From assembly GCA_034620365.1 (NCBI GenBank), contig JAQGEQ010000234.1, positions 30,201 to 94,200 on the forward strand: a DNA stretch of 64,000 nt, in the 5' to 3' direction. Numbering within the stretch: position 1 is the stretch's first letter; each line of letters starts with the position of its first letter. A program made the translations under genes and the position numbers. The stretch comes from Pegea sp. RAD2-039. Taxonomy: Eukaryota > Chordata > Thaliacea > Salpida > Salpidae. The notes beneath the pieces are model-generated. The model worked only from the letters and a program-made list of their open reading frames with translations, searched no databases and was not told the origin of the DNA. Of the stretch, positions 1 to 64,000 are shown in pieces.

Positions 1-170
1 ATTACCTATTTATTCAGTTGGTTCATACTGTAATCAAACTGTAATCGGTTCAAAGTGTAAAAGAAACTTTTATTGTTAACAATTTTGTAAAATCTTCCAA
101 GGTGATCTCTCTGCTTTTTCTGTTTATATAAATTGATATTTTACATAAATTACAGAAAACCTTATGGATA
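1..170 (-). promoter_or_regulatory. Upstream-region copy of the 447-aa gene family
   Basis: This stretch is the reverse complement of the conserved block found upstream of the family genes at about 14760-14900 and 62810-62950, and parallel to the minus-strand block at 6780-6960. Shared landmarks are the run ctttttctgtttatataaat and the run aattttgtaaaatc. In the other copies a TATA-like box follows within 200 bases, so here it would lie left of base 1. I infer a further minus-strand family gene just outside the window. Confidence 0.45.
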
Positions 171-929
171 TGCTTATGATTTGGCACCAAGCTAAAAATA
201 ATTCCTTGCAAGTTATAAAAACTCAGAACAGCTTTAGTGAATTCGTCTTGTTACTTTCTGCAAGAAGAAAAAATAAAGCTTTAGTTGATTACCAAAAACA
301 AAATTTTATAAAATAAGCATCTAACTTAAAGATAATTGTGAAAATTCTTCTCTACGTTTAAACAAACTTTACTTTCTTCAGTTTTGATCAATAATTTAAA
401 CTCTGTGCACAATTTCAAAACATAATGAAAGCTTTATTTTGCAATTAAATATTGTGGTTTATCTATTCAGTATGCTTATTATCAGTATAATTTTACTGCC
501 TTCATATATACGTGAATGCAAAGACTTGATAAAAAGCTAGTTCTTGTAAATGATTTCTATTTTTGATATTTTCCAAATGCTTTCTACAAATTTTGAGTAT
601 TAGATGATTATAAAAGATAAAGAAAAACAGTTTATATTCTGTCTATGGAAAATTCAGGATCTTTACTTGTAATAGTTGCCCTACATAAGCTTGAGAATCA
701 AAACTATTAAATCATTATACTAGATGATAACCATTTTAATTTTTTTTGATAGTCAATCGGCTTAAAATACTGGAAACTCCGTGAAAGTGACCCGGAAGCA
801 CATTTATCTGTGTAATAGTCAAAAGTTACTCATATAAAAAAGAAACTAGCAATTGTTTAAATTAGATAACCGACATGTTCATGATTTCAAAATGAGAAAC
901 TGATGAAAAGTTATCTTGCAATAATACTT

Positions 930-1000
930 CTTAGATTACTTGGCAAGAAGTTGCACCATGCTAGCATGTTTGGGATTGAAATCACTGACCAATGATAACT
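930..1000 (-). mobile_element. Small LINE ORF1 remnant
   Basis: The run cttggcaagaagttgcacca matches a block inside the LINE ORF1 remnants at 39290-39310, 47818-47836 and 57808-57826, with further diverged similarity on both sides. It is too short to show a reading frame. The surrounding stretch from 170 to 1860 shows no gene I can support; the 79-codon open frame at 1108 has poor composition and no relative here. Confidence 0.35.
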
Positions 1001-1869
1001 AGCATCTTTTACTTTCGAATTATTTTGGATTTGATTTTAGGTCATCGGCAAGTTGCCGATTTCAAAATAGTCTATTTGCCTTGAACTTCTGTTAAACTCT
1101 ATAAAACTTGTTTGTTTTTAATAATATCTTTCGGTTTAGTGTTTGTCCGGACAAAACTCAAAATTTAAAATTCAATTTTTATTCCGGTTTGATTTATTTT
1201 AAACAACGAGAACATTTTTTTATTGATAACAATTCTAAATTAAGCTTTCACTATTTGGTAGTTATCAGTTTTCATAAATGTTTTAAGTATTCATTTTTAA
1301 GTTTTAATGTTGTCAAGTTTACAGTTTACAAAAAACAATTCCCATAAAAATTTGGATAAACTAAACAAATAAATTGTCGGCTCAATGATTTAATATAAAC
1401 AGTTTATGTTTGAAATATTCCTTGTAACTCTAGTTAATCACTTCAAAACTTTTGTAAAAATTCTAAAATTATAGTATTTTTTTTACTATTTTTTTACAAG
1501 AAGATAGTTTTTGTTTGTCTCCGAGATATTGTAGATGGAGATAGTTAAAAGTAATTTACTAATATCTATGTAATGTTTTGTGTTTTAGTCAATTTTTTAA
1601 ATATCAAGTTTGAACAAATCGATGAAATAAACTTTATATTTACAATTGCTTTTTACTGAATAAGATTCAAATATGATTTACCAAAAGGTTTTGTTTTCAG
1701 AACTAATAAACAACTTTGATAAAAGCTCTTAATGAAGAATAAGCAACAACATCCAAATGACAATTTTGTCTTTATTTTTCATGATATCTCATGTGTTTCA
1801 AGATGATAAAAAACTTCTATTACAGTTTCTACTTCAATTTGATCGAATTAAATCCGTTTCTAATTTATA

Positions 1870-2312
1870 ATTTGAGTAAAAACTAATTGGCAACATCTTT
1901 GGCAATTTCCGATTTAAACTTGGCTAATTGAACGGATATAGATTTGCTGATGTTGGATAATTGGTTTTGATTAGAATTAGATGGGGTAGCTGTTGTGTTC
2001 ATGGTTTTACATTAAATGCTGAACCGTTTAAATCCCATTTGCCTCATTTGGTTGTTATCAAATATATCGTACATTTTTTTGCTCACATCACTACAGGTGA
2101 GATGAAACTAGAAGAGGCATTTAAAACATTCTATTGCCGGATCTTCACCAGAGCAAATTTTTATGCAGGATTGGCAATTGCCATTGTAAGCTTGTTTTGA
2201 TGAAGTTGGTTTGTCAGGATTTTTCTTTAAATTTGAACGTAAGGTCTTTCTAGTATTATTTGGGTCTACCATAGTTTTTTGAAAGATTTTAGTGGTCACC
2301 AACCACAATATA
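1870..2312 (-). mobile_element. CR1-like LINE ORF1 remnant, 5' part
   Basis: Read on the minus strand, this holds a cysteine-rich start (CQSC, then a second IECFKC pair) typical of the PHD-like zinc finger at the front of ORF1 in CR1/L2-type non-LTR retrotransposons. A diverged version of the hydrophilic coiled segment seen at 57867-58168 follows. Frameshifts and stops interrupt it, so it is dead. It is the most diverged of four ORF1 remnants here; the others sit behind the three homeodomain/zinc-finger genes. Identification rests on the cysteine pattern and on similarity between copies. Confidence 0.6.
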
Positions 2313-2339
2313 TAATATATTTATAATATACATATAACT

Positions 2340-4030
2340 TCCTAGAAATAAATTTATCACAACTTATAAGCACTTATTCAAATAGAATATAACCTATAAC
2401 CTGAAACTTATTCAAATTGAATAGATATTAGAGAACCTAAATTTATATTTTATGATCATGTGTGAAAATGATCTAATAGTTTCTTCATCCTGTTATTGTT
2501 TGCAAAAAGTATCACTTCCTATCTTGTTAGTTCTAACTTTAGTATACACAAAACAAATCCCTTGTAAGATAGCACGTTTGATCTTTTATTTCTAATAATT
2601 AAAAATCTGCTCTAAGTAAAACTGTTCTCACTAATCTTCTCTAAGTAATTTTTACATAAGTAACTAAAATAAACAGGTTTTCCTAGATCTTCTAGGTCAT
2701 TTAAACGGCAATCAGAGCAGAACTCATTTTATATGAAAAAGAGTAGAAAATACTTAAATCTGAGAACTTTAATCCAAAATACTTGGAACTTATTACCTAA
2801 ATTTATAACAACTATTTAAAACTTAAACTGCATATTCAAATTGGTGAAATAACATTTTTTTATTTAGTTTAATCCTACTTTTTGTAATTCCTTTTTAAGA
2901 ACCGTAATTTTGTAAGCATTATTTGCAAAATTGTTTCCAGAAAACATGATGGCTTTTCTTTTTATTTGTTAGGAACAAGATTTCTCTATATAAGTTTTAT
3001 TATTTATAAAATTATGTTCTGTGGAAGACCTATTAGACAAGTATTTTTTCTTTCTGACTGTGAACTTAGAAAATATTCTTTTTAAAAAGTTAGAAACAGT
3101 TTCATTGAAAATAATTAGAATTGTTTTACATTAGAAGTATTTTTATTAATATTAGTCACAAGAAATCTTTTAAATTTTGTAATTTAAAAAGTAATATGCA
3201 AACACGTAAAACTAAAACAATTTAGAAATGTTGTCAAAGAAAAACATTTTTTCAAACAGTTAAATATATGATACTTATAAGGGAGAATCAATTTTATAAA
3301 TAAAACTTTGTCCGGACGAACTTTAGATCAAAAGACATTTTTAAATAGACGATGTTTCATTCCCAGATAGCTTTTCATCTGTTTCCCAAGACAGTCCAAA
3401 ATTTGAAACCGGCAATTTGTCGGTGATCTATTTTTTAAGTTGTAAAATAAGCGAATTAATGAAAATGTGTTGGAAAGTAGACTATGAGTTGTTTTTTTAA
3501 ATGTTATTCCAGTACTTCCAACGGCAAGCTAGCAATTGATTAACTTTAAAAGAAAATTAAAACTTTAATTTTGAGCTTAAAGTAATTTTAGCTATAAATT
3601 GCTTATAGTTTGTTCTCACTCTAGTTAGAGATGAAATTATCAAACTGCAAAAATTTAAGAAGTTTTGAAATTGGTTAATACATTTATAATATAGTTAAAA
3701 TGCAAATAGCAAAAGTCCAACAAAGACTTTGATTTTAATTTAGTAGCATTTATAAACATTTTATTTAGTTATGTATCAAATTAACAATTTTTTTTTCATA
3801 GTTTTTAATCATTGAAATTTATAATTTTCACATTCTTTTCTACAGCTATAATTAATGTGTTTTACAATCAGTACTTTTAGTTGTACTATCAAAATAATTT
3901 TTGTAATCATCTGAAAGTTTCTTTTATCAAAAAGCTTTATAGGACTAATGATATTAACAAAAATAAATAAAAAAAGTTTTTAAATTTCTCATCACAGTTA
4001 ATATGTCTTTCAAATATTTCATTCTTGAAA
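2340..4030. other. Intergenic AT-rich stretch, no gene seen
   Basis: No open frame of useful length, no recognisable splice-bounded exon with a relative elsewhere in the window, and no RNA gene is visible. The base composition is the same as the neighbouring introns and spacers. Confidence 0.6.
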
Positions 4031-4039
4031 ACTAATAAA

Positions 4040-4335
4040 AATATTATCAAGCTTCTATTGTTGTTTTTCTGGAACGTTCTGATTTCAAGATTAATTTAAC
4101 GGTGAGCATCATTGATGACATCTATATAAAATACATGGACATAAAAAAACAATCGCATCTAATTCTTATCCTATTTTTAAAAATAACATTATCAAGCTTC
4201 TATTGTTGTTGTGAAACTTTATGTTAAGCAATCATAGCAATCTGGAATGTTCTGATTGTGCTTTACAGTGAGCATCATTGATAACATCTCAAAAATACAT
4301 GGATATCTAGGGGCAATCGAATCTAAGTCTGATCC
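4040..4335. repeat. Imperfect tandem duplication of about 150 bp
   Basis: Two neighbouring blocks share the same order of landmarks: atcaagcttctattgttgtt, then an ngttctgatt run, then gtgagcatcattgat, then acatctcaa or acatctata and a run ending in atacatgga, then caatcgnatctaa. The copies start near 4050 and 4193 and differ by several indels, so the duplication is not recent. No coding potential is visible. Confidence 0.7.
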
Positions 4336-4429
4336 CATCAGACACAAGTACAGATCATTTTAAACGACTTAGGTTTCTCCAGACTTTAAAAACTTTACAT
4401 TTGCTTAACGCTATTCACTACTGTTACTC

Positions 4430-5130
4430 AATGAAATGAAAATGAACTTTATTAAATCACATGCAATATGTAAAATTGTGATTTAAATAATATGATACAC
4501 GCCACGAGTAGTAAAAATAAGTTTGCATAATCAGCGTTAAAGTATTTTTATCTTTATTTAACTTGTTGTAATTTATAAAATACTATAAAAAAATTAAATA
4601 ACTATTGTGTAATTAAACTAACCTATAAGATCTAGACAAAACAATTAAGACTTGAAATATTCGACTATAGCTGCTTGATGGAAAAATTGATTGAAGTACA
4701 AAGATTTCGTAATTTTATTTTAATTCCAACAAAATAATTAACATCAAATACAAGAGGCGAAATTTAAACTTAGATTATAAAACATAAACTTTTCTGGTAG
4801 TAAGAACAATTAGCAAACGCACAAACTTATCTCGCAGACATCAAACATTTCTTTATCAGAAGTAAAATTTTGTTTTATGATTTTTAAAGCTATTTATTTA
4901 AGTTTACGTCCGACCAACAATATCTAATTTCATTGGTTCTTGTTCATATATTTTTGACGTTTAGCCTTTAAATTTTGAAGAGTTAAAAGAAAATACTTTA
5001 AAATGAACTTTTAAGTTTAAATCAAAAAAGACATTCAAGAAAAATATGAAAGTTTTCTTATGTAAGGTTTGGTGCTTTACTGAAACTTTTTAAAATTATT
5101 ATTTTTGACTTCTTTTTCGCATTATTGTTT
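4430..5130 (-). repeat. 3' flank of the family gene, inverted copy of 16650-17350
   Basis: Read on the minus strand, this runs in the same order as the downstream flank of the intact family gene at 15305-16648. Both contain a gacgtt or aacgtc run, the word gtcggacgt or gtcggatgt, a cgtttgctaatt run and a gaggcgaaatttaaacttag run in matching order. It shows that the duplicated unit includes several hundred bases downstream of the coding region. Confidence 0.65.
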
Positions 5131-5132
5131 AA

Positions 5133-6376
5133 TTAATTAGTAGGCATCATCATTTTTAAAGAAGATAACAGTTTTTTGATTATTTCGGTGGCGGTATTCA
5201 AAATAGATATCATTCTTTGACAGTTTGGAACATCTTCAAAAATTAGTTTTATATCGAGTAATACGCCCAATTGGCTCTCATAGTTACTAGGAAACATTTT
5301 ATCTTCGTTGTTTTCATTATTCTTTTTGTTACTCATAGAAACTTTAAAATTCTCTGAAACGTCAGATGAAATATTGTTTGGCTGATCAGAAAAATTTGAA
5401 CTTGTATAACCTTCTTCCGACAGGTAGAGATCAGTTTCGAAGCAGTCACAATTGTCAGATATTAAATTGCAAGACTGATTAGAAAAATCGGAACTTGTAT
5501 AATCTTCTAGGTACAGATCAGTTTGAAGGAAGATAGATTCTTTTCTTATCTTTGATAACTTTACATGACAAGCTAATGACAAGCTAAACAAAACAGGTAC
5601 AAGTAAATTGTTAAAATAAGTTTCAGCAAATTCTGGATTTCGTTTAAATTCTAGTAAAGTGCTTATCAGGCTGTTTGAGGCAGATTGTTACATGATTGCA
5701 CAAGTGCGTAACAAAAATCATCTAAAAATAATAAATATTCTTGAAACTTGAGAAAATTTGTATTTGTTGATTGTATAACTTTTTTAGTTGTACCAGATAG
5801 CAAGGAAAATCTTTTGATCAAATCATTAAGTTTTGTGGTTTGTTTGTAGATATTAGTTTCGGTTATATTGCCAAATCCATCCAAAATCTGCACTAGAAAA
5901 AATAGAAGTGTATACGTTTTGTATTTCATTACGGTTTTAGTTGGTTTGAATTCTTCAGCAATCAACAGACAATGTCTTAATAATTCTAAAGCAACAAAAT
6001 GGCTTTCTACAGATTTGTCCTTTATGAAAGAAAACTTTGTTCCAATTTGAAAGAATATTCTCAGTATAATAAGATCACGTGAGTTACTGCTGACATTAAA
6101 ATCTTTCAATTTGTAAACTTTTACTAATCCAGATTTTTCGTATTTCCAGTAAACAAATCCTGCTGATAAAATATTATCTTTCTCAAGTACATCAGAAAAA
6201 CAATCAAATCCATCAACAGAAGTATCTTTATCTTGGTACTTAGAGCGAAGCTCTATAAGCTCATTTCCTACCGGGCTTGTAAAAATGTAATCAAATAGAC
6301 TACCTTGCAATATGAAAGAGTTTTTCCTCCAATATCCAAAACTTTCACACATTCAGAATATTCATTCATTTCAAAT
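5133..6376 (-). pseudogene. Family gene, frameshifted and internally deleted
   Basis: A minus-strand relative of the 447-aa gene at 15305-16648. The start is clear (reading MNEYSECVKVLDIGGKT), but one base is missing in the AAAACTC run right after, compared with the intact copy, which shifts the frame. The frame then stays open from about 6350 to 5666 (FILQGSLFDYIF, GFDCFSD, FFQIGTKF). Near 5690 some 40-50 codons of the intact protein are missing and the frame shifts again, into a last stretch ending at 5133. That tail matches the family C-terminus (ILNTATEII versus ILKTATTIF) but contains an internally repeated, acidic serine-rich segment absent from the intact copy. The protein is unidentified. 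Three lesions make function unlikely. Confidence 0.75.
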
Positions 6377-6639
6377 TTGTTAATTTCTGTAGCAAATTAA
6401 TCTACAAATTCAGGAGCTGCTAAAATTAAGGCTGTAGTTGAATAATTTATTAGACAAACGTAGCATCATTCAGTACATTTACTAAATTAAAAATGTTCTG
6501 ACTATATTTTACCTTACAGCTTGCAGCAGGCAATCAAGATTTAAATCTTACTAAGAAGTAGTAGTATCTTCATTAACTTAAATTCTAAATCAAACATATG
6601 AATTCACATCATATAATTAAAACATATTCAGTACTAAAC

Positions 6640-6965
6640 TAGCAAACAAACAATAAAGTAAAAAATATAACTTTCCATGTAAGAAACGTCTTCAACACAT
6701 ATGCCCTCATATTCGGGTTGTTCATATATTTATAGTCTTGCAAATGTAAACCAAATCAACCGAAATAAAAATCATGAAAACAGACTTGTTATTAATTCAA
6801 TCAGTTTGTTCAAACTGTAATCATTTCAATATTATATGTTCAGTTTAAGAACTGATAAAGAGACAGTTTTATTATTAATAATTTTGTAAAATCCTATAAT
6901 GTGATTTCTTTGCTTTTTCTGTTTATATAAATCGATATTTTGCTGATATTACATGAAGCCATATT
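6640..6965 (-). promoter_or_regulatory. Conserved promoter of the family gene (minus strand)
   Basis: This is the reverse complement of the block in front of the intact gene (14740-14990) and of the right-edge gene (62810-63060). A TATAAATA box lies at 6727-6734 (read as tatttata), followed by ATATGAACAACCCGAA and a GGCATATGTGTTGAAGAC run that all copies share. Strong conservation through the box and about 200 bases upstream, against weaker similarity elsewhere, suggests a core promoter. The distance from box to ATG is about 355 bases. Confidence 0.55.
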
Positions 6966-7354
6966 ACTATGCTTATATTTTGCACAAAGCCAAAAAAAAT
7001 TTCCTTGAAACGTTTCCTTCAGCTTTTTGAAAATATGTCTCTTTACTTTCCGCTAGACGCCTAGAGCAGGATACGACTTTAACAGCTTTTTAAATATATG
7101 TCTTTCTGCTAGAAGCAATAAAAACAAACATACTGGTGATCACGAAATACAAAACTTGCATATTAGAAACATCTTTTAATGGTCTTTTATTGAGCATATG
7201 AAAGATTTGAAAGATTAAGAAACCTGTTTAATAACTCTTCATTTTATTTTGCTTCTTAAAATAAATGTAGTTTCAAGTAAGTTTGCTCTAAATATAAATG
7301 AAATTTCTTTAGACTAACAATAAAAAATAAATGATAAAGGTTTAATAATTTTAG

Positions 7355-7678
7355 TCAAAATGCTTTTTGTAATATCACAAGACTTACAAGTTTAGATAAA
7401 AGTATTAGACATTTATTTATGACTGAAGTTGTTTTCTTAAAGTATTTAGACAATAATGAATATATTGCTGTAGGGGTTTCAAGTCTTGTGTTGCTAATAG
7501 TGAAATAAAGATAAGTGTATTTGTCTCGTGGAGGCAGGTGGTAGTTAGATTTACTCATTATTAGGCTCACTTCAAGTCTGAAGAGTCTTACAACCTCTGT
7601 AAAGCAAGATGTTATTACCTCCAACGCCGACTCATTATATTCCACAAAGGCGTCATCGCCGAGACGATGTTTTGTTAA
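7355..7678 (-). CDS. Unidentified terminal exon, 107 codons
   Basis: An open minus-strand frame runs from a likely acceptor (CCTTAG just above 7678) to a stop at 7355. It starts in phase 0 with LTKHRLGDDAF and has no ATG near its start, so it looks like the last exon of a gene, not a whole gene. A second copy at 62074-62397 on the plus strand has exactly the same length and frame, with many third-position changes and several conservative replacements. Motifs include SCFTEVVRL, HLPPRDKYTYLYF and a hydrophobic end (ILLSKLVSLVILQKAF). I do not recognise it. No upstream exon could be linked. Confidence 0.45.
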   Translation of the reverse strand, partial: LTKHRLGDDAFVEYNESALEVITSCFTEVVRLFRLEVSLIMSKSNYHLPPRDKYTYLYFTISNTRLETPTAIYSLLSKYFKKTTSVINKCLILLSKLVSLVILQKAF

Positions 7679-7699
7679 CTAAGGTAGCAAGTTTATAAT

Positions 7700-8900
7700 C
7701 TAGTTTTAATTATTTAACTTTTAAATTGATGGCTATGTTGCAGTAATTGTTTCATGAAACTTTGTGAATATAAACTCCTGGCAGCCAACTTATAGATTAA
7801 AACAATTTGGTTGAATAAATTAAAGTTATAAAATGAGTAAAGCTTGAGTTTAATTTCCAAATCTTACCAAAACTATCTTTTTGGTTTTGTAATATTTCTA
7901 ATTACTACATGAAAGTTATGTTTATATTTTTATCCTCAATTAATATTTATATGAAAGCTTGAAAACTGAGTTTGATGTTCCTAAACTGCGAAAACTAAAA
8001 TAGCAAATAAATCAATCCCAAACCAATCTTGTTTTAGACTAAGGCATATAAATTTTTTGCAAACAAATTGAGTATTAAAAAGTAGCTTTCAATTTGATTT
8101 AGGTTTGCTTAAATGATTTAGAATTTGTGAAAAAAAACTTAAACTATCAAGAAATCAAAAACAACTTTTGCTATATTAAACAAACGAAAATTTTAAATTT
8201 CACCTTAAAAATTAATAGCATCAATATTATCAAAACCTATGATTATCAAAACAATCTTTTTTATAACAACCAATCGAAAGTATTTACTATTTTTATTTAG
8301 TTCCACAAATATACATTTATCTAAGTCCTTATGGCCTCTCTGAATTGAAACTACCCATAATGATATCAAAAGTCAAATATCTCTGTGTGACGTTAACCAA
8401 AAGTTATGTATTTTGGACTTTTATATATTTTTTATAATGTTTTGTGGATATATTTTAAATATGTTACAACTGTAAATAAATCGAATAAAAATTCAAGTTA
8501 AGTTGCAAATATTCTAATTCGAAAGCTTTCATGCTATTGGCTGATCACAAAAGAACTATTTTCAGTCTTATATGTTAGCTAGAGGTTGTCACGACCTGTC
8601 ACAATACTAAATAATTTAAAAAATTCACCGACCTCATAACTTAACTGGTCCATTAACAATGATCATAACAAAATTAAACAGATTTAAATCAATTTTGATG
8701 GTAACTACAAAATACGTTGCATGGCTCTAAAGAGCAATTCAAACTTCTGAAGGACATGTTATAGAAGAACTCTTTAATATCCGGTAAACGTTCTTCTAAA
8801 AACCATTTGACAACTAAGATGTAATCACTTTCGCTTTAATTATTTCTATTATAAAAAGTTTGCAACTAGCTTCCTCATAAACTTCCTTAAAATGTATTAT
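7700..8900. other. Intergenic stretch, inverted relative of 61620-62060
   Basis: No gene is visible. The part from about 8550 to 8900 is the reverse complement of about 61640-61960 (shared words gttgtcacgacctg or gttttgacaacctc, and aaactttttat runs), so it belongs to the left arm of the long inverted repeat. The part from 7740 to 7850 also resembles 14480-14580 in inverted orientation. Confidence 0.5.
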
Positions 8901-8921
8901 TACAGGCGCGTTATATACTCA

Positions 8922-9043
8922 TTACTCCACAGCTTGTTTAACCAATCTTACAAGAGCGTCTTTTGAAAAATTTTCTTGAGAATCAGTTATGGTGATTTCT
9001 AATTCATAACGGACTGCACCCAAATATTTTTCATGCCAGAGTA
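8922..9043 (-). CDS. Unidentified terminal exon, about 40 codons
   Basis: A minus-strand open frame of 122 bp lies between a good acceptor (pyrimidine-rich ACCTTTAG just above 9043) and a TAA at 8922-8924. It begins with two bases of a split codon, then LWHEKYLGAVRYE, TITDSQENFSK and LVKQAVE. The inverted copy at 61494-61615 has the same length and frame with only a handful of differences, several silent. Conservation of acceptor, frame and stop suggests a former or real last exon, but no upstream exon in matching phase could be found and the family is unknown to me. Confidence 0.4.
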
Positions 9044-10015
9044 CTAAAGGTAAAAGACAAAGTGTTTTTGGGTTTGCTAGGTTACTGAGTGCAAACCACT
9101 AAGTGTTTTTGGGAATTTCATAATATTATCATTTGCAATTTTCCTTTTGTGAATGTTGAACGAATTCTTCAAATAAGAACTACTGTTATACAACTTTTGT
9201 AAGAAATAACTTATTATCCGTCTTAATGATTATTTTTTCAAGTATTTGGCTTTTAAACATATTTTATATGATTTTGTTACAAACTAGTTTCTGTAGAAGC
9301 TAAAGTCGAAAATTCTTAAATATCAACTAAGCTGTTTTGACTTTTTAACTTAATTTCTTTTATAGTTCTCTAAAGATATCTTTTTAATCCTCATTTTAAT
9401 TGTTACTTATTTAATTGATGTAAATTTGTATTAGTTTAAATCTTCTCAATAAAATAAAGTCAATAATGTTTTACTTCAAATATTTATCTAGTCTTTTTAT
9501 ACTTCTTACAATATATTATAAGCTCTATTCATTTTAATGAATTTTATTTATAAATAATATGCAGTTAACTTTTATAGGTAAGTTTAAAACCTATATAAAA
9601 CTATTAAAAGAAAAATTTACAAATACAGTTTTAGTTTTTTTACAGCTTTATTATGTATAAATTTTGTTGACGATTTCTGTTACATAGAGTTAGATATGAA
9701 TCGTAATATGATGTAATGACAATTTACTAATCATATATTTGAACTAGTTCTTCTTTATCTATCAAGTTGAATATCATTACTTAGCTGAAGAATTTATATA
9801 ATAATTTAATCATATTTCTAGCTAAACCGAATTTCATCTTTTTTCTAACTTATTAAATATAATTTATAGAAATATAAAAGAAAACATTTTATTCTGAAGT
9901 TAAGTTAAATTTTTAAGGTGATAAAAACTTCTACGATAGCGTTATAATGCAGGCATAACTAATTTTAAACGAAGAATGAAACTATTTTTGTGATTGAAAT
10001 GGATTTCATTTTTTG
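9044..10015. other. Spacer, mostly inverted copy of 61020-61490
   Basis: 9060-9510 is the reverse complement of about 61050-61480. The segment from about 9515 to 10430, including the 3' part of the neighbouring family pseudogene, is missing from the right-hand copy: there, sequence matching 10434 joins directly to sequence matching about 9515. No independent gene is visible here. Confidence 0.55.
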
Positions 10016-10019
10016 ACAG

Positions 10020-11135
10020 TCTAAAACACTTTTACAAATTATATTTATAGTAAGTAATTCGTCGTACAGGCTGTCATATCTACTAACAAACATTTCAGCT
10101 TTCTTGTTTTCTTTATTTTTTATATTACTCAAAAAATATTTCATTTTCTCTGAAAATTCAGATTCAATTTTGCTTAATTATTTAGCTAAAGAATTGAAAT
10201 TTGTATAAACTTCTTGACACAGGTACGTATTAGTTTGGAGGCGTATAGATTGCTTTCTTATTTTTGAAAACTCCAAATGGTAAGCTAACGATATCAACAA
10301 TTTAAAACTAAACAAAACAGCTGCAAGTGAATTGCTTAAAAAATCATTAGCAAATCTTGGACTTTGTTTGGCTCTTTGTAAATTTATTTGAAGGCTATAT
10401 GAAGCAAACGTTTGCCCAAAAACATATAAGTGTCCTGCTATTGAAGATTTAATGAAGAACATCACATCGCATAAGCACACAAATGCATTTATTCTCAATA
10501 TGTCTCAGTTATGCTCGAAACCAATAGAATTGTAATCAAATAGATCTTCAGTTGACTCAAGTGAGGAATGAAAGACATTCAAAAATGATAGAGATTCTTG
10601 AAACTTGTGATTATTGGTGTTTGTTGATAGTTTCACTTCTTTAGTTCTACCAGATAGCAAAGACAATCTGGTGATCAAATCATTAAGTATTTTGGTTTGT
10701 TTGGAGAGTTTAGTTTCGTACATATTGCTGAATACATCCAAGATCTGTACTATAAAAAATAAAAAGGCAGATGTTTCTTATTTCATTATGGTTCTAGATG
10801 GTTTGAATTTTTCAGCAATCAACAGACAACGTTTTAATAATTCCAAAGCAAAAAAATGGGCTTCTACAGATTTGTCCTTTTTGAAAGAAAACTTTGTTCC
10901 AATTTGAAAGAATATTCTCAGTATAGTAAAATCATATGAGATACTGCTGACATTAAAATCTTTTAATTTGTAAAGTTTAACTAATCCACTTTCTTTGTAT
11001 ATCCAGTAAACGAATACTGCTTACAGAATATTATCTTTCACAAGTGAATCAGAAAAACAATCAAATCCATCAACAGAAATTTGTTCATCTTGGTACTTAG
11101 AGTGAAGTTCTATAAGTTCATTTCCTGTCTGAGTG
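10020..11135 (-). pseudogene. Family gene, 5'-truncated with stops
   Basis: Minus-strand relative of the gene at 15305-16648. Homology starts abruptly near 11135 at the residues GNELIELHSKY (codon 40 of the intact protein), so promoter and start are gone. In-frame stops interrupt it, for example just before the residues AVFVYW, after TIMK, and between two longer open pieces near 10503. Recognisable segments are GFDCFSD, FFQIGTKFSF, LSLLSGR, INAFVCLCDVMFF and SSIAGHLYVFGQTFASYS. Its upstream side abuts a PRDM9-like fragment at exactly the junction seen in the inverted copy near 60310. Confidence 0.75.
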
Positions 11136-11223
11136 TAAGTTTTATTTACTACATTAAAATAAAAATACTAATATTTCAAATAAGCAATTTTCAATAAAAT
11201 AAATTCTTTTTTTTACAATTTAG

Positions 11224-11540
11224 TTTGTGATAAATGTAATGAGCTACATTTAAGTGATTGTCCTGTACATGGCAAAATGAGTCAAGTTCCAGATACCAAA
11301 TTCAAAATGGCTAGTTTCAAATATTTGTTTTGAAATAATTCCAAATTGGATTGATTTATTCAATTTGGAAAATTAAAATTTATTTCTTTTTGAAATTGAG
11401 AATTTGATGGGACGAGCAATACTTACCTGCCCAAAAGAGGTCAAAGTTGATAAATCCTCTATAAGAGGTGGTGTTGAAGGAGTTTGGAAAGATGTTGCTA
11501 TACCAAAAGGTAGTGTGTCTTGACCATATGAGGGTGAAAA
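11224..11540 (+). pseudogene. PRDM9-like fragment: zinc knuckle and start of PR domain
   Basis: Two plus-strand exon remnants. From 11224, after an AATTTAG acceptor, the frame reads CDKCNELHLSDCPVHGKM, the C-x2-C...C-x2-HG zinc knuckle that precedes the PR/SET domain in PRDM7/9-type histone methyltransferases. This is the only copy here that keeps both cysteines of the first pair. From 11401 the second exon reads LTCPKEVKVDKSSIRGGVEGVW, split here as LTCPKEV, then VDKSSI and VEGVW, then IPKG and PYEGE, the conserved entry of the PR domain. The FG before PYEGE is destroyed by a TGA (GTGTCTTGACCA). The rest of the SET domain is missing; sequence passes straight into the end of the opposing SMC6 pseudogene. 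Confidence 0.7.
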
Positions 11541-11569
11541 TAAAAAATAGCTTAAAAAATAGCAGCAAA

Positions 11570-13125
11570 TCATCTTGCTTTCTTGTGGCGTTCAGGATCA
11601 GGCATCTTACAAACCAGTACTTTATGATCTCCTGATAGATTTGAGATTTCATTTGGAGTGAGAAAAATAAGTTGAACATTTGGTTGTGTCTTTGCAAAAC
11701 CTAGCAAAACCTCTATAGCCATACGATGGTTATCAATATCCATAAAGACATCAAATTCATCTAAACAACGAAGAGGAGTATGCATAATCTTCCATAAAGA
11801 TATCATAAAATAAACTGTACTAAAAGAACGCTCACCACCAGAAAGGACCTTCATTTCCTTTCCACTTTCTTCCCCTCTTTGACTGACTTCAAGTTGAAGT
11901 AATTTTTTGTATGATCAAAGTTTGCGCTTCCTTTCAGATTAAAAGCCTCAACGGATTTCATGAAGTTGAGAGTAAATTGTGAAGCTAATATATGTACTAA
12001 TTCCATTTGTCGACTGAGATTAAATGATAAAATTTCTTCAAATTTTTTCAGTTGGTTTGTGCAAATTTGAATCTGACTTCTATCAGTATGGTAGAGTTCT
12101 TTAGCAGTTTTTACTTCTTCCAAACTCTAGTCGTAATCTCCAACAGTTTTTTCTCTTCTTTTAATGGTTTCTTGAATCACTTAAATTGTTTTTATGATGT
12201 CTTCAGTGGGTTATTCAATATCAGGTCGCTCTTTAGATACTTGCCGAGCTTTAACAGAACAACATTCAACTTCTTGACTTACCAACTCAAACTTTTTTTC
12301 AACTCTGCAACTAAGGTCTTATGCTCATCATACTTACCTAAACAATAGTTTTGTTCAGATTTCAACATCTTTAATTGATCTGATAAAATTTTAAGTTCCT
12401 CAGAAAGGTTATCAACTATTTCATGTCGAGCTCTTACAGTTTCTTCCATTGATTCACAATTTCTTTTTCTTTTAGTTAGCTTTAGTTTAGTTGCTTGTCG
12501 CTGTGAATTAACTCTGATTAATTCGTCCTTTTCTTTTTTCAATTTATGCTCATAAAGCAATTTTTTTTCTTCTAATTCTTCCCAGTTCATTTCAATTGGC
12601 TTTTCCATCCACTCTAGTTTTCTAATCTCTAATCGAACTTTCTTCATATTTTTTAAAAGATCAACTTTAAGCATCTTTATTAGGTTCAAGGACTTCTTTT
12701 TCATGTTAGATTGACTCTGCAATTCAGTTATGCTACCTTTAACTTTTTTAAGACTGTTTTGATGAGTAATAATGTTTTTTCGATGTTATGTAATAGCTTC
12801 CTCAAAGTCTTCACCTAAAAAACTTGTTTTTGATGAATATTTGTTTGAATAAAACTTTCTTACATACACTTCATCACCTTCTGATGTTATAGCCTTCGTA
12901 CACTTATCCCTTTTCTGAACTTGAATGCAATCAATAGCTTCATTCAAATCAGGAATTATGAGAACGTTTTCAATATGAGCCCAATCAATCAAACAATTCA
13001 TCACGTTTACATCACTTACTTTCAGCAAATCGTAAACAGTCGAGTACTTTGGGTGAGTTGTTCTAAAGCGGTTGACATCATGTAGCTTTTCTCCAAACTT
13101 CACAATGTAAATTGACACCGTTTAT
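11570..13125 (-). pseudogene. SMC6: SMC6 pseudogene (hinge, coiled coil, ABC end)
   Basis: SMC6 is an ATPase of the SMC5/6 genome-stability complex. This minus-strand copy has, in order, the distal hinge (13118-12786: NCLIDWAHIENVLIIP and an ITSEGDEVYVRKFYS segment matching the hinge exit), a long coiled coil (12785-12280), a coiled segment with VSKERPDIE and a GDYD motif, the ABC signature [11 protein letters not shown] (about 11840) and the Walker B/D-loop region LRCLDEFDVFMD, ending MPDPERHKKAR at 11570. The N-terminal head and first coiled coil are absent. There is an in-frame stop after the hinge, frameshifts in A-runs near 12290 and 11905, and more stops around 12140-12210. No introns are visible over about 1.5 kb, which fits a retrocopy or a single large exon. 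Confidence 0.85.
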
Positions 13126-13540
13126 CCTGATTCTTTTCTGGTTGATATCCTACGTATATTAGAATACCTACGTATCTTTATGCTTTTCACTTGAAAGCCA
13201 ACAAAAGAACAATTATCTGTGTATGATTTCATCTGAGGAGTCAGTCTGCCTCACCCACTAATTTATTTCTTTTTGTCGACATTCTCTGAGCTACTTGCAA
13301 GGCATGTCTTCATGAATTGTCGTAAATGATTTGATGATTAAAATGCTAACAAGGTTTATTCAAAATCGGCATTTATATTAAACACCAATATAGCAAGTTT
13401 TAATAAACGAACTTATTTATTCACAAATTATGTTGTTATTAATCAAACAATTTCTGGTAGAGTTTAAGGAAAGGAATTGTGTAACTTAAAAGATGTTAAT
13501 TAAAATTTCCTATCCTTAATCTAGTCAACAAACAAGATGA
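13125..13540. other. Spacer, nothing recognised
   Basis: Upstream of the truncated SMC6 hinge the homology stops near 13125. I see no further SMC6 exons, no relative elsewhere in the window and no open frame of note in this stretch. Confidence 0.5.
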
Positions 13541-13544
13541 TGTG

Positions 13545-13800
13545 TAAAATTGTACATTTAAATAAACGAAAATTGTACATTTGAATAAAAGAAAATTGTA
13601 AATTTGAATAAAAGAAATTTGTACATTCGAATAAAATAAGTTTGTACATTTGAATAAAATAAAATTTGTACATTCGAATAAACTAAATTTGTACATTTGA
13701 ATAAAATAAATTTGTACATTTGAATAAAATAAAAATTGTACATTTAAATAAAAGAAAATTGTACATTTGAATAAAATAAAATTGTACATTTGGTAAGTGT
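13545..13800. repeat. Minisatellite, about 11 units of 20-24 bp
   Basis: Tandem units with consensus attgtacatttgaataaaa plus one to four variable bases. Units near 13660 and 13620 carry cattcg instead of catttg. The long minus-strand open frame across it, rich in repeated FIQMYKF-like residues, is a product of the repeat period and not a gene. The same unit appears as a pair in opposite orientation at about 33975-34022, 42066-42118, 42355-42402 and 52420-52462. Confidence 0.85.
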
Positions 13801-13868
13801 CTATCAGGAGTAACCTCCTATTTTTGTCAATCAAACAAAAAATTAAACGAGACAGAATTTTTTGGTAG

Positions 13869-14322
13869 CTTTGAAAGCGTATCTACAGCTGGTGGAATTA
13901 CAGAGAAACATCTGTTTGTGAAAGTTCAGGGGTATGTCCAATAATTCACCCAATAGAAGCAGATGCTGCTCATACTACCGAATAAAAAAGTGACTTAGTA
14001 ATGGAATGAATGAGGGTTAGCAGAAATAACAATTATTGCTTCCGAAAAGATAAATCGAAAGGGAGAAGCAAGAAGAAAGTCAATCCCAAACATGTAAGTT
14101 GAACTTATTTTTGTTAAAATCAAACTGATACTTTATTTTTCATGTTCAGTACTTGCTAGAAGAAATGAACCGTTTGTTAAGCGGTGAGTTTCCCAAACAC
14201 CTTATTAGTAATTTATTGTTACTGTTGCTGGTAATGCTAATCAATCTATGAATACTTCTCTGATCATACCATCGCTGTGTTTTGCTGCAGTGACATTCTT
14301 GACGAGCAAACCTTTCATTTAG
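13869..14322 (+). CDS. Unidentified gene, last four exons
   Basis: Four short plus-strand exons fit together in phase. 13869-13931 (VSTAGGITEKHLFVKVQ) ends at GG and a gtatgt donor. 14021-14093 completes that codon and carries a basic stretch (RKDKSKGRSKKK) up to a gtaagt donor. 14150-14183 (YLLEEMNRLLS) ends with one base at gtgagt. 14291-14322 completes it and stops at TAG. Introns are 89, 56 and 107 bases. All three junctions keep the frame, which is unlikely by chance, but the exons are short, the family is unknown to me and no upstream exon or start was found. The longer minus-strand frame over 14146-14391 is probably antisense noise. Confidence 0.45.
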
Positions 14323-14399
14323 TTTTTGTACATACAACTGCTTCAGCGTCGCTTCTGTTTTTACATAAATTTGACAGCACTGAAAGTACACATTGTGGG

Positions 14400-14735
14400 T
14401 TGCGCGCTTAACAGGATGAAATGTAAACTTCCATTTACTTTAACCTTAGTTTTGTTTAATACTATTTATTCAACCAAGTGGTTGTAATCTGTAAGTTAGC
14501 TGCCAGGAATTTCAATTAATATTCAGATAGTTTCACAAAACTAATGCTGCAATAGTAGCTATTAACGTAAAAATTAAACGTCTACAATTAGATCTAAAAC
14601 TTACTACCATAATTCATAAACATCGTCTAGCGGAAAGTAAAAAACATATATTCAAAAAGCTGAAGAAAACTTTTACAATTTCAAAGAAATTATTTTTAGC
14701 TTTTTGCCAAAATATAACTATGCTCATAAGGCTTT
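14400..14735 (+). repeat. Distal upstream block of the family gene
   Basis: Shared in inverted orientation with roughly 6970-7850 and in the same orientation with 62600-62800. Landmarks are the words gcggaaagtaaa, acatatattcaaaaagctga and a caaaatataa run. No coding potential is visible. It marks the outer extent of the duplicated promoter region. Confidence 0.5.
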
Positions 14736-14990
14736 ATGTTATATCAGTAAAATATCGATTTATATAAACAGAAAAAGCAAAGAAATCACTTTATAGGATT
14801 TTACAAAATTATTAATAATAAAACTGTCTCTTTATCAGTTATTAAATTGAAAAAATATTATTGAAATGACTACAGTTTGAACAAGCTGATTGAATAAGTA
14901 ACAAGTCTGTTTTCATGATTTTTATTTCAATTGATTTGGTTTACAGCTGCAAGACTATAAATATATGAACAACCCAAAGATGAAAGCATA
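14736..14990 (+). promoter_or_regulatory. Conserved promoter of the intact family gene
   Basis: A block conserved in at least three other places (6640-6965 inverted, 62810-63060 direct, 1-170 inverted). It contains cagaaaaagcaaagaaatca, then aggattttacaaaattatta, then a TATAAATA box at 14956-14963 followed by tatgaacaaccc and catatgtgttgaagact. The ATG at 15305 lies 342 bases after the box. An intron in the leader is possible (a pyrimidine-rich TTATTTTTAG ends near 15270), but this cannot be decided from one strand of genomic DNA. Confidence 0.6.
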
Positions 14991-15304
14991 TGTGTTGAAG
15001 ACTCTTATTATATTGAAAGTTCTATTTTTTACTTTATCGTTTGTTTGCCATTTTTGTACTGAACATGTTTTAGTTATTTGATGTAACTTTATAATTTCTA
15101 TTTATTATTTAAGTTAACAAAGATATTACTACTTCTTAACTGAACCTAAATCTTAATGCCTGGTGTAAGTTGTAAAGTAGAACATTCTCAGAACATTTTG
15201 TGATTAGTAAATGTACTATGTGATGATACTTTTTATCTAATAAATAATTTAACTACAGACTTATTTTTAGCAGTTCCTGATTTTGTAGATTAACCAGCAA
15301 GAAA

Positions 15305-16648
15305 ATGAACAATTTTGAAATGAATAAATATTCTGAATGTGTGAAAGTTCTAGACGTTGGAGGAAAAACATCTTTCATATTGCAAGGTAGTCTATTTGAT
15401 TACATTTTTACAAGCCCGGCAGGAAATGAGCTTATAGAACTTCACTCTAAGTACCAAGATAAAGATATTTCTGTTGATGGATTTGATTGTTTTTCTGATT
15501 TACTTGTGAAAGAAAATATTTTGTCCGCAGGATTCGTTTACTGGACATACAAAGAAAGTGGATTAGTGAAACTTTACAAATTAAAAGATTTTAAAGTCAG
15601 CAGTAACTCATGTGTTTTTAATATACTGAGAATATTCTTTCAAATTGGAACAAAGTTTTCTTTCAAACAGGACAAATCTGTAGAAAGCCATTTTGTTGCT
15701 TTAGAATTATTGAAACATTGTCTGTTGGTTGCTGAAAAATTCAAACCAACTAAAACCGTAATGAAATACAAATTATCTGCGTTCTCATTTTTTATAGTGC
15801 AGATCTTGGATTTATTCAGCAATACGTACGGAACTAAACTCTGCAAACAAACCAAAAAACTTAATGATTTGAAAAACAGATTGTCTTTGCTATCTGGTAG
15901 ATCTAACAATGTGAAGCTATCAACAAATATAAATAATCAGAGGGTTAAAGAATTTTTGTCGTTTTTGGATGTCTTTTCTTTCTCACTGACGCAATCATGT
16001 ACCACTCTGTTTTGTGAAGAACTTACTATATTAAATTATAACCGATATTTAATGAGAGTTCTTGCATTTGTAAGCTCCTGCGATGTGATGTTTTTCATTC
16101 AATATTCAATAGCAGGACAGTACCATGTTTTTGGGCAAACAATTGCTTCAAATAGCGTACGAAAATGTTTAAAAGGAATTAAGGAAAATTTCTTTAAAAC
16201 TTTTTTTATTGATTCAATTGTAGTTGTTTTGTTCAGTTTTAATTGGTTGATATCATTAGCTTGCCTTATGAAGTTTTCAAAGATAAGAAAATATTCTAAC
16301 CGCCTCCAAGCTGGTTGGTACTTGTGTCAAGAGTTTTATAGAACTTTTAATTATATTACTCTGCTAAAAATTATTCAAAGAGATGTTTCAGAGAAAAGGG
16401 AATTTTTTATGAGTAAAATAAAAAATAAAGAAAAAAGGAAAGCTAAAAAAATGTTTGCTAAAAATCAAGAAAACGACAAGGGTGAAAAGTTTATTTGTAG
16501 ATTTAAGAGCCTATTGGCCGAATTATTTTATATAAATAAAAATTGTAAAGACCGTATAGACTGTAGAAAGATGAAATCTATTTTAAAAACAGCCACAACA
16601 ATATTCATAAAGTTGTTTTCCTCTTTTCAAAATAGTTATGCAAGTTAA
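15305..16648 (+). CDS. Lineage-specific family protein, 447 aa, intact
   Basis: One uninterrupted exon from ATG at 15305 to TAA at 16646. A second methionine lies at codon 6; the right-edge copy keeps both, while the minus-strand copy at 6376 starts with MNEYSEC, so either may be used. I do not recognise the family. Visible features are an N-terminal VLDVGGKTSFILQGSLFDYIF segment, GFDCFSDLL, a hydrophobic stretch at about 156-172, another at 250-270, a strong one at about 300-322 (VVVLFSFNWLISLACLM), then a lysine-rich region near 390-435 and a C-terminal ILKTATTIFIKLFSS. The hydrophobic stretches could be membrane segments or buried helices; no signal peptide is evident at the start. It is the reference for four damaged or partial relatives here, and shares its promoter block with them. 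Confidence 0.8.
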   Translation: MNNFEMNKYSECVKVLDVGGKTSFILQGSLFDYIFTSPAGNELIELHSKYQDKDISVDGFDCFSDLLVKENILSAGFVYWTYKESGLVKLYKLKDFKVSSNSCVFNILRIFFQIGTKFSFKQDKSVESHFVALELLKHCLLVAEKFKPTKTVMKYKLSAFSFFIVQILDLFSNTYGTKLCKQTKKLNDLKNRLSLLSGRSNNVKLSTNINNQRVKEFLSFLDVFSFSLTQSCTTLFCEELTILNYNRYLMRVLAFVSSCDVMFFIQYSIAGQYHVFGQTIASNSVRKCLKGIKENFFKTFFIDSIVVVLFSFNWLISLACLMKFSKIRKYSNRLQAGWYLCQEFYRTFNYITLLKIIQRDVSEKREFFMSKIKNKEKRKAKKMFAKNQENDKGEKFICRFKSLLAELFYINKNCKDRIDCRKMKSILKTATTIFIKLFSSFQNSYAS

Positions 16649-17350
16649 GTGAAGCATCAATGCGAAAATGAAGTCGAGAATAAGAATTGTAAAAATATCA
16701 GTCAGGCACTGAAACCTTACATAAGAAAACTTTCTTTTTTTATTTAACGAAAATTTTCATTTAAACTTAAACATTCATTTTAAATTGTTTTCTTCTAGAA
16801 TAATAACTCTTTATAAGTTAAAGGCTGAACGTCAAAGATATATGAGCAAGAAGCAGAGACATCAGATAATGTTGGTCGGATGTAATTCTAAATAAGTTTG
16901 TATAATGACAAAATAAAATTTTACTTTTGATAAAGTAAAGTTTGATATCTGTGATATTTGTTTGTGCGTTTGCTAATTATTTTTACTAAACAGAAAAATT
17001 TATGTTTCATATTCTAAGTTTAAATTTCGCCTCTTATATTTGATGTTTAATTTTTTTGTTCGAGTTAAAATAAAATTATAAAAACTTTGTGCTTTAATCA
17101 GTTTTATTATCAGGCAGGTATAATCGAATCTTTCAAGATTTTGTTATGTCTGTCTAGATTGTATAAGGCTAGTTGAAAGACACCATAGTTAATATTTTTA
17201 AATCAATGTTTAAGTTATAGTACATTGTAAAAGGAACAAAAAGTAACGCTGATCAAGCAAACTCATTTATTCTACAAGTAGCTTCTATAATAAGAATTAA
17301 ATCATTTACACATTGCATGTGATTTAGTAAAGTTTATTAGTTGTTAGTAT
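16649..17350 (+). repeat. 3' flank of the family gene
   Basis: Parallels 4430-5130 in inverted orientation. Contains an aataaaatttt run near 16910 that could serve in polyadenylation (AATAAA at 16912-16917). No other gene is visible, and 17360-17530 also shows nothing recognisable. Confidence 0.5.
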
Positions 17351-17537
17351 TTTGTAAGAAGATAATTACAACAAAAAATCAATGTTACATCATTTAGGTT
17401 TTATGAAAGTTTCTGATTTTGTGTTGGAGTCATTAAAATCTCTTTTTTTCTTCTCCTCTATAATTTGCATTCTATTACTATTGAATTTTTTGATATTCAA
17501 TTAGGTACTCACCTTGAGTAACAGTATTTAAGCTTAA

Positions 17538-17832
17538 ATGCCAATTGATAGTTATAAACATCGTCTCAGCTTCTTCAATTTAGATACTTTGGAAATTCGA
17601 CGGATTAAATACGACTTAATTCTTATCTTTAAAATTATCCACAATTTAATTGACATTCAGTTTGATGATTTCTTTTCCATTAGTCCTTCCATAAAGTTAT
17701 ATCAGCTCCGACGACACACATTACACCTTAATCAGCCCATATCACCTAGTTAATTGTGAGAATGTGTGTTAACGAGAGGTGCTCTTTTCAGGTACCCTCC
17801 TTCGCATTTATTGTAATAAATAAATAAACACA
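17538..17832 (+). mobile_element. CR1-like LINE, 3' end of ORF2 and tail
   Basis: The open frame (71 codons, ending TAG/TAA near 17750) reads YKHRLSFFNLDTLEIRRI then DLILIFKIIHNLID and DFFSIS, the C-terminal signature of CR1/Jockey-type reverse transcriptase ORF2 (Y..RL..L...LE.RR...DL...FKI). After the stop comes a non-coding tail ggtgctcttttcaggtaccctccttcg and an aataaataaataaa end, the short-repeat terminus typical of this clade. The first residue is probably arbitrary, because only the 3' end survives (5' truncation). The same tail, in reverse, occurs at 34321-34380, 42697-42758 and 52760-52820. Confidence 0.8.
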
Positions 17833-17899
17833 AGTAAGTAGATACAAACAGCAATAGTTTGGTAAAATTGTGAAAGATCCTAGCTATTAAATATCTACG

Positions 17900-18065
17900 A
17901 TTCTATTTTCTAAACAAGCGTCAACCATTCTATCAAAGTAGGTGTTTAATTGTGTGCTGCTAGGAACAAATTTGGTTTGTAAAGACAAATTTTTCTAAAG
18001 TTGATGCTACTCAGCTTAAAGAAAACTCTAAAAATAATTTTGTTTGGTTCTAAATTAAACATTTT
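17900..18065. repeat. Direct repeat L1, partner at 28010-28165
   Basis: Shares in the same orientation the words taccattct or aaccattct, gtaggtgtttaattg, gtgctgctagga, gttggtttgtaaagacaa and gatgctactcagcttaaaga followed by aaactctaaaaata with the block 28010-28165. About 85-90 percent identity by eye. Together with the second block it brackets the tRNA and micro-exon gene. Confidence 0.75.
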
Positions 18066-18294
18066 GTTTGTTCATGTTTCGTAATGTAAATTTGTAAGAT
18101 GTAATGAAATTAAATGAACTGAATTTTATATTAATAAATTTAGATATTTTTAATGAATAAAAAGAGTTTTTACATATTCATTTATTCTATTTCTAATTAT
18201 TTTTGAATTATAATTCTTACAACTGAATTTAATTGAGAAGTACTAACTTATTTATTAATTTCAGAAAAATAAAAAATTAGATTAATTATCAAAT

Positions 18295-18435
18295 TTTAAT
18301 TGTGTTAATTTAGAATGTTTTCTAACCTCTTTTTTATTTGTAACTTACTTTCACTGTTTGATATCACTCACAAAACTACGCATCTTAACCAAATCTTTAC
18401 TGTTATTAAATATTTCCCATCCTGCATATTTCTTT
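18295..18435. repeat. Direct repeat L2, partner at 28450-28600
   Basis: Shares ttcactgtttgatatcac, aaaactacgcatcttaacca and tctttactgttat with 28500-28560, in the same order and orientation and after a similar spacing from the first repeat block. The roughly 230 bases between the two blocks are not obviously conserved, so these look like two islands of an older, larger duplication. Confidence 0.7.
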
Positions 18436-18578
18436 CATATTTTAATTTTTTCGTTTAACTTTTGAAATCAGAGACTTCAAGAAAACATTATCTACTTTTT
18501 CATTTAATTTCCTAGAAAGAATAAGTTCTAGATAAAATTGTATGTTATAAAGTAAATCTCTGAATTTAAATTTCGTTG

Positions 18579-18650
18579 TGCTCGTTAGTATAGTGGTGAG
18601 TATCCCCGCCTGTCACGCGGGAGACCGGGGTTCGATTCCCCGACGGGGAG
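18579..18650 (+). tRNA. tRNA-Asp (GTC)
   Basis: A 72-base nuclear tRNA with anticodon GTC at 18612-18614 in the loop CTGTCAC, closed by CCCGC/GCGGG. The T arm is CCGGG GTTCGATT CCCGG-like (B box ggttcgattcc), and the A box lies in ttagtatagtgg. A TTTTT Pol III terminator follows at 18654-18658. There is no intron. The acceptor stem reads TGCTCGT against ACGGGGA, giving a G-G clash at the second pair where tRNA-Asp normally has C-G. The gene may still be charged, but this could mark a degenerating copy. Confidence 0.95.
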
Positions 18651-18659
18651 TTCTTTTTG

Positions 18660-19460
18660 GTAACTTACAATTTATTCATTTGCCAATTTTTTTAGTAAAA
18701 TTAAAAACATTATTTAACTTTCTATAATAATTACATTTTTATAGACATTTTTACGATTTTAGATACAAATTCTAAATTCATAAAACTTGTTTTTTCGTAA
18801 TACATAAATATTAATACAAGTTCCTCTTAGACAAGAAGGTAAGTACTCTGACAGGGATAGACATAAAAGCTGGACTTTTCTTCAAATACTTGAATCAAAT
18901 ACTAGAAGTTTATCTGACCGTAGTTTTTTTAAACATTAGTAATATTAAGTAGAGTTTGTATTTATTTAGAAATCAAAAATAAATGAATCCAGCGACCTGA
19001 TTGTGTCATTAGCTGAAAAGTCAATTCTTTAAAGAAAACCTTTACAAGTTTTATAAACAAGTTTACGTTAGATTGAAAAGATGAGAACATTGATTGCACT
19101 CATTAATTATTAACTAATTATTCCTTAATTATGTAACATCTATAAATAATTTGAGAGCTGTCAGAGTTATCTAGAATCTGAGGAAAAGTTATATTATAAA
19201 ATATCTGATGAAATTTTTGTATACTATTGAAACCAAAAACAAAAACCAAGAAAAGTCTAAGAAAGATTTTTGTTTATTCTGATACGCTTCGACAAATAAT
19301 GTTTAAGATTTGAATAGTGTTTATAGTCGAATGTAAACGGTACAAGAATGAATATTGTCACATTTACGTCAGCAGTTAACTCGACAAAACTTCTCAAAAT
19401 AAATGAAATTTGTTTACCAGCAGATGTACAAAACATATTTCCAATTCAGTTCCATCATTC
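18660..19460. other. Spacer between tRNA and micro-exon gene end
   Basis: Contains the probable 3' UTR of the minus-strand micro-exon gene (below 19463). The plus-strand open frame at 19348-19542 lies opposite that gene's final exon and intron and has no supporting feature. Nothing else is recognised. Confidence 0.5.
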
Positions 19461-19462
19461 AA

Positions 19463-19710
19463 CTACAGCTTCTGAAAATGAACAAAAAATAAATGAACAA
19501 AAGTTTTATTTTCAATTAAAATTAAATGATAAAAGCAAATAGATTATAGAATGTTTTATAAATTGCTAAATTGTATCACAAAAGTAAGGTTTCCAAATAA
19601 ATAAGAAATAAAATAAGTAAATCAAATAAAAGATAAACTTTCAGTTTACATTTTCTTACGCATCCACAAGTAAAAACTCGAATCAAAAGGTTTCTAAATC
19701 TCTTCTTCTT
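19463..19710 (-). CDS. Micro-exon gene, last two exons
   Basis: Exon 19710-19660 is 51 bp, phase 0, reading KKKRFRNLLIRVFTCGC before a gtaag donor; it is basic with two cysteines, unlike the cassettes. The final exon starts after a TTTTTGTTCATTTTCAG acceptor at 19471 and reads K-L-stop, with TAG at 19463-19465. No further in-frame exon is required. Confidence 0.6.
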
Positions 19711-22700
19711 CTGCAAATTGTTTTTTAAATTTAATATTTTACTTAATTCATTTTATAGAACTAAAGATTCATATTTTAATAAAATAAAATTCAGAGAAAT
19801 TAAAATTTTGTTAAACAGAAATTAATTGCTTCAATATTCTTTAATTTATATTTAGCATCAGGTATTCGTCTTCACTTACAGATAATTTTTTGATGGCATC
19901 TTTTTTCCCAGTTTCAACCTTGTTTTTCTGCATTGAACAACTTAATTTTACAATTTAATTTAAGAAAAATCATTTTCACTATAAACACCAACTTATTAAT
20001 AATAATTATAAACAATCATATATGTAACTGATAAACGAAATCAAACTTACCGGTCTGCTTTCAACATTTATATTCTTAGGTTCCTCATCTGGGATATTTT
20101 GATCCTGAATAAAAAAATTAAGGTTCAAATGAAGTTGACTGGAAAAATAATATCAATTCTATATTCAAGTTGTAGTTTAAAAAATTTGTCTAAAGTAGTG
20201 ACAATAATTTTATTAGTGTAATGTTTTCACAGAAATATTGAACAGAATTATTATTTAAATCAGAAAATAACTTTTCAAATAAAACCATTATAATATCAAC
20301 ATTAAATCACAACTAACTGGTTTGCTTTCAACATTTTGAATATTGCTATTATCACCTATGCTTTGTATCTGAAAAAAATAAAGAACTAGTTAATCAACTT
20401 TACTCTTAATATAGTACAACCAACTAAATTTTCATTAATAATTTTTTTATATTAAACCTGTTTAAAAAAACAGGAAGAAATATTTTTAAATAGAACAACA
20501 AATAGAAACAATCATTTTCACTAACTGTATCAGGTTCTGAAATTATCGAAGTGACTTTGCTTTTTATTTCATCGTTTTCAATCTAAAATCAAAACAAATA
20601 TTCGAAGTAAGTTTTAAGAGGGCAAAATTATATTTAAAACAAAATAAATTAGGTTTAAGATCAAATTATTATTTACCAAAACTGGATTCACCAAATTATT
20701 GTTGGTTTCTCCGCAATCGGTTTTCTACAAAATACAAGTTTATCTTTTATTATTTAAAAATAGCAAAAATTAAAAAATTGTTTATTTTTCTCATGAAAAC
20801 AACTATTATTTAATTAAATTTATATAACTTGAACCAAAGTTGTGACTAACAAAAACTATACATCAGAATTAATAAACAAAATGACTGATGATAAATTAAT
20901 CACAGAAACTAACCAATGAGGAGATTGAACTCTTGTCACTGTCACATTTCTTGATAGCATTTGATTTCTAAAGAAAATATTTGTTAAAAACTGTAAGAAA
21001 ACTGTTCAAATTTATTTTACTACTATTATGAAAATCGTTACTGGTTTTAAAAAGTTGTTTTCTAGTTTAATTTTCGTTTTAATGTTATACGATTTAATTT
21101 TGATTTTATAATGTGGTTAATTTGATTTTATTTAAATTAATTTATGACTAAAAGAATGATTTAAACTCCATTAAAACTAAAATCAGAGAAATTAATCGTT
21201 TATAGAGAGGTAGAAATTAATTACTGTAAATTTTGTACGTTATATTTAACATAATGTAATAGTGTTAATTTACAGATAACTTTTTCGAGTTATCTTTTTA
21301 TAAGTTCCAAATACGTTTTCTTGCATTAAACAACTTAAATTTACAATTTATCTTGAGAAGCATCAAATTTTGATACAAACAATAACTTGTCCACAATAAT
21401 TATAAAGAGTCATTTATGTAACTGACAAAGAAAAGCTGAATAACCAAACTTACCGGTTTGCTTTCAACATTTATATTCTTAGGTTTTTCATCTGGGATAT
21501 TTTGATCCTGAAAAAAATGATTAACATTTAAATGAAATTGAGAGAAAAAATAAGATTGATTTTATTTTGAAGTCGTAATTTATAAAAGTTGTCTAATGTA
21601 GTGACAATAATTTTATTAGTTTGATTTTTTTACAAGAATTTTACAGAGAGTTAATATTTAAATCAGAAAAAACTTGTAAAGTAAAAATATTATAATATCA
21701 AAACTAAATCACAACTAACTGGTTTGCTTTCAACATTTTGAATATTGTTATTATCATCTATACCATGTTTCTGAAAAAATAAAATAATAGTTAATCAGTT
21801 ATAATTTTAATATAGTAAAAACAGCAAATAAAACTGCAACAGAGATACAAACAAATAATTATTACGTTATGTTTTCTTTTATGTCAAAACTTTAAAGGAA
21901 AATGAAAATTAGTTTGATTAATTTAACAACAAACTGAAGCTAAATCAAAAAGTTTAAAATCAATAAATTATTTTGAAACAATTAATTGAATGAAATATTA
22001 AATATTCTATTATATGATAATGACAATCTAGTAAGTTCTTGAAAAAAAAATAAAATGGTTTTACTCTTTGTCTGAAAGCTATTAAACCAGTTTCTATAAG
22101 ATTATCTTCTATATTATAAATAAATTTAATGAAAAATTAAATCAGTAACTTGTATTTATATCCTTAATAGCTAACTCTAAATTAATTTTATTATTAAAAT
22201 TTACAATAATCTTGGATTTGGTCAAAAGAACAGAAAGAAATAATCAATTTTCACTAACTGTATCCGGTTCTGAAATTATCGAAGTGACTTTGCTTCTCAT
22301 TTTATCGTTTTCAATCTAAAATCATAAATAAATATTTTCAGTAAGTTTTAATAAGGCAAATTTATATTTAAGATAAAAGAAATTAGGTTTAGAATCAAAT
22401 CAGTACTTACCAAAACTGGATTCACCAAATTATTGCTGGTTTCTTCGCAATCGGCTTTCTAAAAAAGACAAGTTTATCTTTTATTATTTGAAAGTAACAA
22501 AAACAACTTATTTGATGTTTTCATGGAAACAACTATTATCTAATTAAATCTATTTAACCTGAAATATAGTTATAACTAAAAAACCCTTTTTAAGAATTAA
22601 TAAGTAAAATGACTGATAATAAATTAATCACAGAAACTAACCAATGAGAAGATTGACCAGATGTCACTTTGACTTTTTTTGCTAGCATTTGATTCCTACA

Positions 22701-25700
22701 GAAAATATTTGTTAAAAACTATATGAAAATTATTCAAATTTATTTTACTAATTTTCTGTAATAAGTTAGTGGTTTCAATAAAGTATTTTTATGTTTTATC
22801 ATTTTTCAAGTTATAAGATTTAATTTTTTTTTTGTAAAGTAGTTAATTTGATTTTATTTAACTTAATTCATGACTAAAAAAATGATTTTAAATTCATTAA
22901 AACAAAATTCAGACGTAATAAATTTTATTGAGAGTTAGAAATTAATTGCTTTACATTTTTATGTTCTATTTAACATCAGGTATTAGTGTTAACTTACACA
23001 TATTTTTTTAGAGTTATTTTTCTTATAAATTAGCAAAAAGAAAAAAATATTTGATCAATTCATGAAAACAACAATTATTTAATCTAATTTATATAACTTG
23101 AACCAAAGTTGTGACTAACAAAAACTATACATCAGAATTTATAAACAAAATGACTGATGATAAATTAATCACAGAAACTAACCAATGAGGAGATTGAACT
23201 CCTGTCACTTTGACTTTCCTTTTTAGCTTTTTGTTCCTAAAGAAAGAATTCGTTAAAAACTATATGAAAATTGTTCAAATTTACTTTACTACTTTTCAGT
23301 AATAAGTTAATGGTTTGAATAAGGTATTTTCAAGTTTATCATTTTTCAAGTTATAAGATTTAATTTTGTCTATGTAAAATAGTTAATTTTACTTTATTTA
23401 ACGTAATTATTGACTATAAAAAAAGATTTTAAATTCATTAAAATGAAATTCAGAGATTTTAAAAGTTTATGGAGAGATAGAAATTAATTGTTTTAAATTT
23501 TTTACGTTATATTCAAAATCACGTATAAGTTTTTACTTACAGCTCTTATTCTCAACAAATTTCTCTTGAAAATCTCGAAAGCCATTTCCTGCATTGAACA
23601 ACTTAAATTTATAATTGAGAAGACTCATTTTTATATAAACATTAACTTGTTATCAATAATTTCTCAAAAGTTACACATTTATATCTGATAAACAAAATCC
23701 AAATAACCTAACTTACCGGTTTGCTTTCAACATTTATATTCTTAGGTTCTTCATATGGGATATTTTGATACTGAAAAAAATGATTGAAATTTAAATAAAG
23801 TTGAGAGCAAAAATAATATTAATTTCATTTTGAAGAAGTAATTTTTAAACGATTTCTAAAGTAGTTGTAACAAATTATTTACTTTAATTTTTTGCAGTAA
23901 TATTACAGAGAATTTATATTTAAATAAAAAAAAACTTGTGAAGGAAAACCATTGTAATATTAATATTAAATCAAAACTAACTGGTTTGCTTTCAACATTT
24001 TGAATATTGCTATTATCACCTATGCTTTGTTCCTGAAAACAATGAAAGAAAAATTAGTCTGTTTGTATTTTAATATAGTAAAAACAGCAAATGAAATAGC
24101 AACATAGGTACAAGCTATTAAATTTTTATTTTCTTTTATATCAAAAATGTTAATAAAAATGAAAATTAGTTTGATTAAATTAAAAATGAATTGAAGTTAA
24201 ATCATAAATTTTTTATTTCTAAACTATTAATGAATGAAATATTAAATAATCTGTAGTATGATAATGACAATCTAGTAAGTTCTTGAAAAGAAACTAAAAT
24301 GGTTTACTCTTTGTCTGAAAGCAATCAAATCAGTTTCTATAAGATTATCTTCTATATTATCAATAAACTTAATGAAAAATTAAATCAGTAACTTGTATTT
24401 AGATCTGTAATAATTATTTCAATAACATTTTTAACATAAAAATCTACAATATTTTAGTTTTTAGATCAAAGAAACAAATAGAAATGGTAATTTTTCACTA
24501 ACTGTATTAGGTTCTGAAATTATCGAAGTGACTTTGCTTTTCATTTCATTGTTTTCAATCTAAAATCATAAATAAATATTTTCAGTATGTTGTAACATTG
24601 AAAATTTACATTAAAAACAAATTAAATTAGGTTTACGATCAAATTAATACTTACCAAAACTGGATTCACCAAATTATTGTTGGTTTCTGAGCAATCGGTT
24701 TCCTAAAAATTACAACTTTATGTTTTATCTTTTAAAAGTAGCAAAAAAGTTTTGATATCATTGTATAAAAAACCAAGTATTTAATTCAGTTATCATAACT
24801 TGAAAAAAAGTTCTTAGAAACAAAAAGTACATATAAGATTTAATAAACAAAATGGGTGATGATAAATTAATCACAGAAACTAACCCATGAGGAGATTGAA
24901 GAGCTGTCACTGTCACATTCCTTGAGTAACTCTAATAACTAAAGAAAATATGTATTGAAAACCATTTTTAAACTACTCAAATATATTTTACTACTTTTTT
25001 GGAATAAGTTAGTGGTTTATTAAAAGTATTTTCAAGTTTTATCATTTATCAAAATAATAAATTACAATTTTGTTTTGTAAAATAATTAATTTGATTACAA
25101 TCTTGTTGACTTTAAACTACATCCTTCAGTTTCAAATTTTTTTAGTAGCTTAAACATAACTTTAAAACTAATAGTTTAAACAATTTAAACTAATGCTAAA
25201 ATCGGAAAACCACCTTAAATAAAAGACTGACATTGAACCTTAATTTAAAGTAAGCAGAACTTTAAATATGTTTCTTGTTAACACATCATAGCTAGAAAGA
25301 AAACTGATTTTTTGTATATTTTTGATGAAAGTTATTTGAGTTTATTTGAGTTTTAAATTTTGTGTCTTTGTATAATTGTTATAAATGTTTGGTTTTTAAA
25401 AAACTGAAATTACTATTTTTATATAAAATAAAAGCGATTGATACTCAAATTATACAAATGCAAGTGAAGCAGCAAAAGAAGTTAAATTTGTTTCACAAAC
25501 AATATTATACTGAATTTAACAAACGGATGAAGAGTTTTTAATTAGAATCAAAGACACCCTGAAATTAGAAGAAAAAGAAACTCACGCTGGAAGGTTTCAA
25601 ATCATCACCACCACCTTCCAAATCAGTCAACTGAAAAATATTTCCCAGTTTACATATTTTACTTCTACTTAAATTATTTTGTTTTAAAAGTATTAAAAGT

Positions 25701-27905
25701 TCAACAAATATTTGATTTTAAGCTGATTTAATTTCATTATGACCATTATTATTTTATTAAAGATGAATAATTAATCTTTTATATAGTTAAAAAAATAAAC
25801 AAATAGTTTTATAATGTACATATTTTATCTCAACGGTTAAAATTTGCCATTTCGTTTTCTTCTTCAATAACTTCAACAATTGATGAGGTTTCCTATAAGA
25901 AATAGAGTTAAACAAAAACTTAAATAACTTATTCAGTCAACTGTTATCATTTATTAATTTCCATTAAGTATGAATAAGGATGAATCAAATACTTTCTGAT
26001 AAAATACTAAAATTATATTTACCAATCAGTCTTAAAACTACTACAAAAGACAAGCAAGTGCTATCAATAAAGAAAATGTTTATTTAACTCACTGTATTGA
26101 AGTCTATAGCATTTTCAACAATATCCCCAACAACATCTTTGTTAACAGCTGAAAATATTTTTAATTTTGTATTAATACTTAAAATTCTACAATTTAATTG
26201 AAAACATAAACAAAACTATGACCAAAAAGTAACAAGTTTCAGAAAAATCAGATTAAATTTATTATTTTTAGAACAAACATTTTGTCTGTTACACTTACTT
26301 AGGTGCTTCATGTATTCCAACTAAAAATAAAATCATAAGTTATTTTTACTTTTTAACAGAATCTTTAAATTAAAAAAGAAATTATTGAAAGGATTATTGA
26401 ATCAAATATAATCAAATAAACTTGAAAAAGTAAATATTTGATACATTATTAGGTGTTTTTAACATAATAATTGAAATAAATCAATTTACCAACAAACATT
26501 TCCACTGTTGCAGGTTAAAAACATTTTGTTGAATTGTACCTAAAATTTTTATATGTTAATATTTGAGGTTACAATCAATTAATTAATTCTCTAACCTTTA
26601 AATTTCGTTTGTTCAAAATTACCTTTAAATAAAAATGTAGTTTTAAAAACTGTTGATCAGTTGCGTTAAGACATCTAATTTAAAATATAACTATTTAAAA
26701 CAAAAGTAAACTTACCAAACAATGATATTTCAAACAATACTAATTTGGCTGAAATATAAAAAAATTAGTTAATTTAAACAAAGCAAGCTTGTTATACACT
26801 ATACAATAGTTATTTAAAAGTGGTATTAATAAAGTTAACAATTTTATTTACTTACCAGTTGAAAAAAGATTTCGTTTAAATGTAGGTGATTCACTTCATA
26901 TAAGTGAACTTCCATAGTATGATCTGAAATCATAAGAATAACATTTACTCATGAACTACAAAGTGTTAATGTTACTTGTATAACTTTATTACAAGGTTTA
27001 AAAAGAATATGTTAGATTGAAAAATACTTACTAAGTAAGTCTATTTGCTTATCCATCTCGAAAAATAAATAATTCTATCTGATGAAAAGATATTTTTAAA
27101 TAGCACGACAAAAAATTAATGTTAACAACTACTTTTTAATTATAAACTTTTAAAATTAACTTAGTTAGCGATGAAAGCTATTAATTATATCCTAGGATTT
27201 TCGCATATTTTAAAATAATAGCAAACTAAAACTGCTTAATAACATTTGAAAGTATTCAAAGAAACAACTTGAGATTACTAACAACTTTGTTTGCGATCTC
27301 AAAATATCTAAACCAAACATTTAAAATTAAATAGAATAATTGCATAATTTCTACTTTAAAATTGATATAAAGTATAAATCGATACTAAGTTATTCAGTAA
27401 CTTTCTAAATTAATAATTTAATCAAGAATATTTCATAATTGTCAAATATAATTAAAAACTTTGAAAGATTTACTTATTTATTTTAATTTAATTAAGTTTT
27501 AAAAGAGCGATGTACAAACCTCAATAAAGTAGATAATTAAAAGAAAAACTTTTTTACAAGTGAGTTATGAAATATTGGTTATTACGTCATAGATGCTAAT
27601 ATCGTTGTCAAAATAATTCAAGTTAGCTCGTTATTAATATTAAAAGAATTAGTTATCTTGATTAATTGAATATTTCTTTTATCTTTCATTATTATCAAAT
27701 CATTTTAAACCACTCATTAACCAAAACTCAAAAACACTTTTGGAAAAGTATTTGATTTAATAGCCTAACGTGATCAGCTACAATTTTTCCATAATAATAA
27801 TTAGCAAAGACAAAACTAATAATGAACTTACAAACAGTTAGCTGAAGAACTTACCTCTAATCTTAAGATCGCTGGTTCTTAAACTTTTCATAATCAGTCT
27901 CTAGG
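19463..27905 (-). CDS. Micro-exon gene with repeated six-exon cassettes
   Basis: A minus-strand gene assembled from exon-sized islands, each between a PyAG acceptor and a GTAAG/GTTAG/GTGAG donor. A probable non-coding first exon ends at 27855 (gtaag donor). The ATG is at 27054-27056 in exon 27078-27032. Then come 26923-26856, 26739-26716 or 26748-26716, 26504-26490 or 26539-26490, 26320-26299 and 26148-26093, an ambiguous exon near 25892-25878, and 25630-25586. Cassettes of 48-57 bp exons follow (listed separately), then 19710-19660 and a 9-bp end with TAG at 19463-19465. From 25630 on, every exon is a multiple of three in phase 0, so exons can be lost or skipped without a frameshift; splits at 27032/26923 and 26299/26148 also agree. 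The product is hydrophilic, rich in N, S, E, K and D, with no evident signal peptide or known domain. The architecture recalls schistosome micro-exon genes and aphid bicycle genes, by analogy only. Confidence 0.75.
19880..20967 (-). CDS. Micro-exon cassette D (six exons)
   Basis: Type 6 at 20967-20914 (KSNAIKKCDSDKSSISSL), type 5 at 20724-20677 (KTDCGETNNNLVNPVL), type 4 at 20582-20526 (IENDEIKSKVTSIISEPDT), type 3 at 20368-20318 (IQSIGDNSNIQNVESKP), type 2 at 20104-20051 (DQNIPDEEPKNINVESRP), type 1 at 19927-19880 (KNKVETGKKDAIKKLS). All six have both splice signals. Type 3, 4 and 6 exons use a gttag donor, in this cassette as in the others, while types 1 and 2 use gtaag. Confidence 0.8.
21274..22695 (-). 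CDS. Micro-exon cassette C (type 1 exon decayed)
   Basis: Type 6 at 22695-22642 (ESNASKKSQSDIWSIFSL), type 5 at 22458-22411 (KADCEETSNNLVNPVL), type 4 at 22315-22259 (DKMRSKVTSIISEPDT), type 3 at 21770-21720 (KHGIDDNNNIQNVESKP), type 2 at 21507-21454 (DQNIPDEKPKNINVESKP). The type 1 copy at 21321-21274 is recognisable (KDNSKKLS against KDAIKKLS in cassette D), but its acceptor CAG has become CAA and it carries an in-frame TAA. It is presumably skipped, which the phase-0 design permits. Confidence 0.75.
22994..23236 (-). CDS. Micro-exon cassette B (collapsed)
   Basis: Only a type 6 exon remains intact (23236-23183, 54 bp, EQKAKKESQSDRSSISSL). Moving 3', sequence normally found between type 6 and type 5 exons runs to about 23030 and then switches, without a gap, into the donor-side part of a type 1 exon (donor near 22995, remnant about 22996-23027) that has no acceptor. 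Types 5, 4, 3 and 2 are missing. This is the footprint of unequal recombination between cassettes; the remaining type 6 exon still splices in phase with its neighbours. Confidence 0.7.
23541..24938 (-). CDS. Micro-exon cassette A (six exons)
   Basis: Six exons in order: type 6 at 24938-24885 (54 bp, LLELLKECDSDSSSISSW), type 5 at 24702-24655 (48 bp, CSETNNNLVNPVL), type 4 at 24559-24503 (57 bp, MKSKVTSIISEPNT), type 3 at 24032-23982 (51 bp, EQSIGDNSNIQNVESKP), type 2 at 23770-23717 (54 bp, YQNIPYEEPKNINVESKP), type 1 at 23588-23541 (48 bp, EMAFEIFKRNLLRIRA). Total 312 bp or 104 codons, all phase 0. Types 2 and 3 both end in NVESKP, so they are probably themselves duplicates of one older exon. 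Confidence 0.8.
25586..27078 (-). CDS. Micro-exon gene, unique 5' exons
   Basis: The start MDKQIDLL is followed by a split codon into the 68-bp exon (TMEVHLYEVNHLHLNEIF). The 22-bp exon (LEYMKHL plus one base) joins a 56-bp exon (two bases plus NKDVVGDIVENAIDFNT) exactly in phase. Two routes exist between them. With acceptors at 26739 and 26504, the chain stays open from the ATG (YCLKYHCL, then WKCLL). With the stronger acceptors at 26748 and 26539, the 33- and 50-bp exons agree with each other in phase but not with the ATG frame, which meets a stop. A 45-bp exon with LEGGGDDLKPSS leads into the cassettes. The island ETSSI at 25892-25878 has only a weak donor. Confidence 0.6.
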
Positions 27906-28009
27906 CTTTCTTGAAATACTTTTAATATAGATAAATTAGCATAAACCGGCAAGATTTTGATAAAATTGTGATAGTTTATAACTATAAGAAATCTAAGACT
28001 ACGTTTTAT

Positions 28010-28165
28010 AAATATGCGTCTACCATTCTAACAGAGTAGGTGTTTAATTGCGTGCTGCTAGGAGCAGAGTTGGTTTGTAAAGACAAGTTTTTCTATAGTT
28101 GATGCTACTCAGCTTAAAGAAAACTCTAAAAATAAATTTGTTTGTTTCTAAATTAAAGAGATCTA
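28010..28165. repeat. Direct repeat R1, partner at 17900-18065
   Basis: Same orientation and words as the left partner (gtaggtgtttaattg, gtgctgctagga, gatgctactcagcttaaaga). It lies just upstream (5') of the micro-exon gene, while the partner lies downstream. Confidence 0.75.
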
Positions 28166-28449
28166 CTTATTTTTGTCATTTATTTAAATATGACTTTGGA
28201 ATTAAATAAACTAAATAGATGAATATGAATTAAATTAAATTGTAATAATTAAATAAATTAAAAAAAATTAAAACATAGAAATTAAGATCCGAAGATGGGA
28301 AGTGAATACTAAAATACTTTCAGTTGTAATTGGTGCATTAGGAATAACATCAAAAGAATTTGAAAAGTTCACTAAAAAATACTTTGAAAAAATCAAGGAG
28401 CTGAAATTCAAATTGGGAACAGAGCACATACTACGTAAAAGTTTTGATG

Positions 28450-28600
28450 CTTAATTAAATTTAGAACTTTTCTGACTTCTTTTTTACTTGTAACCTAATT
28501 TCACTGTTTGATATCACCCAGAAAACTACGCATCTTAACCAAGTCTTTACTGTTATCAAATATTTTCCATCTTTTACCTTTTTTGATTATTAGTAAATGT
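28450..28600. repeat. Direct repeat R2, partner at 18295-18435
   Basis: Shares ttcactgtttgatatcac and aaaactacgcatcttaacca with the left partner. No tRNA follows on this side, although the left partner is followed by tRNA-Asp within 150 bases. The spacer from 28600 to 29280 holds nothing recognisable. Confidence 0.7.
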
Positions 28601-29284
28601 TCGACTTTTCAATTTGACGTTAATTTTGAGTTTAATTTCGATAATATATAAATTTCAAACAGAATTTGAATAATTTGATTATTCAACATTTCTTAGTTAT
28701 AAAAAATAATCTAATAAATATTTAGTTATTAAAATGATTTAGAAAATTAAACTGAATTATAAAATAAAGTAATAAAACTGAAAAGAAATTATTGAAGAAT
28801 AAGTTAGAATGTTAAAATCTAAAAATCAATTAAATAAGAACAAAATTTTCAAGTTTAAAAGTTTTAAAATGATTGTAATCAGATACCGACACTGAAAAAC
28901 TATTGGTAATTGTAGCAGCATATCGAAGATTTAATATTTAAAGACATTAACTTTAAAAGACTCTTTTTTGGGTCACATTTTTATTTTCAAAAATTTATTT
29001 TCTTCAAATGATAAAAACATGATAAATTATTTATTTAAAAAATCAATATTTAGATCTAACTAGAACTTTTTAACATCTGCTTTATCTACAAAATAAGAAT
29101 ATAAGATTATTATAAATAGTAATGAAAATCGGTTTTAGAGGTTTTTAAAGTGCTCGTTGATAGTGATTAAGCGTGGCAGAAAGAAGAAACTTTAAAAAGC
29201 AAAAAAGCTCAGATACTATTTACTCTAACATATAATTAAGTTGTTAAGATAAATGCGCGAAAATATATTAGACAAAAAGATAAA

Positions 29285-30460
29285 TCATTTCTTTCTTCGT
29301 GGACGATTTCGGCCTTTTTTCATTTTAGCGTCAATTAATTGCTGCGATCTTCGCTTTAGATCAGCTCTTGTAGGAGCTGCTGTGTCATCTTCATCACTAT
29401 CTTCCTCATCTGAGGATATTCAACTATTATTAATTTGTTGGGGAGTTTGTTCTGCAAACCTTCTAATGTATCAATTTTAGTTGTTGTCGGTAAAACAATT
29501 CTGGTGTTGTAAGAAGGAAGTTTTGTTTCAATCGAACTTTGAAACTGAAAAAAGTTTGAAAATAAAAGTTTTTCAAAAGTTAAATTCGAACCTCATTATC
29601 TCCATTTGACGTAAAATTAAAGGTAGTTCAGTGCTGTCAAGATCTTCTAGAAGTTTCAATAACTTCTCTTCAGAAGAAGATAAAAGATTAAGGACACATG
29701 CGTAATATTTTCCTTTTTTAGCTCTTCAAGATGCTTTTGTGTCTCTCCTTGAAAACGGAATCTCGCTACAACCTCCTAAAATAAAATCTGTGAGTTTTAA
29801 ATCAACTCTCATGAAATAAAACCTGAATCCCTGAGACTCCAGTCGCTTCCTTAATACACAAAAACGCTTCTTCATAAGATGAAATCTTCTTCTTTTTATC
29901 TTCTTCAGTCATTTGATGTTTAGATGGATCTCCAAGCGTCTCTTGTTCTTGAGCTTGTGCTCTTTGAAGCTAGAAAATATTTTATGAATAGAAACAGAAA
30001 AGTAGTAAATTTCTAACCCTGCGTTCGACTCTTTCAGCTTGAGCTTTTTTCTCTTCAGCGAGAGCTTTCAACTGATTCAGGGCGACTTCTCGCTCCCTGC
30101 GTTCTCTAAACACAAAAAGATTTATTTTACTTCAATTTACAAAAATCAACTTTGAACAGCATAAACACAAAAAGCACCTTCAACCACCAAACACAAGATT
30201 TGTTTGTAAGACAATTTATTATTGACTTGGTGTTGGTTGGCGAGGAGTTTTTACAAGTCAAGGTGCTAGAAGTAAGTGAGTCTTCAGCATCTTCAACCAC
30301 TAAAATACTTTGTTGACTTATAAATACAAATGTTATCAAGTTGAGACAGTTTTAATCAAATCAAAATATGTTTTCACCTTAGAAAAAAGCTGTATATTCA
30401 TATGATCATAAGTAGACAAGACTTTATTTGATGATGGGTGTATTTGGCGAATAGATGCGG
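29285..30460 (-). pseudogene. ODAD3: ODAD3/CCDC151-like pseudogene, 3' part
   Basis: ODAD3 is a coiled-coil outer dynein arm docking protein of motile cilia and sperm. Minus-strand exons with short introns of about 45-50 bases: 30460-30378 (STYDHMNIQLFSK), 30105-30018 (REVALNQLKALAEEKK), 29969-29823 (ending SYEEAFLCIKEATGVSGIQ, the family hallmark), 29775-29592 (EVVARFRFQGETQKHLEELKKEN) and 29544-29285 (ETKLPSYNTRIVLP, then a DEEDSDEDD stretch and a basic KKGRNRPRRKK end). The first junctions agree in phase. A frameshift in the AAAAAAGGAAAA run near 29707 and another near 29435 break it. The 5' half is not in the window. Assembly errors in A-runs could mimic such lesions. Confidence 0.6.
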
Positions 30461-30554
30461 CTGCAACCTCCAACAGAAATGTCTTTATCCAATCAAAACT
30501 GATAATAAATACCTCTAGAACAATCGGGACATGATTTTCGCTCCTATTGTCTTC

Positions 30555-30690
30555 CACGAATAACTGCAAATATTGCAAAAAAACTTTTCTTATTATTTTT
30601 GTGTTTCTTTTTTATATAAGACTTCAAAACTCTTTCATTTCCAAAAAATTCTTCACAAAACAGGCAGTGATGAAGATAATTAAAGTTAAA
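30555..30690 (-). pseudogene. Antisense C2H2 finger remnant of PRDM9-like copy A
   Basis: On the minus strand the frame reads HHCLFCEEFF, then IKKKHKNNKK, matching the first finger of the homeodomain/zinc-finger genes (YHCEFCEEIF ... KRKHSHNKK), followed by the first cysteines of finger 2. It lies 3' of PRDM9-like copy A, where that gene's finger exon would be expected, separated from it by the opposing SMC6 fragment. The second zinc-binding histidine region is degraded. Confidence 0.55.
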
Positions 30691-30789
30691 GAATTTAACA
30701 GTATTGAAATATTTTTACGTCTTTTTAATGTTTCAGGTGTTATAGACCTATTAAAGAAAGATACCAATGCAACTATCACTGCTGGCAAG

Positions 30790-31453
30790 TATCTAAAGAG
30801 CGACCTGATATTAAAGAAACCACTGAAAATATCGTAAAAAGAATTTCAGCGATTCAAGAAAACATTAAAAGAAGAGAAAAAACTTTTGGAGATTATGACA
30901 AGAGTTTGGAAGAAGTAAAAACTGCTAAAGAACTCTACCATACTGATAGAAGTCAGATTCAAATTTGCACAAACCAACTGAAAAAATTTTAAGAAAGTTT
31001 ATCATTTAATCTCAGTCGACAAATGAAATTAGTACATATATTAGCTTCACAATTTACTTTCAACTTCATGAAATCCGTTGAGGCTTTTAATATGAAAGGA
31101 AGTGCAAACTTTAATCATACAAAATATAACTTCAACTTGAAGTCAGTCAAAGAGGGGGAGGAGGTGGAAAAGAAATGAAGTTCCTTTCTGGTGGTGAGCG
31201 TTCTTTTAGTACAGTTTGTTTTATGATGTCTTTATTGAAGATTGTGCCTCTTCGTTGTTTGGATGAATTTGATGTCTTTATGGATATTGATAACCATCGT
31301 ATGACTATAGAGGTTTTGCTAGGTTGTGCAAAGACACAACCAAATGTTCAATTTATTTTTCTCACTCTAAGTGAAATCTCTAATCTATCAGGAAATCATA
31401 AAGTACAGGTTTGGAAGATGCCTGATCCTGAACGCCACAAGAAAGCAAGATAA
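30790..31453 (+). pseudogene. SMC6: SMC6 C-terminal fragment A
   Basis: Plus-strand match to the last roughly 220 codons of SMC6. It starts abruptly at codons corresponding to QVSKERPDI, runs through SLEEVKTAKEL and LVHILASQF, then the signature [11 protein letters not shown], the Walker B region LRCLDEFDVFMD, and MPDPERHKKAR at the end (31453). It has an in-frame TAA near 30990 (KKF then stop) and a one-base loss in the A-run at about 31125 that shifts the frame before LSGGERSF. The upstream junction joins it to a stretch related to 34660-34720. Confidence 0.8.
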
Positions 31454-31550
31454 TTTGCTGCAATTATTTATTTATTTTTTACCGTTTTTTTTAATCTCTT
31501 TTTTTTACAATATCGCTTTTATTTAAATACTTCAAAAAATCTCAATTTAC

Positions 31551-32597
31551 TTCTTGATAGTAATTCTGGGTTCGTTTTCAATTCTGTGTACTTCATTTGA
31601 GGAGTCTCATTAGTAGTTGACAAGCCCAAATTTTGAGCATATTGCTTCCCGTACGAAACAAACAATTCTGAATTTTTTTTTCAACGTTTTTTAATAAATT
31701 GCTTGTTTGTATTGGAAAGCAAAAAGATTTGTTCTTGTTTATAAAACAAATTATGACTCAAACTTTCGCCAAAAAGTACAAATAAAAACTAATCACCTTG
31801 CACAATTGACATAACTCAGCTAATCTTCTATCTTTCCCATCAATATAATGAGACAACTTTCATCTCTTGTAAATCTAAAAAACCAAATTGTATCAAATTT
31901 TCACAAACTAATTGATGTTTAAGTTATCCATCAAGAACTCCCAAGCACATCCTCCTTCATATACATGTTTCAATTTTTGTACATCCTGACGATGAATCTT
32001 TTCACCCTCATATGGTCCAAATACAATACCATCTGGTAAAGTAACTTCTGTCCAAACTCCTTCAACCCCACTTCTTATAGAGGATTTATCAACTTTGACC
32101 TCTTTTGGGCAGGTAAGTTTGCTCGTCCCATCAAATTCTCAATTTCAAAAAGAAATAAATTTTAATTTTCCAAATTGAATAAATCAATCCAATTTGGAAT
32201 TATTTCAAAACAAATATTTGAAAGTAGCCCTTTTGATTTTGGTATCTGGAACTTGACTCATTTTGCCATGTACAGGACAATCACCCAAATGTAGCTCATT
32301 ATATTTATCACAAACTAAATTGTAAAAAAACAAATTTATTTTATTGAAAATTATTTATTTGAAATATTAGCAATTTTATTTAAATGTAGTAAATAAAATT
32401 TACACAAATAATCATCTTCATCTGCACCCTCATCCTCATAATTTACTCTTATCACTTCTCGCATGGGATATCTTGATACAACTTTTTGTAAAAATTCAAA
32501 TAGAAAAGTTTAATTGATAAATTTAACAAAATTAAGATATTATTTTTATTTATACTTACAACATCCTCTTTTTTCAGTTTGGCTTCTTTTTTAGGAC
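31551..32597 (-). pseudogene. PRDM9-like: PRDM9-like PR/SET gene, copy A
   Basis: PRDM9 methylates histone H3 and marks meiotic recombination sites through its fingers. Minus-strand exons: 32597-32560 (KKEAKLKKEDV), about 32490-32404 (SSXRD-type RYPMREVIRVNYED ending DDYL), 32314 to about 32230 (FCDKYNELHLGDCPVHG), 32137-31938 (SSIRSGVEGVWTE, LPDGIVFGPYEGE, HVYEGGCAWE), about 31897-31808 (HYIDGKD), about 31775-31551 (ELFVSYGKQYAQNLGL, then NPELLSR). Order and motifs match PRDM7/9: SSXRD, zinc knuckle, PR/SET. Lesions: acceptor CAG to CAA before the SSXRD exon, first knuckle pair C-x2-C to C-x2-Y, a missing base near 32123, and an 8-base loss after YIDGKD. A possible upstream exon with ENKIEEQQ ends at 32946. 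The tail would splice to a finger exon in the same phase as in the homeodomain genes. Confidence 0.75.
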
Positions 32598-33654
32598 CTA
32601 ACAAATCACTTTTTAATAAAACAATTTAGCTAAAAGTTAAAACAAACCAGATATTTTAACTAAAACATTTTCTTTTTTATTCAGACTAATCTTCAATTTC
32701 TGTTAAATATTTTAACAATATTAGTAAAATAACTAATAAATGATCATTAGTTGATTAAATAATTAATTTAATGTTTTCAATAAAATATTTTGTTTTAAGT
32801 CATTGCTTTGATGATCAGAGATTCATTTTTTCTAATAATTAGACTGTTTCTTTTAGGAAGCAGAAATTCATCTGTTGCTCTTCTATCTTGTTTTCAATCT
32901 CTTCAAGAGTTGCTGTTATTTCTAAATTCATTTCATCAATTGAAGTCTGAGATACAAATAAATTAATTAGATTTAATCTTAAATGATAACTATTGCTTAA
33001 AATTTCTACTTTGTAATTTTATTTTATAAAACTTTGAAACACAACAGTAAAAAGATTTAACAAGTGAAATATAAATATTTAGAGGAATAATTATAAACTA
33101 CTCAGGAATTTGGTTAAATTATAACAGGTTTTGCAACAAATCAACAAACCTTATATACTCATTTAAAGTTTAATTATGTGAGTGATGATTATATTAAATC
33201 AAATTTGGCATTAAATTGAAGTATTTATTTTGTTAAAATTTATCAGAAACAAACTAAAAGGGCTGAAAAAAATCACTCTTTTAAACAATGAAAGGATAAA
33301 GAAAATATTTGATCATTTTCACACATGATCAAAAACTATAAATTATAATTTTCTAATATAATTTTGTACCTCATAATCATTTACAATCTAATATTAATTT
33401 TTTGAAAAAAACTGAAATCATAATTTTGGTTTTCAAGAATAAAGGATTGATTAATTGCAACGAAGTGAAAATATTTAAGGACATTCAAAATGTTTATTGA
33501 TTGAGAAACCAAAGATAACAGAGTGAAAAAACTATATTTTGCTTAACTTTTAAATCAAATATTACCTTTAATAAGAGTTGTGCAATTTGTGATTTGCATC
33601 AATCTGACAAATATCATTTACTTAATATTTAAAAAGATTATTGAAAACATACCT

Positions 33655-33828
33655 CTTATAGTTTCTTAATCAACTATTTTTCTATGGTAATCGCAGAACG
33701 TATGAACCGTAGATTATTTACCGCAAAGGTTTCTGAACATTAGGCGCTGTTAGTTCATTCTGCATCCTGACAGTTGAGTTTTTCGTTGTTATTTGCCGAG
33801 TTTGTTAACAGAAAATTTTTGTAAGTTT
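33655..33828 (+). promoter_or_regulatory. Putative promoter and leader exon of homeodomain gene 1
   Basis: A block conserved almost unchanged at 41750-41925 and 52090-52265. It contains gcagaacgtatgaaccgtag, atttaccgcaaaggtttctg and gcatcctgacagttgag, and ends in GAAAATTTTT followed by a gtaagttt donor (33821). The coding exon downstream begins after an AAACAG acceptor at 36093, so a non-coding leader exon spliced over about 2.3 kb fits. Its position between divergent PRDM9-like and homeodomain genes would allow a shared promoter. Confidence 0.4.
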
Positions 33829-33964
33829 TTTATTTAAACATGCTTTCATAGTAATATTAAAATTATTAATTTGAAGCGATTAATTTATTGTTTTTAATCT
33901 TTTAGTTTCTACAATTATACTTGGGATTTTTAATCATTAGATGATAACCATAATAATAAGTAAT

Positions 33965-34165
33965 TTGTTAAAATTTATTTTATTCAAATGTACAATTTTT
34001 ATTTTATTCAAATGTACAATTATATTGTAACTGCATTTATTGCAGGAAAACTTTTTTCTTATTATTTTTGTATTTCCTTTTTATATGAGACTTTAAAATT
34101 CTTTCATTTCTAAAAATTTCTTTAAAAATTGGCAATGATGAAGATAATTAAAGTTACAGAATTTA
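33965..34165 (-). pseudogene. Antisense finger remnant with paired 22-bp repeat
   Basis: Two copies of attttattcaaatgtacaat stand side by side at about 33975-34022. Immediately after, on the minus strand, comes a decayed first finger (HHCQF, KKFSCNKC). The same combination is repeated at about 42060-42260, 42350-42550 and 52415-52600; in unit B it occurs twice in tandem. Confidence 0.5.
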
Positions 34166-34289
34166 ATAATATTCAAAAAGTTTTACGTCTTTTTACTGTT
34201 TTTGGTATTTTTATTCATTAGATGATAACCATAATAATAAGTAATTTGTTAAAATTTATTTTTTTATAAACTAAATTTTGCATTTAATA

Positions 34290-34574
34290 TTATTTATTAC
34301 TAAAGTTGTTCTTAATTAATTTATTTATTTCAATAAATACGAAGGAGGGTACCTGAAAAGAGCTAAGACCATTCTCACAAATATATAACTGGTGTAACTT
34401 GAAAATGGTTGGATATTCAGTTGAATAACTGCATATATTGCAGAAAAACTCTTTCTTATTATTTTTGTGTTTTCTTTTTATATGAAACTTCAAAACCCTT
34501 TTTTTATCAAAAATTTCCTCACAAAACTGGTAGTGATGAAGATAATTAAAGTTAAAGAATTTAACAGTATTCAA
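34290..34574 (-). pseudogene. Antisense two-finger remnant and LINE tail
   Basis: Minus strand reads HHYQFCEEIFDKKRVLKFHI, then RKHKNN and FFCNICSYSTEYPTIFKLHQL, a diverged finger 1 and finger 2 of the neighbouring genes. The first cysteine of finger 1 is Y or lost and finger 2 lacks a proper second histidine. The frame then runs into 34380-34321, the reversed 3' tail of the CR1-like LINE (compare 17770-17832), so a LINE 3' end has inserted beside or into an old finger exon. Parallel copies lie at about 42700-42930 and 52760-53000. Confidence 0.6.
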
Positions 34575-34654
34575 ATATTTATAATCTTTTTACTGTTTCT
34601 GGTAGTTTTTTACTTTTTTTTGTGTCTTTTCACAGTTTCAGGTATCTTAAACTG

Positions 34655-35078
34655 TTTCAAATGTTACAAACTCCTTAAAGAAAATGCCAATGCAACTATT
34701 ACTTGTGGTTTATGCTTAGATATCATCAATGATAAGATATTATCATCTATCTTTCATAAAACTTATTTGTTCAGTTGGTTTGCAGTTACATTATGAGCAG
34801 TAGATGGTGCAGCCAGAAGTTTGACATTTTGTCATTACCAGGTGACTTCAATTTCTGTGTCTTTTTAGCACCTGAGAAACTTTTACAACTGATATTAGAT
34901 TCCACTGATACTTGGGTATGTGTTTCATATACTCAGCTTCTGTAGAAATCCATTCTTGTTACTAGTTTCTTTATACTTTTGCTTAGTTGGTTTTGATTGA
35001 AATTTTTAGGGATTTTATTGAATAATTGTTCCACAGGTTGTTGAAGTGAAAGTTGACAAGCCATTGAGAAGTAAATAT
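34655..35078 (+). pseudogene. Unidentified exon set with zinc-ribbon-like CxxC pairs
   Basis: Plus-strand islands between splice signals: 34642 to about 34710 (NCFKCYKLL ... NATITCGLC, two C-x2-C pairs about 16 residues apart), about 34800-34842 (VDGAARSLTFCHYQ or, in another frame, KFDILSLP), 34871-34915 (PEKLLQLILDSTDTW before gtatgt) and 35038-35082 (VVEVKVDKPLRSKY then TGA). The last two join in phase. The pattern loosely recalls the zinc-ribbon OB-fold of RPA1 or MEIOB, but I am not sure. Copies at 43000-43460 and 53070-53520 have an extra A that shifts the first island. A piece of island 1 also heads each SMC6 fragment. Confidence 0.35.
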
Positions 35079-35185
35079 TGATGCATGATAAAGTTGTTAA
35101 AAATGTATATTTGCAAATTCAAGTTTATAGTAGATACTTTTGACTATAAGAGGAACATATCTGATCATTTTTCTACTTTCTTTAA

Positions 35186-35431
35186 ATGTATCATTTATAC
35201 ATAATGTTTTATTCACTTAATTATTATGTAAAGGATATGGTGTTGCTTCTGGTAGTGTATTCAGAGTTGTTTGTAGTATATTTAAAACGAATAACACTAG
35301 AATATTTTACCGCATATGTTAATATCTTATCCAAGCTAGGCTTGAGCACTTTGATGACTTTGGTTATTGGCAACTTTTATAGTTTAATAGAACTCTCTAT
35401 TAGAATAGTTTTAATTTATTCAAATGTTTAA
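35186..35431 (+). CDS. 81-codon open frame conserved in three units
   Basis: ATG to stop frame of 81 codons, hydrophobic (VVYSELFVVYLKRIT, YVNILSKLGLS), present with the same length at 43562-43807 and 53624-53869. About ten to twelve residues differ between copies, which is no lower than the surrounding non-coding divergence, so conservation may simply reflect recent duplication. It lies inside the presumed leader intron of the homeodomain gene. No family is recognised. Confidence 0.25.
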   Translation: MYHLYIMFYSLNYYVKDMVLLLVVYSELFVVYLKRITLEYFTAYVNILSKLGLSTLMTLVIGNFYSLIELSIRIVLIYSNV

Positions 35432-36112
35432 TTGTTTTATTTTCAATTTGTCACCGATTTCTTTGGTGTTATTGAATCCATATGTCTAAATAATTGTTTT
35501 TTTTGTAGATATTAGTTATTTTATATCTGATTAAATTGATAGAAAAAGTATTTAAACTCCAAGTGCAGTTTATATACCAATAAATGGCGTCACTTGGCTA
35601 CGTTATTTACCGTTGGTATAGTTCTCAATTTATTTCATAAAAAATTTTCTTTTAAGATTTATTTTGAATTTTTAAAGTTTTAAGAGTTTATTTTATTCGA
35701 ATTCTACTGAATTATTTTTCTTAAATCTTACATAATATCACCAAACTTTATTTCTTAAATTTTAAAAGTTAAGTTGCCAGATTATTTTAGTTGCTTTCTT
35801 AATCATTAAAAACAGTCCTACATGATGTTTATTAATAAAAAGTATTTTAGCTTTTTATAACAAATGTTTATTTCAGTGAATTTTATTTTCAATGTTTTTT
35901 TAGCATGATTTTAAAATAATTCAATCTATTTTGAAGTTTATTTATAGATATTTTTATGCATTTTTATATTTAGATGTACATTAATAAACTGAAATATAAA
36001 TCAAATAATTTAAATTGTTTATATAAGTTATATAGAAAAACTTCTTTTTCAATTAAACTTGAGTTAAGTTTATTAATATTTCTTTTATAAACAGACTTAG
36101 TAATTGATAATA

Positions 36113-38530
36113 ATGGAAATTCATCAAGTTATTACAGTTGATTTGTGGTTAGAAGAGAATAATTTTGCTGTAGCTGATCAAACCCCTGCAGATAATTATA
36201 TTTTTCCCACTATTGAGTTGGAATTTTTGAATTATTTTTGTGCTTTCCCTTATCCATCAGAAGAACAACTAATTAAACTATCTGAAAAATCTGGCTATTC
36301 ATATAAATTGATTCAGCGTTGGTTTAACATGAAAAGGCTTCAGAATAACATAAGTTGGAGTTCTTCAGAAATACAATATGCAAAGTGTAAAATCATAAAA
36401 TATTATAAAGAAAAAACACAAAATAATGGAGATAGTTTAAGGAAATTGGCTTCAAATGGTGATAATAACATCTCTGACATTCCATCTAAGGAACCTGTTG
36501 CTTCTACAAGTCAAGGAGAAGACCTAAACACTGTGTCTTCATCTGAAACCTTTGTAAGTATCTTTTTTTGTTTATATATATTTATTGTCAAATGTTAGTT
36601 GTTTCTACATATAAAAATAATTTGTTAGATGGTTTTAGTATTTTTTTTATGAATTTCTTTTTAATCTTTTATAAATAAATAATCTAGATTGTATAATTTT
36701 AATGGGATTCTTTTTTGCTTCCTAGCTTTGCAGGACAGAACCAATAGAAACTCAAATTTATTATCAACCTAAACAAAAAGAAGATTTTAATTCTTCTAGA
36801 ATATTGGTTGATGAAGGTAAATTTCAATTTTAAATGATCTTATGATGTTATAATATATGATTTTATTGTTTGTTTATGTTTTTGGTGCTTGGTTTTATAA
36901 CTAAGTTATTGTAATATTGGAAGTTTAATATAATGAACTGAGAAAACCTTTGAAGTAATATTGTTGAAGTGTTAAATAAATCTTTTATTAATTTGGTTTT
37001 TATAATTTTGATCTTTTAATAATCTAATGACTGTTAATCTTACTGCCTGACCAAGAAATTGTGATACAAGTTTATATTCAACAAAATATTTAAATTTTAA
37101 CAACATTTGTTTTAAAAGGATCAAAATCTGATAGTGAAGGTTGTGGTGGATGTGAAAGTCGTTTCAATCAACCAGAGATTAAAAGAAGAAAGTTGGAAAG
37201 TAAAACTGTTCTAAATACAACTTCTAAACTAAAGTTATAATGTTTCTAGTGTTATAAGTAATCACAAATAAGAAAATATTTATGACCAATAGTAACCCAT
37301 TTACATTATAGACAATATATTATTATTAAATAATAATGATCTGTTTTGATAAGGAATAGCACTAAAACCCTTAAAATGACCAATAGAACTTGCAATGGAG
37401 GTTTTTTAATTAATCTTATTGTTACAGAATGTCCTGAAGCCATCCAAGAACAACTGGATGATGATGTTGTTGATGAAGATTCAGTTAAAGATGTTGTTGA
37501 AAGTAATGATTATGAAAATTTGGATAGAAATGTTCTTGAGGATGAAGACCTAAATGACGTTAATGATTGCAATTTTGAAGATGGAAACAAAGATCACATT
37601 GATAGTACTCTGGATGGATGTGATGATGAAGATCACATTGAAAACGCTCTTGGTGATGGTGATAAAGATGACAATAAGGATACTGCAGATGATAATGAAA
37701 TGGTTGAAAATGTTCTTGATAATGAACATGAAGATTTAGAAGATGCCCCGAAAGATGAAAACAAAAGTTAGAAGATATTTATTTAGTAAAATAATACTAA
37801 ATTATTTATGAATTACTTTAAGTGAAAAATCGAAAAAGTTAATTAATGTTATTATTCACAAAGACAATCTTATGAATAACTACAAGTAACTTTTTGCAGC
37901 TAAAAGTCCTCAGAAAGAAATCAAGAATCTGAAAAGGAATCCTGAATTACTCAAAAGAAGTAATTTAAACTTTTTCAATTATTTGTAAAAAAATATATCT
38001 TAGTAATGTTTCTAGTACTAGAATAAAATTAATTTTTGTAATAAAACAATTATTGTGCAGCTGATCTTTATCACTGCGAGTTTTGTGAAGAGATTTTTGC
38101 TGATAAGAAAGTTTTTGAAGTTCATCTTAAAAGAAAACATTCGCATAATAAAAAGTTTTCATGCAATCTATGCGACTATACTACTGATTTAAAAGGCAAT
38201 CTCAAACGACATCAAATAACCCACAATAAAATGAAAAATTTTCATTGTCGCTTGTGTGGAAAAAGCTTTGGACTAAAAGGCAATCTCAACCAACATAATG
38301 AGTCAGTTCACTTAAAGGTGACGTATCAATGCGAGCTTTGCGAAAAATCGTTTAGCCACAAATCTAGCAAGCAACAACATATCCGTAATACTCACCAGAA
38401 ACAAAAAGATTTTGTTTGTATTCAATGTGGAAAGACATTTGGGCAATTATCTACTCTGAAGCAACACGAGATCAACATCCACACCAGAAACTTCCCATTA
38501 ACTGCAGTGTGTGTAAAAAAGGGTTTATGA
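36113..38530 (+). CDS. Homeodomain/C2H2 gene 1, finger lost, frameshifted end
   Basis: Exons 36113-36553, 36726-36816, 37119-37199, 37428-37766, 37900-37959 and 38061-38530, phases 0-1-1-1-1 as in the other copies, coding about 493 aa. The first exon has the divergent homeodomain (recognition helix KLIQRWFNMKR). Exon 3 has a basic EIKRRKLE, exon 4 is very acidic. Fingers: YHCEFC, FSCNLC (DLKGNLKRH), FHCRLC, YQCELC, then a hybrid fifth (GQLSTLKQH) made by deletion of about one finger. A two-base loss in the CCCATTAACTGC run shifts the seventh finger, giving an early stop at 38528; the original stop context is still visible near 38570. The ATG is chosen at 36113, since the frame above it begins with TTG after an AAACAG acceptor. 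Confidence 0.75.
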
Positions 38531-38869
38531 GTCATTTTCATTTACAAAAACATCTGAGAAGTCACAATTGAGTTTATGAAACTTTCATTTGTTTGATTTT
38601 TTGTTTATTTATTAAAATTGTTTATTTTGTTGTTTTAATAAAAGTTTCATTTATTCGATTTGTTGTGATGTTAATTTGAGTCTTTAAAAAGTTTTTAGTC
38701 GATAGAATTGTAATTAATAAAATCAAATGGTCAATAAACAAATAGTTTTAAATAATTAGATTAATTTTTAATTGAATCAATTAGTTACTAGCTAAACTGT
38801 CCTTTTAAAAAATTTACTTTTATCGCAACTTTCTAATGTCTTTTTAATGATCTTTATTATTTTCTTGCT

Positions 38870-39610
38870 GGACATCCTATCTGATGTTATCTTGGAACCC
38901 CGATTAGAAATATTTTGGAATTTTTATTTAAACTTGACAAAAGTTCATTTTTGAACTTTTTTTAAAGTGTTTAAGCTAAAAGAGCTGTCTATAGACTCAA
39001 ATATCAGTAGATGATGTTAGTTTGTTTGTATATGCAGATTAAATTCAGCTATTAGTTAGTTTGTATATTGAAATGATGATGACTCTTTATATAAAGCTTA
39101 TCATCGGGATATCATTATCGGTATAATTAATACCTTTGGAAAATCCACAAAATCAAGGCTTTGAGAGCAAACTTGATTAAAAAACTTGCTGTCATCATCT
39201 TTATCAGTCTCAAAGATATTAAAGATAATAACATTGTTTTCTCAGTCCTCACGGTCTAAAGTGAGTTTGTTACGCGTGTCGAAGGCCTACTTGGCAAGAA
39301 GGTGCACCATGTTAGCATTTTTGTCGGAACCGGGACCACCGACCACCGAGCCCATGTGACTTGTTTCTGTATAGATGCATTCAGTTCGTCCATTGATTTA
39401 GACAAACTAAAAACTTTCTCATCAATCTTGGCAATTTCCGATTTAAGTTTCACTAATTCATCAGATACAGATATGCTGATGTCTGATAATATTTTTTCAT
39501 CAGAATTGGGTGAGGGAGCTGTTGTGACAGACATCCTATCTGATGTTATCTTGGATCCCCGATTAGAAATATTTTAGAATTTTTATTTAAAGTTGACAAA
39601 AGTTTTTTTT
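38870..39610 (-). mobile_element. LINE ORF1 remnant A with flanking 80-bp repeat
   Basis: Minus-strand ORF1 pieces: a hydrophilic segment (LKSEIAKIDEKVFSLSKSM) and NNVIIFN followed by FETDKDDDSKFF and VCSQSL, the ORF1 pattern of CR1-type elements. An 80-bp block starting catcctatctgatgttatct appears both at 38873-38955 and at 39531-39610 in the same orientation, flanking the remnant. In the two other units the block occurs only once. Stops and frameshifts are present. Confidence 0.65.
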
Positions 39611-40640
39611 AAATTATCTTTAAATTAGCAGAAATAAAATACTTTTTAGAAAGAAAACTAAACATTAAAAATTAAAACTAAGATCCACTAATAGAGAAAT
39701 GTTTTGTTGGTATTTTTTGTTCCGCAAAAGTACAAGTTTTTCCTAATTTTGTTCTTCATTTTATTTGTTTTATTCAATGCATGGTTTCAGAAGACAAACT
39801 ACTCAGCTGTTATAGAAAACTGTAAAAAACTGTTGAAGGATGTTGTAAAATTCTTTAGTTAATGTAGAAAAAAGAACTCTATTGAAGCATAAGTGAATAA
39901 AAGTAAATAACAAAAAATATCAAAATAAGTGAAAAAAGAAGCTGGCAGCATTATACATTACTTGTTAAGAAAATTGTCTTAAAGTTATTTATTTCAAACG
40001 ATGTTAAATTTGTATGTTTTGAAAGATTTGTGAATTTGCTGTAAAGCAACTGAACTAGTTCTGAGTAAATAATTTTTTTATAAGGATGAATCTATATTAC
40101 TTTTTCAAATTAAATTAAAGTCAATATTAGTAGTAAGCAAAAATGATTTCACAATTTTTTATAAGAATATTATTACATAAAGATTTTAAGTCAGATTTAG
40201 ACTTTCTTAAATCAGTTTATACATTATTCAACAGTAATGTTGTTTCTAGAAAATTATTTGGGCAGAACATTGTTTGCTCATTTGACAAGGTTGAAATTTG
40301 ACTTTTAATACCTGAAACACTGAATTAAATCCTGCAAAATGCTTCTAAACTAAATAAAGGTAAATAGTTTCAGCTTTTTTATTTATTAGCTTGTTTGACT
40401 ATAAAGACAAACTATTTGAAATCCTATCTATAGAAAAAATTATTAAGATCGAACAAATAGTTAAATAATTAGACAATTAACTTCTTCACTGTCAAGGATG
40501 CACAGAAGATATGTAATTGAGTACATCAGAGTTTTATTATAATTTTAGTGTTCGTTATTCTAAAATCAAAAATGTAAAAAATACAAATAATATTCAATAA
40601 AAGAAAAACTTTCTAAACAATCACCTCTAGTATGCTGCAA
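39611..40640. other. Spacer unique to this position
   Basis: No relative elsewhere in the window and no gene visible. This region replaces the SMC6/PRDM9-like half of the unit that would be expected between homeodomain genes 1 and 2. Confidence 0.5.
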
Positions 40641-40649
40641 ATTTCTTCT

Positions 40650-41400
40650 TTCAAGTAAGAGAAAGTACAAGTCTAAAACAAAAATCGGCGTAAACTGCAC
40701 TTAAACACCATCGCCATGTGCATTCCAGAGAAAATTGTAGAGTTCTTAACTTTAATGGATAGATTAACATCATCAACACTACCACCTCTTTGTCTTGATT
40801 AAAAATGAAAGTTAAGATGTACAATATCGCACTGGGAGCTCTTGGATTGAAAACGTATGACAGCAAAGACTGCTTTGAAGAAAACACTGACATGTTGTTT
40901 TCCTCGCTGAGCAGAATTACGTCATGTAAACCACCAAAAACAATATAGCAACTCTGAGAAATTTGCGAAAAGCTAGAAAAGCATTTTGTAGAGCTTTAAG
41001 AAATGTATCAATGAGTTTTGGCTTTGCAAAATCGAGGCTGTAGCAGCAATGGGTGACACCAAATCCGTTTATGATGGTGTTAGTTGTGCAAATGGACCAA
41101 CAAAACGTCTAACAGCCCCCTCCCTCCCCCGCAATCTGCCGCAGGAGAAATTTTTACAAAAATAAGAAACCAATAAGGAAGCGTGTGGAACATTTTTAAC
41201 TCGTTTACTCACAGCAAAACACCGTGATGAACTCTACACTGGATAAAATGTAACAACTACTAGTCATACAAGATCTAGATTGTGGACCAACAAGAAAAGA
41301 ACCCAGCAAAGCCATTTCATCAATGGGTCCTGATAAGCATCTAGTAGCGATGGTATAGTACCTGATCTACTAAATGTCAAACTTGCTTTTAGTTCTTTCA
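40650..41400 (+). mobile_element. Decayed LINE ORF2, endonuclease-RT linker
   Basis: Plus-strand fragments across several frames: LGALGLKTYDSKDCFEEN, then RALRNV, then MGDTKSVYDGV followed by NGPTKRLTAP, then AKHRDELYTG. This order resembles the linker between endonuclease and reverse transcriptase in CR1/L2-type elements (GDTK.VY..... ..GP......P). It has many stops. A locally higher GC content (about 40 percent) and a C-run near 41125 set it apart from the neighbours. The minus-strand open frame at 40651-40893 is its antisense shadow. Confidence 0.6.
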
Positions 41401-41669
41401 CAACGATATCTTAATCAAATGTTGAAGAGAAGAGCATATATTCCAAAATCTATTTTTTTTTTTTAAATTAATTTTCCAGAAAAATCTTTTGTTTTATTTA
41501 CAGCTTTTATAAATGTTACATAATAGCTGGTATTTATCATTTCTATGGCCATTTACTCATCTATCAGTTGTTCCTGATTTTTATCTTGTTTTCTACATTA
41601 ATGTTAAGCTGTGATCCTTAAGACCTTTGCATTATTTTTCGGCAATCACATTGTTTCATGTTTGCTGTA

Positions 41670-44530
41670 AGAGTTGTACAATTTGTAATTTGCATCCATA
41701 TGACAAATATCATTTACTTAATATTCAAAAATACTATTGAAAACATACCTCCTATAGTTTCTTATCCAGCTATTTTCTATGGTAATCGCAGAACGTATGA
41801 ACCGTAGATTATTTACCGCAAAGGTTTCTGAACATTAGGCCCTGTCAGTTCATTCTGCATCCTGACAGTTGAGTTTTTCGTCGTTATTTGCCGGTTTTGT
41901 TAACAGAAAATTTTTGTAAGTTTTTTATTTAAACATGCTTTCATAGTAAATTTAAAATTATTAATTTGAAGTGATTAATTCATTTTTTTTTTAATCTTTT
42001 AGTTTCTACAATTCTACTTGGGATTTTTATTCATTAGATGATAACCATAATAATAAGTAATTTGTTAAAATTTATTTTATTCAAATGTACAATTTTTATT
42101 TTATTCAAATGTACAATTATATTGTAACTACATTTATTGCAGGAAAACTTTTTTCTTATTATTTTTGTATTTCCTTTTTATATGAGACTTTAAAATTCTT
42201 TCATTTCTAAAAATTTCTTTAAAAATTGGCAGTGATGAAGATAATTAAAGTTACAGAATTTAATAATATTCAAAAAGTTTTACGTGTTTTTACTGTTTTT
42301 GGTATTTTTATTCATTAGATGATAACAATAATAATAAGTAATTTGTTAAAATTTATTTTATTCAAATGTACAATTTTTATTTTATTCAAATGTACAATTA
42401 TATTGTAACTGCATTTATTGCAGGAAAACTTTTTTCGTATTATTTTTGTATTTCCTTTTTATATGAGACTTTAAAATTCTTTCATTTCTAAAAATTTCTT
42501 TAAAAATTGGCAATGATGAAGATAATTAAAGTTAAAGAATTTAATAATATTCAAAAAGTTTTACGTCTTTTTACTGTTTTTGGTATTTTTATTCATTAGA
42601 TGATAACCATAATAATAAGTAATTTGTTAAAATTTATTTTTTTATAAACTAAATTTTGCATTTAAAATTATTTATTACTAAAGTTGTTCTTAATTAATTT
42701 ATTTATTTCAATAAATACGAAGGAGGGTACCTGAAAAGAGCTAAGACCATTCTCACAAATATATAACTGGTGTCACTTGAAAATGGTTGGATATTCAGTT
42801 GAATAACTGCATATATTGCAGAAAAACTTTTTCTTATTATTTTTGTGTTTTCTTTTTATATGAAACTTCAAAACCCTTTTTTTATCAAATATTTCCTCAC
42901 AAAACTGGCAGTGATAAAGATGATTAAAGTTAAAGATTAAACAGTATTCAAATATTTATAATCTTTTTACTGTTTCTGGTATTTTTACTTTTTTTGGTGT
43001 CTTTTCACAGTTTCAGGTATCTTAAACTGTTTCAAATGTTACAAACTCCTTAAAGAAAAATGCCAATGCAACTATTACTTGTGGTTTATGCCTAGATATC
43101 TTCAATGGTAAGATATTATCATCTATCTATCATAAAACTTATTTGTTCAGTTGGTTTGCAGTTACATTATGAGCAGTAGATGGTGCAACCAGAAGTTTGA
43201 CATTTTGTCATTACCAGGTGACTTCAATTTCTGTGTCTTTTTAGCACCTGTGAAACTTTTACAACTGATATTAGATTCCACTGATACTTGGGTATGTGTT
43301 TCATACTCTCAGGTTCTGTGAGACTCCATTCTTGTTACTAGTTTCTTTATACTTTTGTTTAGTTGGTTTTGGTAGAAATTTGTAGAGTTTTTATTAAATA
43401 ATTGTTCCTCAGGTCGTTGAAGTGAAAGTTGACAAGCCATTAAGAAGTAAATATTGATTCATGAGAAAGTTGTTAAAGATGTATGTTTGCAAATTCAAGT
43501 TTATAGTAGATACTTTTGACTATAAGAAGAACAGATCTGATCATTTTTCTACTTTCTTTAAATGTATCATTTATTCTTAATGTTTTATTTACTTAATTAT
43601 TATGTCGAGAACATGGTGTTGCCTCTGGTAGTGTATTCAGAGTTGTTTGTAGTATTTTTGAAACGAATAACAGTAGAATATTTTACCGCATATGTTAATA
43701 TCTTATCCAAGCTAGGCTTGAGCACTTTCAAGACTTTGGTTATTTGCAAATTTTGTAGTTTAATAGAACTCTCTATTAGAATAGTTTTAATTTATTCAAA
43801 TGTATAATTGTTTTATTTTCAATTTGTCACCGATTTCTTTGGTGTTATTGAATCCATAGGTCTAAAAATTGTTTTTTTTGTAGATATTAGTTATTTTATA
43901 TCTGATTAAATTGATAGAAAAATTATTTTAAACTCCAAGTGCAGTTTATATACCAATAAATGGTGTCATTTGAGGAAAAATTTTACTACTTAGACAGAGG
44001 AATGTAAGTTCAATTGAAGAGAGAAGAAAAATTGGTTACGTTATTTACCGTTGGTATAGTTCTCAATTTATTTCATAAAAAATTTCCTTTTAAGATTTAT
44101 TTTGAATTTTTAAAGTTTTAAGAGTTTATTTTATTCGAATTCTACTGAATTATTTTTCTTAAATCTTACATAATATCACCAAACTTTATTTCTTAAATTT
44201 TAAAAGTTAAGTTGCCAGATTATTTTAGTTGCTTTCTTTATCATTAAAAAACAGTCGTACACGATGTTTATTTAAAAAAGTATTTTAACTTTTTATAACA
44301 AATGTTTATTTCAGTGACTTTTTTTTTCAATGTTGTTTTAGCATGATTTTAAAATAATTCATTCTATTTTGAAGTCTATTTATAGATATTTTTATGCATT
44401 TTTATATCTAGATGTACATTGATAAAATGAAATATAAATCAAATAATTTAAATTGTTTATATAAGTTATATAGAAAAACTTTCTTTTTCAATTAAACTTG
44501 AGTTAAGCTTATTAATATTTCTTTTATAAA
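41670..44530 (+). repeat. Upstream half of unit B
   Basis: Near-identical to 33590-36090 and 52015-54530. Contains the conserved leader block (41750-41925, donor after gaaaattttt), the finger remnant and paired 22-bp repeat twice in tandem (about 42060-42260 and 42350-42550), the LINE tail (42697-42758), another finger remnant (about 42790-42930), the zinc-ribbon-like exon set (43000-43460) and the 81-codon frame (43562-43807). An insertion of about 60 bp near 43975 is private to this copy. Confidence 0.75.
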
Positions 44531-44551
44531 CAGACTTATTAATTGATAATA

Positions 44552-47099
44552 ATGGAAATTCATCAAGTTATTACAGCTGATTTGTGGTTAGAAGAGAATA
44601 ATTTTGCTGTAGCTGATCAAACTCCTGCAGATAATTATATTTCTCCCACTATTGAGTTGGAATTTTTGAATTATTTTTGTGCTTTCCCTTATCCATCAGA
44701 AGAACAACTAATTAAACTCTCTGAAAAATCTGGCTATTCATATAAATTGATTCAGCGTTGGTTTAACATGAAAAGGCTTCAGAATAACATAAGTTGGAGT
44801 TCTTCAGAAATACAATATGCAAAGTGTAAAATCATAAAATATTATGAAGAAAAAACACAAAATAATGGAGATAGTTTAAGGAAAGTGGCTTCAAATGGTG
44901 ATAATAACATCTCTGACATTCCATCTAAGGAACCTGTTGCTTCTACAAGTCAAGGAGAAGACCTAAACACTGTGTCTTCATCTGAAACCTTTGTAAGTAT
45001 CTTTTTTTGTTTATATATATTTATTGTCAAATGTTAGTTGTTTCTACATATAAAAATAATTTGTTAGATAGTTTTAGTATTTTTTTTATGAATTTCTTTT
45101 TAATCATTTATAAATAAATAATCTAGATTGTATAATTTTACTGGGATTCTTTTTTGCTTCCTAGCTTTGCAGGACAGAACCAATAGAAACTCAAATTTAT
45201 TATCAACCTAAACAAAAAGAAGATTTTAATTCTTCTAGAATATTGGTTGAAGAAGGTAAATTTCAATTTTAAATAATCTTATGATGTTATAATATATGAT
45301 TTTATTGTTTGTTTATGTTTTTGGTGTTTGATTTTATAACTAAGTTATTTTAATATTGGAAGTTTATCATAATGAACTGAGAAAACCTTTGAAGTAATAC
45401 TGTTGAAGTGTTTGATAAATCTTTTATTAAACTGGTTTTAATAATTTTAATCTTTTAATAATCTAATGACTGTTAATCTTACTGCCTGACCAAGAAATTG
45501 TGATACAAGTTTATATTCAACAAAATATTTAAATTTAAACAACAATTTTGTTTAAAAGGATCAAAATCTGATAGTGAAGGTTGTGGTGGATATGAAAGTT
45601 GTTTCAATCAACCAGAGATTAAAAGAAGAAAGTTGGAAAGTAAAACTGTTTTGAGTACAACTTCTAAACTAAAGTTATAATGTTTCTAGTGTTATAAGTA
45701 ATCACAAATAAGAAAATATTTATGACCAATAGTAACCCATTTACATTATAGATAATATATTATTATTAAATAATACTGATCTGTTTTGATAAGAAATAGC
45801 ATTAAAACCCTTAACATGACCAATAGAACTTGCACTGGAGGTTTTTTAATTAATCTTATTGTTACAGAATGTCCTGAAGTCATCCAAGAACTACTTGATG
45901 ATGATGTTGTTGATGAAGATTTAGTTAAAGATGTTGTTGAAAGTAATGATTATGAAAATTTGGATGGAAATGTTCTTGAGGATGAAGACCTAAATGATGT
46001 TAATGATTGCAATTTTGAAGATGGAAATAAGGATCACAGTGATAATACTCTGGATGGATGTGATGATGAAGATCACATTGATAATACTCTTGGTGATGGT
46101 GATAAAGATGACAATGAGGATACTGCAGATGATAATGAAGAAATGCTTGAAATTGTTCTTGATAATGAACATGAAGATTTAGAAGATGCCTCGAAAGATG
46201 AAAACAAAGGTTAGAAGATATTTATTTAGTAAAATAATACTAAATTATTTATGAATTACTTTAATTGAAAAATCGAAAAAGTTAACTAATGTAATTATTC
46301 ACAAAGACAATTTTATGAATAACTACAAGTAACTTTTTGCAGCTAAAAGTCCTCAGAAAGAAATCAAGAATCTGAAAAGGAATCCTGAATTACTCAAAAG
46401 AAGTAATTTAAACTTTTTCAATTATTTGTAAAGAAATATATCTTAGTAATGTTTCTAGTACTAGAATAAAATTAATTTTTGTAATAAAACAATTATTGTG
46501 CAGCTGATCTTTATCACTGCGAGTTTTGTGAAGAGATTTTTGCTGATAAGAAAGTTTTTGAAGTTCATCTTAAAAGAAAACATTCGCATAATAAAAAGTT
46601 TTCATGCAATCTATGCGACTATACTACTGATAGAAAAGGCGATCTCAAACGACATCAAATAACCCACAATAAAGTGAAAAATTTTCATTGTCGCTTGTGT
46701 GGAAAAAGCTTTGGACTAAAAGGCAATCTCAGCAAGCATAATGAGTCAGTTCACTTAAAGGTGACGTATCAATGTGAGCTTTGCGAAAAATCGTTTAGCC
46801 ACAAATCTAGCAAGCAACAACATATTCGTAATACTCACCAGAAACAAAAAGATTTTGTTTGTAATCAATGTGGAAAGACATTTGGGCAATTATGTAGTCT
46901 TACAAAACACAAACGAATCCACACAGGCGAGAAGTTGTTTCATTGTAAGATTTGCTCAAAATCATTTTCGCGATCATCTACTCTGAAGAAACACGAGATC
47001 AATATCCACACCAGAAACTTCCCATATAACTGCAGTGTTTGTAAAAAAGGGTTTATGCGTCCTTCTGTTTTAAAAACACATCTGAGAAGTCACAATTGA
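44552..47099 (+). CDS. Homeodomain/C2H2 gene 2, intact, 536 aa
   Basis: Six exons in agreement: 44552-44992 (gtaagt), 45165-45255, 45559-45639, 45868-46209, 46343-46402 and 46504-47099; 1611 coding bases with no stop. Residues about 32-82 form a divergent homeodomain, with W70, F71 and R75 in the recognition helix. Exon 3 gives a likely nuclear signal (EIKRRKLE). Exon 4 is an acidic run of D/E/N repeats, as in activation or histone-binding segments. Exon 5 (KNLKRNPELLKR) matches the PR/SET gene tail. Exon 6 holds seven fingers: YHCEFC, FSCNLC, FHCRLC, YQCELC, FVCNQC, FHCKIC, YNCSVC, with an HTGEK linker after the fifth. Probably a nuclear DNA-binding protein. Exon 3 could also end in its own stop (45678) if its donor is not used. 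Confidence 0.85.
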
Positions 47100-47394
47100 G
47101 TTTATGAAACTTTCATTTGTTTGATTTTTAGTTTATTTGTTGAAATTGTTTATTATGTTGTTTTAATAAAAGTTTCATTTATTCGATTTGTTGTGATTTT
47201 AATTTGAGTCTTTAAAAAGTTTTTAGTCGAAAGAATTGTAATTAATAAAATCGAATGATCAATAAACAAATAGTTTTAAATAATTATATTAAATTTTAAT
47301 TGAATCAATTAGTTACTAGCTAAATTGTGCTTTTAAGAAATTTACTTTTATCGCAACTTTCTAATATCTTTTTAATGATCTTTATTATTTTCTT

Positions 47395-48335
47395 TCTAGA
47401 CATCCTATCTGATGTTATCTTGGAACCCCGATTAGAGATATTTTGGAATTTTTATTTAAACTTGACAAAAGTTCATTTTTGAACTATCTTTAAAATGTTT
47501 AAGCTAAAAGAGCTGTCTATAGACTCAAATATCAGTAGATGATGTTAGTTTGTTTATATATGCAGATTAAATTCAGCTATTAGTTAGTTAGTATATTGAA
47601 ATGATGATGACTCTTTATATAAGGCTTATCATCGGGATATCATTATCGGTATAATTAATACCTTTGGAAAGTCCACAAAATCAAGGCTTTGAAAGCACAT
47701 TTGATGAAAAAACTTACTGTCATCATCTTTATCAGTCTCAAATACATTAAAGATAATAACATTTTTTTCTCAGTCCTCACGGTCTAAAGTGAGTTTGTTG
47801 TGCGTGTCGGAGGCCTTCTTGGCAAGAAGGTGCACCATGTTAGCATTTTTCTCGGAACCGGGACCACCGAGGCCCATGTGACTTGTTTCTTTATAGACGC
47901 ATTCAGTTCGTCCATTGATTTAGACAAACTAAAAACTTTCTAATCAATCTTGGCAATTTCCGATTTAAGTTTCACTAATTCATCAGATATAGATTTGCTG
48001 ATGTCTGATAATATTTTTTCATCAGAGTTGGGTGAGGGAGCTGTTGTGGCCATGGTTCTACATTTAATGCAAAACCATTTAAACCCCGTTTGCTTCAAAC
48101 TGGTTTTTATCAAACATATCAGAAATTTTCTTGCTCAGATCACTACAGGTGAGATGAAAGCAGGAGAGACATTTAAAGCATTCAATTACAGGATTTTACC
48201 AGAGCAAATTTTATTGCAGGATTGGCAATTGCAATCTCTTTCAGGATTTTTATTTACAGTAGACCGTAAGGTCTTGCCACTTTTATGTGAATCCACCATA
48301 GTTTTCATATAAGATTTTTACTGTCACCAATCACA
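47395..48335 (-). mobile_element. LINE ORF1 remnant B
   Basis: Minus-strand ORF1 with a zinc-finger start (about 48300-48060: a Q/NCNCQSCNKICSGE-like pattern and IECLNVS), the coiled segment (LKSEIAKID region) and the NNVIIFNVFETDKDDD region near 47770-47700. Frame breaks are present. It follows the homeodomain gene at the same distance as in the other units, so it inserted before the array was amplified. Confidence 0.65.
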
Positions 48336-48959
48336 ATACATATACCATACAAATCACTTCCTATAAATAACTATATCACAACTTATAAGCACTTACTCAA
48401 ATAGAATATAACCTATAACCTGAAACTTATTCAAATAGAATTATCTAAACAATTTATGTAACAGTTTATTTTTAAACAATTTAAATTAAAAGTAAAATAT
48501 TTTTACCAAAATTTTACACCGTTTAGTTAGATTTTAATTGCTTCAAACTATCTTCATTTAATTTTACTAGCAAATTGTGAAAATGGACTTTCGGTTAATT
48601 GGCACAATAAATCAAATTTAAATTTGCAAACTAAATTACTAATAGAGACAAGATATTGGTCTTTATAAATAGAGGAAAGATTTTAAATGTATCACAAAAT
48701 AAGACAATTCATAAACCTTGATTTTATTTCCTTTTACTTTTAAAACAAAAAATTAAGTAAATAAGAATAAGTAAACTGATTTTATTGATATCACAGTGGG
48801 TCTTTAACAAATATAAAGAAATAAAATTTTAATTTCTTTTTGAGCCCGAACAACTTTTTAATATAATTAGTTTCAAAAAAAAATAAATTACATGTCATTT
48901 CAAACACTGAGTTTAAATAATTCAGTTTAAAACAACTTCAGCAGAAACTTTTGTAAGTT

Positions 48960-49110
48960 TCTTGAGGCTATTGTCTTCCACGAATAACTGCAAATATTGC
49001 AGGAAAACTTTTTCTTATTATTTTTGTGTTTCTTTTTTATATAAGACTTCAAAACTCTTTCATTTCCAAAAAATTCTTCACAAAACTGGCAGTGATGAAG
49101 ATAATTAAAG
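48960..49110 (-). pseudogene. Antisense finger remnant of PRDM9-like copy B
   Basis: Minus-strand relative of 30555-30690: HHCQFCEEFF and KKHKNNKK motifs, then the opening cysteines of a second finger that runs into the word tgcagttattcgtggaagac. It sits 3' of copy B just as its counterpart sits 3' of copy A. The spacer 48340-48950 has no gene I can see. Confidence 0.5.
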
Positions 49111-49204
49111 TTAAAGCATTAAATAGTACTCAAATATTTTTAAAATCTATTTACTGTTTCAGGTGTTATAGACCTATTAAAGAAAGATACCAATGCAACT
49201 ATCA

Positions 49205-49886
49205 CTGCTAGCAAGTATCTAAAGAGCGACCTGGTATTGAAGAACCCACTGAAGATATCATTAAAACAATTTCAGCGATTCAAGAAAACATTAAAACAGA
49301 GAAAAAACTTTTGGAGATTACGACAAGAGTTTGGAAGAAGTAAAAACTGCTAAAGAACTCTACCATACTGCTAGAAGTCAGATTCAAATTTGCATAAACC
49401 AACTGATAAAATTTCAAGAAAATTTATCATTTAATCTCAGTCGACAAATGGAATTAGTACATATATTAGCTTCACAATTTACTTTCAACTTCATGAAATC
49501 CGTTAAGGCTTTTAATCTGAAAGGAAGTGCAAACTTTGATCATACAAAAAAATTACTTCAACTTGAAGTCAGTCAAATAGGGGGAGGAAGTGGAAAGGAA
49601 ATGAAGTTCCTTTCTGGTGGTTAGCGTTCTTTTAGTACAGTTTGTTTTATGATGTCTTTATGGAAGATTTAGCCTACTCCTCTTCGTTGTTTGGATGAAT
49701 TTGATGTCTTTATGGATATTGATAACCATCGTATGACTCTAGAGGTTTTGCTAGGTTGTGCAAAGACACAACCAAATGTTCAATTTATTTTTCTCACTCC
49801 AAATGAAATCTCTAATCTATCAGGAGATCATAAAGTATAGGTTCGGAAGATTCCTGATCCTGAACGCCACAAGAAAGCAAGATGAT
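49205..49886 (+). pseudogene. SMC6: SMC6 C-terminal fragment B
   Basis: Same extent as fragment A. This copy keeps the extra A in the run near 49550, so the frame passes correctly from [13 protein letters not shown] into MKFLSGG, showing what the other copies lost. A GAG to TAG change then stops it inside the signature (LSGG then stop). There are further stops at the positions of the W-K-I segment and near 49840. Walker B (RCLDEFDVFMD) is still readable. Confidence 0.8.
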
Positions 49887-49981
49887 TTGCCGCTATTTTT
49901 TATTTATTTTTTACCGTTTTTTTTAATCTTTTTTTTTACAAATTCGCTTTTATTTAAATACTTCAAAAAATCTCAATTTAC

Positions 49982-51035
49982 TTCTTGATAGTAATTCTGG
50001 GTTTTTTTTTCAACTCTGTGATCTTCATTTGAGGAGTCTCATTAGTAGTTGACAAGCCCAAATTTTGAACATATTGCTTCCCGTACCAAACAAGCAATTC
50101 TGAATTTTTTTTCAACTTTTTTAATGAATTGCTTGTTTGTATTGGAAAGCAATAAGATTTTGTTCTTGTTTATAAAACAAATTAAGAATCAAACTATCGC
50201 CAAAAATTACAAATAACAACTAATCACCTTGCACAATTGACATAACTCAGCCAATACTGTATCTTCTATCTTTCCCATCAATATAATGAGACAACTTTCA
50301 TCTCTTGTAAATCTAAAAAACCAAATTGTTTCAAATTTCTACAAACTAATTGATGTTAAAAGTTATTCATCAATACCTCCCAAGCACATCCTCCTTCATA
50401 CACATGTTTCAATTTTTAAACATCCTGACGATGAACCTTTTCACCCTCATATGGTCCAAATACAATACCATCTGGTAAAGTACCTTCTGTCCAAACTCCT
50501 TCACCCCCACTTCTTATAGAGGATTTATCAACTTTGACCTCTTTTGGGCAGGTAAGTTTTGCTCGTCCCATCAAATTCTCAATTTCAAAAAGAAATAAAT
50601 TTTAATTTTCCAAATTGAATAAATCAATCCAATTTTAAATTGTTTCAAAACAAATATTTGAAAGTAGCCCTTTTGATTTTGGTATCTGGAACTTGACTCA
50701 TTTTGCCATGTACAGGATAATCACCTAAATGTAGCTCATTATATTTATCACAAACTAAATTGTAAAAAAACAAATTTATTTTATTGAAAATTGTTTATTT
50801 GAAATATTAGTCATTTTATTTTAATGTAGTAAATAAAATTTGCACAAATAATCATCTTCATCTGCACCCTCATCCTCATAATTTACTCTTATCACTTCTC
50901 GCATGGGATATCTTGATTCAACTTTCTGTAAAAATTCAAATAGAAAAGTTTAATTGAAAAATTTAACAAAATTCAGATATTATTTTTATTTGTACTTACA
51001 ACATCCTCTTTTTTAGGTTTGGCTTTTTTTAGGAC
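49982..51035 (-). pseudogene. PRDM9-like: PRDM9-like PR/SET gene, copy B
   Basis: Same exon order as copy A. The linker exon 51035-51000 (36 bp, two bases shorter than in A) is followed by the SSXRD exon from about 50928 with an intact CAG acceptor (KVESRYPMREV, NYEDEG, DDYL). The knuckle exon from 50754 reads CDKY ... GDYPVHG, so two zinc-binding cysteines are now tyrosine. The PR exon 50577-50377 has VEGVW-like EGVWTEG, LPDGIVFGPYEGE, then a TAA after HRQD, and GCAWE before a gtattg donor. The next exon keeps YIDGKDRRYSIG with TGA where a tryptophan is expected. The end (ELFVSYG-like, NPELL) runs to a gtaaat donor at 49982. A possible upstream exon ends near 51386. Confidence 0.75.
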
Positions 51036-52014
51036 CTAAAAATTAATTTTTTATAAAAACAATTTAGCTAAAAGTTAAAACAAACCAGATATTTTAACTA
51101 AAACATTTTCTTTTTTATTCAGACTAGTCATCAATTTCTGTTAAATATTTTAACAATATTAGTAAAATAACTAATAAATGATCATTAGTTGATTAAGTAA
51201 TTAATTTAATGTTTTCAATAAAACATTTTGTTTTAAGTCATTGCTTTGATGATCAGAGATTCATTTTTTCTAATAATTAGACTGTTTCTTTTAGGAAGCA
51301 GGAATTCATCTGTTGCTCTTCTATCTTGTTTTCAATCTCTTCAAGAGTTGCTCTTATTTCTAAATTCATTTCATCAATTGAAGTCTGAGATACAAATAAA
51401 TTAATTAGATTTAATCTTAAATGATAACTATTGCTTAAAATTTCTATTTTGTAATTTTATTTTATAAAACTTTGAAACACAACAGTAAAAAGAGATTTAA
51501 CAATTGAAATATAAATAATTAGAGGAATAATTATAAACTACTCAGGAATTTGGTTAAATTATAACAGGTTTTACAACAAATCAACAAACCTTATATATTC
51601 ATTTAAAGTTTAATTATGTGAGTGATGATTATATTAAATCAAATTTGGCATTAAATTGAAGAATTTATTTTGTTAAAAATTATCAGAAACAAACTAAAAG
51701 GGCTGAAAAAATCACTCTTTTAAACAATGAAAGGATAAAGAAAATATTTGATCATTTTCACACATGATCAAAAACTATAAATTATAATTTTCTAATATAA
51801 TTTTGTACCTCATAATCATTTACAATCTAATATTAATTTTTTGTAAAAAACTGAAATCATAATTTGGGTTTTCAAGAATAAAGGATTGATTAATTGCAAA
51901 GAAGTGAAAATATTTAAGGACATTCAAAATGTTTATTGATTGAGAAACCAAAGATAACAGAGTGAAAAAACTATATTTTGCTTAACTTTTAAATCAAATA
52001 TTACCTTTAACAAG

Positions 52015-54530
52015 AGTTGTGCAATTTGTGATTTGCATCAATCTGACAAATATCATTTACTTAATATTCAAAAATATTATTGAAAGCATACCTCTTATAG
52101 TTTCTTATCCAGCTATTTTCTATGGTAATCGCAGAACGTATGAACCGTAGATTATTTACCGCAAAGGTTTCTGAACATTAGGCCCTGTCAGTTCATTCTG
52201 CATCCTGACAGTTGAGTTTTTCGTCGTTATTTGCCGGTTTTGTTAACAGAAAATTTTTGTAAGTTTTTTATTTAAACATGCTTTCATAGTAAATTTAAAA
52301 TTATTAATTTGAAGCAATTAATTCATTTTTTTTTAATCTTTTAGTTTCTACAATTATACTTGGGATTTTTAATCATTAGATGATAACCATAATAATAAGT
52401 AATTTGTTAAAATTTATTTTATTCAAATGTACAATTTTTATTTTATTCAAATGTACAATTATATTGTAACTGCATTTATTGCAGGAAAACGTTTTTCTCA
52501 TTATTTTCGTATTTCCCTTTTATATGAGACTTTAAAATTCTTTCATTTCTAAAAATTTCTTTAAAAATTGGCAGTGATGAAGATAATTAAAGTTAAGGAA
52601 TTTAATAGTATTCAAAAAGTTTTACGTCTTTTTACTGTTTTTGGTATTTTTATTCATTAGATGATAACCATAATAATAAGTAATTTGTTAAAATTTATTT
52701 TTTTATAAACTAAATTTTGCATTTAATATTATTTATTACTAAAGTTGTTCTTAATTAATTTATTTATTTCAATAAATACGAAGGAGGGTACCTGAAAAGA
52801 GCTAAGACCATTCTCACAAATATATAACTGGTGTCATTTGAAAATGGTTGGATAATCAGTTGAATAACTGCATATATTGCAGAAAAACTTTTTCTTATTA
52901 TTTTTGTGTTTTCTTTTTATATGAAACTTCAAAACCCTTTTTTTATCAAAAATTTCCTTACAAAACTGGCAGTGATGAAGATAATTAAAGTTAAAGATTA
53001 AACAGTATTCAAATATTTATAATCTTTTTACTGTTTCTGGTATTTTTTACTGTTTTCGGTGTATTTTCACAGTTTCAGGTATCTTAAACTGTTTCAAATG
53101 TTACAAACTCCTTAAAGAAAAATGCCAATGCAACTATTACTTGTGGTTTATGCTTAGATATCATCAATGATAAGATATTATCATCTATCTTTCATAAAAC
53201 TTATTTGTTCAGTTGGTTTGCAGTTACAATATGAGCAGTAGATGGTGCAGCCAGAAGTTTGACATTTTGTCATTACCAGGTGACTTCAATTTCTGTATCT
53301 TTTTAGCACCTGAGAAACTTTTACAACTGATATTAGATTCCACTGATACTTGGGTATGTGTTTCATATCCTCAGGTTCTGTGAGAATCCATTCTTGTTAC
53401 TAGTTTCTTTATACTTTTGCTTAGTTGGTTTTGGTAGAAATTTTTAGGGTTTTTATTGAATAATTGTTCCACAGGTTGTTGAAGTGAAAGTTGACAAGCT
53501 ATTGAGAATTAAATATTGATGCATGAGAAAGTTGTTACAAATGTATATTTGCAAATTCAAGTTTATGGTAGATACTTTTGACTATAAGAGGAACATATGT
53601 GATCAATTTTCTACTTTCTTTAAATGTATCATTTATTCTTAATGTTTTTTTCACTTAATTATTATGTCAAGGATATGGTGTTGCCTCTGGTAGTGTATTC
53701 AGAGTTGTTTGTAGTATATTTAAAACGAATAACAGTAGAATATTTTACCGCATATGTTAATATCTTATCCAAGCTAGGCTTGAGCACTTTTATGACTTTG
53801 GTTATTGGCAACTTTTATAGTTTAATAGAACTCTCTATTAGAATAGTTTTAATTTATTCAAATGTTTAATTGTTTTATTTTCAATTTGTCACCGATTTCT
53901 TTGGTGTTATTGAATCCATATGTCTAAATAATTGTTTTTTTTGTAGATATTAGTTATTTTATATCTGATTAAATTGATAGAAAAAGTATTTAAACTCCAA
54001 GTGCAGTTTATATACCAATAAATGGCGTCACTTGGCTACGTTATTTACCGTTGGTATAGTTCTCAATTTATTTCATAAAAAATTTTCTTTTAAGATTTAT
54101 TTTGAATTTTTAAAGTTTTAAGAGTTTATTTTATTCGAATTCTACTGAAATAATTTGCTTAAATCTTACATAATATCACCAAACTTTATTTCTTAAATTT
54201 TAAAAGTTAAGTTGCCAGATTATTTTAGTTGCTTTCTTAATCATTAAAAAACAGTCGTACATGATGTTTATTAATAAAAAGTATTTTAGCTTTTTATAAC
54301 AAATGTTTATTTCAGTGAATTTTATTTTCAATATTTTTTTAGCATGATTTTAAAATAATTCATTCTATTTTGAAGTTTGTTTATAGATATTTTTATGCAT
54401 TTTTATATTTAGATGTACATTGATAAATTGATATATTAGTTAATTAATTTAATTTGTTTATATTAGTTATATCGGAAAACTTCTTTTTCAATTAAACTTG
54501 AGTTAAGCTTATTAATATTTCTTTTATAAA
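52015..54530 (+). repeat. Upstream half of unit C
   Basis: Copy of 33590-36090 with the leader block (52090-52265), paired 22-bp repeat (52420-52462), finger remnant (to about 52600), LINE tail (52760-52820), second finger remnant (about 52870-53000), zinc-ribbon-like exons (53070-53520) and 81-codon frame (53624-53869). It lacks the tandem doubling seen in unit B and is closer to unit A here. Confidence 0.75.
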
Positions 54531-54551
54531 CAGACTTAGTAATTGATAATA

Positions 54552-57096
54552 ATGAAAATTCATCAAGTTATTACAGCTGAATTGTGGTTAGAAGAGAATA
54601 ATTTCGCTGTAGCTGATCAAACCCCTGCAGATAATTATATTTTTCCCACTATTGAGTTGGAATTTTTGAATTATTTTTGTGCTTTCCCTTATCCATCAGA
54701 AGAACAACTAATTAAACTATCTGAAAAATCTGGCTATTCATATAAATTGATTCAGCGTTGGTTTAACATGAAAAGGCTTCAGAATAACATAAGTTGGAGT
54801 TCTTCAGAAATACAATATGCAAAGTGTAAAATCATAAAATATTATGAAGAAAAAACACAAAATAATGGAGATAGTTTAAAGAAAGTGGCATCAAATGGTG
54901 ATAATAACATCTCTGACATTCCATCTAAGGAACCTGTTGCTTCTACAAGTCAAGGAGAAGACCTAAACACTGTGTCTTCATCTGAAACCTTTGTAAGTAT
55001 CTTTTTTTGTTTATATATATTTATTGTCAAATGTTAGTTGTTTCTACATATAAAAATAATTTGTTAGATGGTTTTAGTATTTTTTTTATGAATTTGATTT
55101 TAATCTTTTATAAATAAATAATCTGGATTGTATAATTTTACTGGGATTCTTTTTTGCTTCCTAGCTTTGTAAGACAGAACCAATAGAAACTCAAATTTAT
55201 TATCAACCTAAACAAAAAGAAGACTTTAATTCTTTTAGAATATTGGTTGACGAAGGTAAATTTCAATTTTAAATGATCTTATGATGTTATAATATATGAT
55301 TTTATTGTTTATGTTTTTGGTGTTTGATTTTATAACTAAGTTATTTTAATATTGGAAGTTTAATATAATGAACTGAGAAAACCTTTGAAGTAATATTGTT
55401 GAAGTGTTTAATAAATCTTTTATTAAACTGGTTTTTATAATTTTGATCTTTTAATAATCTAATGACTGTTGACCTTACTGCCTGACCAAGAAATTGTGAT
55501 ACAAGTTTATATTCAACAAAATATTTAAATTTAAACAACAAATTTGTTTTAAAAGCATCAAAATCTGATAGTGAAGGTTGTGGTGGATGTGAAAGTCGTT
55601 TCAATCAACCAGAGATTAAAAGAAGAAAGTTGGAAAGTAAAACTGTTCTAAATACAACTTCTAAACTAAAGTTATAATCTTTCTAGTGTTATAAGTAATC
55701 ACAAATAAGAAAATATTTATGACCAATAGTAACCCATTTACATTATAGATAATATATTATTATTAAATAATAGTCATCTGTTTTGATAAGGAGTAGCATT
55801 AAAACCCTTAACATGACCAATAGAACTTGCACTGAAGGTTTTTTAATTAATCTTTTTGTTACAGAATGTCCTGAAGCCATCCAAGAACAACTGGATGATG
55901 TTGTTGTTGATGAAGATTCAGTTAAAGATGTAGTTGAAAGTAATGATTATGAAAATTTTGATGGAAATGTTCTTGAGGATGAAGACCTAAATGACGTTAA
56001 TGGTTGCAATTTTGAAGATGGAAATAAAGATCACATTGATAGTACTCTGGATGGTTGTGATGATGAAGATCAAATGAAGAACGCTTTTGATGTTGGTGAT
56101 AAAGGGGATGATGAGGATACTGCAGATGATAATGAAGAAATGCTTGAAAATGTTCTTGATAATGAACATGAAGAGTTAGAAGATGCCCCGAAAGATGAAA
56201 ACAAAAGTTAGAAGATATTTATTTAGTAAAATAATACTAAATTATTTATGAATTACTTTAATTGAAAAATCGAAAAAGTTAACTAATGTCATTATTCACA
56301 AAGACAATCTTATCAATAACTACAAGTAACTTTTTACAGCTAAAAGTCCTCAGAAAGAAATCAAGAATCTGAAAAGGAATCCTGAATTACTCGAAAGAAG
56401 TAAATTAAACTTTTCCATTTATTTGTAAAAAAATATATCTTATTAATGTTTCTAGTACTAGAATAAAATTAATTTTTGTAATAAAACAATTTTTGTGCAG
56501 CTGATCTTTTTCACTGCGAGTTTTGTGAAGACATTTTTGCTGATAAGAAAGTTTTTGAAGTTCATCTTAAAAGAAAACATCCGTCTAATAAAAAGTATCG
56601 ATGCAATATCTGTGACTTTACTGCGGATTATGAAAGCCATCTGAAACGACACCAAATAACTCACAATAAAGTGAAAAATTTTCATTGTCGCTTGTGTGGA
56701 AAAAGCTTTGGACTAAAAGGCAATCTCAACCAACATAATGAGTCAGTTCACTTAAAGGTGACGTATCAATGCGAGCTTTGCGAAAAATCGTTTAGCCAGA
56801 AATCTCACAAGCAACAACATATCCGTACTACTCACCAGAAGCAAAAAGATTTTGTTTGTGATCAATGTGGAAAGACATTCGGGCGATCAGGTCATCTCAC
56901 AGTACACAAACGAATCCACACAGGCGAGATGTTGTTTCATTGTAAGATTTGCTCAAAATCATTTACGGATCCATCTACTCTGAAGCAACACGAGATCAAC
57001 ATCCACACTAGAAACTTTCCATATAAATGCAATGTTTGTAAAAAAGGGTTTATGTGTCCTTCTTATTTAAACAAACATCTGAGAAGTCACAATTGA
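54552..57096 (+). CDS. Homeodomain/C2H2 gene 3, intact, 536 aa
   Basis: Exons 54552-54992, 55165-55255, 55556-55636, 55865-56206, 56340-56399, 56501-57096; 1611 coding bases, phases identical to gene 2. Homeodomain and linker exons differ from gene 2 by only a few residues. The fingers differ much more, and mostly at DNA-contact positions: finger 2 DYESHLKRH versus DRKGDLKRH, finger 4 SQKSHKQQH versus SHKSSKQQH, finger 5 GRSGHLTVH versus GQLCSLTKH, finger 6 TDPSTLKQH versus SRSSTLKKH, finger 7 MCPSYLNKH versus MRPSVLKTH. All zinc ligands are kept. This points to a functional protein with a changed DNA target. The acidic exon 4 also varies in repeat content. Confidence 0.85.
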
Positions 57097-57389
57097 GTAT
57101 ATGAAACTTTCATTTGTTTGATTTTTTGTTAAAATTGTTTATTTTGTTGTTTTAATAAAAGTTTCATTTATTCGATTTGTTGTGATGTTAATTTGAGTCT
57201 TTAAAAAGTTTTTAGTTGAAGGAATTGTAATTAATAAAATCAAATGATCAATAAACAAATAGTTTTAAATAATTATATTAAATTTTAATTGAATCAATTA
57301 GTTACTAGCTAAACTGTCCTTTTAAGAAATTTACTTTTATCGCAGCTTTCTAATGTCTTTTTAATGATCTTTATTATTGTCTTTCTAGA

Positions 57390-58335
57390 CATCCTATCTG
57401 ATGTTATCTTGGAACCCAGATTAGAAATATTTTGGAATTTTTATTTAAACTTGACAAAAGTTCATTTTTGAACTATCTTTGAAGTGTTTAAGCTAAAAGA
57501 GCTGTCTATAGACTCAAATACCAGTAGATGATGTAAGTTTGTTTGTATATGCAGATGAAATTCAGCTATTAGTTAGTTTGTATATTGAAATGATGATGAC
57601 TCTTTATATAAAGCTTATCATCGGGATATCATTATCGGTAAAATTAATACCTTTGGAAAATCCACAGAATCAAGGCTTTGAGAGCACATTTGACTGAAAA
57701 ACTTACTGTCATCATCTTTATCAGTCTCAAAGACATTAAAGATAATAACATTGTTTTCTAAGTCCTTATGGTCTAAAGTGAGTTTGTTGCGCGTGTCGGA
57801 GGCCTTCTTGGCAAGAAGCTGCGCCATGTTAGCATTTTTGTCGGAACCGGGACCACCGAGGCCCATGTGACTTGTTTCTTTATAGACGCAATCAGTTCGT
57901 CCATTGATTTAGACAAACTAAAAACTTTCTCATCAATCTTGTCAATTTCCGATTTAAGTTTTACTAATTCATCAGGTACAGATATGCTGATGTCTGATAA
58001 TAGGTTTTCATCAGAATTGGTTGAGGGAGCTGTTGTGTCCATGGTTCTACGTTTAATGCAAAACCATTTAAATCCCATTTGCTTCATCTGGTTTTTATCG
58101 AATATATCATAAATTTTCTTGCTTATATCACTACAGATGAGATGAAAGCAGGAGAGACATTTAAGCATTCAATTACAGAATCTTCACCAGAGCAAATTTT
58201 ATTGCAGGATTGGCAATTGCAATCTCGCTATGATGAAGTAGGTTTTTCAAGATTTTTATTTACAGTAGACCGTAAGGTCTTGCCACTTTTATGTGAATCC
58301 ACCATAGTTTCATAAAAGATTTTTACTGTCACCAA
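57390..58335 (-). mobile_element. LINE ORF1 remnant C, longest
   Basis: The best preserved ORF1 piece: on the minus strand from about 58320, KTLRS and NCQSCNKICSGED-like zinc finger, then CSDISKKIYDIFDKNQMK, KSEIDKIDEKVFSLSKSM, NNVIIFNVFETDKDDDSKFF and MCSQSL. The first part matches PHD-type fingers of CR1-like ORF1, the later part the ORF1 core. Frame changes near 57850 and 58150 show it is inactive. No ORF2 follows. Confidence 0.7.
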
Positions 58336-58974
58336 TCACAATACATATACTTTACAAATCACTTCCTATAAATAACTATATCACAACTTATAAGCACTTA
58401 TTCAAATAGAATATAACCTGAAACTTATTCAAATAGAATTATCTAAACAATTTATTTTTAAACAATTTAAAATAAAAATAAAATATTTTTACCAAAATTT
58501 TACACCGTTTAGTTAGATTTTAATCGCTTCAAACTATCTTGATTTAATTTTACTAGCAAACTGTGAAAATGGACTTTCGGTTAATTGGCCCAAGAAGTCA
58601 AATTTAAACTTGTAAACTAAATTACTAATAGAAACAAGATCTTGATCTTTATAAATAGAGGCAAGGTTTAAATGTTTCAAAAATTAAGAAATTTCCTAAA
58701 TCTTAAAATTATTTCCATTTTTACTTTTAGAACAAAAAATTAAATAAATAAGAATAAGTAAATTGATTTTATTTATATAATAGTGGGTCTTTAACAAATA
58801 AACAATAAAAACACTTTAATATCTTTTTGAGCCCGAACAACTTTTTAATATAATATGTTTCAAAGAAAAATAAATTATATATCAGTTCAAACCCTGAATT
58901 TAAATAATTCAATTTAAAACAACTTCAGCAGAAACTTTTGTAGGTTTCTTGAGGCTATTGTCTTCCACGAATAA

Positions 58975-59110
58975 CTGCAAATATTGCAGTAAAATTGTTT
59001 CTTATTATTTTTGTGTTTCCTTTTTATTTATTGACTTCAAAACGTTTTCATTATCAAAAATTTCCTCACAAAACTGGCAGTGATGAAGGTAATTAAAGTT
59101 AAAGAATTTA
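58975..59110 (-). pseudogene. Antisense finger remnant of PRDM9-like copy C
   Basis: Minus-strand counterpart of 30555-30690 and 48960-49110, with HHCQFCEEI and a decayed second half. It ends at the same word, tgcagttattcgtggaagac. The spacer 58340-58960 has no gene. Confidence 0.45.
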
Positions 59111-59189
59111 ACAGTACTCAAATATTTTTACGTCTTTTTACTGTTTCAGGTATTATAGACCTATTAAAGAAAGATAGTAATGCAACTAT

Positions 59190-59869
59190 CACTGCTGGCA
59201 AGTATCTAAAGAGCGACCTGATATTGAAGAACTCACTGAAGATATCATAAAAACAATTTCAGCGATTCAAGAAAACATTAAAAGAAGAGAAAAAATTGTT
59301 GGAGATTACGACAAGAGTTTGGAAGGAGTAAAAACTGCTAAAGAACTCTACCATACTGCTAGAAGTCAGATTCAAATTTGCACAAACCAACTGCAAAAAA
59401 TTGAAGAAATTTTGTCATTTAATCTCAGTCGACAAATGGAACTAGTACATATATTAGCTTCACAATTTACTTTCAACTTCATGAAATCCGTTGAGGCTTT
59501 TAATCTGAAAGGAAGTGCAAACTTTGATCATACAAAAAATTACTTCAACTTGAAGTCAGTCAAAGAGGGGGAGGAAGTGGGAAGGAAATAAAGTTCCTTT
59601 CTGGTGGTGAGCGTTCTTTTAGTACAGTTTGTTCTATGATGTCTTTATGGAAGATTATGCCTACTCCTCTTCGTTGTTTGGTTATTTGTTATCTTTATGA
59701 ATATTGATAACCATCGTATGGCTATAGAAGTTTTGCTAGGTTTTGCAAAGACACAACCAAATGTTCAATTTATTTTTCTCACTCCAAATGAAATCTCTAA
59801 TCTATCAGGAGATCATAAAGTACAGGTTTGGAAGATTCCTTATCCTGAACGCCACAAGAAAGCAAGATG
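59190..59869 (+). pseudogene. SMC6: SMC6 C-terminal fragment D
   Basis: Same extent as fragments A and B. The coiled part is open (RPDIEELTEDIIKTISAI and onward), but the A-run near 59545 has lost a base, and the Walker B region is ruined: TTGGATGAATTTGATGTC of the other copies reads TTGGTTATTTGTTATC here, giving VICYLYEY and stops. [11 protein letters not shown] is still readable near 59600. Followed by the end PERHKKAR at 59869. Confidence 0.8.
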
Positions 59870-59903
59870 ATTTGCTGCTATTTTTTAAGCTATTTTTTTT
59901 ACT

Positions 59904-60219
59904 TTCACCCTCATATGGTCAAGACATATTACCTTTTGGTATAGCAACATCTTTCCAAACTCCTTCAACACCACCTCTTATAGAGGGTTTATCAACTTTG
60001 ACCTCCCTTGGGGCAGGTAATTTTTGCTCGTCCCATCAAATTCTCAATTTCAAAAAGAAATAAATTTTAATTTTCTTAATTGAATAAATCAATCCAATTT
60101 GGAATTATTTCAAAACAAATATTTGAAAATAGCCATTTTGATTTTGGTATCTGGAACTTGACTCATTTTGCCATGTACAGGACAATCACCCAAATGTAGC
60201 TCATTATATTTATCACAAA
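59904..60219 (-). pseudogene. PRDM9-like fragment C, mirror of 11224-11540
   Basis: Minus-strand PR entry exon (about 60042-59904: GGVEGVW and IPKG followed by a TGA just before PYEGE) and knuckle exon from 60219 (CDKYNELHLGDCPVHG). The TCTTGACCA lesion is identical to that at 11515-11525 and the PR domain is cut at the same point next to SMC6. The two fragments therefore descend from one already broken copy that was later inverted and duplicated. Confidence 0.7.
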
Positions 60220-60299
60220 CTAAATTGTAAAAAAACAAATTTATTTTATTGAAAATTGTTTATTTGAAATATTAGTAATTTTATTTTAATGTAGTAAAT

Positions 60300-61018
60300 A
60301 AAACTTACACTCAGACAGGAAATGAACTTATAGAACTTCACTCTAAGTACCAAGATAAATAAATTTCTGTTGATGGATTTGATTGTTTTTCTGATTTACT
60401 TGTGAAAGATAATATTTTGTCAGCAGGATTCATTTACTGGACATGCAAAGAAAGTGGATTAGTAAAAGTTTACAAATTGAAAGATTTTAATGTCAACAAT
60501 ACCTCATGTGTTTTTACTATACTGAGAATATTCTTTCAAATTGGAACCAAGTTTACTTTGAAAAAGAACAAATCTTTAAAAAGCCATTTTTTGCTTTAGA
60601 ATTATTAAAACGTTGTCTGTTGATTGCTGAAAAATTCAAACCAACTAAAACCATAATGAAATACAAATTATCCGCGTTTTCATTTTTTATAGTACAGATC
60701 TTGGATGTATTCGGCAATATGTACGAAACTAAACTCTGCAAACAAACCAAAAAAATTAATGATTTGATCACCAGATTGTTTTTGCTATCTGGTAGAACTA
60801 AAGAATTGAAACTATCAACAAACACCATTAATTACAAGTTTCGAGAATATTTATCAATTTTGGATGTCTTTCATTCCTCACTTGAGTCAACTGAAGATCT
60901 ATTTGATTACAATTCTATTGGTTTCGAGCATAACCGAGACATATTGAGAATAAATGCATTTGTGTGCTTATGCGGTTTGATGTTCTTCATTAAATCTTCA
61001 ATAGCAGGACACTTATAA
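60300..61018 (+). pseudogene. Family gene fragment, 5'- and 3'-truncated
   Basis: Homology starts at TGNELIELHSKY near 60318, the same breakpoint as in 10020-11135, with a TAA soon after (DK then stop). The frame then runs through GFDCFSDLL and KDNILSAGF, shifts near 60590, continues through LSAFSFFIVQILDVF and SLESTEDLFDY and stops after SSIAGHL at 61018. There the sequence jumps to the equivalent of about 9515 in the left arm, so about 0.9 kb including the 3' third of the gene is deleted. Confidence 0.75.
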
Positions 61019-61493
61019 TTAATATATTGTAAAAAATATAAATACACTAAATAAATATTTGAAGTAAAATATAATTGACTTTATTTTATTGAGAAGATTT
61101 AAACTAATACAAATTTACATCAATTAAATAAGTAACAATTAAAATGAGGATTAAAAAGATATCTTTAGAGAACTATAAAAGAAATTAAGTTAAAAAGTCA
61201 AAACAGCTTAGTTGATATTTAAGAATTTTATACTTTAGCTTTTACAGAAACAAGTTTGTAGAAAAATCATATAAAAAATGTTTAAAAGCCAAATACTTGA
61301 AAAATAATCATTAAAACCGATAATAAGTTATTTCTTACAAAAGTGGTATAACAGTAGTTCTTATTTGAAGAATTCGTTCAACATTCACAAAAAGAAAATT
61401 GCAGATGATAATATTATGAAATTCCCAAAAACACTTAGTGATTTGCACTCAGTAACCTAGCAAACCTAAAAACACTTTGTCCTTTACCTTTAG

Positions 61494-61615
61494 TACTCTG
61501 GTATGAAAAATATTTGGGTGCAGTCCGTTATGAATTAGAAATCACCATAACTGATTCTCAAGAAAATTTTTCAAAAGACGTTCTTGTGAGATTGGTTAAA
61601 CAAGCTATGGAGTAA
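61494..61615 (+). CDS. Unidentified terminal exon, inverted copy of 8922-9043
   Basis: 122 bp from a CCTTTAG acceptor to TAA, frame LWYEKYLGAVRYE, TITDSQENFSKDVLV, VKQAME. Differences from the left-arm copy are few and the frame is preserved. No partner exon in the right phase could be fixed; a possible upstream island near 61400 (KFPKTLSDLHS) ends in the wrong phase. Confidence 0.4.
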
Positions 61616-62073
61616 TGAGTATATAACGCGCCTGTAATAATAAATATTAAGGAAGTCTATGAGGAAGCTAGTTTCAAACTTTTATAGTAGAAATAATGCA
61701 AAAGTGATTGCATCTTAGTTGTCAAATGGTTTTTAGAAAAACGTTTACCGGATATTAAAGAGTTCTTCTATAACATTTCCTTTAGAGGTTTGAATTGCTC
61801 TTTAGAACTATGCAACGTATTTTGTAGTTACCATCAAAATTGATTTAAATCAGTTTAATTTTGTTATGATCATTGTTAATGGACCAGTTAAGTTATAAGT
61901 TTAGTGAATTTTTTTAATTCTTTAGTATTGTGACAGGTTTTGACAACCTCTAGCTAACAGATAGGACTGAAAATATTTACTATAATATTATTAATTTGAA
62001 ACAATTACTGCAACATTAGCCATCAATTTGAAAGTTAAATAATTAAAACTCTATTTTTAACTTAATACCTTAG

Positions 62074-62397
62074 TTAACAAAACATCATCTCGGCAATGAC
62101 GCCTTTGTAGGATATATTGAGTCGGCGTTGCAGGTAATAACATCTTGCTTTACAGAGGTTGTAAGACTCTCCAGACTTGAAGTGAACCTAATAATGAGTA
62201 AATCTAACTACCACCTGCCTCCACGAGACAAATACACTTATCTTTATTTCACTATCAGCAACAAAAGACTTGAAACCCCTACAGTAATATATTCATTTAT
62301 GTCTAAATACTTTAAGAAAACAACTTCAGTCATAAATAAATGTTTAATACTTTTATCTAAACTTGTAAGTCTTGTGATATTACAAAAAGCATTTTGA
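62074..62397 (+). CDS. Unidentified terminal exon, inverted copy of 7355-7678
   Basis: 324 bp from CCTTAG to a TGA stop at 62395, frame LTKHHLGNDAF, SCFTEVVRLSRLEV, HLPPRDKYTYLYF, LLSKLVSLVILQKAF. Same length as the left copy. Replacement changes are mild (N/K, A/V, L/F). The stretches before and after (61620-62070, 62400-62600) show no other coding signal. Confidence 0.45.
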   Translation, partial: LTKHHLGNDAFVGYIESALQVITSCFTEVVRLSRLEVNLIMSKSNYHLPPRDKYTYLYFTISNKRLETPTVIYSFMSKYFKKTTSVINKCLILLSKLVSLVILQKAF

Positions 62398-62809
62398 CTA
62401 AAATTATTAAACCTTTATCATTTATTTTTATTGTTAGTCTAAAGAAATTTCATTTATATTTAGAGCAAACTGACTTGAAACTACATTTATTTTAAGAAGC
62501 AAAATAAATTGAAGAGTTATTAAACAGATTTCTTAATCTTTCAAATCTTTCAGAAGCTCAATATAAGACCATCAAAAGATGTTTCTAATATGCAAATTTT
62601 GTATTTCGTGATCAACACTAGCTTTGTTTTTATTGTTTCTAGCAGAAAGACATATATTTAAAAAGCTGTTTAAGTCGTATCCTGCTCTAAGCGTCTAGCG
62701 GAAAGTAAAGAGACATATATTCAAAAAGCTGAAGGAAATGTTTACAACTTTAAGGAAATTATTTTTAACTTTGTGCAAAATATAAGCATAGTCATATGGC
62801 TTTCTGTAA

Positions 62810-63060
62810 TATCAGTAAAATATCAATTTATATAAACAGAAAAAGCAAAGAAATCACTTTATAGGATTTTACAAAATTATTAACAATAAAACTGTCTCTC
62901 TATCAGTTCTTAAGCTGAAAATATAATATTAAAATGATTACAGTTTGAACAAACTGATTGAATAAATAACAAGTCTGTTTTCAATGATTTTTATTTCGGT
63001 TGAATTGGTTTACATTTGCAAGACTATAAATATATGAACAACCCGAACATGAGGTTATAT
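62810..63060 (+). promoter_or_regulatory. Conserved promoter of right-edge family gene
   Basis: Direct copy of 14736-14990 with TATAAATA at 63025-63032, followed by tatgaacaacccg and atatgtgttaaagac. The ATG at 63372 is 340 bases further on, almost the same as the 342 bases in the intact copy. This equal spacing in two copies supports a real leader structure. Confidence 0.6.
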
Positions 63061-63371
63061 GTGTTAAAGACTTTTCTTATGTGGAAAGTTATATTTTTTA
63101 CTTAAACATTTGTTTGCTAGCTTAGTACTGAATATGTTTTAGTTATTTGAAGTGATTTCATATGTTTGAATTAGAATTTAAGTTGATGAAGGTTCAACTG
63201 CTTCTTAGTAGAAATTAAATCTTAATGCTTGCTATAAGTTGTAAGTAAAATAATCTCAGAACATTTTGTGATTAGTAAATGTACTGAGTGATGCTACCTT
63301 TTTCTAATAAATTATTTAACTTAAGCCTTATTTTTAGCAGCTCCTGATTTTGTTGATTAATCAGCGAGATA

Positions 63372-64000
63372 ATGAACAATTTTGAAATGAATAAATATTC
63401 TGATTGTGTGAAAGTTTTAGATGTTGGAGGAAAAACGTCTTACATTTTGCAAGGTAGTCTATTTGATTACATTTTTACAAGCCCGGCAGGAAATGAGCTT
63501 ATAGAACTTCACTCAAAGTACCAAGATAAAGATATTTCTGTTGATGGATTTGATTGTTTTTCTGACTTACTTGTGAAAGGTAATATTTTATCAGCAGGAT
63601 TCGTTTACTGGACATACAAAGAAAGTGGATTAGTAAAACTTTACAAATTGAAAGGTTTTAAAGCCAACGATAACTCACGCGATTTTAATATACTGAGAAT
63701 ATTCTTTCAAATTGGAACAAAGTTTTCTTTAAAAAAGAACAAATCTGTAGAAAGCCATTTTGTTGCTTTAGAGTTATTAAAACATTGTCTGTTGATTGCT
63801 GAAAAATTCAAACCAACTAAAACCATAATGAAATACAAATTATCCGCGTTCTCATTTTTTATAGTACAGATCTTGGATGTATTCGGCAATATGAACCGAA
63901 CTAAACTCTCCAAACAAACCAAAAAACTTAATGATTTGATAAACAGATTGTCTTTGCTATCTGGTAGATCTAACAATGTGAAGCTGTCAACAACCACCAA
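63372..64000 (+). CDS. Family gene, 5' 209 codons, runs off the window
   Basis: Open from ATG at 63372 to the last base without a stop. It reads MNNFEMNKYSDCVKVLDVGG, then SYILQGSLFDYIF, GFDCFSDLL, FFQIGTKFSL, LSAFSFFIVQILDVF and LSLLSGRSNNVKL, close to the intact copy at 15305. Replacements are scattered and conservative. It is likely a second working copy, but the remaining half lies outside. The minus-strand open frame over 63707-64000 is a shadow of this gene. Confidence 0.75.
   Translation, partial: MNNFEMNKYSDCVKVLDVGGKTSYILQGSLFDYIFTSPAGNELIELHSKYQDKDISVDGFDCFSDLLVKGNILSAGFVYWTYKESGLVKLYKLKGFKANDNSRDFNILRIFFQIGTKFSLKKNKSVESHFVALELLKHCLLIAEKFKPTKTIMKYKLSAFSFFIVQILDVFGNMNRTKLSKQTKKLNDLINRLSLLSGRSNNVKLSTTT

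Follow-up and report, generated by a model that had tools for sequence, protein, structure and literature searches.

Small symmetric exons that were duplicated in blocks and encode a repetitive chain are found in the fibrillar collagen and titin PEVK genes, and the bicycle proteins of aphids are characterized by a C-Y-C motif. Micro-exon genes (MEGs) have mostly been treated in the context of parasites, as instruments used in contact with the host. In one account of the schistosome MEGs, the symmetric exons are 6-36 bp long and constitute approximately 80% of the coding region, and the products are almost without exception secreted or membrane-anchored (PMC5825161). The counting rule given in PMC7653826 asks for at least seven exons, of which at least half are micro-exons (shorter than 70 nt and divisible by three), with a run of at least four of them. 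The internal exons of bicycle genes are described as almost all being in phase 2 (PMC9168663). In our literature search, the titles returned for microexon genes in free-living animals all concerned schistosomes or helminths, and no paper on micro-exon genes in rotifers was returned.

In this study, a gene whose structure resembles that of a MEG was analyzed in a stretch of 64,000 nucleotides (the window) from the salp Pegea sp. RAD2-039 (assembly GCA_034620365.1, contig JAQGEQ010000234.1). The gene occupies the minus strand from 27891 to about 19463 and consists of 26 coding exons and a 5' leader, E1, perhaps with L2 as the last exon; 21 of the 26 coding exons are short and in phase 0-0. When the counting rule was applied to L009, a further copy of the gene, 21 of the 26 coding exons (E7, E8, the 18 cassette exons and L1) were micro-exons, all of them consecutive, and these accounted for 1083 of 1305 nt, or 83% of the coding length, so that by this rule the gene counts as a MEG. 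Like the schistosome and tapeworm MEGs, the gene has many short exons in succession whose lengths are multiples of three, and the tapeworm MEGs reported in PMC7653826 include a tandem family, which is a likeness to the many-copy family described here. However, the present gene differs from both in its fixed six-exon cassette order, in showing no evident signal peptide and in its longer exons, the symmetric exons being 42-57 nt versus 6-36 bp in schistosomes. The aphid bicycle genes are similar in having many micro-exons of comparable size and of a single phase in a fast-evolving family, but the cassette exons here begin in phase 0 rather than phase 2, and the L009 protein contains no C-Y-C motif. 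Since the exons are longer than those of schistosome MEGs and the phase is not that of bicycle genes, the family was assigned to neither group. The fibrillar collagen and titin PEVK genes are alike in exon architecture, but no credible Pfam match was obtained for the present protein.

The exons preceding the cassettes are E1 (37 nt, 27855-27891), which carries an in-frame ATG and is probably a leader, E2 (68 nt, 26856-26923), E3 (33 nt in the window copy, 26716-26748), E4 (50 nt, 26490-26539), E5 (22 nt, 26299-26320), E6 (56 nt, 26093-26148), E7 (45 nt, 25848-25892) and E8 (45 nt, 25586-25630; 48 nt in L025 and 42 nt in L026, L027 and L034). Upstream of E1 lies a module of 224 bp (27934-28157, same strand) with a TATA-like stretch recognized by eye, which may act as a promoter. 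The cassette exons were located by reading the minus strand from 28300 to 19300 and scanning for AG-island-GT units with an open frame. The preliminary description had reported islands of 48, 51, 54 and 57 nt on the minus strand in the order 6-5-4-3-2-1, and all 18 were recovered with AG and GT signals and an open phase-0 frame; the sizes in this order are 54, 48, 57, 51, 54 and 48 nt. From 5' to 3', the layout is 6-5-4-3-2-1, a single 6, 6-5-4-3-2 and again 6-5-4-3-2-1. Cassette a contains exon 6 at 24885-24938, exon 5 at 24655-24702, exon 4 at 24503-24559, exon 3 at 23982-24032, exon 2 at 23717-23770 and exon 1 at 23541-23588. The lone exon 6b (23183-23236) is followed by cassette b, with exons 6c (22642-22695), 5 (22411-22458), 4 (22259-22315), 3 (21720-21770) and 2 (21454-21507), and by cassette c, with exons 6d (20914-20967), 5 (20677-20724), 4 (20526-20582), 3 (20318-20368), 2 (20051-20104) and 1 (19880-19927). 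L1 (51 nt, 19660-19710) follows, and L2 (19463-19471) is a possible last exon that would carry the stop codon and is weakly constrained. The same earlier reading had taken every intact unit to be open, and this holds for all 18 cassette exons; in the middle cassette, the unit corresponding to exon 1, a probable relic at approximately 21274-21319, carries a stop and a changed acceptor, as judged by eye. Similarly, its claim of agreeing split codons stood for A/CT between E5 and E6 and failed for A/AT, as the window reads G/AT between E1 and E2 and A/AT was observed in L014 only. The codon split between exons 3 and 4 is G/GT.

The cassette duplication took in introns as well as exons. Divergence between cassettes a and c was 0.106 in exons and 0.189 in introns, and between cassettes b and c it was 0.106 and 0.152, respectively; between cassettes a and b, the exons were hardly more conserved than the introns (0.153 versus 0.172).

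Islands no more conserved than the intervening introns had been named beforehand as one observation that would refute the proposed gene. The main set consisted of the window and 16 aligned copies (17 in total), from which six were dropped for missing parts (L015, L016, L019, L022, L023 and L024), and the diversity set, chosen for completeness, comprised 11 near-complete copies (the window, L009-L014, L017, L018, L020 and L021). Diversity among the 11 copies was 0.0295 in exons (1349 sites) versus 0.0504 in introns (6874 sites), and when the exon mask was rotated, none of the 8023 positions gave so low a value. Expected counts were then taken from the intron substitution spectrum, with changes scored as distinct from the majority base and treated as independent. 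No change to a stop was observed versus 17.4 expected (column counts, with the frameshift of the window copy outside them), and the 104 splice-dinucleotide sites carried one change, the GC donor of the window, versus 22.8 expected. Nonsynonymous changes numbered 95 versus 187.4 expected and synonymous changes 42 versus 57.9 expected. Moreover, 70 small gap events fell in 6319 intron columns; among 1330 exon columns four were printed, two of which were gap columns opened by the dropped rows, leaving a 3-nt loss common to L017 and L018 and the 1-nt loss of the window. The rotation, stop and splice tests thus support protein-coding exons, in agreement with the gene of about 27 micro-exons originally proposed.

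The constraint on the protein among close copies was modest. The pN/pS ratio was 0.54 in the cassettes and 0.82 in the N-terminal exons without E3. By exon type, among ten copies with the window excluded, constraint was strong in types 6 and 1 and in L1 and weak in type 5, and in types 2, 3 and 4 and in E7/E8 pN exceeded pS, so that constraint was not visible. For the conserved head of the protein, dN/dS was 0.24 between L009 and L026 and 0.68 between L009 and L025, and L025 and L026 differed by a dN of 0.111 and a dS of 0.371. As the constraint on splice sites and stops was strong and the picture for the protein mixed, the structure of the gene is held far more tightly than most of its protein sequence.

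Ten of the 17 main-set copies contained 26 coding exons with canonical AG/GT signals and an open chain of 434-435 codons from the ATG of E2. Among the others, L016 is cut by a contig end and is open up to that point, L019 has an open chain with five cassette exons absent, L024 has lost the ATG of E2, the 5' parts of L015 and L022 are absent, and L023 begins at a contig end. The copy in the window is among the less intact members of the family. Its E3 measures 33 nt, one less than the 34 nt found in all 13 other copies of the main set in which E3 is kept, and this 1-nt deletion shifts the frame; its E7 donor is GC, whereas all 14 other main-set copies with E7 have GT. This copy may be decaying, or else the missing nucleotide may reflect an error of assembly. 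The divergent copies retain the gene plan, except for the E7 donor in two of the three (GA in L025 and CT in L027).

The donor of E1 is changed to AT in L012, L019 and L024, E1 is missing in L018, and E1 of L025 is 36 nt long and has no in-frame ATG. Because E1 is thus damaged in two of the ten open copies (L012 and L018) and in L019, L024 and L025, translation more likely begins in E2, probably at the predicted start codon at 26915-26913, and E1 as a coding exon is weakly supported. At the other end, the L1 donor GTAAGA is kept in all 19 copies, out of 20 compared, that reach L1. If L1 is read on unspliced, the position of the first stop varies among copies, as does L2, and the 3' end of the gene is uncertain. 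A transmembrane tail produced by read-through of the L1 donor was considered; it is hydrophobic in the main copies and is not kept in L025 and L026, and it was therefore not adopted.

The number of cassette exons was compared in 21 loci by one scanning rule. Twelve of the 21, including the window, contained 18 cassette exons, L025 contained 16, and L019 and L024 contained 13 each; L026, L027 and L034 contained seven, in the order 6-5-4-5-3-2-1. The incomplete loci L016, L022 and L023 showed 12, 15 and 15, respectively. L019 and L024 each have five exons fewer, with frame and splice sites intact, and their junctions are different, lying in or just after exon 3b in L019 and between 5b and the next exon 4 in L024. 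Since the cassette exons are all in phase 0, the exon number varies between gene copies without a frameshift, and this is the strongest evidence for the earlier suggestion that the product can change by whole exons, which was borne out at this level (18, 16, 13 and 7 in complete copies). If similar cassettes underwent unequal exchange, whole exons would be added or removed in frame because the exon ends fall between codons, and copies with different exon numbers could arise in this way. We infer such exchange as the cause of the difference, and loss as its direction in L019 and L024.

The search of the rest of the genome that the preliminary description had called for revealed a many-copy family. 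In the assembly (105.7 Mb, 387 contigs), the gene region of the window matched 38 stretches, and six of these besides the window covered the whole query at 95-96% identity. Nineteen stretches (L009-L027) and L034 were fetched. The family was thus located at a minimum of 26 places, distributed over 11 contigs: 23 E2 places counted by hand plus L015, L022 and L023, which lack E2 or are cut before it. Alleles or contig ends that overlap may be included among these, as L015 and L023 share 99.75% identity. All three copies read from contigs C171 (L026 and L027) and C31 (L034) are of the one-cassette form, and L025 on C26 has an intermediate form. Coordinates compared by hand placed six pairs of copies tail to tail (two on C70 and one each on C90, C159, C165 and C272), with 4.5-5.4 kb separating the 3' ends; unpaired copies were found on C253, C35, C87 and near 120 kb on C272. 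The arms of the pairs are several per cent apart, which argues against fold-back artefacts of assembly. The 224-bp upstream module was found in at least 40 places, many of them on contigs bearing gene copies, and falls into divergent classes, with a diversity of 0.1255 in the main set. Two further places of the module, L032 and L033, were also read, and there it precedes truncated and rearranged members. The zinc-finger, homeodomain-like and SMC-like open reading frames of the window are likewise repeated. The GC content of four arbitrary stretches was 0.24-0.31, which is similar to the 24.95-31.14% of nine monogonont rotifer assemblies (PMC11954553) and unlike the 43% of Xenoturbella (PMC11521371). 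An EF1A stretch of 176 residues scored 288.7 bits with the best PDB chains, which are mammalian, and 238.2 bits with the yeast chain 1f60, as is likely for an animal. No match was obtained for COX1 or for the exact bdelloid spliced leader, and Chitin_bind_4 and Col_cuticle_N also went unmatched, although their controls gave no match either.

The predicted protein of L009 has 435 residues. The N-terminal part accounts for 104 of these, with the conserved head at residues 1-74, and a further 331 follow. The head showed a mean column identity of 90% in five copies. The last 331 residues are mostly coded by the cassettes, with a basic stretch containing Cys at the C-terminal end; their scaled hydropathy is 0.393 (Uversky boundary, 0.42) and 75% of them are disorder-promoting, suggesting that the repeat tail is probably disordered. 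No credible relative of the protein was found in Pfam, NCBIfam or PDB. The cassette peptide gave weak Pfam rows that stayed under the cut-off (best E 0.036), and there were rows for HIV protease with a best E of 0.26; both were attributed to chance, and a scan of viral contigs confirmed no relative. As in the initial reading, no signal peptide was evident. When hydropathy was scanned crudely over the first 35 residues counted from the E2 start, the most hydrophobic segment of ten residues was at 23-32.

As a whole, the locus is best explained, and with good probability judging from sequence comparison, as a protein-coding, spliced gene that belongs to an orphan animal family with many copies and has a product of approximately 435 residues. 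That the islands are non-coding, satellite-like repeats with frames open by chance is hardly credible: the DNA is AT-rich and repeated, but the rotation, stop and splice tests contradict this explanation. The dispersal of the copies over 11 contigs, together with the truncated and rearranged L032 and L033 under the same upstream module, would also fit a mobile element that spreads the gene to new places. However, the copies are clustered, the homology of several reaches the ends of the 9-kb query and so extends beyond the gene, and none of the ten window open reading frames searched in Pfam matched a transposase, which makes such an element very unlikely. It is improbable, although less so, that these genes form an ampliconic family engaged in genetic conflict, perhaps germline or sex-limited, in a region that multiplies other genes as well; the inverted, tail-to-tail pairs, the widely shared upstream module and the repeated neighboring reading frames seen in the window would suit this reading, but unpaired copies exist and the count of places may include alleles or overlapping contig ends.

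A MEG-type system would produce many secreted or surface variants per gene by skipping single cassette exons in the RNA. The symmetry of all cassette exons (phase 0-0) and the outcome of the counting rule are consistent with it, but it is on balance unlikely, since no signal peptide was evident in the crude scan and the splice sites are kept about as if all exons were required. The strict conservation of splice sites also fits an ordinary repeat protein, with a constitutively spliced disordered tail coded by tandem symmetric exons and with neutral variation in length, and the tail hydropathy below the Uversky boundary and the duplication of cassettes in blocks, introns included, point the same way. 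Such a protein overlaps with the preferred explanation and differs from it mainly in the neutrality of the length variation; the high copy number would need a further explanation, and we regard it as a possible but rather doubtful account. Within the orphan-family explanation, the product would likely serve inside the cell as a scaffold or linker, with a repeat part that differs in length between copies. It can be proposed, though with somewhat less than even confidence, that the family is an unreported and independently evolved one outside flatworms and insects, that its product is intracellular, that its copies are partly inverted-pair amplicons, and that recombination between cassettes is the engine of its length variants. 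A MEG-like architecture with no sign of secretion, and with enough near-identical copies for a comparison of individual cassettes, would allow the origin of symmetric micro-exon genes to be tested, and also whether their variability resides at the DNA level, at the level of splicing or at both.

Several further observations concern the units between the exons. The relic of exon 1 in cassette b (21265-21318) had a diversity of 0.0276, as low as that of the exons, which counts against the gene model. In L026 and L034, a seventh type of exon has an open frame and an acceptor that could be used, but by eye it has no in-phase acceptor in the window set; even so, the seventh-type unit at 22065-22123 was little diverse (0.0216).

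A possible seventh exon type of the micro-exon gene was located on the minus strand of the window at 24308-24367 and 22065-22123, and its counterparts were found in two one-cassette copies of the same assembly, at 3952 in L026 (transcript orientation) and at 3938 in L034. The frame of this candidate exon is open in both of these copies; in the window copy and its close aligned relatives it is apparently a relic, although the second window copy (22065-22123) is little diverse despite this appearance. The last intron of L026 also carries a repeat of ~65 bp at about 5127-5546 (transcript orientation).

The 224-bp upstream module, which lies 5' of the gene, has a second window copy at 17836-18059 (minus strand), downstream of which no micro-exon gene was recognised by eye. 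Two family members, L032 (C247:208000-214600) and L033 (C102:55869-62900), were found to be rearranged: both still have exon 1 and portions of the 3' end together with the upstream module, and their middle consists of other repeated DNA, including inverted segments.

Elsewhere in the window, an open frame of 455 codons lies at 15281-16648 (plus strand), with related stretches near 5666-6352 (minus) and 60491-61018 (plus); a Pfam search with the longest of these copies returned zero matches. Repeated SMC-like stretches lie within 10425-13121 (minus) and 59181-61017 (plus). The SMC_N match at 11570-11914 (Pfam, E 4.5e-7) falls short of the family's cut-off, and the long ORFs adjoining these stretches were without credible Pfam match. 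Three tandem units of about 8-10 kb (30544-59900; identity about 93-97%) each contain a C2H2 zinc-finger ORF and a homeodomain-like ORF, the latter matching Homeobox_KN in Pfam (E 2.2e-5).
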